DNA of 64,000 nt. Source: Owenia fusiformis. Its lineage: Eukaryota > Annelida > Polychaeta > Sabellida > Oweniidae. The notes beneath the pieces were generated by a model that was given only the letters and a program-made list of their open reading frames with translations, made no database searches and had not been told where the DNA came from. The stretch is from positions 34,023,000-34,086,999 of the forward strand of contig CAIIXF020000003.1 of the NCBI GenBank assembly GCA_903813345.2. Direction: 5' to 3'. Shown here one piece after another: positions 1 to 64,000 of this stretch (its first letter is position 1; each line of letters opens with the position of its first letter). The position numbers were made by a program, and so were the translations under genes.

Positions 1-240
1 TAAACAAGGGATGCACTTGAATGTCTTACAAAATATATACCATCCAAAACCGCTAAGTGGAATGCCTCCATAAGTGGAATACTTTGGGGTCTGTCACTTC
101 CCAGCTAACTTAATGTTAATAAACAAGTGGATAAAACTCTCAAGGGATAAAAAGGTCAGCCCTTAGAAATATAAATAATTTGTTTGAAGTTTCAAGCTGT
201 ACCACTTGAAATGCTAAAGGATGTAAGAGATGTATATTAT
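1..240 (+). repeat. Possible tail of a retroelement polyprotein
   Basis: A reading at about 184-240 (KFQAVPLEMLKDV) closely resembles the last residues of the retroelement fragment at 61533-61805 on the other strand (KFQVLPLEMLKDV). The rest of this stretch shows no gene. I infer a second, more decayed copy of the same retroelement 3' end. Confidence 0.35.
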
Positions 241-378
241 TTGCATAATTGGGATCTTTGTTACAGCATTACTTTTTAAGAAGTAGCAGGGGCAAAAACC
301 AGTTTACTTTTTTATATATTGTTTTAGGAAACACATCAGACACTGTCTATTGTTCTTGTTACCATATGTTTGGAAAAG

Positions 379-571
379 CAGGCCCATAGCCAGGATTTTC
401 CAAAGGGGGGGGGTCACTTTTTGAAAAATTCCAGGGGGGTTTACTTGTGACAATATTGGTCTAAAAATGGCCAAAATCACTTAAAAAGTGCTCAGAATAG
501 AGAAAAACTGCATGATTTTGAAAGATTTTTTGGCCAGGGGGGAGTTCGCTCGAACCTATCGAACAGGCCTG
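379..571. mobile_element. MITE, CAGGCCC family, copy 1
   Basis: The left end reads CAGGCCCATAGCCAG and the right end is a shortened AGGCCTG. The element is flanked on both sides by the 5-bp duplication AAAAG (374-378 and 572-576). The interior matches the copy at 20324-20527 in inverted orientation along most of its length. It is short and has no coding capacity, so it is a non-autonomous DNA transposon of uncertain superfamily. Confidence 0.75.
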
Positions 572-978
572 AAAAGTATGACTCATTTATCCTAAATGAC
601 ATACACACAATATATTTATGTCCCTCAATATTGTAATTATTCAAAAGAATGTTTGGTTCATCTAGTTTTGACTCTGACCCCCCTCCCCCTAAAACTAAAT
701 ACCATGAAAGTTGATCGCTGACTTCCTGTTTGAGAATTTGAAAGATTATTGCTAAACACGATCTAGTTTTTGTTAATTCCTATCGTAATTTGCGGCTTTT
801 AACAACTATTGATAGAATAGAATCCATTACCAGGAATAATCTTGACGAAGAAAGCATCAGGTAAAATCTTTATTTTAAACCATTCCAAGGCATTCTGAGT
901 CGAAATTGCCAAAAATTTGAAATGTTGAAATTTGTCGGATAGCAAACTGAAATGGGTTTGAACCCCCTCCCCCTTAAC
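572..978. other. Gene-free stretch
   Basis: No open reading frame or recognisable repeat end is seen here beyond C-rich runs near 680 and 965. Confidence 0.5.
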
Positions 979-1716
979 TCACACCCGGTGATCGTGAAAA
1001 TGGGACGGAGGGGGGGGGAGCAAGCAATTTCTGGTAGAAAAATGAACAAATCTGCAAAAATTGTTTTTTCAAGAAAAGGTTTATTATTTAATTGCTAAAC
1101 AAATAGGCACACAGTATGGTAAAATATGTCGCGTATTCTACGAATTTTTTTTTGCCGATTCTCTTCTTAGGTATAAGATCTATTAAAAAAGGCGCAACGC
1201 CACCAACGTGCAAAAGTCAATGTTTTTGCTTTAAATCAAGCATCAACGGTCTACACAACCTGCAATAAATATTTGTAAGTGACATTATCATCATAAATTT
1301 AATGACCTTAATGACTTTACAAAATACGTTTCCACACGCTGTATAAAAAATAATCGAAAATAATTAAAATGGGACGGAGGGGGGAGGGGATGGAGGGGGG
1401 AGCAATATGTCTATAAGATATGATATGAGATGTTACTTGATACTTTATATCCAGATTTTCCCATTATCTCCTCAATTACAAAGGGTCAGGAATTGATAAC
1501 ATGTTTTACTTGTTAGGTTTAGTTAGAGGGATCAAATTAAGGTTGGCAAAATATTCCCGCAAGGTTGTTACACTTGTATTCCACTATCCATTCCTGAATA
1601 CAATACCCATAGCCGTATACCCATTTAGAAAGAGCCAGTTCTGTAAGTTATTTAGTCGGGTTGCAAAATGTTTAAATCCTAATTCTCAACATGCCTCATT
1701 TTTTATTATTGTAAAG

Positions 1717-1800
1717 TGCCAAATGCCACATTATGTGAAATGCCATATTGTATAAATGTCATATTGTGTAAATGCCATATTATGCGAAATGCCATATTGT
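1717..1800. repeat. Short tandem repeat, unit ~16-17 bp
   Basis: Variants of AATGCCATATTGTGTA occur about five times in a row. Overlapping short open frames are by-products of the repeat. Confidence 0.7.
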
Positions 1801-1940
1801 ACTATATAATACGAAGTACTTATTATTTGCATTTGTATTTTTTAGCCTCTCTGGCTCTGGTCGTTCGTAATAAACGACTGTCACATCATACGTCTTGTTT
1901 CTTACATTAGTTTTAAAAAAGGTTTATTTTTGTGTCATTA

Positions 1941-2697
1941 TCTCAACGAACGAAGTTCGGTAGGGATATAGTGAAGCCCTCCGTCCGTCCGTCAGTGCGT
2001 CAGTCCGTCCGTCCGTCTGTCCGTCCGGAAGATAACTCAAATATTAATTGACGGATTTTCTTCATATTTGGTGGAAAGATGTATATTGATGAATAGTGTT
2101 ACGCAAAAAAAAATTTTTTCAAGCAAGATGGCAGCCGCTTTAAAAATGACGGGACTTTTTCGCAAAAAGCATAAATTTTTCATTCTAAACCAAAGTAATT
2201 AATATTATTGTTTGAAAACATCTATCTATTTCACATATATTCCATGTTTTTCATCCTGACCCCCAGGGGCCGTGAATGGGGGGTCAGGAAAACAGAAATT
2301 TTCGCTAATTTTTAGATCTTTCTGAAGTATGGCTTTATTATACTCAAATGAAAGGCAATTAAGAGTAGATTGCAAAAATTGTATCTTTTTTCTGATTCGA
2401 GCCTCGTAAAATTCAAAATGCCCGTCTAATGTACAATTTCGCAATAATTTTTCGATCCCTTCAACGTATGGCTATATAATACTCAAATTGAAGGAATTTT
2501 GGAGTAGATCACAATTATGGTATTATTTTTCAGATTTGTACCTCAGAAAATTCAAAATGGCTGCTTTGCAGGAATTCGCAATTCTAAAATCTAAATTTTT
2601 CAATTTAAACCAAAGTAATGAGTATAATTGATTGAAATTCGGTAATTGATATTTTGTTCGTTGTGATTTGCTACTCCGCGGAGTTGCCATCATCTAG
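1941..2697 (+). mobile_element. Non-autonomous Helitron
   Basis: The 5' end is A|TCTCAACGAACGAAG. The 3' end is CTAG|T, preceded by the 12-bp palindrome ACTCCGCGGAGT (2673-2684) nine bases upstream. TC at the 5' end, a hairpin and CTRR at the 3' end, and insertion between A and T are the recognised hallmarks of Helitrons. A TCCG microsatellite lies at about 1979-2030. There is no Rep/helicase coding, so it is a 757-bp non-autonomous copy. Confidence 0.75.
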
Positions 2698-2818
2698 TTG
2701 ATATTACAATAGACATGTAAAATACATAATAAAAATAACATTTGGTAACATCACCAGCCGGTGTCGACTTATGAGACACAGTATACATTTATATCTGAGT
2801 GTCACCCATTTGGTCAAA

Positions 2819-3158
2819 TATTACAATAAATACATATATTGCACTAAATGTGAATTGCAAAATGCATATGGTCGAAGACAAGTGTTACAATAAATACATA
2901 TATTGCACTAAATGTGAATTGCAAAATGCATATGGTCGAGGACAAATGTTACAATAAATACATATATTGCACTAAATGTGAATTGCAAAATGCATATGGT
3001 TGAGGACAAATGTTACAATAAATACATATATTGCACTAAATGTGAATTGCAAAATGCATATGGTCGAGGACAAATGTTACAATAAATACATATATTGCAC
3101 TAAATGTGAGATGCATATTGCATAATAAATACATATATTACACTTAGTGTGAGAAAAT
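2819..3158. repeat. 64-bp minisatellite
   Basis: The phrase ACAATAAATACATAT recurs at 2823, 2887, 2951, 3015 and 3079, giving an exact 64-bp period with very few differences between units. A degenerate partial unit follows to about 3158. Confidence 0.95.
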
Positions 3159-4047
3159 ATATGCAAAGTACAGTACAGTATTTGGCGTAATAGGCGATGT
3201 GCCCATGGTATAATTGGGTACACTAACTGGCAGATTATTTAGTCTAAATTCTACATCTGCTGAAGATAAACATAATCAAAAATATTAACATATACTAGAT
3301 ATCTGGTAGCGAGGTTAATAATGAAACAACTTTAGTAACTGCTTACTCGAAAACTTGCATGTCCAAATAGAAATATGATGAGATGTCTACATTTTTATGA
3401 TAAGTCTTCAAAAAATAAAAACTATTATACACATAAAAAGATAAACGCTCTCCTTCAAGATTTTGATAATCCTAAATAAATCTAACTACGAATACAACTT
3501 GTTATCAATTCCTAACCCATTGTAATTGAGGAGAAAATGGGAAAATTTGGATATAAAGTGAAGTAACATCTCTCATCATGTCGTATAGACATTTTGCTCC
3601 CCCCTCCGTCCCCTCCCCCCCCCCCCCCCCCCCTCCGTCCCCTCCCCCCCTCCGTCCCATTTTAATTATTTTCGATTATTTTTTATACAGCGTATGGAAA
3701 CGTATTTTGTAAAGTCATTAAGGTCATTAATTTTATGATGATAATGTCACTTACAAATATTTATTGCAGGTTGTGTAGACCGTTGATGCTTGATTTAAAG
3801 CAAAAACATTGACTTTTGCACATTGGTGGCGTTGCACCTTTTTTAATAGATCTTATACCTAAGAAGAGAATCGGCTAAAAAAAATTTGTAGAATACGCGA
3901 CATATTTTACCATACCGTGTGCCTATTCGTTTAGCAATTTAATGATAAACCTTTTCTTGAAAAAATAATTTTTGCAGATTTGTTCATTTTTCTACCAGAA
4001 ATTGCTTGCTCCCCCCTCCGTCCCATTTTCACGATCACCGGGTGTGA

Positions 4048-4095
4048 TAGTGTTCGTTGGGATTTGCTACTCCCTCGAGTTTTCTAGTTTCATTA
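4048..4095 (+). mobile_element. Fragment of a Helitron 3' end
   Basis: GTTCGTTGGGATTTGCTACTCC followed by a short palindrome-like segment and TTTTCTAGT resembles the terminus of the Helitron at 2655-2698. It begins directly outside the right tip of the long inverted-repeat element. Confidence 0.5.
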
Positions 4096-4553
4096 TGATT
4101 CTTATGACCCATGTACTTTTATATGTTTTTATATTTTTCCCAGTATGTTTTATAACCATTTTTTGTGTTTTCCTGTTGGGACTTGCACATACATATTTGA
4201 AAATAAGATAAAAAATTGTTTAAATAATTTTCACGTTAAATTGTTGTCAGTAGGCGACCATAACATAAAGGATGTGTGTTTTATTACAGATTATTTTCAA
4301 TAATTTGTTTAAGAGAAAAACAATGTTAAATTTAGTTCACCATATTGTTACCAATTAATCCTTTCAAAATTACAAAAATGCAAAATATATCATTGCAATT
4401 ATTTAATGTAATTCCAGTATTTTTTGAAGTCATAAAGATTTGTTATGACCTGATTTACAGTTCGACATGCAGTATAAGTGTCTTCACTTTTCAGTATGAA
4501 AGAAATGTCTTATTGTCCAGTGCCTTTTGAAAATCTGAATTGGGATGAAGCTC
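4096..4553. other. Gene-free AT-rich stretch
   Basis: Short open frames are present, but none has recognisable content. This separates the inverted-repeat element from the mariner. Confidence 0.5.
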
Positions 4554-4555
4554 TA

Positions 4556-6451
4556 CGAGGGGGTATCATTAATTAGTGAGACTTTTTTGAGGCAGCATCT
4601 TATATTCATTCAATTGCAATAAAACTTGGTAGGTATATGCCCTTGAGAATAGGGTATTGAATGAACACACTCATTAATTTATTTTCATAGATACCTAGCA
4701 ACAGCGGTTACCATGGCAACGGTTGCTAGGGGTTGGTGGAGCAGCTAAAAAATTACCAGAAACAAGGGCACTTTTTACTATGTAATTTTTTACAAAATGA
4801 CAGTTTCTTTTCAAATTCTGTTTACACAGTGCCCTGAGGTGGTTGTTATGACAACACAACCAATTATGATGTCATCTCTAGTACATGATGTCACACATGG
4901 CTGTGACATCAGAGACACAGCCATTTTGCAGTACTTTAGGGTGGAGCAAAATTGGCTAAAATAGGGATGAATTCCAAAGAACTCAATGTTAACATAAGAT
5001 CTGTTATAAAATACAATGCAATCAGAGGTATTCCAGCACTAGACACCTCCGGGCCTACATAAGGTGTATGGACAGGAAAATGTGAAGCGGTCAACTGTTT
5101 ACAGGTGGTATTCTACATTTAAAGATAATGGAAACCACACTGTTTTTGATGCTCTCAGATGTGGTCGCAAATCTGATACCGTGATTCCAGAAAACATCAA
5201 ACTTATTTAAGATATGATATCTATGGATGGTAGACACACTATAACTGAACTTTGTATTATGTCTGGACTCAAATATTCCTCAGTTCAAAAGATTCTAACC
5301 CAAGAGCTATCTATGACTCGTGTTAGCGCACGTTGGGTACCCCGACTTCTTACAGGAGAGCAGAAAGCAGAAAGAGTCAGGATTTGTCAAGAATTCCTCG
5401 CACGTTATGAGAAAGACGGCATTTCTTTTCTAGAGCAGATTATCACAGGAGATGAAACTTTAATATCGTTCTATACACCAGAGTCTAAACGACAATCATC
5501 AGTATGGAGGAGAAAGGGGGAACCAGCCCCAATTAAGGCCAGGACTGTTACCCTGAAGGAGAAAAGGATGTTTATTATATTTGTTGATATTTCTGGACCA
5601 CTCCTCACTCACATGGTGCCGAAGGGGATGACTGAATAAAGAATACTATGCAAAGGTATATAGATTTTATTAGATGTACGTATATGGTTACACTGTATGT
5701 AAATAACAGAATTATTCTTTTGGCATGATAATATAGTCATTATATTACAATCATATATAATATGGCATAAATATTTATGTTTTTTCCAGTTTGTGAGACG
5801 TGACTTGCGTAACGCTATCAGAAAGAAACGCCTCCTACTAGAGAAGCCTCTCGTACATCAGGACAATGCACCCTCACATACCTCAAAACTTGTGCAAGAC
5901 ACCATGCAGAAATATGGAATGGAGAAAGTGCCTGTAAATGTAAATGTAAATCCAAAGTTAAAGGATACCCTCTGTGGAACACATTTCACTGATGAAGATC
6001 AACTAAAGCAGGCAGTCGTAACTAAAATGAATGAGCTGTGGGCTCATGGGTGTAGGGACGCATACCAGGAATGGATTGATAGATGTAGAAAGTGTATCAG
6101 ATGCTGTGGAGAATACTTTGAAAAGATGTAACTTTGCAAGCTAAATGATAGTTAGGCATGTATGCTTAGATGGCACTATACTAGTACATATTCCATAAAG
6201 TCATGAAATATAGAGAAATTGGAAAATTTGACGTAAAATCTTGAAGTTTTTTTATATTAATAACTGCTCGGGGTCACTGGTCATGACGTCACATAGAAAT
6301 CTCTTAAACCACTATATGATAGAGTTAACTAATCAAACTACATGAGGATGTAGCATACTACCAAAATGTTATTTGGTGAAAATATCAATGCAATTGAAGC
6401 AAATTTGAAAAAGTTATGGTACTTGTCTCACTAATTAATGATACCCCCTCG
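4556..6451 (+). mobile_element. Full-length Tc1/mariner-type element
   Basis: Perfect 27-bp inverted ends (4556-4582 and 6425-6451) begin CGAGGGGGTATCATTAATTA. Each end is flanked by the TA duplication (4554-4555 and 6452-6453) expected for this superfamily. The 1,896-bp element encloses a broken transposase (5049-6131). The 5' part includes a perfect X-box-like palindrome at 4707-4720. It sits just downstream of the minus-strand ankyrin exons, probably in an intron or the 3' flank of that gene. Confidence 0.9.
5049..6131 (+). pseudogene. Broken mariner transposase
   Basis: Transposases of this family cut and paste the element using a DDD/E triad. Visible here are the second helix-turn-helix region (about 5067-5205, with KRSTVYRWYSTF), the first catalytic Asp in GDETLISFY, and the second in HQDNAPSHTS. 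Lesions are a TAA at 5208-5210, a frame change near 5630, and loss of the segment that should carry the third Asp: the text runs from KYGMEKVP through a VNVNVN repeat to PKLKDTL. A 134-bp interruption (5656-5789) has GT and AG ends with a pyrimidine-rich tail and could be an intron. The C-terminal frame ends at 6131. It cannot be active as it stands. Confidence 0.85.
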
Positions 6452-6612
6452 TAAACTATGATATTGTAAGATCGTAGTTTAGATTACTTGTGGTTGGTTT
6501 TAAATTTTCTCAATACCTTGTTGGTGACATAAAAAGTGTGCCAAATAGAGTGTATTAAGATATTATAATCAATAGTTATTTAGATGAATACTTAGATATT
6601 CATTGAACTTAC

Positions 6613-7406
6613 TCAACCATCCATTTCCAGCTGCATAATGAAGGGCTGTTCTTCCACACTCATCTGTTGCTTCTGTACTTGCGTCACGCTGCAGCAAACA
6701 TTTTACAAGTGCTTCAATCTAGAAAGTAAAAGAAATATTTGGATCAGAAAAACAATAAAAAAGAAACTGGAGATCAAAATGAAATCATCCCAACAAAGGA
6801 CATCAAGATGATGAAGCTCTAATCAGTTTCTATAAATACAAAAATATGATTCAGATACTACTGTACACTGTCCAAATAGTTCTTTCTATTTTTTTTAAAA
6901 AGGACAGCACTGTTTCAAACTATTATTTTATCTCACCTACCTTGCCTTCCCCAGTTAATTTCTTTAGGGATCTTTTCATTGTGTCTTGGTTCTTTCTTAT
7001 TTGACCTGTTTCATCACTTTTCACATTTTCTTCAATTGAATCTTCAGTCTTTTTTTCTTCAGACTTTTTCCAATTTCCTTCTCTTTTAACAACATATAGC
7101 AAGGCCTCATCAACTCCCATCTTTTTGAGGAGATCTTCAATTTCAATTTCTACTTCTGTTTGGCGTTTCTGTTTGTTCACTGTGTTCTGTGCTTCATTTC
7201 TTAATACATTATAGTAATATGTTGGATTTCCAGGACCCCTCTCCTGTTTCTCATCTTTTCCAAATTGAATTCTAGTAGACCAGTCATCCCCAGTGAGTCT
7301 CTGGAAATTCCTACGACTTTTTTTCTTTTCCCTTGTCTCACTCCTGTCATTCATCTTGATTTTACGATCTGTACGATACCAGCAATCTTTTTTCGACAAA
7401 GAACTT
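6613..7406 (-). CDS. Ankyrin-repeat protein, two internal exons
   Basis: Exon A runs from 7406 down to 6941 (466 nt) and exon B from 6718 to 6613 (106 nt). Acceptors are CACAG and TTTCTAG; donors are GTAGGTGAG and GTAAGT. Frames join cleanly: A ends in phase 0 after GEGK, and B continues IEALVKCLLQRDASTEATDE and then GRTALHYAAGNG, a typical ankyrin repeat. Exon A encodes a charged, Lys/Glu-rich stretch with a possible degenerate first repeat (DEALLYVVKREGNW). Start and end exons are not visible: exon A begins with one base completing a codon, and the next exon to the left would lie beyond the mariner. It lies head-to-head with the CNG channel gene. The specific protein is not recognised. Confidence 0.75.
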
Positions 7407-9330
7407 CTGTGAGATTATATACTCAATGCCTGATTGATATTTATTGCATAAAGTTGAGAGTTTATCAATAACAATGTGCAGTTCAATATGCAAATTATTC
7501 TTTACTTTCTTTAATTTACAGCATGACAAATCATCATAATAGTTGTTGTACCAAGTGTATATATCAGAACATTGCCCTTTTTAAGATTCTTGTGAAATAA
7601 ATAGCAATATGGAGCACTTTCAGACATTACTCTGACACGTTCTTTAAACCACTCCCAGTAAACTTCAAATGTTACTCAAGGACCAGCTTTTTATCACCCT
7701 TGAAACAGTTCTATATCATTCTGTGCTCAGATGGGCGTGTGTGCATCCTGGCAGGTGTCATTAAGTCTTGTCAAAGTTACAGGAAACTAATTACCATATA
7801 ACCTCTAATGAGCACACAGTTTGCTTCCAAACTTGAAATTTAAAAGGGTAAGATATGTGAGATTGAGATGATAAAAGTTACACATGCACTCAATACTGTG
7901 TGCTCATAGGAGAGAATACAGTATCTGTTCACTTTTTTTTATGTATCCCAAGCTTAAGATTGGATCTTTACTGATAATATGATCATTATATGTTTTTGTT
8001 CATTAATACATTTGTCTGTTCACCCACCTGCCTGATTTCATGTGTAAAGACTGTCTTGGTTTGTGTATGTCTCCTTTATAATGATTATATCAAATTTTAG
8101 TTCCATGTATTGTTCTTATGTTATTTTTTCTATATCAGTTATGTTATCTCATGTTCATTTTGAAGTATCCTAGAGAAATTGAATTATCCCCAGTGAAAGG
8201 TTACATTTACAAAATTATCTTCAATCCCAGTGAAAGGTCTGGGTATTGTTATTTATCCCATGGATACTAAATATACATGGGGATTACAACATAAGATAAT
8301 TTTGGTATACGACACTAAAATCGTATCCGATCAATATGACGTGATATCTAATGCGCTCACTCGTGGAGATAGACAATTTCCACTCATGGATAAAAATGGT
8401 ATCCCTCAAAAATCACAGGATATCCTCTATATATCCTTTAATGTAATAATTTGATATTTTTTTAACCTTGACATGTTATTTATCATTATAATTTGCCCAT
8501 GTTCTTATAAATCATGCTTTTAGCAAAATTGACAAAAACATATTTTTATTACAGTTTAGCTTAGTTTTTTTGTGATTGTTATTTACAGTAGAATGTATAA
8601 ATTGAATGATACAATATGGTACAATACAATACAACATAACAATTCAATGCAATTACAGCCCACTTGGGCTTATCAACCACTTAAAGTTTAATAAAATTTA
8701 CAACATAAATTATAGAAATACTTAAGAATTTATGTCTATGTCAATAATCTGCAAACGGCTAATTAGCCCTTATTTATTATGGTTTTAACTCAATTTAAAA
8801 TTGAAGGGAAACAACCCGGTTGGCCCACGTAACCCTCTCCCATTGACATTTACAATTATTGAATTAGTAAAGTAACATTCCTTTTGTTCATAAATAATTT
8901 GAATTGCAAGTTTTATAGTCCACTTATGAAATTACAACTTAATAAATACAAAAATCTATATAATTAAGCACTTTTAAGGACTTGAGGCTCTTAATTAAGG
9001 ACAGCATACAGAAAATTATCTACTTGTACATTTTCTTGCTGCTCCTTGGGTTAGACATGCCATAATTACATCAAGTAAAGCAAACAACATGAGTTGACAA
9101 CAAGTGCCATTTGCTTCATTAATCCAACACAAACATGAAGGTCCTGGGTTCAAGTCCCTCAGGAGTAATCTGACTTTTTCACATCATAACCATAGATCCT
9201 GTTAAAGGACAACATTGAATTCTGTGTTTCAAATAACTATGAAAAAACTCAATTGTTAATATAATACGTTTAATCATTTTAGTGCATATATGCAATAGAC
9301 ACCCTGTTACATTTGAGAATCATCTTTTTA
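7407..9330. other. Intergenic or intronic stretch
   Basis: No convincing exon is seen. A TACAA-rich patch at about 8600-8650, followed by a segment resembling retroelement 3' ends, runs to about 8850. At 9147-9157 GGTTCAAGTCC matches a tRNA-type B box, but the surrounding T-stem does not pair fully and no A box is clear, so a decayed tRNA-derived SINE is possible. The missing upstream CNG exon(s) may lie here unseen. Confidence 0.4.
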
Positions 9331-9780
9331 TAGTGAAACCTGTATATCTGAACACATCTCTAATCTGAACACCTCTCAATTTGAACACTTTTTCTACACA
9401 GATGGTACTTAGCAGTTAGCACAGTGAAACCTGTATATCTGAATACCTCTCTAATCTAAACACCTCTCAATTTGAACACTTTTCCAACACAGATGATACT
9501 TTCCAGTTAGTACAGTGAAACCTGTATATCTGTACACATCTCTAATCTGAATACCTCTCAATTTGAACACTTTTTCTACACAGATGGTACTTAGCAGTTA
9601 GCACAGTGAAACCTGTATATATCTGAATACCTCTCTGAATTGAACACCTATCAATTTGAACACTTTTCTCAGTCCCCAATTTGTTATCTCCCTTTGATAC
9701 ATGCACATGTATATAAAACTTGAAATGTGAACAACTGCTGATCTGAACACTTTTGACAGGTCCAGTAGACAGGTTTTATT
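9331..9780. repeat. 91-bp tandem repeat of a MITE-like sequence
   Basis: GTGAAACCTGTATATCTG recurs at 9333, 9424, 9515 and, with a 2-bp insertion, 9606: an exact 91-bp step. Units carry the phrases TCTAATCTGAACACC and CAATTTGAACAC. The array ends with the inverted phrase TAGACAGGTTTTA near 9770, suggesting a transposon with ends like ACAGTGAAACCTGT whose left part was amplified. Related sequence occurs at 22240-22405 and 28298-28670. Confidence 0.85.
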
Positions 9781-9811
9781 TACCTTATTTTTTTTATTTG
9801 TATATTTGCAG

Positions 9812-12800
9812 TGCTGGAGGCTCATATATATCAGGAGTTAGTAGCTCTATGAGTGATAGATTAAGAGATTTATTTCGCAAGTTCACTAGTCGAACTGAGA
9901 AAATACGAGAGAGGACTGTTCAACCACCAACGCCATCTTTATCAAGCTTGGATGATGATAAGTCAGGTATTTTCATATTACATGTTGATTTTTTGATGAG
10001 CTAATATATGGCTGTTGCTTTAGCTAAATGTGCACGTTGACATCAAAGAAAACAGAAATTATTTACTGCATTTACTGCTCAAGATTTTACTTGGTACACA
10101 ATTCTCTTTGACATTCATGGACTTTTTTTAGCATTGCAGAAACATATGAATTAATTACAGTTAGGGGAGTGGTGAGAGCCCATTATGTTTTTTGAGATAA
10201 TTTTTTTGAAGGGAAAATCAACGATGATAATTAACATACTCTACATTCTTAAAGGGAGTGAGGAGGTCAACCTGAAATCAATGATGCTTTTGAACATCAA
10301 AATATTGACTAGATTCCTCAATGTTATGTAACACACAGAACCTATGAATTTGTGAAATTTTCAGTTCTCTCTGGGTTTGACAATGAAAATGAAGCTCCGC
10401 CCCAGAGGCAGCATCGACTCAACTCGTTCATTCCACTTGCGTCACCTGCCAACACTGATGCATCTGACCCTATCAAGGAAGAAAAGCATTGTGGGATAGG
10501 ACGCTGTAGAATCAAGATTCCAAAGTTTCTCTGGAGGTGCCGTTTCCCAACTACAATTGATCCCCAAAGTAAGATTTTTGAAGTGTATGAAATATTATAT
10601 GACATTTTATGACATTTTAACTGCATTAGAAATACATATTTTACATGCTTATTGAGGTGTTATTCAGATGACACTTCAGAATTAAAAGTAAATTGAAGTT
10701 TCACAATATTATTATACTTAGAATTATACATCTGCAATCACACACTTTTAAACCTAACATTGTCAAACAATAGATATTTTGAAATAGATACATTTATTAG
10801 AGAGCTTTTAGCCAGTCCAACTATGCACGACAAGTCTAAGAATGGATTCTCACTAAAAACATTTTAATACCTGAACAATATTTGCATAAACATGTATGTC
10901 ATGTGATGTTGTTGATCGCAAATGGTTAAAATGCTCCATGAAAATTAGCACTTGAAGTTGCCACTTAAATGACGACTACTAAATTATGTATATTATTTTG
11001 AATATGCATTGAAATTATGTTTTTTAGGTCAGTTGTACTTATTCTGGTTGTTCATCGTGACCTTAGCATTTATGTACAATTCTTGGGTGATTCTGCTACG
11101 TGCGGCTTTCCCCTACCAAACTCCCGCTACACTTCCGTACTGGCTGACTTTTGACTACCTGTGTGACTTGATATACCTACTGGACATAGTACTGTTCAAG
11201 CCAAGGATAAAGTTTATCAATCAGGGGATGCTGGAGGTATTAGATTAAGAAAAAAACTTTTATGATTTATGTACAATACACTGTGCATTCTATAAATCTA
11301 GTTTCCAATTTTTTGATTTCGGTCATTTTTGAAGTATCAATAGATCATATAGAGAGAGTGTGGCATGGCAATTGCTTGTCATTTGATGAATTCAATTGCT
11401 TTTTCTGTACGTGGTGACATAATTATTGTAAACTTGCTCAAGTACACTTGAATTTGATGATTTATGGTGCTTTCAAGATAATGGATCCAAGGTTAAAATT
11501 TAGATATTTTATTATTGAAACATGTTGACTGAATATTTGCATTGACTTAAGCATGCTGGAATAAATATTAACCTCTTCAATACCCAGAGTGACAAGATTT
11601 CTCGTCACCTTAGAAATGACCTTGAAACTTAGAGTGACATGATAATCAGTCACCAAAGGATGAGTCTGGGAATGAGTCTGGGTATCGACTTAGAAAATAT
11701 TGAAAATTGTAATGTCTGAAAAACCAACTCAATCACACATATTATTAAACTTCACTATCTTATCCTTCTTCTGAGAGTACAAAAATATCAATTTGTATCA
11801 CAATTAATGAAGAATATTGGCATCAAAGACAGTGCATATCACTTTGTCAGAATTGAAAAAAAAATCAATGGCAAATATTAAATGAATTATTTATACAAAA
11901 GGTTTGAAACATATCCTCCAAAACATTGCTTACTTTCTTTGTATAGACATTGAATGGTATTTCTGGATAAGTGAATTGTGTTTATCTGGGTAATCAAGGG
12001 ATTATAGACATTCAAAGTTATTGAGCATCCAGTTTTGAGACTTCAATTGTGTTGGTGAAGTTACACATATTTCAGTCAAATTCATGCTGAGCACAACATT
12101 TTGGTTTCAATTTTATAATCTCTATACATGACGCTGGTGATGAAGAGTCAAAATCAGTCAAAAAACCTAAACCGGAAAACTGTGCTCATTGTGAAAACTA
12201 AAAGTGAAGCAACTTTTTTTGTGATATTTCTTACATAAAATGGTAGCCATCTTGTTTTTGCCCCTTTAAATTAAACTGGCGGGAAATTCAAAAATTTGAA
12301 AAAAATTTAATCATTAAATATATTTCAAAAATATGATTTTCTTTTAAATTCTTCATGGGTCTTAATTTATTTCTTCTTTGTAAGTCATACATGTTGCCAT
12401 TGGTGTTTTTTCTATGATAATGACTATTTTTTGTTTGTTAAGATACTTATATTATGACTCTCAGCAGGGGGTTAATTATGCATCAAAACTCGTGAAAAAG
12501 TAAATATACTTATGAAATATAACTAAGACAGTAATAAAAAACACATTTCACATACATTTGACTGAGGGACCAAAAGGGCATATACCCGGACACATCCTTT
12601 TTCACAAAAATTGCTCTAATTTGAATAATTTTCATCCAATTTAAAGGAAAAATGGTTTAAAATGTGGAGAAATAATCTCTTCTGACTAATGTCACTAAAT
12701 TGAGCATTATGAATGAAGTAAATTTATGTCAAAAACTGGGGAAAATGAAAAATTCTGGTCAATTTTAGAGCCTGGGATTCAAGAGGTTAAATTCCTGTTG

Positions 12801-15800
12801 TCATAGGGATTGTTGACGGAAGATTTGAGACATTAATTAATAGTTACTAGAATTATGATTATGAATCTACTCCTTTATGTTTCAGCACAACCCCAAAGAG
12901 ACAAGGAAACATTATATAAAGAAGAAAGATTTTAAGTTGGATGTAGCCTCCTTGCTCCCTCTTGATTTCTTCTACTTTCTCACTGGCCTATCAAATGGCA
13001 GAGCTACGTTGCTACGGCTACCACGCATGTTAAAGGTAGGTACAGTATACATACTTAATATGCATTTTTGACACTCAGGTCAAAAGTCAAAATAATGAGA
13101 TATTTTTCCACATTCAACTAATTGTGTCTGGGAGTGGGAATGGGGTTTAGAAATATAATCACAAAATTAAAACAACATTTTTGATCTTCACAGAAACATT
13201 TTAGATGTGAAAAAATACATTAATATTTTGACCCAGACTCTGAGGGTATAAACGCCAGCAGATGCATGGCCGTCAAATGGTTTTGGGTTTTGCCACCATA
13301 TTCCCTCTGGCACAACCCAAAAAAATGAATTGAAAAGCAGGGCTAAATTGCTTCGTTTCGAAACGTTTTTTCCAAAATGTTTCATAACAAAGCAATTTGA
13401 CCCTACTATGTAACAGCTACCAATGGAAATTATAATTTTAAGAGGTCTCGGAACTGTGTAAGCTGCACAAAGTTTATCACACATTTATTCCTTAATTTAA
13501 TTCTCATAATTTTCTACTCCAATGCTTTATCTAACACTATTGTATTTCAGCTAAAGTCATTCTGGGAGTTTTATGAGCGTATAGATCAGTCTGCTAAGTC
13601 TGTCCATTTGATCAGGTATCACCCAATGTATCATGTTACATGTTGTCTCTATCCCCATGTGTACTATTTATGGGTACTCCAGGCTTTGTGGTACAGTGTA
13701 CCTTTGAACCTACCTTAATACAGGTCCCCTGTTTGTAGGTCACGGGATAATTTTTGGTACTCCAGGATCTTATTCTAACTGTCTCTCAGATGAAGTAAGC
13801 TCTATGCAGGAATATATACTAGAATGAATGGAAATTCAAAATTGATTTAAAGCCTTTTTACAACTTTGCACCATTTGCAGTTCTTCAATTAAATTCTATT
13901 TTTGGTAATGTTGTGATACATTTTGTCATCTTGATGTCATATAGAAAAAATGGAGACAAAATAGTCGGAGATTGACGTTAACCAAAATGAATATTCGCAT
14001 AATTTTATTCCAATTTCTCACAAATGAGAATGAATACATGAAGCAGCCATTAGCACATATTTGGCATATCTACATAATGCAGGATATACAGTGCTTAATC
14101 TGAGAATACAGAAAAGTGTAATATATGTTATGATTAATGTATATGATAATATGTATAATGTTGTATTCTCTATAATTTATGTACTTTTATTTACTTCTAG
14201 GTTCTGTACCTCCTGTGTTTTTGGGATTGTTGTTTGATGTATTTCTTCTGTTGATGTCATTATAATGTACCTTATTCATGTATAAACTTTGTATCTTTTT
14301 ATCATATTATTTTTGATATACATGTACTTAATTTTGTTTTAGCTATCATGTCCTACTATGTGTATCTAGCCATTATATCTTGAGGATTTTCCATAAGATC
14401 TTGGAAATATTATAACATATAATTTTTTAGATCTGTGGGTGGTATCTTCGGTTTTGTCTTTGGGATATCTGACCGCTCACATAAATATTTGTATTTGGGT
14501 ACCTTGGGTGGAATTAAAAATGAATAATGTTTCTTGTTTTGTGAAATCTGATTGGAATATTATAAAAATATTTTGAGCCTTAATAGAGTGAAATAATTCT
14601 TCATCTAGTCCACAACAAAACCTTATGGATGATGATTATTTAGACCCCTTCTCCATAGTCTACTGGTCGATTCTTTCATTGTTGACCTGATTATTGTATG
14701 TATATTAGTCTGTACATGTATTTTATTGGTGAAACTATGTACTGTATTTTTCATTTCTTTTTATTTTGGTATTAAGGTACAACCTATGTTTGATCTTTGG
14801 GAAATTTTAGAAATTCGCATCGCTCGAAATATAATTGACCTCTTTGTGGTGAGGTAGGGTTATATTGCAGATGCTGTATCCATAGTAACCATGGTGTTTT
14901 AGATAGTTTACTGAGAATGACGACATACTTAATGCACCACCTTCTTACCATTATTCAGACCAGATCTTTGGGTTTTTCTAAAATTATTATGATTAAAAGA
15001 TCTACTAGAATTCACATGTTGAATTAAAGTTATAAAATATATAAAAAAACAATTAAAATACATTAATTCATAATGGTGTTAATAATGGTGAAAATGTAGT
15101 GTATTGTTTGTCATCAGCAAAGCAAGTGGAATGTTCAGGCATGGAGAGATGTAGAAAATGTGTTGTAATGAATATAATGAGATATAAAATGCACATACAT
15201 GAGAGTATAAATGCAAGACCACAATGTTTAAGAAAAATGAAGAGTTAATCATAAATGGTGTAATGTTTCAAAGTGATCTGTTGTTTACTGTTCGTTTTCT
15301 TATTGTGGCTAGATTTATTGTATTTTTTAAATGATACAGTTCATGTACTTTAATTAACGTAAGATTGAAAGTGGTTGTTCACCTTATCATTGTTTTTCCT
15401 TTACTTGATTGATATTTAAGACACGTTGATTATATCAATTTAATATTTATTTCACATCAATACACAATTTCGAGTGAGAAACAGCTTATTTCATATCTTA
15501 CAAATACATGTATATGTATATTTTCTGAAGGTCATTTTGCTCATTTCACAGCATATGGCTTTTTTGAATTTCATTTTGCTCATTTCACCGTATGTTTTGA
15601 CTTCAGAATAGCAAAGACTCTGACCTACATTGTTGTATATGATCATGTCTTACAAAGATAGGTACATATTCTGAATTTCACTTTGCTCATTTCACCGTAT
15701 GTTTTGACTTCAGAATAGCAAAGACTCTGACCTATATGATCATGTCTTACAAAGATAGGTACATATTCTGAATTTCATTTTGCTCATTTCACCATATGTT

Positions 15801-18800
15801 TTGACTTCAGAATAGCAAAGACTCTGACCTATATGATCATGTCTTACAAAGATAGGTACATATTCTGAATTTCACTTTGCTCATTTCACCGTATGTTTTG
15901 ACTTCAGAATAGCAAAGACTCTGACCTATATGATCATGTCTTACAAAGATAGGTACATATTCTGAATTTCATTTTGCTCATTTCACCGTATGTTTTGACT
16001 TCAGAATAGCAAAGACTCTGACCTATATGATCTACCTGATCCATGTTGAAACATGTGGCTACTACGCTGTCTCAGAGTATGAGGGAATAAACTCAACCCA
16101 GTGGACTTATAATGGTGAAGGAACCTCGTAAGTACTCAATCTGATATTCTGTATTCCTAAACATTACACAGGGTGTTCAATAATTATTGCTTATTTTGCA
16201 TAACTTATGCATTGTCTTACTTTATGTATTTTCTTCCTTACAGTAAACATTTACATGGTATAGTCTAAAATGTCCCCTTACCTCTTTTCTTGCTAAGATA
16301 TCTGTTCTACAATTTTATGAAGATGCAACCTATTTTTGCCTTATTTAGGTACATTCGATGTCTTTACTTGGCAACAAAGACAGCGACATCTATTGGGAAC
16401 AACCCGCTACCATCTAACAACCTAGAGTATATGTTTATGTGTCTCTACTGGTTGTCAGGTGTCTTCGTGTTTGCCTTGTTGATTGGTCAGGTATGTAAAG
16501 TAAACATTCCACAATTAATATCTTAATTACACAGATTTCTCATCACAAAAGAATTAACCTAGTGATGACCTTGACCTTGAATGATCAGATACTCTGTCAC
16601 ATAATTCTTCATTGAAATTGCTTTAACATTGACAGTTATTTTAATCCAGTCAAATTTATGGGTATATACAGTACAGTAAAACCCAAAGCCAGGGTATATC
16701 CTAATCTCAAAACCTCCCATTGGTTGGCACTAACAAAAAAACCTTGGAATATGAACACTGTTAATCCATTCATTATTTTGGTTGGTCCCAGTGGTATTCC
16801 AATTAAAAAAAAATTTCTGTATAGAGAAGCTTTTTTTACAGCATGGTTGGCCAACAATCTACGCCAACATTGAAAATATCTTCTAAACATGCATCAGTGC
16901 ATCACATGACAACACCTTTAGTTAATTCTAGTGTAATTTTACTCTTTTTTATTTAGTTCATTTAACAGTTCCTTTACTGTCAGCTCTATTTGACTATTTG
17001 AAGGTAAAAAACTCACCATCAAGTTGTGTCTGATTCACATTTGTCTAAAATCTTAATCAGATATGTCATGATCTCTCTTTTATGTTTTTCCTTTTCCAGA
17101 TTCGGGATATTTTCCAAGCTGCCACAGCCGTAAAGACAAACTACCGCAAGACTATGGATGACACGATGCGCTACATGCAGTCATTGAATGTTCCTCCAGA
17201 GCTGCAGGAGAAGGTGCGCATGTGGTTCAATTACAACTGGGAACAACAGAAGACTTTAAGTAAGTCATGTTCAATATTCTATTCATTATATAGTAGTACA
17301 TCTACTTTGGACCATTTCATCAGATTTGAACCTGCATATAATGCAACAAGCTGATCTATATTGAAAATATCTGAAATATAACCAAGTTTCCAGTACATTT
17401 ATTGTTTTCACTGCTTCCAGATGAGAATTCCCTATTGCAAGCTCTACCTAAGAAGATCAGGGCTGATCTCGCCATCAATGTTCACTTCTCGACACTCTGC
17501 AAGGTGCACCTGTTCCAGGTAAGTCTATCACATACGTAGGCATCTAATATTCATGTTCTTGACCTATTCTTATAAATTCTTGTAGACATTATACTTTGCT
17601 AAATTAGCCTCATAAATTTGATTATATCCATTTTTATGTCACCACCAAAAAGTGGTGACATATTGTTATGGTCTCCGTTTTTTTTGACTGGTCGACGGTT
17701 GGTGGTTGATGTTTGGTGATTGGTGATCTGAGTCTGTAACAAATTCTTACACCTTCCAATAACTTAGCAAATACTGACTTCAATTATTCTCAAAATCATC
17801 TACATGTTTTCGGAAGTTCAAATCTGACTTTATATTTAAAATTTGACCTTCAATGACCTTTCCAAGGTCAAAAAAGGTCAAAAAGGTATTTTTTCAACTT
17901 GCTTCAAATTAATCTTTTTTTCAAAATCATCTATAAGTTCTCAACATTTCAAATCTGACTATAGATTTGATCCTTATATGACATTCTCAAGGTCAAAATA
18001 GATTAGCCCTTTAGTGACCTCCTCAGGGTCAAAAAGGTATTTTTTATCTTGCTTCAACTAGGTGGTGACATTTTGTCATGTTAATGCCTTGTCTAATCCA
18101 GTACAGTTCTTTCAAATTATTGACATGTCAGTGACAGAAGAATCTGTTTCATGCAAATAAGCAGTGAGTGCAGTTTATATATTCAATGTTTCTGGTCATC
18201 ACAACTCATAATCATCATATTGTTGTACAAACAAAGCTCAACACAATGTCACCCTGGTTTTAAATCTTGGATTTGAAATATCATACAGAAAGGAAAAATA
18301 GCTTCGCATCTGTTCACAAAATCATAAAATGACCAGTATCTGATCTGTACACTATAATGTATATGTGCACACGTTTTAAATATGATATTTGTGCTGCAAT
18401 TTGATTCTTGGAACTCGTTCATTGAATATGAAAGGATTTTATTGGATCGAAAGTAAGATTAAGGTTCTTTGTAGATAGATTACACAATTATTTTCTCCAG
18501 TACATGTACATGTATGTACATGTATGAGTTCTGTTATGATTTAAGACATCCTTTTCAAAATTTTATATTTAATTCATAATTTTACCCCAGCATGTGAACG
18601 TTAATGTTAAACAAATCATATCTTTTTGAAATGTCGCCAGCATCGTAAATGTAAATCAATGTCCCTTTTAGATCCCATAGAACCCAAGTTTGCATTTATA
18701 TAATTTTGAATGAAATTTGACTGAGTCACATGACCTCTCGTGGAATTTACTGTTTTTCATGTTGATTATGATGTCAAATTATGATTATGATTATGTTGAT

Positions 18801-21800
18801 ATCCTATCTTTCTGAATGATGAATTCCAAGAGAAAATTAAAAAAATTTGTGATACCCGTATATCAATGTTCAATTTTCCTTCCCAAGACGTTTTTCATTT
18901 TTCTAATGAAACGCATTTTGCCATCACTCTAAGGCACAATTCTAACTTAGCTTATTAGTGCAATTGTATTCATGGTTCTCAATTATGCATTCTGTGCATT
19001 GTTTTACAGGACTGTGACAAGAACTTGCTGTATGACCTCGTACTTAAACTGAAGCCTCAGTTATATCTGCCTGATGATTACATATGCAGAAAGGTTAGTG
19101 ATTGAAATATGACAATTGCAGAATTTGCATCAAAAATGATCTATTAGTAAATACAATATTGTGTGGGAAGTCAAGAAAAGATTCTCTGAAAATTTGTGTT
19201 TATAAATGATGAAAACTTCCAGAGAAAACTAAAAGGACGATTCTCAGTTTAGAGAACGATGTTCATCAATCTAAATGAGCATTATCCCTGCTTCGGACAA
19301 ATTTGATTTTTTTTACATAATATAGATTAGAATGTCTTCTTTTGAATAGTCATAATTTAATTTGGGTAATATTTCTAGATTTTTCGCAAAAAAATATTAG
19401 CGCAGTACACTGATGAACTTCTTTCCCCAAATCGAGACTTGTATTTTATTGAATCAGTCTAATTGAGCGTTATACCTGCTTCAGACCAATTTGTTATTTT
19501 TACATCTTGTAGATCTAAATGTCCTCTTTTGAATATTCATAGATTAATTTGGGTAATATTTCTATATTTTTCATAAAAAAATTATTAGCCCAGGAGACTG
19601 TTCTCCAAACCGAGAATCGTCCTTTTGAGAAAAAATGATAATAAACATATACGATCGGTTGTTATTACTACAGGGTGAGGTAGGAACAGAGATGTACATT
19701 GTGATGCAGGGACAGGTTGAAGTGGTTGGTGGGCCAGATGGTCAGACAGTTCTGGCAACATTACATGAAGGAAGCGTCTTTGGGGAAATAAGGTATGTTT
19801 TACCGGTGCCGTTTTACCTGGTGATTGACTCCTTTGAAGGAACTGAGTTAGGTTATACTCTGTGCTAGTCTTGAATTGTTTCAGGAAAGCTAAACATTTC
19901 CAAGTTTTAGGGTGAAACATTTGTTTAAGTTTATATAAACATCAATAATTATTTTGTGTAATTGGGGAAGATAGGGAAGGGGTCTGTCCAGTTTTTCAAA
20001 GTTGTTTTTTGAAATGTCACTTGAATCATTAATTAAAACAAAATGAAATGAAAAGTACATTCTGTTTTAAAATTAATAGTGGTAAGAGTAGTGATTGCTT
20101 ATACGCATGATTCACATGTTCTTATATGTTTCAGTCTGCTAGCATTGGCTGGTGGTAATAGACGTACTGCAGATGTGAGATCTAAAGGCTTCTCAAATCT
20201 CTTCATTCTCTCCAAGAGTGCATTTGAAGAAGCCATGAGAGACTATCCAGAAGCTCAAAAGCTTCTCAAGAAAAGAGCAAAGTAGGTTCTTGAATGTACT
20301 TTTCAGTAAAAATACACTCTTGTCAGGCCCGTAGCCAGTGGGGTTTGCAGGGTTCAGGCGAACCCCCCCCCTGGCCAAAAATTCTTTCAAAATCATGCAG
20401 TTTTTCACCATTTTGAGCACTTTTCAAGTGATTTTGACCATATTTGGGCCTTAATTGTCAAATGTGAACCCCCCCTGGAAATTTTTGAAAACTGAACCCC
20501 CCTTGGCAAATCCTGGCTACGGGCCTGCTTGTTTAACTTATGTTGAAGTACATGTGCTTTGTTTAGAAAATGTAATGTTGATAATGATGAATCTTTGCTT
20601 TAGTTGATTATATGGTATCAATTTTTGTTATTAGTGGTTTTGATAGATGCTTGTTGACTGTTTTAGCTTTCTTTTAGTCCCTCTTCAAATAATATTCTAA
20701 ACATCAGAGCATTGTCATATTTAGTGCCTGAGCAACTCTTTATAATGCTTGTGATTTATGCTTATTTATTTTCCTCTAGAGTTTAGTTTTCATAAACCTT
20801 TTCATTTTATTTGATTTTACTTATTTTATTTTATTCTATTTTACTCATATCTGTTTTCATTACTTTGACTTTATGCTTTTATATTCATAAATGCATTCAT
20901 ATTTTCTCTTACAGTGGAATTGTCAGGTCTGTCTCATACAACATAATGGCCCTACATACACTGCCTTAAGTGGCCCTTCTCTTCCCCTACATACACTGCC
21001 TTACCTGGCCTTACTCTTCCCCTACATACACTGCCTTTCTCATTCCTTTACAGTTCCAGCAGACCCACCTTGTGCTTTCTGGCCAGTGTTCCCCCTTTAA
21101 CATATCCAATCCTGAGATGTGCTGTAGGATGGAATCATTGTGTCAATAGATTCCATATGGATGATAAGAGATATTTCTTAGAATGGACAGAACCTTTCCT
21201 TTCATGTCTCCTTTGTGGTGTTCCAATTTTTTGTCACATCTCTTTAATCTCATCTCCTTTGTCATACCTACTTTGTGACTGATCATTCCCTTTGCTTGAT
21301 GTTGAATTTTATTTTCTATTTATTCATCTGACGCCTACATACCTCTCACCATGTCCAGAATTCCGACTTAAGTCCTGTATACTATCAGACCATAATGTAC
21401 TCATGCTACTGTCTCATCGCATACATTTCATCACATATATCCCAATAATAACTGACCTTTTCATATGATTCAGTGTTAATGTAATGTTAGTAACCAAGCT
21501 GCACTTCCCCCATCTATTAGTGCACCGCCCACTTTTCGTTCAACAATTATTTTTGAAGAGTAATGGGAACTGCCCTCCTTTGATGCATTTTCTTCAATGA
21601 CAGTAAGACAGAATGGATGGAGTACCCTCCCCTTCCTTTCCTCCCTCATGTACATATGTATATATTGATTTCAAAATTATCAAAAACTATAATTATCATT
21701 GACAACTCACTCATACTCTCCAGTTTTAGCTCATTGTTGCTTTTTACAATCTATAATTTCACATTCTAGAGTTCTAGTATTTTCTTATGTAAAATAACGT

Positions 21801-24800
21801 TTGTGTTATTATGAAAACATGTCTTTCTTTCTTTCTGATGTTGATGTTATTGCAACTTAACATTCAATGTTTAGAGTTCCACAACAGTTTTTCCTGCTTT
21901 GTTACACAGCATTTTGACATGAGAAAACATTTGTAACAAAGGATATTTAACATGTTACACAGACACAAAATCCTTCATTATGAAGCTTTATATGCTTTTT
22001 GTCAAAATGCTTCATAACAAGGCAATTGAACCCTGCTGTGTAACACAAAACATAACAAAAAAGCAATTTTGTAGGAAACTGTTAGCACAGAATGCAGCCA
22101 AGAATAAGAGTGCAGAAGCCGCAAAGGAAAAAACAGAAGTTGTTATTAAAGGAAGGGCATCCACACCGAAACTTTTCTCAGCGGTTATTAAGGTACGAGT
22201 CTGGAGCACTAAGTTAGTAACAGCAAATTGCTGAAATAATTTTTTATGAACACCTCTCTAATCTGAACACTTCTCAATATGAATGCTTTGTGGTCACATT
22301 TATTTAAATATGCCATGGACTTCCATGTAATAAAACCTTGAAATGTGAACACCAACGAATCTGAACACCCCTGATTGGTCTCAGTGGTTTTCAGATTAGA
22401 CAGGTTAACTGTAGGGTCAAATGTCTCATCTGCCTGTAATCTCCTCCATTGAAGAATTTTGTGGTTTTATTCATCTTAATTAAGTTAGGCTTTCATTAAA
22501 AGTAGAGCTATCAATCTCATTTTAAGTCTACTGTTTGAATATGTGAGGACTTGTTCTGATTACACATTGAAGTTAAGCTGCTTTATTTCAAACAAATCAC
22601 ACATGTATTTCCATTTCAGGCTGTACGTCCTGACTCTCGAGTACACTCCATGATGAAAGGACGTAAATTGTTAACCAATCAGAAATCATTGGATTCTACG
22701 CTGTCCAATGGTGACCTGGTCCCAAATGAGAAGGATGAAATACGTAAAGCCATGGAGAACACGGACAAGGAGACTGGGGAGATTGTGGAAGAGGGAGATC
22801 AACAAAAAGAATTTGGTGATTCAGAGCTTGATGAACTGGCAGATGATATCCTAAAATGTAAGAATTTGTTTAATTCTAAATACGTCATAGAAGAGGAGAG
22901 GTTCCAACTGTATTTTCCATTAACCAATGTGGTATTTACCATTCTAAATATTGCAACTAATCCATTCTGAGATGAAGTAATTTTCTGAAATATAGACTAT
23001 AGAGGTTCAAAATTTCTATTTCATTGTCATTGCAGCCACCATTGCTAATAAGAATGACCTTGATGGGGATGATGATAATAATGCATTCATGGCAGAAGAA
23101 GATGATGAGGATGTTCTCATTGATGACGATGATGATGATGGCATGGATGATGATGTACCAAATATTGACAATCTGGGTGAAATTGCACTGCCAGTAAGAT
23201 TACCTTTACAAAAATGTCAGCATTCTTTATTAATGATAACATGAAAATCAGTCCAAAAATGCATTTTCATGTTTTACAATTGTGAAATTGCTTTCATGAA
23301 TTTGACTTTATGAATTTGACTTTATGAATGAATTAACAAATTCCCAACACTCTAGAGGCGTTTCCATATTAATATCCAAAAGACTCTCGTGTAAAATTTT
23401 AAATATTGTTAGCGGTAATGATGGAAGACGATTGCTCTCAAATGTTGATTTAAATGGTACAATATTTTCTTTAATATCAATCTATGCACCAAATGAAAGC
23501 AACTGTAGAAAATTATTCTTAGACAACCTTAATAGTTGGATTCAAAGTAATAAGCATATAGAAGGTAATATTATAATAAGTGGTGACTTCAACTGTGCTT
23601 TAAGAGATTCTGACAGATTTCCAACAACAGAAAAATATCATCAAAATGATAAAAGTAGACAGAGTCTAAAACATTTTATTGAAAACTGCACTTTAATTGA
23701 CACGTGGGAAAATTATAATAAATCAAACAAAAATATAGGCTTTACGTATAGTACCAAAAACCTAAAAAGTAAAAGTAGACTTGATTACATTTTTATCTCA
23801 AAAAACAACAGACTTGAAATTAAAAAAAGCTATATACTCCAAGCATTAAAAAAAGATCATAAAGCAGTTATAACAGATATAAGATTATTAGGAAATAAGA
23901 GAGGGAAAGGATACTGGAAACTTAACAACTCATTATTAGAAGATCAAGATTTTTGTAACAATATATCAAAATACCTCAAAGAAATAAATCAAGAAAGTAA
24001 AACATTCAAGTCCAAAAGGGTATGTTGGGAGCTGATAAAGGTAAGAATTAAACAGATTGCAATAAGTCATTCAATTAAAAAGAGTAATCAAAGAAAGGAC
24101 AACAAAATAATTTTACAAGATCAAATCGATTGCTTAGAAAATTTCATAAATCAGTGTAAACGAGAAAATGTTAAAACAGAACTAAATATCAAAAGGAATG
24201 AAATGATAAATAAGTTAGACAAATTGTATGAATATGAATCAAGTGGAATGTTTATTAGATCAAGGGCTAAATGGATTGAAAAGGGGGAAAAAAGTACATC
24301 TTATTTTTTACAATTAGAAAAACAAAGACAAACCAGTAATGTTATAACTAAAATAAAAACGCCATCCAAGGTCGTCACAGAAGATATTGAAATTTTAAAA
24401 GAAGCCTGTAAATTTTATGAAAACTTTATAGAAATAATAATTCAGATGAAGAAGTGATGAACAACTATCTAAAAGAAGTAGAACTTAATTACACCTTAAC
24501 TGAAAGTGAAAGAAATAGTTTAGAAGTAAATATAACAAAATCTGAAGTAAACTCATCAGTGAAAAATCTAAAATTGAATAAAAGTCCTGGTTTAGATGGG
24601 ATAACTCCTGAATTTTACAAATATTTTTGGTCAGATATGGAAAGTATATTTTTGGAAATGATTAATGAAGTTTTTCAAGAAGGTGAATTATGTGAAACCA
24701 TGAAAATTGCGATCTTGAACTTAATTTTCAAAAAGGGAGATCGACAACTCCTTGCTAATTACCGTCCCATAAGTCTTACTAATTATGATTACAAAATTAT

Positions 24801-27800
24801 AGCTTTTACATTAACAAATAGAATAAAAAGCCTAGTGAAAAAACTTGTTGGAAAAAATCAATCTGCATACCTTGAAAAACGCTTTATTGGAACAAATGCC
24901 AGATTATTAATAGATTATTTAGAACTTATAAACAATGAGAATAGAAATGGATTGATAATTAGCCTAGATTTTAAAAAAGCCTTTGATAGTCTTAATTGGA
25001 ATTTTATGTTCAAAGTCCTTCAGAAAATGAATTTTGGCAAAAGGTTTATTAAGTGGGTGACAATTTTATATACAAATCCAATTCTCAAAATAAAAAATAA
25101 TGGTTTTTTGTCAAATGAAGTAAAGATAGAACGAGGTATACGCCAGGGATGCCCAATCTCTGCATTATTATTTATTTTATGTGTTGAAATCATGAATAAT
25201 AAAATAGAAAATAATAAATTAATCAAAGGTATTAGTATTGATGGCAAAAAAGAAACAAAGGTGATTCAACATGCAGATGACACGACATTAATTTTAGAAA
25301 ACAAAGAATCAATCTCACATGCATTAACAGAAATAAAAACATTTTCGGAAGTAAGTGGTCTATGTCTCAATCTAGAAAAAACAATTGGCATAGCACTAGG
25401 TAATTTTAAAAAGCAAACCGATGAATACTTTGAAAATATTAAATTCACAAATGAACCAATTAAAACCTTAGGTATTTATATTGGCAATAACAAAGAAAAA
25501 TGTGCAGAGCTAAATTGGAACCCCAAAATCTTAGAATTTGTTCGAATCTTGGAAAAAAAGAAAACTTTCTTTATTTGGTAAAGTACAGATTATCAATATA
25601 TTAGGAATCTCAAAACTAGTATATAACTTTTCTATCCTTGATGTCCCCGAAAGAATTGTCAAAAAAGTAAATTCAATCATTTATAATTTTATTTGGAAGA
25701 AAGATAGAATCAAAAGAAAAACTACAATATTAAAAATTAAAAATGGTGGTTTGGGCTTAATAGACGTTGAAACAAAGATAATGTCATTAAAAGCAAGTTG
25801 GGTGAAAAGAATACAAGATGATGACACATCATGGATTGATATTCCAAAATATTATATCAAACAGTGTGGTTTTAAAATTGATGATTTTATAAAAACACAT
25901 TTTACCAAAGATACAAAACTGCCTATGCCATTGTTTTATAGAGGAATTTTCTTAGCTTTTAATAAATGTAAAACTAGAAACGATCAAAATCTAATAGGAG
26001 AAATATTTTGGCTAAATGAATCTTTTAAAATTAAAAATGAAGTGGTACACAACATAAAATGGATAAATAGTGGATTTATATATGTTAAAGATTTCTATGA
26101 TGAAAATGGAACCTTCTATAATGAAAACTATATAAAAAACAAACTTGTTAACAAAAGAAATTGGATGATAGAATACATTCTTATAAAAGCCTGTATAACA
26201 AATGTGATGAATAAGTATGATACTACAAAAGTAAAATACACAAACATAAAATATAGGAAAACTTTCCTTTTAGGAAATGATAAATGGATTAAATTAGAAG
26301 AGATGAAAACAAATATGCTATATGATATATTGATAAAAAGTAAACAAGAACGAAATGTTTTAGAAAAACATTGGAGTAATATCTTTAGCATTCCTCATGA
26401 TAAAACGTTTTATGATAAAATATATTCCTTGAAAATAACAAACATGAAATACAAAAAGTATGCTGAATTCAACTTTAAATTACTTCACAACATTTTAGCA
26501 TGTGGAAGTGAGATATGTAAATGGAACTCTAATATTAACCAAAATTGTTCAAAATGTAATATAATTCAAAATGCAAAACATCTTATTTTTGAATGTAAGC
26601 TAGTAGAAACACTATGGAAGGATGTGGAAAAAATATTGAAATGTAAAATACTCTGGAAACATTTTATTCTGGGTTTTTATTGCATGGAAAGTGATATTAT
26701 AGCATTTAGAAATTTAATACTTACTATTATAGGTTACACAATATATTCAACATGGGTAAAATTGTCAGAAGAAAGGAATAAATATGAAAATGTCAACTTC
26801 AAATCAAAAATTGCATCCAATTTAAAGTTTTACGCAAACTGTGTAAATGAAAACGAAAAAGTAAATCATTATTTAGATCAATTTATTAAAAAATTTATAT
26901 CATAAATATGTTGTTGTTTTTTGGTGAAGCTCTATATATTAAAATGTTCTATGTATTTGTAGAAATTGCATGTATTTTTGAATGTATTTGTTTTGTAAAT
27001 ATGTTATGTTGAAATAAATGTAAATAAAAAAAAAAATAAAAAAAAAAAAAAAAAATGTTTTACAATTGTGCTAGGTACAACTAATTACTAATGAGGAAAA
27101 ATAGAAAAGAATTAAAAACTAACTTTATGTTTGATTTCAAGGACACTGATGACACAGATGATAGCGATGAAGATGCTCCACCATTTGAAGACACAATCAT
27201 TGATGATGCTGAGACTCTCTTAGATAAAGTACTTGAGGACCAAACACTGTTGGAAGCAACATTAGATGATGAGTTAGATGATGAGATTGTCAGGAAAGAT
27301 GATGGGGCAAAACGAGATAGCAAAGATTCTGGTAAGCTTCCACTATGTTTGTTATTACCACCATCTAATTTGTTTTTGCAGTTTTGCAATATTGGGGCCT
27401 TGCCAACTTAAATTGTTGACTTTCAGTATTTCTGATATAGTGAACACAAAATTAGACCCTTTTGACAACTTAGAAATCAGTTTGGTTAAAACTGAATTTT
27501 TGTGACACAATAAACTCATATTTGCCAGAACGCTTAGTTAATCTAACTGTTTTCAATTCCTGTCACACACTTATTTTCCTTTGGGAACTAAAGTATTTAT
27601 TTCCTTTCAACAATGAATCCACCATATTCAGTTCCAAGTAAGCACTACAATACTTCTTTAAGTGGTACATACAATGTATATTTCTTTCCTAATTTCAGGT
27701 GTACCTAGCAGCAAGAGTAGAAAATCATTAAAAGATGGCAGCAAAGAGTCAATCAACGAGACTGTCCAGGAAGCTATGATTGAGTTTGCAGATGTTATTG

Positions 27801-28297
27801 AGCCCCCTAGGGCATCATCAAGTCATGAGAAGCCACGCTCTGGCTCAGGCAATAGGGTGTCACCTAGCACAAGCAGTGACACGAGGCAGGACCATATACC
27901 ATTGGAGAATCAGGTACGATTTAGTGAAGTATGAGTAAGTCTTTAGATGGATGTAATTGGATTTGGTAAATAACTGTCTAAAAGCCTTTCCTTTGTCTAT
28001 CTAGACCAGAAAATTGTTTTGCTCAATGGAAGACAAGGAGAAGATTATAAAAAAACACAGATCATGGTAAGAATTTTGATCAAGTCCAATCAGTCGTTGT
28101 CTAATTTTCTCCATATCTCTCTCTTAGCCTCTCATTTTGTCAATCAAGACTTTCCATTTCAGGTGACAATTGATGTAATGATACACAGAGAGCGCACCCC
28201 CACCCCCCTACCCCCAAGCCACAGAGGTCTTGACAACCCAGCCTATGAGGGAGATAAGAAAAAGAAAAGCAGAGATGAAGATGAAACAATCGTGTGA
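9812..28297 (+). CDS. CNGB: Cyclic-nucleotide-gated channel beta subunit (CNGB1/3-like), 5' incomplete
   Basis: This is the regulatory subunit of a cGMP/cAMP-gated cation channel in the plasma membrane. Eighteen phase-consistent exons: 9812-9966, 10365-10568, 11028-11236, 12886-13035, 13551-13615, 16005-16127, 16349-16490, 17100-17259, 17421-17518, 19010-19093, 19674-19792, 20135-20281, 22075-22192, 22620-22857, 23036-23193, 27142-27331, 27699-27913, 28163-28297; about 902 visible residues. In order: S1-S2 ([21 protein letters not shown]), S3-S4 ([19 protein letters not shown]), S5, a pore with [11 protein letters not shown] (no Glu, hence beta-like), S6 ([11 protein letters not shown]), the C-linker, and a binding domain with VFGEI and GGNRRTADV. 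Then come ASTPKLF, a very acidic tail (residues ~672-787), and C-terminal ETIV, a class I PDZ-ligand pattern. The first exon starts in mid-codon, so upstream exons are missing unless Met at 9851 is used. A possible 28006-28065 exon breaks the frame and was skipped. Confidence 0.93.
11237..12885 (+). other. CNGB intron 3, unremarkable
   Basis: This is a 1.65-kb AT-rich intron between the S2 exon and the S3-S4 exon. No repeat ends or coding sequence were recognised. Confidence 0.6.
15520..16032 (+). repeat. 97-bp tandem array duplicating the exon 6 splice acceptor
   Basis: The phrase CTTCAG|AATAGCAAAGACTC occurs five times, with post-AG positions 15607, 15714, 15811, 15908 and 16005. Spacings are 107, 97, 97 and 97 bp. 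Only the last copy continues into the true S5 exon. Copies 2-4 instead run into ATCATGTCTTACAAAGATAG|GTACAT, a plausible donor 45 nt after the acceptor. A degenerate partial unit precedes the array. Each unit therefore repeats the acceptor and the first 28 nt of exon 6. Confidence 0.95.
17639..18105. repeat. Dispersed repeat with terminal hairpins in CNGB intron 9
   Basis: It begins with a perfect hairpin, TGTCACCAC-CAAAAA-GTGGTGACA, and ends near TGACATTTTGTCA, ATGCCTTGTCTAA. It contains repeated AAGGTCAAAAAGGT phrases. A related shorter piece lies at 46310-46410. A 3' hairpin followed by CTAA hints at Helitron affinity, but the 5' end does not fit cleanly. Confidence 0.5.
19231..19626. mobile_element. 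MITE, GGACGATTCTC family, copy 1
   Basis: Ends read AAAAGGACGATTCTCAG and, inverted, CCGAGAATCGTCCTTTT. The interior includes two related halves, each with GAGC(A/G)TTAT(C/A)CCTGCTTC. A close relative lies at 45517-45911. This copy fills about two-thirds of CNGB intron 10 and ends 47 bp before exon 11, so the branch point of that exon may lie in or next to MITE sequence. Confidence 0.85.
20324..20527. mobile_element. MITE, CAGGCCC family, copy 2
   Basis: Perfect 15-bp inverted ends, CAGGCCCGTAGCCAG, are flanked by the 5-bp duplication CTTGT (20319-20323 and 20528-20532). It is 204 bp with no coding and lies in CNGB intron 12, 42 bp after the donor. Confidence 0.9.
20947..21040. repeat. ~41-bp tandem repeat, three units
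   Basis: CCTACATACACTGCCTTA recurs three times with CTCTTCC spacers inside CNGB intron 12. The open frame across it is a by-product of the repeat. Confidence 0.8.
22240..22405. repeat. Dispersed repeat related to the 9331-9780 array
   Basis: CCTCTCTAATCTGAACACTTC and the closing AGATTAGACAGGTTAACTGT match the family at 9331-9780 and 28298-28670. This is a single, shorter copy in CNGB intron 13. Confidence 0.7.
23285..27055 (+). mobile_element. 5'-truncated LINE in CNGB intron 15
   Basis: The element is bounded by the 15-bp duplication TGTTTTACAATTGTG (23270-23284 and 27056-27070), with an A-rich tail at about 27025-27055. It is in the same orientation as the host gene. Just inside the 5' end the phrase GAATTTGACTTTAT is duplicated, possibly filler from integration. 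The coding region spans 23324-26905. Intact target duplications and few lesions indicate a fairly recent insertion. Confidence 0.95.
23324..26905 (+). pseudogene. LINE endonuclease-reverse transcriptase, frameshifted
   Basis: Reverse-transcribes the element RNA at a nicked target. The first frame (to 24457) holds most of an AP-type endonuclease with SGDFNC, RLDYIF and KKDHKAV; its start is missing. The second frame (24454-25581) holds the polymerase: [36 protein letters not shown] and HADD in place of the usual YADD. The third (25538-26905) holds the thumb and a CxxC-H-C knuckle (CSKCN...HLIFEC). One-base frameshifts near 24425 and 25550, both close to homopolymers, separate the frames; otherwise it reads through. 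The domain order and terminal knuckle suggest the L1/Tx1 group, but the clade is an inference. Confidence 0.92.
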
Positions 28298-28670
28298 ATC
28301 TGTATTACAGTTTAACCTGTATTCATTTGAGACTGCTGAGATTGGATTGGAGTGTTCACATATAGAGGTCCTCATATAATGAGGGTCTTATGACATAGGA
28401 GACTATGAGACATCACAAAATGGGACAGAAAGTGTTCACACTTTAAGTTGTTCGCCTATACAGAGTTTTTACTGTAGTGTAAATAATATGGTGTTGCAGT
28501 GTGGTGTAGAAACAGTAAACAGAATGTGTTCACACTTAAAGGTGTTCGCCTATACAGAGTTTTTACTGTAGTGTAAATAATATGGTGTTGCAATATGGCA
28601 TGAAACAGTAAACAGAATGTGTTCACACTTAAAGGTGTTCACTTATAAAGAGATTCTACTGTAATGGATT
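28298..28670. repeat. ~94-bp tandem repeat downstream of CNGB
   Basis: GTTCGCCTATACAGAG recurs at 28450 and 28544 with a degenerate third unit at 28637. The array begins at the CNGB stop codon and probably overlaps its 3' UTR. Phrases such as TACAGTTTAACCTGTATTC tie it to the family at 9331-9780. Confidence 0.8.
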
Positions 28671-29354
28671 TTCAGGCTGCAACTTGACACTTATCACTTG
28701 CAGTTGTTATCAGCATGGTTTGAATGACGATCCATCAGATATTGAGAACATAAATATTGATATTATCAAAAATTGATATTTGTGAAGGACATGCTCAAAG
28801 GCATAGATAGATATACTTTGACAAGCAGTCACATGATTAAATGTAAAAATGTACATATTTGCAAAAGATGTTTATCTTGTCATATATTTTTACAAAAACA
28901 CTATATTAGACAAAAATTTATCAGTATGACCATGTGTGTTAGGGAGGGGTGTATTATACATATAAACAGTAGAATCGAATTGTAGCCTCATTCACCTTTT
29001 AGGCCCATAGCAAAACTTGATATAGATGGCAGTTTCGAAGTGAAAAACACAGAAATATCCTTTTGAGGATTTCATGTATAATTTGCTTGAACGATGGGGC
29101 TATGGCAAGTTATAATGAAACTGATACGTTCAAATATGGAGAGATCCTTATTTCAAAGCTTAATTGTCTTGAAGCGTGGCTATACTATTCTGTAGAGTTG
29201 TCCTTTTTAAGTATTAAAATAAATTAGATGTTAAATATACACAACATTTTATGTTGATTCTTTTTTTCACTAAAGCAGAAGTAACAGAATGAAGTTGGAC
29301 GGATGACACTTTTGAAATATGCTTTGACCCTAGAGTTCCTAGGCTAATTGCACT
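28671..29354. other. CNGB 3' flank, no gene
   Basis: No coding signal is seen. AATAAATTAG near 29217 is one possible distant polyadenylation signal, but I cannot assign it. Confidence 0.4.
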
Positions 29355-29359
29355 AGCGG

Positions 29360-29562
29360 CAGGGGCGCATCTGGGAACTAACAGGGGGGGAATTTGGTCC
29401 CCTAAAACCGAAAAGTTGAAATTTTGAGGCCCAGTAATGACCAAAAAGGTCCACTTTTTGGGGCCTTAAGGCCCTTTTTGGCCCAAAATGTTTTTGGAGC
29501 TCAATTTTTTTCTGGGTCCACCCAAGCGAGCCCCCAGCCCCCCCCCCCCTAATCCGCCAGTG
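29360..29562. mobile_element. MITE, CAGGGGCG family
   Basis: It starts CAGGGGCGCATCTGG and ends AATCCGCCAGTG, flanked by the 5-bp duplication AGCGG (29355-29359 and 29563-29567). The GC-rich interior has many GGCC-type runs. Truncated relatives ending GATCCGCCCCTG lie at 42290-42328 and 52305-52492. Confidence 0.8.
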
Positions 29563-29695
29563 AGCGGGAGTTTCTAAAGGGGATAACATAGTTTATAGCA
29601 ATATATTTATTACATCTTTAAAACGGTGGCACACCAATACTGGGAGCTCTTACAAAAATGCACATAAAATACAAAACATATTCATTTTGTTGTAT

Positions 29696-30232
29696 CATGG
29701 GCTTTCAACTAGAAGGGTATGCAACTCTATGTAATAACATGAGACCTTCAAAATGAGCAATGACATGCTTCCCTTTTATGGCAATATTGCAAAAAGTATT
29801 AGATAAATGTATATGTTTTAGTATTATTTTGAATAAAAATCAATTTTTAATATGATTTAAGCATAAAATATATTCAATATCATATAAAAGTAAACAAAAG
29901 AGACCAATAAGAATAAGAGTTATCAAGATGTTCTCTTTGAGCATTGCATTGTGGGTAATTATTCAAGAACACATTCCAATAAAAACATAATTTGTGGGAG
30001 AATGTTCACTTTCTGTATTGTCATAATTATGATGAATTCCAATTTTTATTAAATTATCAAGATGTATGTAGAAGATCACGTTTTTATTTTTGAGTTATTT
30101 CTTTTAATCATCAATAAAAAGTACAAAATAAGATTTTCTTGGAATGTGTACATTCTCCAATTTTGAAAACCCATGGCAATGTTTATGTATGAAATATGGG
30201 AAGTTGCCTACCCTTCTAGTTGAAAGCCCATG
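29696..30232. mobile_element. MITE with CATGGGCTTTCAACTAG ends
   Basis: Ends CATGGGCTTTCAACTAGAAG and its complement match for about 30 bp with one mismatch. GTTGTAT (7 bp, or GTTGTATCA if the ends are set two bases in) flanks both sides. The 537-bp AT-rich interior has no coding. A 61-bp miniature with similar ends lies at 58413-58473. Confidence 0.8.
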
Positions 30233-30293
30233 GTTGTATCATTGAGATTAGGGTGAAACAAAAGCATTAGATAAAAATTGATACTTCTATCTA

Positions 30294-30614
30294 CTAAAAC
30301 TTCAATCTCGTGCCCATAAACACTACATTGCCCAGTAGCCATTGTAATTTGCTCTGAACATTAAGAGATATAAAATGGTTAAAAACATGTTCATTATTGC
30401 CTTCAAGTGCACTCTTTAAGTTAGAAAATAAGACAGAACGATGGGAGGTGAAATATGGACATAACAGTAAGCGGTGGGAAAGATCATCAATCCCTGAATT
30501 ACAAAATTTGCATACTAATAATCCATCACCTTGGCCCCATCTTTTCAAATCTGCACCAACCATGAAACATCCTGTCCTACATGTATACATCAATACCTGC
30601 GTTTTTTGTGTCAT
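30294..30614 (-). pseudogene. Fragment of a second LINE (C-terminal zinc knuckle)
   Basis: The frame contains CKFCNSGIDDLSHRLLLCPYF, the CxxC-H-C knuckle found at the C-terminus of LINE polymerases, followed by ~45 residues. Nothing upstream resembles polymerase motifs. It differs strongly from the LINE at 23285-27055, so it is a separate, older insertion. Confidence 0.65.
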
Positions 30615-30698
30615 TTTGTTTCTCCCCGATAATGCTGCTGCTTACTGGCTTACTGGGGGCATACTCTAGTATACAGCTCGGATTCTGTACGGTACGCG

Positions 30699-30733
30699 AG
30701 TTGTTTAAAGGAGCTCGGCTCCTTTAAACAACT
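30699..30733. repeat. Perfect 16-bp hairpin with 3-nt loop
   Basis: AGTTGTTTAAAGGAGC, loop TCG, then its exact complement. It stands alone between the LINE fragment and the 8-kb inverted-repeat structure. Confidence 0.9.
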
Positions 30734-31399
30734 AAGTTCATCTGTATGCCATAGACGTGGAGACCTCTCACACACATGCTTTTCGGTCTCTAAATGCTGG
30801 TCTGAAATAGCTTTTGAAGGGCCCTTTTGAGTCCCCTAATTCGACTGTAACATATTTTTTGGTCCCCTAATTTCTGACGATTCCCAGCGCCAATGGGATT
30901 TGCCATGTTAAACGGACGAACGGATTTTAATTTTCTTTCCTTCTAATTTAAGGTTAAAAGCATTTTTAGGCTCGTATTTCGAGACTCGATCGCGTTTCAG
31001 TCTCCTCAATCAGTGACATATTCTCCAGCCCAAGTAGCTCCTAATAAGTATATTTAAGCGGGTGGTTAACAGTCGTATTCATCAATGGCTCTACATAACT
31101 CAGTAGGGCGGATGTCTTAGCTCCTCAGCTTTCCATCCAATTTTTATATCCCTTATGCAGGCCTAGAATAGCACCTTAAGTTTTGAAATATATTTTCAAC
31201 TTACCTGTTTTTCTTGCAGATGACGTGATTAGGCAGACCTGTCTAAAACTCAGCCATTATATAGTATATCGTCTTATCTTTAAAATGTTGAAAAAATCAT
31301 AAATGGTGAAATTTGTTATCTTCAGATGGTGGAATTTGTTATCTTAAATGAAGTAAACGTTATCGATTCGAGCGTGCCAATTGGCCGCCGGCTCCCGCA

Positions 31400-31495
31400 T
31401 CGCTCCCTGATTGTGCCTGATTGTCCCAGATTGTCTCAGATTGCGTCAGATTGACCCTGATTGACCCAGAATGACCCCGATTGACCCATTATCCT
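31400..31495. repeat. Decamer tandem array in the inverted arms
   Basis: About nine units of the type TGATTGNCCC (for example TGATTGTGCC, TGATTGTCCC, AGATTGTCTC) repeat every 10 bp. The mirror copy is at about 38475-38555 in the right arm. Confidence 0.9.
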
Positions 31496-32485
31496 GACTT
31501 TCCCGGCCCTTCTAGCCCCGATAATAGCAGTGCAGTTATAAATAATCCATTCCAGAGTCACTTCATGATCCATATTAACTTCATGAGGTGCTCAAAATAG
31601 GCAGGCACCATTAGCGTCAATGCACAGTTGCCGTCTGGCGACCCACTCGTGGTACAAACTTTTGAAGCCACCCTTAGAGTGTGTGGCTAGGGAGGTGTTC
31701 TTTGCAGACATCAGCTGATTGAGATTCTGGTGCGATATTCCTCTCAGATCCCTTTTCACTGGGGCAAATACAAAAAATCAAGTGGGGCCTTATCTGGGAA
31801 ATATGCTGCCTGGGGCATTGCTTCCATGCCAATCTCTGTTATTGTATTTAGGAGAATAGAGGATCTGTGAGCAGGGGCGCGTTATCCTGGTGGACCGTAT
31901 AGGTCGATATTGCTCTTTGAGGACGTTGAAGTGTGTGGCTAGAGATGTGCAGTGTTCACTGCAGACATCCGCTGATTAAGATTCTAGTGCGATATTCCTC
32001 TCAGATCTCTTTTCACCGCTCTTAAAGCCCCCGATAAATCGGGCTACGTATACCGCCGTGTTTACATTAGGGGATTAGAAGAGTTTATTTTTTACTTAGG
32101 TATGCAAGCAATATCAATATTAGGCCTTCATGCATGTACAGTACTCGTGTGTACAATTAGCATGCCCTTCAATATTATATAAGCCAGGCTATTCAAGTAC
32201 AACATAATGTACACTATTTATGTGTGTACTACATAGGAATACAATTCCCTGGGAAACAAAACACAAATACTTTTTATATGTTCAAAATGAGCCATTTGAT
32301 TGATGCATACACTTAATACCTTCATATATAAACATCTACAAAGCATATCTAATAGTTATTTTCAATTCCAATGTTGAAACTTGCCTGGTTACGATTTTAC
32401 GGGAAATCAACACGGGACGATAGTTGTACACCTTCCTGGCTTACCTCTGAAGCCTGTACCCTGTAATCTCTTTATATAGGTTAGC

Positions 32486-32507
32486 GAGAGCGCTGCGCCT
32501 GCGCAGT
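32486..32507. promoter_or_regulatory. Possible NRF1-like site
   Basis: CTGCGCCTGCGCAG (32494-32507) is close to the NRF1 palindrome, and TTTATATAGG lies just upstream at 32471. It is isolated just outside the AAAGC-rich element; function is speculative. Confidence 0.25.
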
Positions 32508-32614
32508 TTTAAATTTTGGCGCACACTTTAAGCTACGTTCACACCAACGGCGAATGCCACGCTTTAAATCGGCGAGCAAAGCGCCGGCATTTTTGTTCAT
32601 ACCAACGGCGCTTT

Positions 32615-33706
32615 GATGGCGCTTTAAAGCGGCTTGTAAAGCGGCACCAAAGCGTAACAAAGCTTGATTAAAGCGTCGGGGTCGTAATAGGTCGCAGAAA
32701 AGCTCGGAGTAAAGCGGGATATTCGGCAAGAGCGACAAAATTTTTTAAACTGTTTAAAAATTTTGGGCGCTCTGTTACGAATTGATTAAAGCTCCGAGAG
32801 CGTATCAAAGCCTAACAAACCGTAACAATGCTCAGAAAAGCTTGATCCAAAGGGTAGGAAAGCTTAACACAGCTCTGATAGGTTCCTCACGCTTTGATCC
32901 CGCTTTGACCAGGCTTTGTTACGCTTGAAATCACGCTTTGATAAGCTTTGATAAGCATTATTACGCTTTGATTCGATAATGACGCTTTAAATCAGGCTCT
33001 GATACGATTACCAAGCTCTGTTGTGCATTGTTACGCTCTGTTAAGCTCTGTCACGCATTGGAAAATGTCGAGATCGCCGATTTCATGCCACTTTTGATCC
33101 AATAACTATATAAAGATGCAGTAGATCCATAAAACCATTGCATCTTTGACTCGAGAACACGATGGCGCTTTAAAGCGGCTTGTAAAGCGGCACCAAAGCG
33201 TAACAAAGCTTGATTAAAGCGTCGGGGTCGTAATAGGTCGCAGAAAAGCTCGGAGTAAAGCGGGATATTCGGCAAGAGCGACAAAAATTTTTAAACTGTT
33301 TAAAAATTTTGGGCGCTCTGTTACGAATTGATTAAAGCTCCGAGAGCGTATCAAAGCCTAACAAACCGTAACAATGCTCAGAAAAGCTTGATCCAAAGGG
33401 TAGGAAAGCTTAACACAGCTCTGATAGGTTCCTCACGCTTTGATCCCGCTTTGACCAGGCTTTGTTACGCTTGAAATCACGCTTTGATAAGCTTTGATAA
33501 GCATTATTACGCTTTGATTCGATAATGACGCTTTAAATCAGGCTCTGATACGATTACCAAGCTCTGTTGTGCATTGTTACGCTCTGTTAAGCTCTGTCAC
33601 GCATTGGAAAATGTCGAGATCGCCGATTTCATGCCACTTTTGATCCAATAACTATATAAAGATGCAGTAGATCCATAAAACCATTGCATCTTTGACTCGA
33701 GAACAC
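32615..33706 (+). repeat. 546-bp tandem duplication, two near-identical copies
   Basis: Copy 1 is 32615-33160 and copy 2 is 33161-33706. They differ only around the A/T run at about 32735 versus 33282. Each ends with a TATATAAAG box and the leader running into GATGGC; after copy 2 the sequence goes on into a reading frame instead of a third copy. Confidence 0.95.
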
Positions 33707-33707
33707 G
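33651..33707 (+). promoter_or_regulatory. TATA box and leader of the transposon frame
   Basis: TATATAAAG at 33653-33661 lies about 47 bp before the ATG at 33708. The same box is present one unit upstream (33107-33115), where the ATG is followed at once by a stop (GCGCTTTAA). A core promoter is the simplest reading. Confidence 0.5.
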
Positions 33708-33917
33708 ATGGCAGAACAACAAGATCCAGAAATTCCAGATGGACCAGAGCATGACCTATCTGAAGAAGACATGGTGTTTGTCGCACGGCGTGATATAGCG
33801 TGTGGAAACTTGTCAAGCGTAACAAAGCCTAGCAAAGCGTTTCAATCCTTGATTAAAGCGTCTCAATCCTTGATTAAAGCGTCTCAATTCGTTGGAAAGC
33901 TTGAGAGTCCTTCATGA
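33708..33917 (+). CDS. Truncated first part of a transposon-encoded protein
   Basis: The 69-residue frame begins MAEQQDPEIPDGPEHDLSEE, an acidic N-terminus with a downstream MVFVARRD, then passes into translated AAAGC repeat (KASQSLIKASQ). I read this as the start of the original element's protein, cut by internal deletion; the protein itself is not recognised. Confidence 0.4.
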   Translation: MAEQQDPEIPDGPEHDLSEEDMVFVARRDIACGNLSSVTKPSKAFQSLIKASQSLIKASQFVGKLESPS

Positions 33918-34160
33918 AAATGTAACAAAGAGTGTCAGATATTGATGAAAGCGTCTGACCTCGTGTCAGATCTTCATGCCAGATCTTAGCAAATCTTGAG
34001 ACATCTTAACGAAGCGTATCAAGTGGTAACAGACAGTGAAGAGACTGGGGTCCCCGCTTTGAACTAAGCTCTGTAAAGCTTTCCTACGCTTTGGGTCAAG
34101 CTTTGCTGAGCTTTGTTACGGTTTGTTAAGCTTTGATACGCTCTCGGCGCTTTTATCAAT

Positions 34161-37100
34161 CAGTCATTCCAGATAGTAATGCCCCAATCACAATTTTTCT
34201 GTCGCCGTGTATTTTCTCTTAAATAACACTGTGCCTGTAGTGTTAATCATTATGGTTGTATAGAATGGTTCAGTGCCTAATATTGTAACTAAAAGTTTGG
34301 CTCCATTTGTCCACATATGTGTTGTCACAATCAGTTATAGTCAGAAATTCTTAAATTACGTTATTGTCGCCAAGAAGCATTTTTAGGTATATGGAAGAAA
34401 ACAGACTAAGTTTATTTATCACAATCCGTATTATATATTTTCATGCGTAACAATGATGTGTAAGAAATATTCATGCAAAGTTTCAAATCCAAATACTAAC
34501 AATAACCTCTTCTTTTTCACGTTATAATAATGTCGCCAGATTTGTGAAAGTTACTGCCTGTTGCATGTGTACCTGATATGGAGCTTATACCAATGTGACG
34601 TTTACCTTCAAACACACATCAAATACTAGTAAACATATAAAATATTCATGAAATATACAGAATTTCAATGTATTGACCCAGATATTTCATTTGTGACTCG
34701 TCAAAACATATTTTTTGAAACGTATGGATAAGGACTTTAAACTACGTTACCAGATATACAACATAATCAAAGAACGAAGGCACCGTTTTCCACATATGTT
34801 GTACTACAGCCTTTGATGACTTGATATGAGACCCTACTGTGTCAGTTAGTAGTGAATTAATAATTGATTCGCATTAAAATGTCACAAATATTAAATAACG
34901 TTACCTTAAACTACGTGAGTCTATTTTTATGAAACAATCCTATTTGACTTGTTATATAACTACAAGCACAATGACAATGGGTCACATGGTTAGTTTTGGT
35001 GCGCTATGGCGCCATGTTGACTCAAAGCTGTGTATTATCTCTGACAATCGACTAAATTGCATCAAAATAGTTGAAAATATGTAAGTAAATACCCAACTCC
35101 ATTTACAATCTCAGTAAAGAACATTTAAATGATTTTTGGATAATAATTTTGAAGCACATCATTCATTAGAAACATGGTATTTGTGGTGCAAGAACAAAAT
35201 TTTCAATTTGAAATATATTTGGTGAAATTCAATTTTAAATGTTGAATAAATTACGTTATGTTCGGTAACGTTACTTAAAACGATTGTCAATCCTTTTCTG
35301 ACTTGATTTAGAGTTTCAAATAGGGGAACATTCTTTCAGAGAATGGGTAAATCAAAAGCAGTGATTCAAAAAGCCTATATTGAATGGAAAGGAGAAAAGA
35401 TGGGGAAAAGTACAGAAAGAAAGGGCGCGTGTTAAGGAAATGGTGGAACAGAAACATTTTTGAAAAAATTGCAATACCTGCTCATTTTATTTTCTTGTAC
35501 AAAATAAAGCATGAAGGCATGTAGAAATTTCAGGAAAGTATCGTCACAGTGTCTTCTTTTATTGAGTCGGGTAAGAGGTAAATCTTAACTCCAGGGAATG
35601 CTGAAATTTCATGAAAAACATTCAAAATGGACATCTTTTCAATTTTCCAATGTTTTCTCAAAGTTTCTGTAGTAACTTGAGTTACCATGGACCTTTTACA
35701 AAGTTTATCAAAAGAAGATAATATGATAATGTTTTCCTGAAAAACAAGAAAATGCACAAATGCCATCATATTTTATTTTCAACAGAAAATAACATGTGCA
35801 GATATATCAATTTTTTCAAAAATGTTTTCGTTACACCATTACGTTAAGTGGTACCACATACCCAGGGTATACCACACCACCGCCCCTTAAAAAAAATTTG
35901 TTTCTTGCTTTGCCTCATAAAGTGCAAAAATGAACCCCTGACGCAGTGACGCAGACGAACCCTATGATAATGAAGCAGCTGTTATGTATATACATGATTG
36001 AAAATTATACTGCTTCAGTATATGATGGTGGTTGGTACATTGGAAAAGTAGTTAATGTGGATGGCGTGCTACGAAACATCATTTATGATTAACAGACGGG
36101 AGTATTTTAATGGCCTTCACCAGATGTACTCTGGGTAGCCAGAACATGTACTCTGGGTAGAACATGCAAACGTTCTTTGCCAAATAGTGGCTTTGATTCC
36201 CAAGTGGGAGAATGCTAAAGTTAAAGTTACCTGAAAGATTACCTGAACTGATGATGAACTATTTGCCTCCAAAAATTGAATCAGGAGACAATGACGTCTG
36301 ATGTGTGATTTTGGACAGATATGATTTGAAAATATGTTTTATTGTAAACATTTACTAGTTCACGTTGACAGTACTGTTTTAGCGACGTTTCTAGAGATGT
36401 TGAATTGAGTGATAAAGTTGTTATAAGAATTTTACATTTTGCATAGACTTTGAACAATATATTTGCTCTCGTTATCTAATGACAACTATACCGTTTCTTA
36501 ACAAGCGTTACCAAAATTTGCTGATTCAGTACTAGGATGAGGGGTCTATATACCAAGTACATTTAGCACCATTGTTATTCACAATATGTTATGATTGGTT
36601 TGGTTTTTTCATTGAAATGTCTTCTTGATCAGATTTAATGACACATGGAGCTGATGTCTTAAGATGTTAGTCTACGTTACCATTCGTTTAAATATAGTAC
36701 GCAAATGCTATATTTTACATGAACACAGTGTGTTTTCATAAAATGAGTTTCTCTTATATTTAAAACGGACCAAGCTAATTCTTTGAAAATCACTATATTG
36801 TGCAACTGATTGAATTGAAAATGTCAGTTCCCAGCAATTAATCTACGTTACAATATAGGTATGTATGAGTTTTTTACAAATGGATAACCATGACAGTATC
36901 CAATATTAGTGTTTAACAATGCAGAGATATACTCCTTTGCTCTGCTAAAAAGTATTAAACCGAGGCAATGGTCACAAAAGATTTACACTTAATGATTGAA
37001 TGACTGCACAAACATTATGGAAATTACAATTTTAGGGACAAACATATGAAATATTTGTAATTGAGCAAAAAATGTTCAAAAGCCAACACTCATTAATCCT

Positions 37101-37423
37101 CCTGATAAGTATCAGTGCCCTAATGTCTGTACTTTAAGGTAGAAAAACATTTTATTTGGTAGCACTGTCATAAATTAAGAAGTATTCAAATCAATTAAGA
37201 TGGTACCTATAACGTAATTTAAAATGGCACAAAAACTTTCGATTTGGACCACATATTTCAAATCAAAATTACTACGAAACCAAAAGAGTCTAAAAGCCAA
37301 TTTTTTAGTATTATGCTGTCGACATATAACCTCATAAAATAACAAGGTATGACGTGAAACGGAGAAACTTTATTTTTATCATTTTCTGAAAACCGATTGG
37401 GGCATTACTATCTGGAATGACTG
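34161..37423. mobile_element. 3.26-kb DNA transposon nested in the AAAGC element
   Basis: Perfect 29-bp inverted ends start CAGTCATTCCAGATAGTAAT. AAT flanks both sides (34158-34160 and 37424-37426). The host sequence rejoined across it resembles the related host segment at 32777-32795 (GTTACGAATTGATTAAAGC), which serves as an empty site. The AT-rich interior has scattered ACGTTAC motifs and a decayed coding relic at 35985-36150. The superfamily is not recognised. Confidence 0.85.
35985..36150 (+). pseudogene. Decayed coding relic in the nested transposon
   Basis: One frame reads ENYTASVYDGGWYIGKVVNV then, after a stop and a short gap, GVF-WPSPDVLWV. The pattern of aromatic and glycine residues ending in (K)WP...LWV resembles short C-terminal modules seen in invertebrate transposon-encoded proteins, from memory only. 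Two in-frame stops (TAA at 36093 and 36111) break it. Another short lysine-rich frame starts near 35344 (MGKSKAVIQKAYIEWKGEK). Confidence 0.4.
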
Positions 37424-37912
37424 AATTCGTAACTGAGCGCCCAAAATTTTTAAACAGTTTAAAAATTTTTGGCGCTCTTGCCGATTATCCCGCCTTACTC
37501 CGAGCCTTTCTACGACCTATTACGACCCCGACGCTTTAATCAAGCTTTGTTACGCTTTGGTGCCGCTTTAAACCGCCATCAAAGCGCCGTTGGTGCGAAC
37601 GTAGCTTGAACGGTTTTAATTTTTTGCGCTCTTGCCGAATATCAAGCTTTACTCCGAGCCTTTCTACGACCTATTACGACTCCGACGCTTTAATCAAGCT
37701 TTGTTACGCTTTGGAGCCGCTTTACAAGCCGCTTTAAAGCGCCATCAAAGCGCCATTGGTGTGAACGTAGCTTTAGATAATACATTTAATTCAAACTGAC
37801 ATCAAGATTTGACCATATCAACAGGCTTTATTCATGTTTATGTTTATTTGATGTATAACAATAAATTCATCATGTATAAACCCTTAAGGTTGCCCCGCGT
37901 ATCCGTGATAAT

Positions 37913-38343
37913 GGTTACCCTAGTAACCATAACTTTGTCAATTTGTCAATACTAAGTCGGTTGTCCAGAAATTTGGATAGAATAAGGTCAAATATGTATT
38001 GCTTATGTTGTAAAAGTTTCATGAAGAAATATGCAAGATAACAAAAGTTATAACAAAATTAGCAATACTTATTGAACGCCCTTTAAAACACAATTGTCAC
38101 AATCATCCTAAGGATTTTCAAAAAGGCTGACATCATTTTATTTCATGCTGAAAATTGCATAAAAGTTCTATTTTTGCACAACGCCTGGTCCTTACCTAGA
38201 TTTGTATATATCTCAAGATGTACCTTAGAAGTACACTATTAGTCCCTTACGTACATATAACTTTCTAGGTAAAAACCAGGCAAATTTCTGGACAACCGAC
38301 TTAGTATTGACAAATTGACAAAGTTATGGTTACTAGGGTAACC
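37913..38343. mobile_element. Foldback MITE with perfect 63-bp arms
   Basis: The arm at 37913-37975 (GGTTACCCTAGTAACCATAA...) is repeated exactly in reverse complement at 38281-38343. The tip is itself a palindrome, GGTTAC-CCTA-GTAACC. The 305-bp centre has no coding. It abuts the inner edge of the right arm of the 8-kb structure. Confidence 0.9.
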
Positions 38344-38976
38344 GTCGCTAAGGGTGCCTGCCTATTTTGAGCACCTCATGAAGTTCATATGGATCATGAA
38401 GTGACTCAGGAATGGATTATTTATAACTGCACTGCTATTATCGGGGCTAGAAGGGCCGGGAAAGTCAGGATAATGGGTCAATCGGGGTCATTCTGGGTCA
38501 ATCAGGGTCAATCTGACGCAATCTGAGACAATCTGGGACAATCAGGCACAATCAGGGAGCGATGCGGGAGCCGGCGGCCAATTGGCACGCTCGAATCGAT
38601 AACGTTTACTTCATTTAAAGATAACAAATTCCACCATCTGATCGAAGATAACAAATTTCACCATTTATGATTTTTTCAACATTTTAAAGATAAGACGATA
38701 TACTATATAATGGCTGAGTTTTAGACAGGTCTGCCTAATCACGTCATCTGCAGCAGAAAAACAGGTAAGTTGAAAATATATTTCAAAACTTAGGTGCTAT
38801 TCTAGGTCTGCATAAGGGATATAAAAATTGGATGGAAAGCTGAGGAGCTAAGACATCCGCCCTACTGAGCTATGTAGAGCCATTGATGAATACGACTGTT
38901 AACCACCCTCTTAAATATACTTATTAGGAGCTACTTGGACTGGAGAATATGTCACTGATTGAGTAGACTGAAACGC

Positions 38977-39536
38977 CTACTCAATGACTATTGAAATGTG
39001 ACTATTTATGTGTACACAATATTAATGAGTGTATAGAGAGACACAATCAAACAATGGGACATCTGCCAAGTTGGGTTTATACATTCTGGAGACATTTTCT
39101 GAGACAGATAAAAAATTCACATTTTCACAGGAAGTGATACATACCTCCCAAATCAACCAAAATATACTTATATCAAGTAATCTTGAATGTTTTTTTAAAT
39201 TATTATTTCTTGAAGATATACATATTTATCTACAATTTGATCCTACATATCAAGGAAATTAACGAAATTGCATTTTTCAAAAAATGTTAAGTGACCCCAG
39301 GGGTGTCTTTAGCCATTCGTTTTTTCATTTTTCCAAAAAGTTTAATTTTTTCAAAATTTTTCATTTTTGCTCTTGACCATGGTATAAGGTCGTGCTTCAC
39401 CTATCGGGATGATATGGGTAAAATCCCTCGGATGATATTGATATCATCCTTGTGATATTCCCCATATCAAATCCCTCCTAGTGAATAACTTCTTTATATC
39501 ATATCAATATCGAGTTGTCTTCTTTCTCAGAAGAAA
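38977..39536. other. Intergenic, 3' flank of the SLC22 gene
   Basis: A short open frame (39029-39262, plus) has no recognisable content. T-rich patches lie at about 39310-39370. Confidence 0.5.
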
Positions 39537-41207
39537 CTAAATACATTTTGGTTTGATCTTGAATGGCTCTTTCAGTTGTATTGAACCATTTTCGATATGC
39601 TCTTTATCTAAATTATTGTATTGAGGAGTCCCAAACATTTCTGCTTCTTCGAATGTCTCTGGCAGATGGCAGCCCTTGGTTTCAGGGAGGAAATATGCTA
39701 AAACACTGGAGGCAATTGGAAATAGGCAAAGCAATACATATGGCAGTCCAAACCATATAGTTTTCAACAGTGCAAGCTGTGTAGATATCAAGGCTGCAAT
39801 TCGAGCGATGCTCGAAGCGGTTCCAAAGCCGATGGTCCGTGCAGAGGTAGGATATACTTCTCCTGTGTACAGAAAGATGATTCGGCGAGTTGTCTTCAAA
39901 GCTACCATAGCTATCATAGCAGATATAGTAATCAACAGCTTTATATTGACCATAAGAAGTGGTATCATCAGCAAACAGCATATTCCCATTATAAACATGT
40001 AGATGATCAATGTGGTTCTCCTCCCAGATTTGAATAAAGCAACCCATATGGTTAACAAGGAAGGTACCTCAGAGCCAGCCGTTACAAGGGCCATATTGAG
40101 GTATATATTACCGGGAACTAGTTTTCCAATATTTGTCCCAAACGCATACAATACAAAGGCAAAGGTGAACCATAGAAGCCAAACAATCAGCGTTCGTTGT
40201 CTTAAACGTGGCGTTCTGAGTAAATTCAGAAAAGACACCTCCTCCGTTGCCTGGTTTTCAGTGACTTCTGGTTGTCTCGCTTCGGCCACCATCTCCTGAG
40301 AAAGGTCAGCATTATTTATTCTAGAAATCTTTTGAACCACCGTATCGTATTCTTTATACCGTTTGCGAGAAAGGAGCCATCTTGGACTTTCTGGCAAGAG
40401 CATGACAAAAATGAGTCCGGGTATCGTTAAGCCAACAGATGCTATCTGTAAGTGCTCATGATTTCGAAGGAAATATGCAGTTATTGGTAAAATGAATTCA
40501 AGGATACACCCAAGTTGGCAGTAATATGTACAGTGATTTCGGTATGCTGGAGGCATGTTTTCTATCACGAGAATCCAAACTGCAGAATATGCTCCCAGAT
40601 TCCAAATTCCTACTAAAAATCGAAAGCCAACAAAGAGCCAGAAATATGGTGAAAATGCTTCTCCTAAATTGCACAACATTTGGCATATCATCATAATTAT
40701 TGCTGTCCATTTTCTACCCCATCTGTCAGACATGTATCCCGGAAAGATGGATCCAAAGAACGAGCCAAGGACATAGGCCATTGCCGGAATGGTCTGTAAC
40801 CATGCGCGATCACAAACTAGCGTGTACTTACTTACAATAGTAGAATAAAACCAAGTTTGGTCATATTCCCAACCTTGTTTACATGGTATTTTCGTTAAAT
40901 TACTTGTTTTCATCGAGTTGGCCATTTGTGCATATAGTTCTGTTTTATTGATTTCATACATTTCACATTTACTATAGGTTGTCTTACCAAATTCATCAAC
41001 AGTTTTTGGAATAATCAGTTCCTTGATATGGCTTTTATTCACACCACTTGCGTCCAATTTACACCAATGGTCCATGTCACCAGCAAGAAAATTAATACAA
41101 ATAAACTGCCAAGAGCTTGCTGGATAAAATACGATGAAACCCAATATAAGGAGCTTCTGGTATTTTCCAAATCCTCCAATCCTCGATAAAGTTTCGTCGA
41201 ATTTCAT
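39537..41207 (-). CDS. SLC22-family organic ion transporter, intronless
   Basis: Major-facilitator carrier for organic cations, anions or zwitterions at the plasma membrane; the substrate cannot be told from sequence. The 556-residue frame is complete, ATG to TAG, at normal family length. Visible: TM1 (~16-40), a large extracellular loop (41-125) with conserved Cys and N-glycosylation sites at N57, N87 and N103, the loop end WEYDQTWFYSTIV...LVCDRAW, the MFS motif GYMSDRWGRKWT (157-168), PESPRWLLSRKRYKE after TM6, and LPETKGCHLPETFEEAE after TM12. The tail is polar. Lack of introns is unusual for SLC22 genes and could reflect retroposition, though no A-tail or target duplication was noticed. 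It stands alone between the transposon nest and the GPCR cluster. Confidence 0.95.
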   Translation of the reverse strand: MKFDETLSRIGGFGKYQKLLILGFIVFYPASSWQFICINFLAGDMDHWCKLDASGVNKSHIKELIIPKTVDEFGKTTYSKCEMYEINKTELYAQMANSMKTSNLTKIPCKQGWEYDQTWFYSTIVSKYTLVCDRAWLQTIPAMAYVLGSFFGSIFPGYMSDRWGRKWTAIIMMICQMLCNLGEAFSPYFWLFVGFRFLVGIWNLGAYSAVWILVIENMPPAYRNHCTYYCQLGCILEFILPITAYFLRNHEHLQIASVGLTIPGLIFVMLLPESPRWLLSRKRYKEYDTVVQKISRINNADLSQEMVAEARQPEVTENQATEEVSFLNLLRTPRLRQRTLIVWLLWFTFAFVLYAFGTNIGKLVPGNIYLNMALVTAGSEVPSLLTIWVALFKSGRRTTLIIYMFIMGICCLLMIPLLMVNIKLLITISAMIAMVALKTTRRIIFLYTGEVYPTSARTIGFGTASSIARIAALISTQLALLKTIWFGLPYVLLCLFPIASSVLAYFLPETKGCHLPETFEEAEMFGTPQYNNLDKEHIENGSIQLKEPFKIKPKCI

Positions 41208-42110
41208 GTTTGTCTTATTAAGTGTATTCGCAATCTATTTGATGTATTTTCGAATGCCGCCTGAAAATCAGATTTCAAACATAGCACAGCCTAATATCGT
41301 CAAATGTTTTGTTTAAAGTAGGGTCTGAGTCAACACTGTCACCGTTTATCAATGTAACATGACTTTTGCTGTTTCGTAAATGCTGAATTGATCGTTTTGA
41401 GAATATTCTGCATTGTCAAATGTACATCTCGACATACTTACCTACTACCCTGTTTATTAGGCTTTACCATACATGTCACGTTGTTATTGTATGGCTCTTA
41501 ATAACTGTAAGAGGTTATCAAGTCCTTCAAAATACTTATACAAGATATATCGTATCAGCGGATTATATGAATAGGATGAAACTTTAATTTTCTCTCTCCT
41601 AGATCATAAATATTAGTCTAGTTTAAAGGTGTAACAATTAGTGCAGAGGGCCATTCAACGATCATGGACCAGTGTCAAAATATATTCAAGTTAGGATATT
41701 TCATCAAGACTAACATATATTTTTATTTTCTCCAAAGAAACCCCCTGGATGAACATTATTTCAGCTGATATTCCTAGTGAAACATGATGGATCTTAAAAG
41801 TCTACAAGTGGGACTCCCTTTTTAGAAGCTTTGAACTGAATTTACCCGTCTTAATGCTGAAATAGATAGTTTATCCATACATTTTAAGAAAATAGGTATG
41901 TCAAAGAAGATGTTAAGCCATTGCCCTGGTAGCTCAGAAAAGTAAAAAAAATATTGAATTTTTTCTCTACAGACCTTGTTGCCCCTTTAAGACTTGAGGT
42001 TAGAGGTGACCTAGAATTTGGTATTCGAGCTCAGTGTAGCATGTGGCGTTTTTTCTGTTTTTGCCATTGTTCATCTTCATGTATAATTTAAAAAAATTCC
42101 AATGAGTAAG
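41208..42110. other. SLC22 upstream region
   Basis: The 5' flank of the transporter gene. No clear TATA box or other element was identified, and there is no coding signal. Confidence 0.5.
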
Positions 42111-42243
42111 TGTCTGATTGACGCCATCGTCCTCGCTGATAAACATAAACAAAGTGAATGATTTAAAATTGTGAACACATCGATAGTTGCCAGAAAAATT
42201 TGTAAATATGTTTCGATAAACAAAATGTTCATTCTGCGTAATT
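42111..42243. repeat. ~135-bp direct repeat, copy 1 (copy 2 at 44676-44810)
   Basis: The segment containing ATCGTCCTCGCTGATAAACA and ending CATTCTGCGTAATTC recurs at 44676-44810 at roughly 90% identity. Nothing marks its ends, so the mechanism is unknown. Confidence 0.85.
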
Positions 42244-42289
42244 CGCTTTTTACAAATTTTGACTCTTAGCTCACAGTTAGTATCACACG

Positions 42290-42328
42290 CCCCCCCCCCC
42301 CTAACACAAAATCCTGGATCCGCCCCTG
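42290..42328. mobile_element. End of a CAGGGGCG-family MITE
   Basis: A C-run followed by AACACAAAATCCTGGATCCGCCCCTG is the terminus of the family seen at 29360-29562. The remaining part is missing or too diverged to see. It abuts the truncated GPCR fragment. Confidence 0.6.
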
Positions 42329-42614
42329 TAGCAGGTTGGTATATCTATGATTAAATATATAGAGTTGAAAGAGCAAAACAAGACATAACCGATCAAAGTC
42401 ATCTGCAAGTTATGCATTGCAAAATATACCTACATTAATGATTTTGATCTTTACATTGGCCCATCCTTTACATTTTGAATAATTGTACACACAGGAGTGG
42501 TATTAGGAGAAGATTACTTCTTTCATAGACCCCAGACTTGTGAGTTCCTAGCAGTGGTCTGCTGGTTAGCTTGTGTTAGCGCATATTTGAGTATTTCGGG
42601 GCTTGCCATCAACA
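42329..42614 (+). pseudogene. GPCR pseudogene fragment (exon 3 only)
   Basis: The last bases of exon 2 (TAGCAG), the whole second intron, and exon 3 (about 42494-42614, encoding the [20 protein letters not shown] to SGLAINR stretch) match the intact genes downstream. Exon 3 is open and its splice sites are kept. Exons 1, 2 and 4-5 are absent nearby. Truncation at the exon 2 edge coincides with the MITE end just upstream. It is a third, broken member of the cluster. Confidence 0.85.
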
Positions 42615-43179
42615 GGTACACCTATTGACATGATTGACACTGTTTTTATTACTTGAAATTTTCAAGATAGGACGTTTTGAAACATGTGTCCAACATTTTC
42701 CAATGTCATATCAGTAATACGAATATCATTAATTCCTGTTTTAAAGTGTCTGTTCGATGCTCATGGGATCAAAATACAGTTTTTACACGTTCTAAATGAA
42801 GTAAATACCACCAACATGTCAAACCAGGTACCGTTCTTGTAAATATTTTTATAAATGTGAAAAGGTCTAGTGCACTTTCCATTATGATTACCCCATGAAC
42901 AAAATGAATCATCTTTAGGTGTAACATAAAGAAACCAATGTCACATAATACTTTGGAAAATATTAAAGCGTATGGACCAACATGGGCTGAGGTTGAGGTC
43001 ATTAAGTTCATTCTGATACAGAATGACACACTTATTAAAAATGATATAATTTTAAACAATAATTGTAACATATTGGTTTCAATAAGTTTTGACTTAAAAG
43101 GGGCTTGAACTAACGATAGTCATATAGAATAGTTACATTCTTGAATAATAGTCAATGAACAGTTATATTCCTATCTTAT

Positions 43180-43640
43180 CAGCAGGTAATTTGCATAGTA
43201 TAACATCTTCTGAGGTACCGTATCTAATGACCGTCTCAAGTTGTTCTGGATCTCCAGATACACAGGACAAGTTTAGATAAAGCGCAAGAGGATGAAGACT
43301 GCTCTGTATTATATAATTACATTTTATCTGTTTATAGCCATATATTTTTTGATTCAGGTCTTTTGGCTTATGATGCCCCTTCAAGTTACATTTTATATCA
43401 ATAAATGAAGTAAATTTAATAAATTTAATAAATGAAGTAAATTTGCATGTGAAATTCACAGAAATGCTCTGATGATCTTTAACGGATTTAAAGAAGCATT
43501 ATTGATTACTTATATTACGTAACATATTCAGTTTTAAAATGTACATAGTATGACGTTATCTGAGGTATTTAATAACCGCCAAGTTGTTCTTGGATTTCCA
43601 GAAACATAGGGCAAATTTAGATACAGCAAAGGTGACTATG
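43180..43640. repeat. Diverged direct duplication
   Basis: The phrase GCATAGTATAACATCTTCTGAGGTA through CCAGATACACAGGACAAGTTTAGATA (43190-43280) returns at 43545-43628 at roughly 80% identity. It is non-coding. Confidence 0.6.
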
Positions 43641-45026
43641 GATACTTTGCACATTTTATTTCTAGCATTTTGAAATATTGATGCCTTTAAAGTATTACAA
43701 AACTGTTATTTCCAGATCCAACATTAAATACCTTATTGTTCGATTGAACTGTATATTATAGTCATGAATAAAACTGGAATACAAAAAAAAGAAAAAAGAC
43801 ATATCAATCAGGTTCTGTTATATTTCGATTTGGGCAGCCTACTGCCAGTTGGGAATATCTTACTGAGTGCTGCCATCTTTCAATCAATGCAGTCTACTGC
43901 TTGATAGGAGACACACAACCATTAGATCCTTCCGCCGAGTGGGAAGACGAATAGATGGCATTATAAAAACAAAAATATAGTCCAATTATTGTAATTACAT
44001 TAGCATCACCAGTAGTTGGATTTTGGTAAGTACATCAATGAAAAAGTGTATGTGTGGACCAACTCTGAGACATGATTTGATGTGATTAAGATGCATTTTC
44101 TTTAAAAAATTTGACCGTTTTGACCTGCCTCCATTTGTCAAAATCAGAATGACATTTTTTGACATTTTCTATAGATGGCGTCTTCAACAGGTGAGATCTT
44201 TTGATTTTCGTGGGGAGTTTTGAAACAAACTTTTTTGACTGACAGAGGATATACTGGGGTATGATGCAATGATAGCAAAACGTGTCCACAAATCTTAGTT
44301 TTCTCTGGAAGACAGATCGTTTGTATGGAAATACGCATGTTAACAATTAGTTGGGTTAACCTATAGTCATTTACTTATTGCCAGCAGTGACATAGTAAGG
44401 TGCTGCTATCTTTTAATTAAGATAGTTCATACATGGATACCTGACATGTTATAGTGCTGCCCTCTTTATCAAATTAAGTCCATTCCAAAGGGACCAAAAT
44501 TAACAGAGTATTAATTGCATAACATAACAATGGTAACTTGAATGTTGCACTTGAACGCTTATGTATTTTCTATAGTAACTTCCTGATCTATTCCCGCTCG
44601 CTAACAATGATTAAACGGGTCAGGTCATTACACATGTATAATGTTTCCATGATTAATTTATATTATTTTTTAAAGTCTCTAATTGACGTCATCGTCCTCG
44701 CTGATAAACATAAACAAAGTGAATGATTCAACATTTTGAAAACATCGATAGTTGCCAGAAAACTTTGTAAATATGTTTCGATAAACAAAATGTTCATTCT
44801 GCGTAATTCTAGGAGGCAATATTATACATGTAATCTGTCATTGTACACGAAAATAATTAGAAATTTTGTTTAAAATCAATGCTTCAAACTCCCAAGTGAT
44901 CATTTCGTGGTACTGGATTCATTTACATTACTACGGAATATAATACTGATCATTTCAGTAAAAATTGTGACCTTACCCTGCGAAAATGGAGATAATGATT
45001 TACAGCTAGTCCTGCGCATGATACTA
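43641..45026. other. Intergenic
   Basis: It includes copy 2 of the ~135-bp repeat (44676-44810) and TACTGCCAG/GTGCTGCCATCTTTCAAT phrases that recur loosely at 43850 and 44390-44460. No gene is seen. Confidence 0.4.
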
Positions 45027-46044
45027 CAGGGTGTCAAATAAGTCTGTTCTCCCCCCTTAACTTTTTTATCTTTAAATTTATCATACTTTCCCATATATCA
45101 TTTTGAAGCTCATGGAAAATGCTGATCACCCTCAAAAAATCAATAATGAAATATTCTTAATAAAATTCCTACAATGTTTCTTGTAAGGTTGTAGTTGACC
45201 TTTGATTACGTCAAAACAAGTAAAATTACCAGGTATAGTGACTGAAAAGTGAAAAGTTGATACTGCAGTGACAATGCCAACATTGGGTGATTTCGATGTT
45301 TCTCAATATCATTACAGAGTAAAATGTGTTACATTCAGGGGAGCCTTTGAAGCAAGGGCATCTTTCATCACAAAATAGTTGATAACACCTAAATTAAATG
45401 TTCTGAATGATTTATACAGGATCATATCCTCGTAGAATTAAGCCATCCGGGCTGCTGGGGGAGACATACAGACTTTTAAAAAAGTGAAATATGGACATCA
45501 CTAAAAATACTCTAAAAAAGGACGATTCTCGGTTTGGAGAACGAAGTTCATCAATCTAAATGAGCATTATCCCTGCTTCGGACAAATTTGATTTTTTTAC
45601 ATAATAAAGATTTGAATGTCTTCTTTTGAATAGTTATAATTTAATTTGGATAATATTTCTAGCTTTTTCGCAAAAAAATATTAGCGCAGTACACTGACGA
45701 ACTTCTTTCCCCAAATCGAGACTTGTATTTATATTGAATCGGTCTATTTAAGCATTATCCCTGCTTCAGACCAATTTGTTATCTTTACATCTTGTAGATT
45801 TAAATGTCCTCTTTTGAATATTCCTAGTTTAATTTGGGTAATATTTCTATATTTTTCATGAAAAAAATTATTAGCCCAGGAGACTGTTCTCCAAACCGAG
45901 AATCGTCCTTTGGCATTTAACCAATCACTCTGAAATTTGGTGTGTGATCAGCAAATTAAATTCCCTTTAAGATGATATATGCCATCCTATGTTATCTCTG
46001 AATTAGAAAAGTTAAGGGGGAGAACAGACTTATTTGACGCCCTG
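45027..46044. mobile_element. Mariner-type MITE carrying a nested MITE
   Basis: Inverted ends CAGGGTGTCAAATAAGTCTG (right end CAGGGCGTC...) continue for about 38 bp. TA flanks both sides (45025-45026, 46045-46046). Removing the nested element at 45517-45911 leaves about 620 bp with no transposase. Confidence 0.88.
45517..45911. mobile_element. MITE, GGACGATTCTC family, copy 2
   Basis: Ends AAAGGACGATTCTCGGTTTG and its complement match for about 26 bp. The interior is nearly identical to the copy at 19231-19626. It is inserted inside the mariner-type MITE, so it is the younger of the two. Confidence 0.9.
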
Positions 46045-46309
46045 TACATCACCTGGTCTTTGGGGAATTGATTGTACTTCGTATAGAAAACAATTGTAAA
46101 CCTGCGGATAGCGTGGTTAAATACATTCTCCAAAACGTAAAAAATTGAAAAAGTTGGCATAACATTTTAAAACCTCGATTATTGGAACCGATTTCGATTG
46201 TCGGCTATGGATATTTTAGTTGTACTCGAACGAAGCAGGCCAGTGACGTTCGTAATATCGCCATTTAGACATTCAATCCAAGGTCACGTGTTATCACGAT
46301 ACTCGGTGG

Positions 46310-46410
46310 TTGGTGTGGTGTTTTAGTGCTTTGTATTCGGTGTCTGTAACAGATGGCAGGTGGTGAGACGTGACATTTTGTTTGTTAATGCCTTGTTGGA
46401 TTGCATTTCC
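46310..46410. repeat. Short relative of the 17639-18105 repeat
   Basis: GGTGGTTGGTGTGGTG at the left and GGTGGTGAGACGTGACATTT ... TTAATGCCTTGT at the right match the two ends of that repeat, with most of the interior missing. Confidence 0.5.
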
Positions 46411-46807
46411 ATACTCTGAGCGGTAATGGCGGTTGTCGTGAAAGACACTTACACTTACCTATATAATAACTTACGATTCAAAAGTACATGGTATCCAAAA
46501 ATCCATGATTTTCAAGTGATGGATAATGAATTTGAAAAAGAATTCTTGGACATTTGAGGCCATGGCTTATGGTCGAAGTTTATTTTATTATCAAAGAGTA
46601 TGATATTACTCTCAGTTTCTCAAAAATATGATTGTTCAAAATATACAGACTGTTAAATCTTGGAAAATCCATCGATTTCGTAACTTTAGGACAACCAGTT
46701 AATGTAACTCTCGAATGACTGCTCGAATAGCTATCATGGGGACGTTTCGTTCTAACTCGTCGATTTTGTATAGAGAATTATGGTCTTAATTCATTTGAAA
46801 TGGCAGT

Positions 46808-46905
46808 TGTTCTAGACAGTTGTTCACTTGCTTGATCCAGGGCGAGTACGTCGGGCGTATATGATCTGAATCGTCATTGAACAGAAATTATCAAAACGGG
46901 AAAAC
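46808..46905 (+). promoter_or_regulatory. Conserved leader of GPCR gene 1
   Basis: GTTCTAGACAGTTGTTCACTTGCTTGATCCA and the GGGAAAACATGG start context are shared with the second gene (50525-50626), although sequence further upstream differs. A conserved 5' UTR or proximal promoter is the simplest reading. Confidence 0.55.
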
Positions 46906-48869
46906 ATGGAGTTCCACATAGCACATTTCAGTAATATCAATACAACGAATTCATCGGATCAGAGCTACCTATTGACATATCCTCCTTATGCTGAACATTC
47001 TCCAGGAAAGTTTGCAGTTTACATGTTCTTCGCTGTAACATTCTGTATTTTAGGAGTATTTGGAAATATTCTTGCTATCATTTCGATTTTACGCGAAAAG
47101 GTAAGGAAATTAATATCGAAATAATGATTAATTTGGAAAATCTAGAAGAAAGAAGTTTTCACAATGACTTCGATTTAAGAGTGAATGTAACCACAATAGA
47201 AGGGAGGGGGAACCCACACTCCGACACGGTTAAACCCAATACTGAAAAGCACAGCCTTCTCAAAGAACAAAGCCTATCATTTTTTAGATCTTGCGGGTTC
47301 CTGAAAATATGTTCCTCGTGTCGTTGGCTGCGTCTGACATATTGGTCGCTGGACTAGTGCTGCCATTTAGCATAGCAGGTTGGTATATCTATGATTAAAT
47401 ACATCAAGTTGAAAGAGCAAAACAAGACATAACTGATCAAAGTCATCTGCAGTTATGCATTGTAAAATATAACTACTTCAATGATTTTGATCTTTATATT
47501 GGCCCAACCTTCCTTTACATTTTGAATAATTGTATACACAGGAGTGGTATTAGGAGAGGAGTACTTCTTTCATAGACCCCAGACTTGTGAGTTCCTAGCA
47601 GCGGTCTGCTGGTTAGCATGTGTTAGCGCATATTTGAGTATTTCGGGGCTTGCCATCAACAGGTACGCCTATTTACACTGTTTTTATTACTTTTTATACT
47701 CCGTATCGCTACACGTATCATATTCAGTTACTAGTTGCACTACAGGAGTTAAATATCAGACACATAAATCTGGTTTACGTGTTACGGGTTCTTGATGTGT
47801 TGTATCTGTGAAACCCCTCTATTAACTTATCCGTTTTAAACATAATTAATTTGAGTTGGAGTTTCAATTCAAATGAAAAAACTACTAACTGTAAGGTAAT
47901 AAATTGCTTTTAATTTCTACTTGCAAAATGGATATGACCTTTACGTTTTAATAAAATAATTACAAGGGAGGCGATGTGTTTCAGGATGATTTTAGTTTGG
48001 TTTCCAAAACTGTATGTCAGACTTTTCACATGGAAGACCACTCCATTCATAGCGTTTCTCCCGTGGTTCCTCACATTACTGACCGTCATTCCTCTACTGA
48101 CAGATTGGGAAAAGTTAGAATATGATCCAGAGAGTATGAGCTGTATAATAGATGTAGATCACCTCCCTACTAACATATACCAATTTGTGTTCCTGTTGCT
48201 GTCACTAGTGACGTCATTCGTCGCCATTGTTATGACAGCTGTGAAGATAAAAGTTGTAAAAGAAAAGAAATACGAGGTTAGTGACCTATAATTTAACGAC
48301 TTAAGATTATTATTTGTATAAATCCCATATTCAAATGTCAACTACTAATAAGATTTTCGAGGAAATAATTATAATTTCATTAGAATAAATGCCTGGTATG
48401 GTATTTGTATTTGAATATTGGGAGCTTGATTAGTTGGACATTGTTCAAAACTCTTCGGATTACAGGTTTCAACTTTTCGATCTCTGATTTGTTTCAGTTT
48501 TCCGCGATAGCTCCTAATGTGCTTTTAATGGGAACGTTTCTGCCTGACGCTGAAGAGGAGCACCTCCATAGGAATGTAGATGAAAAATCGGAAGAACTCC
48601 GGAAGTACCTTGATGACATCATGATCACTGTTAAGATGCTTTCGTGCCTTTTCATTGCCTGCTTTATTTGGACGCCTTATACGATTGCAATTCTGTCGCA
48701 GCATATTGTCACGTATGGAAGAGATTACTGGGCCTTTGCTTGTCTACTAGGCCATATGCAACCAGGACTGAACAGTTTCTGCTATCTTATCTCCAACAGG
48801 TACTTTAGAAAGGGTTTTGTGAATAGCATTTTGTTGATGTTTTGCTGCAAGACAGGACGACATAAATAG
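46906..48869 (+). CDS. Rhodopsin-family GPCR, melatonin-receptor-like, gene 1
   Basis: Seven-helix plasma-membrane receptor; ligand unknown. Five exons: 46906-47100, 47288-47378, 47542-47662, 47985-48276, 48498-48869, 1,071 nt or 356 residues, with all junctions in phase. N-terminal N-glycosylation sites NTT and NSS. TM1 has [11 protein letters not shown]2 [18 protein letters not shown]3 starts at the disulphide Cys (QTCEF) and ends LAINRMI where most receptors have DRY and melatonin receptors NRY. ECL2 contains [10 protein letters not shown] with the partner Cys. TM6 has FIWTP for CWxP, and TM7 has NSFCY for NPxx[15 protein letters not shown] and YDP..SC recall melatonin receptors; the family is an inference. 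It is followed by a close paralogue. Confidence 0.92.
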
Positions 48870-50524
48870 TTTGTTTCCATTGTACAGTGCCTGCATTGTT
48901 GGATCCACATTCCACAGTCTGTACTATACGTTGGAATACACATTTCTCACAAGCTTTGGATAGGAAGACTCTGATATAGCAGAATACATTGCTTGGTGCA
49001 TTAATAACAGTCAGAGGTCTTACCACGCGAGATACGATCGCCCCGAGGGATCTCCATTTGGCTCTTTGGTCTTTGCCTAATGCATACATTATGACCGACT
49101 TTAGGGGATTGAAAATGACATTGAACATGTACTTTGTATATGTTTATGTATAAAGAATTTCTCATCACTTCATATTGACGAGCAATTTCTTCAAACTATA
49201 GCTATTAGATGTTTAGAGAAAAAATAGAACAATAGTTATGGATCATTTAGATTTTAGTGTACTTTTGGAACAGAAATCGACACAGAACCAGTCTGAGTCT
49301 TTAAAAAACGTGTATCTTAATCTCCCCAATGTATAATTATCATACTCGTTAACTCAATAACTGTGAATGTCTTGATCGCATATACTAACAGGAACAGGAA
49401 GCCATTGTTCGGCTAAACATTTAATATACCACTCAGTTTAAACAAAAAACAGGGAACGATTATTGGACTGCAAAGGAGAATGGCCGAAGATCCAACTCCA
49501 ACCCTTCGGAATTCGATTGGTTCCTTAGAGCATCTTCGGCCAGAAGAAGTTATTCATATGTGATATACAAAATCTGTGTCAAGGTTTGATTTATAAATAG
49601 TTGTAATAGATGACGCTGCTTTCGATTGCATGGCCAAAGGCCATCCACGATTAGGGAGACCGGGAACATGCTTTCCCGACCCCGGGGAAATATTTTGTTA
49701 TAATGATGTGATTTGGTGCAATCAGAGCATTTTATTTCGCAGGAACTTGTAGCACTTTGATATGCTTATGCCAGATCTGAGTCAATATATATTTCTATAA
49801 GAAAGAAGACAACGCTTCACCATTTCTGGGAACTGGAAGTAAAAAAGGATATGAGTTATTTGTCAAAATTTTATAATTAGGGTCTCATTTTGAAGAAAAT
49901 CATTTATCTGTAAGATAAATGTAATTGCATAACATGTAGACAACATTAAATAAAGAATTATTGTTGTTTTGGATACCCATGCTTCAGGACAAACTCCCAA
50001 TGACAGACTTCACATTTTCAAACTCACCTGTTTAAAGATTTCTCCCTCAGTATTTAATCAACCAACTCCTGATCATTTGTTGTTGTCAAAATGCAGTCAA
50101 AGTGATGTCATATTTGAAATCAACATGTAAAAGTACATCTAAAAAAGCCCTGCTGTAGAGGCAAATACAATATGGAAATTGTCAAACCATTCAGGTGATT
50201 ACCTTGAATTTGGAAGATACATAGTTTTTTATCAGAACTTCTGGATCGATGTTGTATAGATATATAAAGCGCTTTCTAACTTGTGTATCGAAAAAGTTTT
50301 TATGGTCCCAAGGTTCTTCCATTCCAAAGCGAGTTGCATCATACAATGAAGTCCATAAATAAAGATCCCAAGGTTAAAGAAAACGACATTCCGTAAATGC
50401 TTGATTATCTTGTTATAAAAGTGAAAGACCTATAGGAAGTTTCATTCTTACTCAACCTCGGTTTTGTATTGAGAACCATGGGGCGTTACAACCACCTAGA
50501 CATCATTTCATGTTAATCACAGAT
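48870..50524. other. Intergenic between the GPCR paralogues
   Basis: A small inverted repeat TGGCCGAAGAT / ATCTTCGGCCA lies at 49481-49542. AATAAAG at about 49949-49955 could serve as a distant poly(A) signal. No coding sequence is seen. Confidence 0.45.
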
Positions 50525-50626
50525 GTTCTAGACAGTTGTTCACTTGCTTGATCCATGACGAGTACGGGTGTATATGAACTGAGATGTTAAGTCACCATTG
50601 AACAATATTCATCAACAAGGGAAAAC
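50525..50626 (+). promoter_or_regulatory. Conserved leader of GPCR gene 2
   Basis: It matches 46808-46905, including TTCTAGACAGTTGTTCACTT and the GGGAAAACATGGAGTTCC start context, with small indels. Confidence 0.55.
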
Positions 50627-53600
50627 ATGGAGTTCCAAATAGCGCATTTGAGTATTAATATCAATACAACGAATTCATCGGATCAGAGCTATCTATTGAC
50701 ATATCCTCCTTATGCTGATCATTCACCTGGAAAGTTTGCGGTTTACATGTTCTTCGCTGTAACATTCTGCATTTTAGGAGTATTTGGAAATATTCTTGTA
50801 ATCATTTCAATTGTACGCGAAAAGGTAAGGAAATTGATATGATTACCTTGGTGAATTTCGTTATTGTGCAATATAGTTATGACGTGCATGGACCTGGGGA
50901 CAATTCGGTACGGGCTGATTTCAGCTTTGAGCGTTAATCTCTGCCTTATTTAAAAAGCTAGCTATGTTGTTTCTATATCATTTTGAAGTATTTTTTATTC
51001 GCATTTCAGTGAAATTATTTTTTCTTCAAAATGTTGATGGGATCCAACATATTTTTAAAGTTAAACATATCCCAAAATCGTCAAATACGCTGTAAGACGT
51101 AACACTTTACACTTACAGGGCTCGTTGAAATTGGGATAACTTTTGAAATAATGCTCAAAATCCCACTAAAATTTCACAATTTATTCAATGGAACATGTTC
51201 ATTTATGACGTCACAATTGCTTAACGGCTACAGTTCAAATTATCATATATGAACGCTTTTAGAATTTTCAAAATTGTGTAAGGTTTTGAAGGCGAATGGG
51301 ACGAGCAATAAGTTCACCTTCATTTAACCTTCTAATTCAAGTCTGATTTGAAAGAAAAATTAACTGCACAATATTGTCATGGCGAAATTTACAAAACAAT
51401 AACCAGTTTGTTTATTTTGCAAATAATATTAAAATAAGAGCTGGTTTTCGAGACTTGAAAAAAATGTGACGCATCGATTTTCTACCACAAATTCCATACA
51501 TATCAATTTTTACCAACGCCCCAAGTGGATTTCTTGACCGTTTTCCCAAATTCAAAAACATTTTAGAAATATTGTCCTCGAGATCTTGCTACCCTGTGAA
51601 TTTTGTCATGATTAGATAAGGATAAAGTATTTTATTTTTAGGTTGACTAAACTTGACAAAAATGTGACGCTTGTCGTTTTTGACGTTGTAAGGCTGTTTG
51701 CGCCCTACTGCTCATTGTTTTGTCTTGGTTTTTTGACGCCATAATGTTACGCTAATTGTCCCCAGTTTCGTGCGACGTGTATGTACGAACAAAACGGAGC
51801 TTTCCCCCTTCATTCGTGTGTAAGACAACAACGTTGGTCACTCATAAGCCACAGAACCAATCTTCATTCATACATTTGATTTTCAGATTTTGCGGGTTCC
51901 TGAAAATATGTTCCTCGTGTCGTTGGCTGCGTCAGACATATTGGTCGCTGGATTAGTGCTGCCATTTAGCATAGCAGGTTGGTCTCTATCCATATACTAT
52001 ATATATATCGAGTTGAAAGAGCAGAACAAGACATAACTGATCAAAGTCATCTGCAAGTTATGCATTGCAAAATATACCAACATTAATGATTTTGATCTTT
52101 ATATTGGCCCAACCTTTACATTTTGAATAATTGTATGCACAGGAGTGGTATTAGGAGAAGAGTACTTCTTCCATAGACCCCAGACTTGTGAGTTCCTAGC
52201 AGCGGTCTGCTGGTTAGCATGTGTTAGCGCCTTTTTGAGTGTTTCAGGTCTTGCCATAAACAGGTAAATTTTTCAAGATTTTTAAACTTGTGTCTAATAT
52301 TTCACAGGGCCCAAAAAAAACTTTTGGCCCATCCATTTTAAATGGACTGATTAATTGCCCTCTTAGCACGAATAATTATCAATTATGGGCCTTAATTTTT
52401 TAAAATTTGAGTCCACTTTTTTGGTTTTTGGGGCCCATACCTCTCATACTTAAAATATGGGCCACACTTGTTGGTTCCTTGATCCGCCCCTGCTCTTCAA
52501 TAATACAAGTTTCATTAGATCCTTACTTTAACGTATAATTAATCAATATTTTTTCTTTCGTTTTGATGCATTGATTTGCAATAGACTGTTTTGAATGATT
52601 AACGTAGTCGCATTTTCCGAATTGCTACGCTTATCACTTTACACTTGATGTTTTAAATGAGTTACACACCATTCCAAAAGTTTGGGAACCTTAGCTCCCT
52701 CATTGAAATACATGTCAAGGTGCCATGGTACTTAACAGGAAATAAAAAGACATGTTGCATTTTTAGACACTTTTTGAACAATGCAAAATTATTTCATCAT
52801 GTTTAGGGTCATTCTGACCATGTACATTGTGATCCTGATCAAGTAAATGATATGTTGAACTAGTTAAACTGACTCGATGTCAAAACAGAACTCTGTTATC
52901 TTTGTTAAAAAATATCCATAAGTCTCATTATGTTTGAATTTTTATTTACATAACCTGCGAGCAAAAATACATATAACTTTGATGGAAATGTAATTTGACT
53001 TTATTTCCAATGCCTTCAAATTTTCCCAATTCCTTCCACAATTACAATAGGTCGAAAATTGATGATAAATCTGATGATTTTTTGAAAATCGTCATTCTCA
53101 TGTAAACCAATGGGAAATATATGTAAGTTTACCGCAAGTCATACAAAATATTCATCCGTCGAATTTGCTAGTTTTATTTAAAACTGATAGGTCCTTCGAG
53201 TTTAAAAACTTATAATAGCTATTTTTTATTTTTCAAAAAAAACCTCCCACTGAAAAAACATAGAAGGCAAAAAATGATTTTCAAAAATGACTTTGAAGCT
53301 CTGTAACTTTAATATTCATAAAGTAAACTGAACAATTAGCGTACAAATACACACATTTCGATGGATCTTTTACTGGATAGATATCCTGAAATCAGATTTT
53401 CCCATAACCAAGTCAAGTTACGTTTTGATTAATATTATAAGCATTTTTCTCACACGTTATGTTTTCAAATTTTTAAATTATAGTTGTGTACGTGAAACCC
53501 CTCTATTCTATTTAACTTAATAATTGTATAAGTTAAGTTTCAAATTCAAATGACACAAATATTACAGGTTATAAATTATTATAGATACATTTCTACTGGC

Positions 53601-54488
53601 AAAATGGATAACATGACCCTAATGGACTAAATGTGTTGCAGAATGATTTTAGTGTGGTTTCCAAAACTGTATGTCAGACTTTTCACATGGAAGACAACTC
53701 CATTCATAGCGTTTCTCCCGTGGTTCATTACATTGCTGACCGTCATCCCTCTGTTAACAGACTGGGAGAAGCTGGAGTATGATCCAGAGAGTATGATCTG
53801 TGTAGTGGACGTGGATTATCTCCCTACTAACATATACCTATTCATGTTCATCTTGTCGTCACTAGTGACGTCATTCATCGCCATTGTTATGACAGCTGTG
53901 AAGATAAAAGTTGTCAAAGAAAAGAAATACGAGGTTAGTGAATGAACCTTCTAATGGAATGACTAATAGACTGTAATATATATTTCTATAACTTATTTGT
54001 ATAAATCGCATTTTCTTTTTTAAGTACGAAAAAGTTCGGAGACAATAATTATTCCAGAGTATATGTGGATTACGGGTTTCAGTTCGGCACTGCATTAATT
54101 ATTTCAGTTTTCCGCGATAGCTCCTAATGTGCTACTTATGGGAACATTTCTGCCTGATGCTGAAGAAGAACACCTACATAAGAATGTGGATGAAAAATCG
54201 GAAGAACTCCGGAAGTACTTTGATGACGTCATGATCACTGTTAAGATGCTGTCGTGCATTTTCATTGCCTCCTTTATCTGGACGCCTACTGTGATTGCTG
54301 TTTTGTCGCAGCATATTGTCACGTATGGAAGAGATTACTGGGCCTTTGCTTGTCTTCTAGGCCATATGCAACCAGGGCTGGATAGTTTCTGCTATATAAT
54401 CGCCAACAGGCACTTCAGAAAGGGTTTTGCGAATAGTCTTTCGTGGGTGTTTTGTTGCGTTTGTTGCAAGACAAAAATACAGAAATAG
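50627..54488 (+). CDS. Rhodopsin-family GPCR, melatonin-receptor-like, gene 2
   Basis: Tandem paralogue of the preceding gene. Exons: 50627-50824, 51887-51977, 52143-52263, 53642-53933, 54108-54488, 1,083 nt or 360 residues. Middle exon lengths (91, 121, 292) are identical to gene 1 and phases agree, so the pair arose by duplication. The same departures are present: NRM for DRY and IWTP for CWxP. TM7 reads DSFCY, changing the NPxxY Asn to Asp. ECL2 has [12 protein letters not shown]. The C-terminus is slightly longer and Cys-rich ([15 protein letters not shown]), a possible palmitoylation region. Introns 1 and 3 are expanded; intron 3 holds a MITE fragment and a long-arm repeat. Confidence 0.92.
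52305..52492. mobile_element. CAGGGGCG-family MITE fragment in GPCR gene 2 intron 3
   Basis: It ends GATCCGCCCCTG and contains runs of TTGGCCCATCC and GGGGCCCATACC. The left end is degenerate (CAGGGCCC) and no duplication is visible. Confidence 0.55.
52660..53450. repeat. Long-arm element, copy 1 (relative at 62291-63153)
   Basis: It shares AAAAGTTTGGGAACCTTAGCTCC, TAACCTGCGA, CAATAGGTCGAAAATTGATGAT and AAGTCAAGTTACGTTT with 62291-63153 in the same order. The inverted-arm organisation is partly decayed here. Confidence 0.7.
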
Positions 54489-55377
54489 TTTGTTTCCAAG
54501 TACAGTGCCTGGTGCATTAAATTACCGCCAGGTGGCCTACAACTGGACACGATCCCCTTGAAGGATCTCGGTTTGGATCACGGGTTTGGATCTTTGCTAT
54601 TCGCATTTATCATGACCGACTAAATGGATTAAAAATTACATGTACTGCAGTGCACTGTACTGTACCATACCGCACCGTACCGTATCGTACTGTACTGTAC
54701 TATATTCGTAAGGAAGTTACCTCATTAGCGTGGTATTGAAGTATGTCTTCTAGCCATCGAAATTAATGTGAAATCATACATCACTACAAGCCATTGCAGC
54801 TGGGTCGAAGTAGCAATTTGCTATCGAGGGTCGTTACATATATTTATCATTTGTCTGGCAACATGGACTTTTACTTAGAAAAGGAGGATTTCAGCAAGGA
54901 TGCATTGACTAAACATGGCGATATGCACTATTGACTTAACATAGGGATATCATCAAATTCATATTTTGGTATTCTCATGTTCTCATTAATTCATGTTTTT
55001 GTCACCCTGTACCTTTTATACATGTCACATTACCCCCTTTCAAGCATCAGACAGTGTTTTATACATTGCACAACGCAGATTCTTTTACTATTGCAGACTA
55101 TTGACATCCCGTGGGAACCATATTCTTGACATTTTCCAAATTATATGTTCTGTTGTAAATCAAATATACCTAATTTTTATCAAAATCAATAGATATTATA
55201 CTTCAAATGCAGTTATGTGGTAAAATAATATAAAAAAAGTTTTTGAGAAGGCAACCTTGTGTGACCCCGTTTCTGAGGCAAAAGCTCTTGTTACAATCGA
55301 GGCCAAATATGTTTTCTTCATCAGGATCAAAGTCAATACTTTCAAACGCTATATACACGTCGCACGAAACTGGGGAC
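54489..55377. other. Intergenic with GTACY microsatellite
   Basis: A run of GTACT/GTACC pentamer variants (about 54640-54705) is the only structure. The open frame at 54993-55223 has no recognisable content. Confidence 0.5.
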
Positions 55378-55383
55378 AATTAG

Positions 55384-56283
55384 CACGGGTTACTAGAGTA
55401 TCCGCGTATATTGAGTATGACCGGTTCTAAGCTTACGAGTGTGACCGTATTTCTGTTCCTATAAACAGACGAGGTGAGTACTTGCTTTTTATGAACACTT
55501 TCGAACGTTTTCTTTTTATCCTACTTGGTCAATGAATGATACTTGGTATACTTATAATGCCAGGCATATCACAAGGGGCCTTAATCAAGAGAAAACGTAT
55601 TGATATTAGATTGAAGCCGTAAAATCATAATTTCCAGCATCTTTGATCAGGTTTTGTGTAACACAACGCAACTCCGAAGAGGATGACACATCTTATGTAT
55701 AATATATAGCTAGATCTACGAATTAGTCATGAATATTTTAAATAATTTAGCCTGCTCTGTCCAAATATGATACATCTTTGAATTTTTGAGAATACGAATG
55801 TTACTGGTGCCCCATTATTGGAGAATACGGTTGTGAAATGTCTTCCATGACATTTCACAAGCGTATCCTCTGGGAAAAGATAAATCCTTCTCTTGCTCAC
55901 TCTACGGGGGATCATATAAACTGAGATTTGGAGATCTTGTTCAGGTTAGCCACAAAAAGGTTTGGGATTTGTTTGTTTCTACTGTGATATTAATGATTTG
56001 GCTCTTAGGCGAGAAATCTGTACTTTCTGATTGATATTCCATTATGAACAGTTACATTAATAATTGCTAAAATAGCTCATGTTTAACATTTTTTTGTTAC
56101 ATTACTATTAAATACAGCATAAACTATATTCAACAAACACAATTTCAAAAAGGATGATATAGAAGTTAACCTTTATTTTCCATTTTTAAGCAGCTGTGCC
56201 TCTCATGACTTTCCAAAACAGGTCATATTCGTAGCCTAAGAACCGGTCATACTCCATATACGTGGAAACTCTAGTAGCCCGTG
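55384..56283. mobile_element. 900-bp transposon with CACGGGYTACTAGAGT ends and 6-bp duplication
   Basis: Inverted ends match for about 63 bp at roughly 85% identity, including GAGTATGACCGGTTCT. The flanking duplication is AATTAG (55378-55383, 56284-56289). The joined flanks match an empty site, in opposite orientation, at about 51741-51778 in GPCR gene 2 intron 1. There is no transposase and the superfamily is unknown. Confidence 0.85.
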
Positions 56284-56550
56284 AATTAGCGTAACATTAT
56301 CCGTGCACGTCATAATATTCATTTTTTTGTGGCGGAGTGCTGGACAACGACACCTCAATTTTTGGAGCAGCTCATTGACTAAATGTGTAATTGGCAATAC
56401 ATTTCGAATTCTTAGTAGCAGAAGTGATTAACTCAATTAATTATTTTCCATTGTTTGCCAATGATTAATTATTCATGAGCATGAGTATTCGATACGCAGT
56501 TTATGATCACGTGAACGATCACGGTTGCTCGTCGTCTCTATAAATATATA

Positions 56551-57168
56551 CAGGGTGGGCCAAAAAACGCCACTTTTTTCAAGAAACTACAACTTTTTTA
56601 TTTTCCAACCTTCATACCCCAAATGTTGCAGTTATATAGTGCCAAGGGTTCTTGGTAATAATATGATGTAACAAGTCCTTCAACTTGGATTATATTTGAT
56701 CTAAAAGGGGAGTTCAATTGGTCCCCCACCCTAATTGATGATATGTTTTAGTTTTAGTCGCCTTGCTGATATTGCAGTATCAATGAAATGTTAGCTAAGT
56801 TTTTTTTCAACCTGTCTTAATTGCCCGCTTTAGTTGAGCAATTTTCTAGATTGGGTGCCTTCATACAATCTCCCGGAGACCTTCCAATACCCTATACTCA
56901 CTGGGGTTTGCATCAGGTCTATTAGCTTGGCGATCATCAGGCCGTATCAGTTCAGGAACATTTGCCAATTATGCTTATTTCTCATGGCACACTACATGTT
57001 TAAGTGAGACGCTGGTGACGCATTTTATTCAATTAAAAGTGTATTATTCATGATCCATGGCTAGATAACAACCTCAAGTTTCATTTGGTATGCAAATTAT
57101 GATTTAATATCAAAAATTAAAAAAAGTTATAGCATTTTGAAAAAAGTGGCGTTTTTTGGCCCACCCTG
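56551..57168. mobile_element. Mariner-type MITE
   Basis: Perfect 32-bp inverted ends beginning CAGGGTGGGCCAAAAAACGC lie between TA dinucleotides (56549-56550, 57169-57170). The 618-bp interior has no transposase. Confidence 0.92.
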
Positions 57169-60067
57169 TAGTAATATTGGGTATGACTCCCAAGGTCGGC
57201 CTATATCGACAGAACTCTGACTGATTTCACGTCAACGTGACATAACCTCTAGATCTTTATATTAATCATTATAGATCTGAAACAACCACTGTCTGTAACC
57301 TCAAACAAAACATTCCAAGATTATGTAGGCGATATTAGAGAGCCCATCAGAATGGATGTCCTCACATATGTTTTGGTATGGTGGAGGAAACAGACTCACC
57401 TTTGGAAATTGATCATCATTGATTATTAATTGCATTACGTGTCAAAGAGAATCCCAAATTGAAGAGCTGGGGTGAACGACTGCACCAATGTGGAAATTGA
57501 TCTTCATTAATGATAAAATACCCCGGTAAAATACGACCAAACTACAGTCCCAAATTAAGTGGAGATACACTGGGATATGGTCCCTAGCTTGATGAATTAC
57601 CAGTAAAGGTTTGAAACCTTAGAGCATATGCATTGTGCATTTTCTTTCTGCGTTATCTTTACAATATACTGTATGCCATTATTGTTTATATTTGAATTTT
57701 GAATATACAGATAATCATTTAAAGATATGTGTTTGTAGTCGCTACAAATTGGTATACCTAATATATTTTGTATTGCCGTAAATTCTGTACATTTCATTGG
57801 ATAAGTTTTCGTTTGTTTCCTTTAGTAGTTGTAGAAACAAGAGTTCTAGAGCAGTTGCATATTAATAACGTGAAATCATTAGAATAGCTTCTTGAATTTA
57901 ACAAGGAGTCCAATTGGGAGGCACATAGGCTTTCATATTAGCCTCCCCGAGCGCCAGAGTCTTATAACAAGGAACCCAATGAGGAGGCACATTGCATTTC
58001 ATATTAACCTCCCTAGCATTGAGTCAAATGTACAGTCACAGATGTTTTCAGGTACATCTAAATATCTCTTGAAAGATCATATTCAAATATATGGCTCATT
58101 AGGAATTCGACAATTTATAGTGTCTTCAAAAATTATAAGAGGGCATCGTGACATCTGAGAAGTATGACAAAAACAATTAATCAAACATTGACATTTAAAA
58201 ACAAAGAAGCACGATGGTACATAGTTTAACCAATATCTGTAACAACAACAATTAAACACATAAACATTGCAACGTTTTCTTCTTGCTGTTATGGATGTTT
58301 TGTAATATTCCTGTTAATTATGAATATTTAATTGTATAATGATTATAAGCAATTGCGCATGTTTTGTTAGTAATATTATATTACCATTTTATTGTCGTAC
58401 TTTAAACTTGCCCATGGGCTTTCATTTAGATAATAATTCTCATTTAATAATTATTCTAGTTGAAAGGCCGTGGCTTGCCGTACAGTTGACAATAAAACTA
58501 TATTTTTTGAATTCATTGATTCTCTCGATCTGTTTCTTTGATCCTATTTTGTTCCTTATTTTATTATGAATTATGTCAAATGGGTGTCTGAATATTGAAG
58601 ATTAAAACAAATTGGAGTTTCGTGTGTGTAGTATAATTCATCATTCAATTTCATTTTTCTGACATTCATGGTTTTCAATAACATAGCATTTTTATTTTGA
58701 AACAATTTTCAATAATATACTGAGCACCAAACCCAATGCGTCCCTCTTACAGACTATAGAAGCTGTATTAATATTTAAGATATGGCTAGTGAAAATAGTG
58801 CCTTGGAATATCAAACAAAATAAATTGTATGGATATTTTCCGGCAAATCTGGCCACCGTATTAGTACCAACAAAATGTTTCGAAAAGTAAGTCCAATGTC
58901 CTGTTTAAGAACTCCTGTTCTTACTTTTGAAAATGGATGCCACATTTTCTCGATCGATTCTCAACAAGTATATTCCTGTTGGATAGTATCGCTAGAATCA
59001 ATTTACGAAAGTATGAATAGGGGTTCTGAAACTGCAGGACATAAAGCTTAACTAAGGCCTTTTTGAAGTTTTTGTTAAGCACTATAATATGTAACATCGA
59101 CCAGTTTCAACCTAGCGAACGCCCGACGAAAATATACCCCCAAATGGATATTCTATTTTATTGAACGTATTTCTAAGATTTAGTTCACGGGTTAACTTAA
59201 CTCTCACAAAGACACCATCGTGAGGAAATTCGGTTTACTGATTTTTGTTTGGAAATATTGATATTATTATAGATCAGTATAACAACACATAATAGCACAA
59301 GTTGGCAGAGGTAACAATTAAGAGCAGGAGGTACTTATATAATGCTGTTTGATTATTTGAGAGATTCTTCTTTAAAGGGTTCCGATAAGCATCCCGTATA
59401 AAAACAATATGGCGGCTCCAGGCGAATCGACTGGATCAGTCCATTTTTAAGAAATAAGGGGAGTTCTGTAAAATAAAGTTTATTGAAATTGTCTTTGAGA
59501 TAAAGTAATCCGTTTAAAATGATTTTGAAAACATTATCCATAGAGTGATTGCGTTCAAAGAATATGTACAACAGCCAATTGATATAAATCCTTGTATTAG
59601 AACTGCTTTGTTTCATTTGTAGGATATTTCATATACCAAGCTGTGTGCTATTACGTTATGGGGAAATTTAGATGTCAATTTTTCCTTATTATACACAAAT
59701 AGAAGATCCTGAAACTTCACCCATAAATGTGGAATTGATTTGTCAAAATAAAAATCACCCTTTTATAAATGTGTGACGATCTATAATATACTTATGCTAT
59801 ATAACAGTTAGAAGTGTTGACACAACGACCTCTAGCCTGTGAACCCTTGAGTATTATTCCGGGATCGGGCCTTTTATACTAAGCGGTGAGCAACACCAGA
59901 AACGAGCGTTCGATTTGCTAAACGATATGCGTCACCCTTTAACAAGACGGTTAGCAACCGTACCGTCGGTTCTATTGTCAAATTTAATCAGCGCCAAATC
60001 TAGAATTGCTCTTGAGAAATCAAGAATACGAGATACAAACGAGTATATGCACTAGAGGAAAGTTGAG
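57169..60067. other. Intergenic
   Basis: It contains a diverged ~68-bp direct duplication (57898-58015, AACAAGGA(G/A)(T/C)CCAATNNGGAGGCACAT) and a 61-bp palindromic miniature (58413-58473) related to the MITE at 29696-30232. No exon was recognised. TTTTATACT near 59872 is a weak TATA-like sequence about 195 bp before the next ATG. Confidence 0.45.
58413..58473. mobile_element. 61-bp palindromic miniature of the CATGGGCTTTC family
   Basis: CATGGGCTTTCATTTAGATA at the left and TATTCTAGTTGAAAGGCCGTG at the right mirror each other and resemble the ends of 29696-30232, with almost no interior left. Confidence 0.6.
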
Positions 60068-61054
60068 ATGAAGTTAATATTTTTCGGCATAATAATTGGA
60101 ACTTTGATAGTAAATTCCGAAAGTAAGGATAATATTAATGGACATTCATTTGTATTGTTAAAAAACCAAAGATGTGAGACAAGTAATTTGCTTGCGATCC
60201 TGAGCAACGTTCGTTCCAGGCAAATCTGTCTTGGGGAATGTGTGGCATTGGCCCAATGCGCAAGAGTGAATTATGCGAAAAGTTCTATGACCTGCGAACT
60301 GATCCCGTCGAATGAGACAACGTGCTCAAATACTTTCGACACAAACTGGAACCATGCACACTTCCTATGTAAGAACCAATACAAACGAGACTGTCAGACG
60401 TTGCGAGAAAATGGCTGCAGGCAAAATGGCGTGTATACCATAAAACCAGATCCCACTAAAGCTAGCTTTGATGTTTTTTGTGACATGCACGACGGCGGGT
60501 GGACTGTTATCCAAAAACGTTATGATGGCAGCGTTGAGTTCCATGGCAAAAATTGGGCAGAATATAGATTAGGCTTTGGGACAGTTTCTACAGAATATTG
60601 GCTAGGTAATAGTAAAATTAATCGTATTACAAACTCAGCGAATTACCAAATCAAATTTGACATGCTGCCCTCTGACAATGAGTGGAGCGATGCAATATAT
60701 TCATATTTCTCAATAAAAAATGCTACTGGGGATTTTGAAATGACAATAGGACCGTATGTAGGTGGAACAGCGCCTGATAGCATTGGGGGTTCGACAGCTG
60801 CTAATATGTTATTAAACGGGATGAAATTCTCCACAGTTGATCGTGATAACGACCTAGCGACGGGTGCATGTACTAACCCCTATGGTGGATCTGGTTGGTG
60901 GTACAACAGCTGTACTGGTGTAAACCTCAACGGCAATTACAGTTTCGATGGCATATATCATGACCGTCATCTAGGTGTCAAATGGGGGGGTTTAACACCG
61001 TATGACGGACCATCTCTAATGGCAACGGCCATGAAATTGAAGCGACAATCGTAG
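60068..61054 (+). CDS. Secreted apple/PAN-like plus fibrinogen-related protein
   Basis: Likely an extracellular lectin-type recognition protein. The single 328-residue frame starts with a signal peptide (~1-18, MKLIFFGIIIGTLIV). Residues ~36-101 form a Cys-rich region with apple/PAN-like spacing (RCETSN, CLGECVALAQC, CELIP, HFLC). The fibrinogen C-terminal domain spans ~107-326: NGVYTI, FCDMHDGGWTVIQKR, FHGKNWAEYRLGFG, EYWLGN, the Ca-binding-type loop DRDNDLATGACT (258-269), GGSGWWYNSC, and KWGGL...AMKLK. The domain is complete and the Cys pair 268/282 is kept. There are no introns. This architecture recalls invertebrate FREP/ficolin-like proteins used in immunity or adhesion; binding specificity cannot be inferred. 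Confidence 0.95.
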   Translation: MKLIFFGIIIGTLIVNSESKDNINGHSFVLLKNQRCETSNLLAILSNVRSRQICLGECVALAQCARVNYAKSSMTCELIPSNETTCSNTFDTNWNHAHFLCKNQYKRDCQTLRENGCRQNGVYTIKPDPTKASFDVFCDMHDGGWTVIQKRYDGSVEFHGKNWAEYRLGFGTVSTEYWLGNSKINRITNSANYQIKFDMLPSDNEWSDAIYSYFSIKNATGDFEMTIGPYVGGTAPDSIGGSTAANMLLNGMKFSTVDRDNDLATGACTNPYGGSGWWYNSCTGVNLNGNYSFDGIYHDRHLGVKWGGLTPYDGPSLMATAMKLKRQS

Positions 61055-61092
61055 ACGTGCTTGGTAGAATGACATCTGACATTAGGTTTTCA

Positions 61093-61098
61093 AATAAA
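61093..61098 (+). terminator. Polyadenylation signal of the fibrinogen-related gene
   Basis: AATAAA 38 bases after the TAG stop codon. Confidence 0.65.
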
Positions 61099-61532
61099 TA
61101 TATAAGCACTAGTGCCAAAGGGAAAGGACCAAAAGTTGTACTGGAACTTAGCAAGGAAAAGCAAACTCTAAGTGCATACCAGTCAAGAAAAACAAACCCT
61201 ATATCCCAAAACCATGATCTAACGTGAAAATAAACAATGTCTAATACCCCCTTTCCTCCACCATTCAAGAATCAATATCACAACCCAAGACCAGAAGACC
61301 AAGGGACATTTCATTTATACTGAAGTCATTACAATACATGTTGAAGAAAAAATTAGAAATTGATAGCCAATTGATAGCCAATACTCATAATCTCAAAAAT
61401 TGTTGTAGATAAAGTACTCATACAGGATAGAGCATTCAGTCTCAAATGATATGGGAAAGATAAAATCCAGGGATCCAGGGATCCACCTCAAAAGGTGCCA
61501 AGTGAAAATATTGTGAGTTCATTGCCAATGTC
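61099..61532. other. Intergenic
   Basis: No gene. Minor direct repeats only (TTGATAGCCAA and CAGGGATCCAGGGATCCA). Confidence 0.5.
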
Positions 61533-61805
61533 TTAAACAATTCCTACATCCTTCAGCATCTCAAGTGGTAAAACTTGAAACTTCGAAATTAATGATTTGT
61601 ATTTTTCAGCAAAGCCAAGAAAGAATTTATTAAGCTTTGTAGAATTATAACCTTGACCTAACAGTTTGATCACTAAAGTACTGTGCCTTGACTTAAAATC
61701 TAAATATTTAGAGCATTCCCTGTCATATCTAATAAGCTGGGATACATAGACCCCATATGCTGGATTTAATGGAATATTAATGTCTAAATAGATTCTTTGG
61801 AAGTG
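61533..61805 (-). pseudogene. Retroelement polyprotein C-terminal fragment
   Basis: An open frame of about 90 residues contains NIPLNPAYGVYVSQLIRYDR, RHSTLVIKLLGQGY and KLNKFFLGFAEKY. The (A/S)YGVYISQLIR and LLxQGY phrases are familiar from reverse-transcriptase proteins of invertebrate retroelements; I cannot name the clade. A stop lies just upstream (TAA at 61806-61808), so only the tail is kept. A related tail may lie at 184-240. Confidence 0.6.
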
Positions 61806-61808
61806 TTA

Positions 61809-62290
61809 CTGTATATTTCGTCTAATCATTTCATTTCTTCTTATGAAATTGAACGTTTGCATACTTTCTGATGTGGAATTGCGTAGACGCTTCCCGGGAG
61901 GGGGGGGGGGTTCACTCTAAATAACTTGGGTAGGTATGTGCAGCACAGGCTTTTTGGCTTAGGGCATAAACCATGGAACCTGGGCAATCTAAGAGGAAAA
62001 AACATGGAAACATTGTCGAAGAAAGCCCTTTTCAAGTCAAAAATCAGTTTTTCTACAAAAATGGTTATAAATTTGTTAAATCAGTTGTTGAAGCCAGGGA
62101 CAAATCACCCAAAAAGTGGATTTGGGATCTAATTTACCGATATTTCAGGTAAATTTACTCTCTCTTTAAGTCTGAGAGGAAGTATACATGAAAACGTTCA
62201 TTCTTGAGAGGAAATTGACATGGAAAAATGCTTAAAAAGGGGGGAGGTCTTTGGCGCGGCACATAGGCTACATAGGTATTAAGAGGTACA
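61809..62290. other. Intergenic
   Basis: A G-rich run at about 61897-61911 and no gene. Short open frames on both strands overlap each other and lack recognisable content. Confidence 0.45.
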
Positions 62291-63153
62291 CTTCCCTCCA
62301 TAAGTTTGGCAACCTTAACTCCCCCATTGAATTACGTGTTAAAGCCTCTTTACCTTTGACTTTTTATTTACTTAACCTGCGATGAAAATACTTATACTAT
62401 TGATGGTAACGTAATTTGACTTTATTTCCAATACCTCCCCATTTTCTCATTTTTTTTCTCAATTACAATAGGTCGGAAATTGATGATAAATTTGATGAAA
62501 TTTTGAAAATCGACATTACCATGTTAATCAATGTAAATTGGTAGATTTGCCGCAAATCATATGAAAGAATATCCATCCATCCGATTCCTTGCAAAAATAC
62601 AAGTTAGGATGGTAATTGGATTTGCTAACTTATTTAACAAAAAATTGATACGTTTCTTCAGGTTCAACAAAGTTATAGGTCTTTCAAGTCAAAATTGTTC
62701 TTCAAAAAACCTCTCCCATTGAAATAACACAGGAGGCGATAAATGATTTTCAAAAATGATTTTGAAGCTCTGTAACTTAAGTATTCAGCAAGTAAACTAA
62801 ACACTTAGTGTACAAAAATGTTAGACAATTCTATTTTCTATGCATATAACTAAATTTTTGCTGAATCTTTTACTGAATGAATATCCTGATTTCTGATTTG
62901 CCCCGAACCAACCACTTCCCACTGGGAATGACGATTTTCCAAAATATATCAAATTTATCATCAATTTTCGACATATAGTAATTGAGAAAAAAATTGGGAA
63001 AATTTGGAGGTTTTGGAAATAAAGTCAAGTTACGTTTCCATCAATATCATGAGTTATTTCACCGCAGGTTAAGTAAATTAAAATTCAAACATGAAGAGGC
63101 TTTAACACGTAGTTCAATGGGGTAGCTAAGGTTGCCAAACTTATGGAGGGGAG
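62291..63153. mobile_element. DNA element with ~230-bp inverted arms
   Basis: The tip CTTCCCTCCATAAGTTTGGC and its complement at 63134-63153 start arms that continue through TTAACCTGCG and CAATTACAATAGGTCG to about 62525 and 62920. No coding sequence is seen. A partly decayed relative lies at 52660-53450 in GPCR gene 2. Confidence 0.8.
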
Positions 63154-64000
63154 TCTTTATTGGAGTGAAACCCCAGGGTTACTCTTCAAATTACAGCTGT
63201 GTCTTTGCTTGGGAGAGGGGTCTTGAGCCAGCGTTAGCTTTAAGTGGTGACGTTTGTCGTTTGTAGTAGAGTTGAAACACACTCAAAGAGCCTTTTCACT
63301 ATGTCAACAAAACAACTGGAATTATAATATAGCTATATTTCCTCAAATCACTTTATTGTCGACAATATTTTGAAAAAACACAACAAAATATAACACCCAG
63401 TCTGACACTACCATAGTTACCATGGCAACCAATAAAATAAAAATAAGATGTCATTGAAAAATGAAACTTTGTCAGTGTTATATTCGATGTACAAGATATA
63501 TTGTATGCAAAACATTATATAGAAAGGATTAATTTTTTAATACACCGCTGGAGTGTCAGCTTTAAGAATCGAACCTCCATTTGAATTTTTGATGAATACA
63601 AATATATATCAACCCTTTTATCCCCAAGGAGTCATTTAATAATTATGTAATTACATTTCAAAATGACGAATAGACCTATACTATGGCCAGAATAGATTAT
63701 GTATGGGTTTATAATAACTAATTTACTGATGTCAAATTATACCATGGAGAATATCTAAGAGTTTATGTTATGCACCCTTGACTTAACACGGGGTAACATC
63801 ATTTTACTTTTGACCTCTTTATCTTTCTGAATATTTCTAAAAAGGATCTTTGACCTCTATTTCCATACCTACTTACTCATTCAGGATATTTTTTATTTCA
63901 CTCTAATGTAGAATTCCATATCAAACATTTTCAAATATATTTGGGTATAAAGTTCAAACAGAAAATGTGAACATAACCACAGTTCAAACAGCACAATTAT
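63154..64000. other. Window end, no gene seen
   Basis: Apart from an X-box-like palindrome at 63416-63429 nothing was recognised. Confidence 0.45.
63416..63433. promoter_or_regulatory. X-box-like palindrome with adjacent CCAAT
   Basis: GTTACCATGGCAAC fits the RFX-factor consensus GTNRCCNNRGYAAC and runs directly into CCAAT. A gene promoter might lie nearby beyond the window, but no gene is visible. Confidence 0.35.

Follow-up and report, generated by a model that had tools for sequence, protein, structure and literature searches.

The window, by which we mean the whole stretch of 64,000 nucleotides that was analysed, carries on its forward strand a gene that we modelled in part. The partial model consists of 15 exons between positions 9812 and 23193, which when joined give one open frame of 723 residues; the start and the end of the gene lie outside its scope. 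The 14 modelled introns measure from 161 to 2,389 nt. Among solved structures, the modelled protein is closest to CNGB1 (7rh9_B, E 1.1e-162) and then to CNGB3 (E 6.6e-147), while CNGA structures match it more weakly (best E 6.7e-106), and it contains both an Ion_trans (PF00520) and a cNMP_binding (PF00027) domain. The lead of CNGB over CNGA, together with the presence of both domains, identifies the gene at the level of its predicted protein as one for a CNG channel beta subunit (CNGB), in agreement with the earlier note on this DNA, which had called it a CNG channel gene. A search of the genome with 163 residues of the CNGB protein returned its own locus and five others, these with 26-33% identity over single long open stretches, and yielded no second CNGB gene for comparison.

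Several other elements were observed in the window. A 91-bp repeat (ATCTGAACACCTCTC...) lies at 9332-9668, ahead of the first modelled CNGB exon, and a piece related to it, by eye, is found at 22245-22283. The CNGB intron past modelled exon 15 holds a LINE-like element (23306-26905, by eye), with endonuclease/reverse-transcriptase-like ORFs in broken frames and an A-rich tail. At 5211-6131 there are transposase-like ORFs, split into two pieces and of a mariner-like appearance by eye, and two adjoining and very similar GPCR-like genes (46870-48869 and 50591-54488, by eye) are apparently the product of a tandem gene duplication. A structured RNA was also considered and set aside, since Rfam, at gathering scores, matched nothing in the window.

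The structure that concerns us here stands at the end of CNGB intron 5. Exon 5 ends in AG and exon 6 begins with A/ATA GCA (the slash marks the boundary of the codon contributed by both exons), so that their phases fit, and alignment to CNGB1 places the joint at the entry of S5, between what we take to be the S4-S5 linker and the S5 helix. Running up to and into exon 6, TRF detects a 97-bp period repeated 4.1 times with 98% matches, and also a 194-bp period; a separate repeat search gives the same copy spacing of 97 nt. Such an array is not the product of chance. Its repeat unit combines two pieces, 69 nt from the end of intron 5 and 28 nt from the beginning of the S5 exon (exon 6). The sequence GACTTCAG/AATAGC, cut at the slash, is present in five copies, the last of which is the real acceptor of exon 6, and four TAG/GTACAT donors follow; the resulting exon starts, and the bases directly after which the donors stand, are those of the exon-like stretches in Table 1.

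Table 1. Features of the CNGB exon 5 to exon 6 region (positions are those of the window; a slash marks a splice point)
Feature	Positions	Strand	Basis
CNGB exon 5, S4-S5 linker, ends ...SVHLI-AG, donor CAG/gtatca	13551..13615	+	gene model; donor PWM score 8.1
Flank plus first spacer, the unit's intron part in a diverged source copy (TCATATCTTACAAA..., CATTTTGCTCATTTCAC repeat about 40 nt apart)	15491..15606	+	repeat search, BLAST
97-bp tandem array, with 194-bp higher-order period over 15565-16032	15636..16032	+	TRF, repeat search
Copy 1 exon-like stretch, 55 nt, frame closed by a terminal TAG (poison exon if included)	15607..15661	+	
Copy 2 exon-like stretch, 45 nt, open; donor to exon 6 acceptor 246 nt	15714..15758	+	
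Copy 3 exon-like stretch, 45 nt, open, peptide as in copy 2; 149 nt to exon 6 acceptor	15811..15855	+	
Copy 4 exon-like stretch, 45 nt, open; just 52 nt to exon 6 acceptor	15908..15952	+	
CNGB exon 6, S5 and following loop, donor CTC/gtaagt	16005..16127	+	gene model, structure alignment, splice-site scoring

Copies 2-4 are phase-neutral, open, and flanked by an acceptor and a donor, each of them encoding 15 additional residues that repeat the head of S5 followed by MSYKD; copy 1 fails in this respect. The earlier note had described a 97-bp array in which the acceptor recurs together with the 28-nt head of the S5 exon, with a donor exactly 45 nt after the acceptor in copies 2-4 and with phases that would allow inclusion in frame, and our results agree on each point: TRF and the repeat search recover the array, the donor is TAG/GTACAT with the frame open before it, and exons 5 and 6 join in the phases given above. 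Its further statement that copy 1 is 10 nt longer and would break the frame is likewise correct, and to this we add the terminal TAG, which it did not mention. The signals of the acceptor have been copied in full. The last 16 intron bases are identical at all five acceptors, and the last 20 are the same in exon 6 and in copies 1, 2 and 4, copy 3 having one change. In addition, every unit contains sites resembling the yUnAy motif of branch sites, CTCAT at -25 and TTCAC at -20. Comparing copies 2-4 and the real unit, we found no variable site in the exon heads and two in the spacers, which are too few to judge by; copy 1, which is broken, is also the most diverged. There is no clear sign, with so few variable sites, that the copies are preserved as exons.

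The source of the array is local. BLAST of one unit against the genome, in a search that skips very common words, gave six matches, and all six fall in the array or its immediate upstream flank: four full units, the segment 15562-15625 (97%) and the flank at 15491-15557 (78%, E 6.6e-6). A dispersed satellite or mobile element carrying the unit is not supported by this distribution. The start of the unit, TCATGTCTTACAAA, is matched at 13 of 14 places at 15491, and on the + strand of the window it occurs with at most one mismatch only there and at 15643, 15740, 15837 and 15934; 20 simulated 64-kb sequences contained no match at this threshold. At 43 of its 45 places the first spacer (15562-15606) is identical to the copy-3 unit, and of the two differences one is copy 3's own change; the flank upstream of it has diverged by insertions and by the CATTTTGCTCATTTCAC repeat. 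Units made of an intron end and an exon head thus stand head to tail and adjoin their source, and a diverged intron source beside head-to-tail units is what would be expected from a tandem duplication over the junction. One spacer site alternates T, C, T, C, T across the five spacers and this points, along with the 194-bp period, to the copying of a dimer at some stage. The six bases GATAGG of the donor are absent from the upstream flank, implying either that the donor arose within the unit or that the flank once had it and has since lost it.

To rate the splice sites we used a sample from dynein genes and from CNGB itself. From 74 of 88 dynein rows we obtained 57 pairs, of which the 46 with one GT-AG solution were used (4 ambiguous pairs and 7 without a solution were dropped), and the 15 CNGB donors and acceptors were added. 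The real acceptor of exon 6 has a PWM score of 7.9, above 23 of the 61 sampled acceptors, and that of copy 3 scores 7.94; copies 1, 2 and 4 share the 20 bases of the real site. The copy donor, with a score of 5.49, exceeds only 4 of 61 sampled real donors. Its predicted U1 pairing (-5.5) is close to that of exon 6's own donor (-5.4), with 20 of the 61 donors as weak or weaker, and one inferred dynein donor of the same genome likewise ends in GTACAT. Intronic GTs that score at least as high as the copy donor number 23 of 573, the four array donors counted in. Judging from the acceptor and donor scores, a copy of the array could be recognised by splicing, weakly. As a measure of how easily such an arrangement arises, 69 nt of the gene's own intron DNA were set behind the same 28-nt exon head in 8,899 placements: 11.3% contained any donor at least as strong, and 2.5% one that was also open and in frame. 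The in-frame design of the copies is suggestive, a modest piece of evidence found after the fact.

Intron length narrows down what these sites would permit. Each of the four copy donors is separated by 52 nt from the acceptor that follows it, and in an intron of this size the branch-like A of CTCAT would lie about 28 nt from the donor. We estimated 91 introns of myosin and dynein genes in this genome from exon-by-exon matches, taking neighbouring pairs with a small model gap (30 + 61, from 79 of 92 myosin rows, 12 array rows and one other being left out, and from all 88 dynein rows). Their minimum is about 115 nt and their median 318 nt; five are shorter than 150 nt and none of the 91 is shorter than 100 nt, a result that by the rule of three is compatible with up to about 3% of short introns. 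The 46 dynein introns with one exact GT-AG solution, scanned from lengths of about 50 nt upwards, have the same minimum of 115 nt. If a floor of either 100 or 115 nt is imposed, 5 of 16 combinations remain, namely the normal form, copy 2, copy 3, copy 1, and copies 1 and 3 together. Copies 2 and 3 yield the same +15 product, while copy 1 and copies 1 and 3 carry a stop. With such a floor, the form that lends itself to testing is one +15 isoform and one poison form, and not a series of 0, 15, 30 and 45 residues.

It was this series that the earlier note had proposed, with none, one, two or three in-frame copies spliced in. Frame and phase do allow it, and 8 of the 16 combinations stay in frame if an intron of 50 nt is permitted, but adjacent copies, or copy 4, would require introns of 52 nt, when none of the 91 sampled is below 100 nt, the sampled minimum is about 115 nt and the 14 CNGB introns are of at least 161 nt. 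This part of the note does not fit the intron lengths. Excerpts of a study on human introns describe rare verified ultra-short ones among 22 candidates of 37-65 nt (PMC4463651) and, given these and the 3% that our sample leaves room for, the case from intron lengths is strong, not final; we consider the ladder highly improbable. Regulated splicing of a single cassette exon, in which copy 2 or copy 3 would add 15 residues in some cells and thereby alter gating or assembly, would escape the problem, the introns being of 246 or 149 nt, and it could draw on the open frame, the neutral phase, an acceptor equal to the real one and a donor whose U1 pairing is like that of exon 6. Protein alignments speak against it. 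The zero-copy protein has one open frame and is gapless at the joint against the three CNGB1 chains shown; for the +15 form, among the five chains shown, the two of CNGB1 align only with gaps totalling 15 residues (8 + 7), and for the three of CNGB3 the alignment does not begin before residue 40. Gating would probably suffer or be altered if 15 residues were inserted between the S4-S5 linker and S5. These poor alignments, the low PWM score of the donor and the lack of a preserved-exon signal, to be read with the small number of variable sites in mind, make a regulated cassette unlikely. A literature search on invertebrate CNGB1 splice variants found none, and a variant may still be in print.

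The array could also act on the amount of transcript, decoy acceptors or the copy-1 poison exon leading to decay and the length of the array tuning the level of CNGB. The TAG of copy 1 would serve this purpose, as would the five nearly equal acceptors and the TGA that, as read from the sequence, is soon met when the acceptor of copy 2, 3 or 4 is used without its donor. The points in favour are all of this kind, read from the DNA itself, and we regard such dosage control as very unlikely. Also very unlikely is that the array is a length-variable minisatellite of phase-neutral mini-exons at the S5 entry, whose length, if it varies, would set how often +15 or decay-bound transcripts are made; were it true, a splice-level rheostat would have been made by one duplication. 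The near-identity of the copies raises the question of whether the repeat was collapsed or expanded during assembly, but the copies do differ from each other (the 10-nt insert, T/C and G/A changes) and the contig measures 34.9 Mb. An array of about 0.5 kb is short relative to long reads. An artefact is scarcely probable.

We consider it likely that the array is an ordinary and recent tandem duplication across the intron-exon boundary, later amplified, with splicing running mainly from 13615 to 16005 and the array itself near-neutral. According to this explanation, a segment of about 97 bp, in which the intron 5 end with its branch-like site, pyrimidine-rich stretch and AG is joined to the first 28 nt of the S5 exon, would have been duplicated in tandem, and the copies would then have spread by unequal exchange or slippage, in part as the 194-bp dimer. 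The copies and the source flank are there to be seen; the order of the duplication events we infer. The spliceosome would mostly join 13615 to 16005, since the last acceptor alone has a full exon behind it. Since the copies bring along a complete acceptor and, close to the joint, a weak donor, some low-level inclusion of copy 2 or of copy 3 may occur, which would add 15 residues ahead of S5; copy 1 would give a stop if included, and the 52-nt spacing would prevent the tandem inclusion of neighbours. As we read it, the array is neutral or close to neutral. The fallback offered by the earlier note, an array merely competing for the spliceosome, would come closer to this explanation than its ladder does. 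Three observations count against this explanation: the copy donor is not poor, its U1 pairing being like that of exon 6's own donor; an open in-frame donor of this strength appeared in just 2.5% of placements; and the upstream flank lacks the GATAGG of the donor.

The duplication may provide a recent example of a junction copied several times with its full acceptor, each time with a usable-looking donor, and the CNGB array would then show an exon or intron in the making, at a raw stage. Should the +15 form exist, one could learn from it whether a CNG beta subunit tolerates added residues between the S4-S5 linker and S5; and should the array vary from one animal to the next, it would reveal whether the splicing of a sensory channel depends on repeat length.

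Within the same genome, a myosin heavy chain locus (L029; G000:C9:37985500-37994700, minus strand) matches one stretch of the myosin head (PF00063, about 27-81) at least 12 times in tandem, with amino acid identities of 0.35-0.98 (median 0.71) among the matches, and looks like a large array of alternative exons. At another locus (L014; G000:C9:7082562-7087388), one dynein AAA_6 stretch (about 57-160) is matched three times in tandem, possibly by alternative or duplicated exons or genes. The myosin array resembles that of CNGB in having head-to-tail exon copies in one gene. However, its 12 matches are long, diverged exon stretches, with a median identity of 0.68 in nucleotides and 0.71 in amino acids, whereas the CNGB copies are made of a 28-nt exon head and intron DNA and are near-identical throughout.

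Closer parallels are found in the literature on intron gain. In the potato RdRp gene, according to the portion of the report available (PMC4974935), a tandem duplication across an intron-exon boundary gave rise to a new intron, supported by RNA-seq, that inherited the parent's branch site, pyrimidine tract and acceptor and used a cryptic GT as its donor. As far as that portion goes, the duplication in CNGB is alike in crossing the acceptor, with branch site, pyrimidine tract and AG inherited. The two differ in that potato RdRp has two copies and an RNA-supported intron, whereas the CNGB array, known from its DNA sequence, has five acceptors at a 52-nt spacing, and in that the donor came from exon DNA in potato and from intron-derived DNA here. 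A review, in the sections available, counts 188 unambiguously identified intron gains that arose through tandem duplication, and describes as 'imprecise' those gains in which coding bases are added (PMC3443670); in CNGB, too, duplication supplies latent splice sites, whose use would in some copies add coding bases. In the standard model, as given in these sources, a piece of exon bearing AGGT is duplicated, whereas in the CNGB array it is the intron-exon junction. Within these limits, the CNGB array appears to be a further case of the published tandem-duplication route, with more copies, whose use by the splicing machinery is putative.
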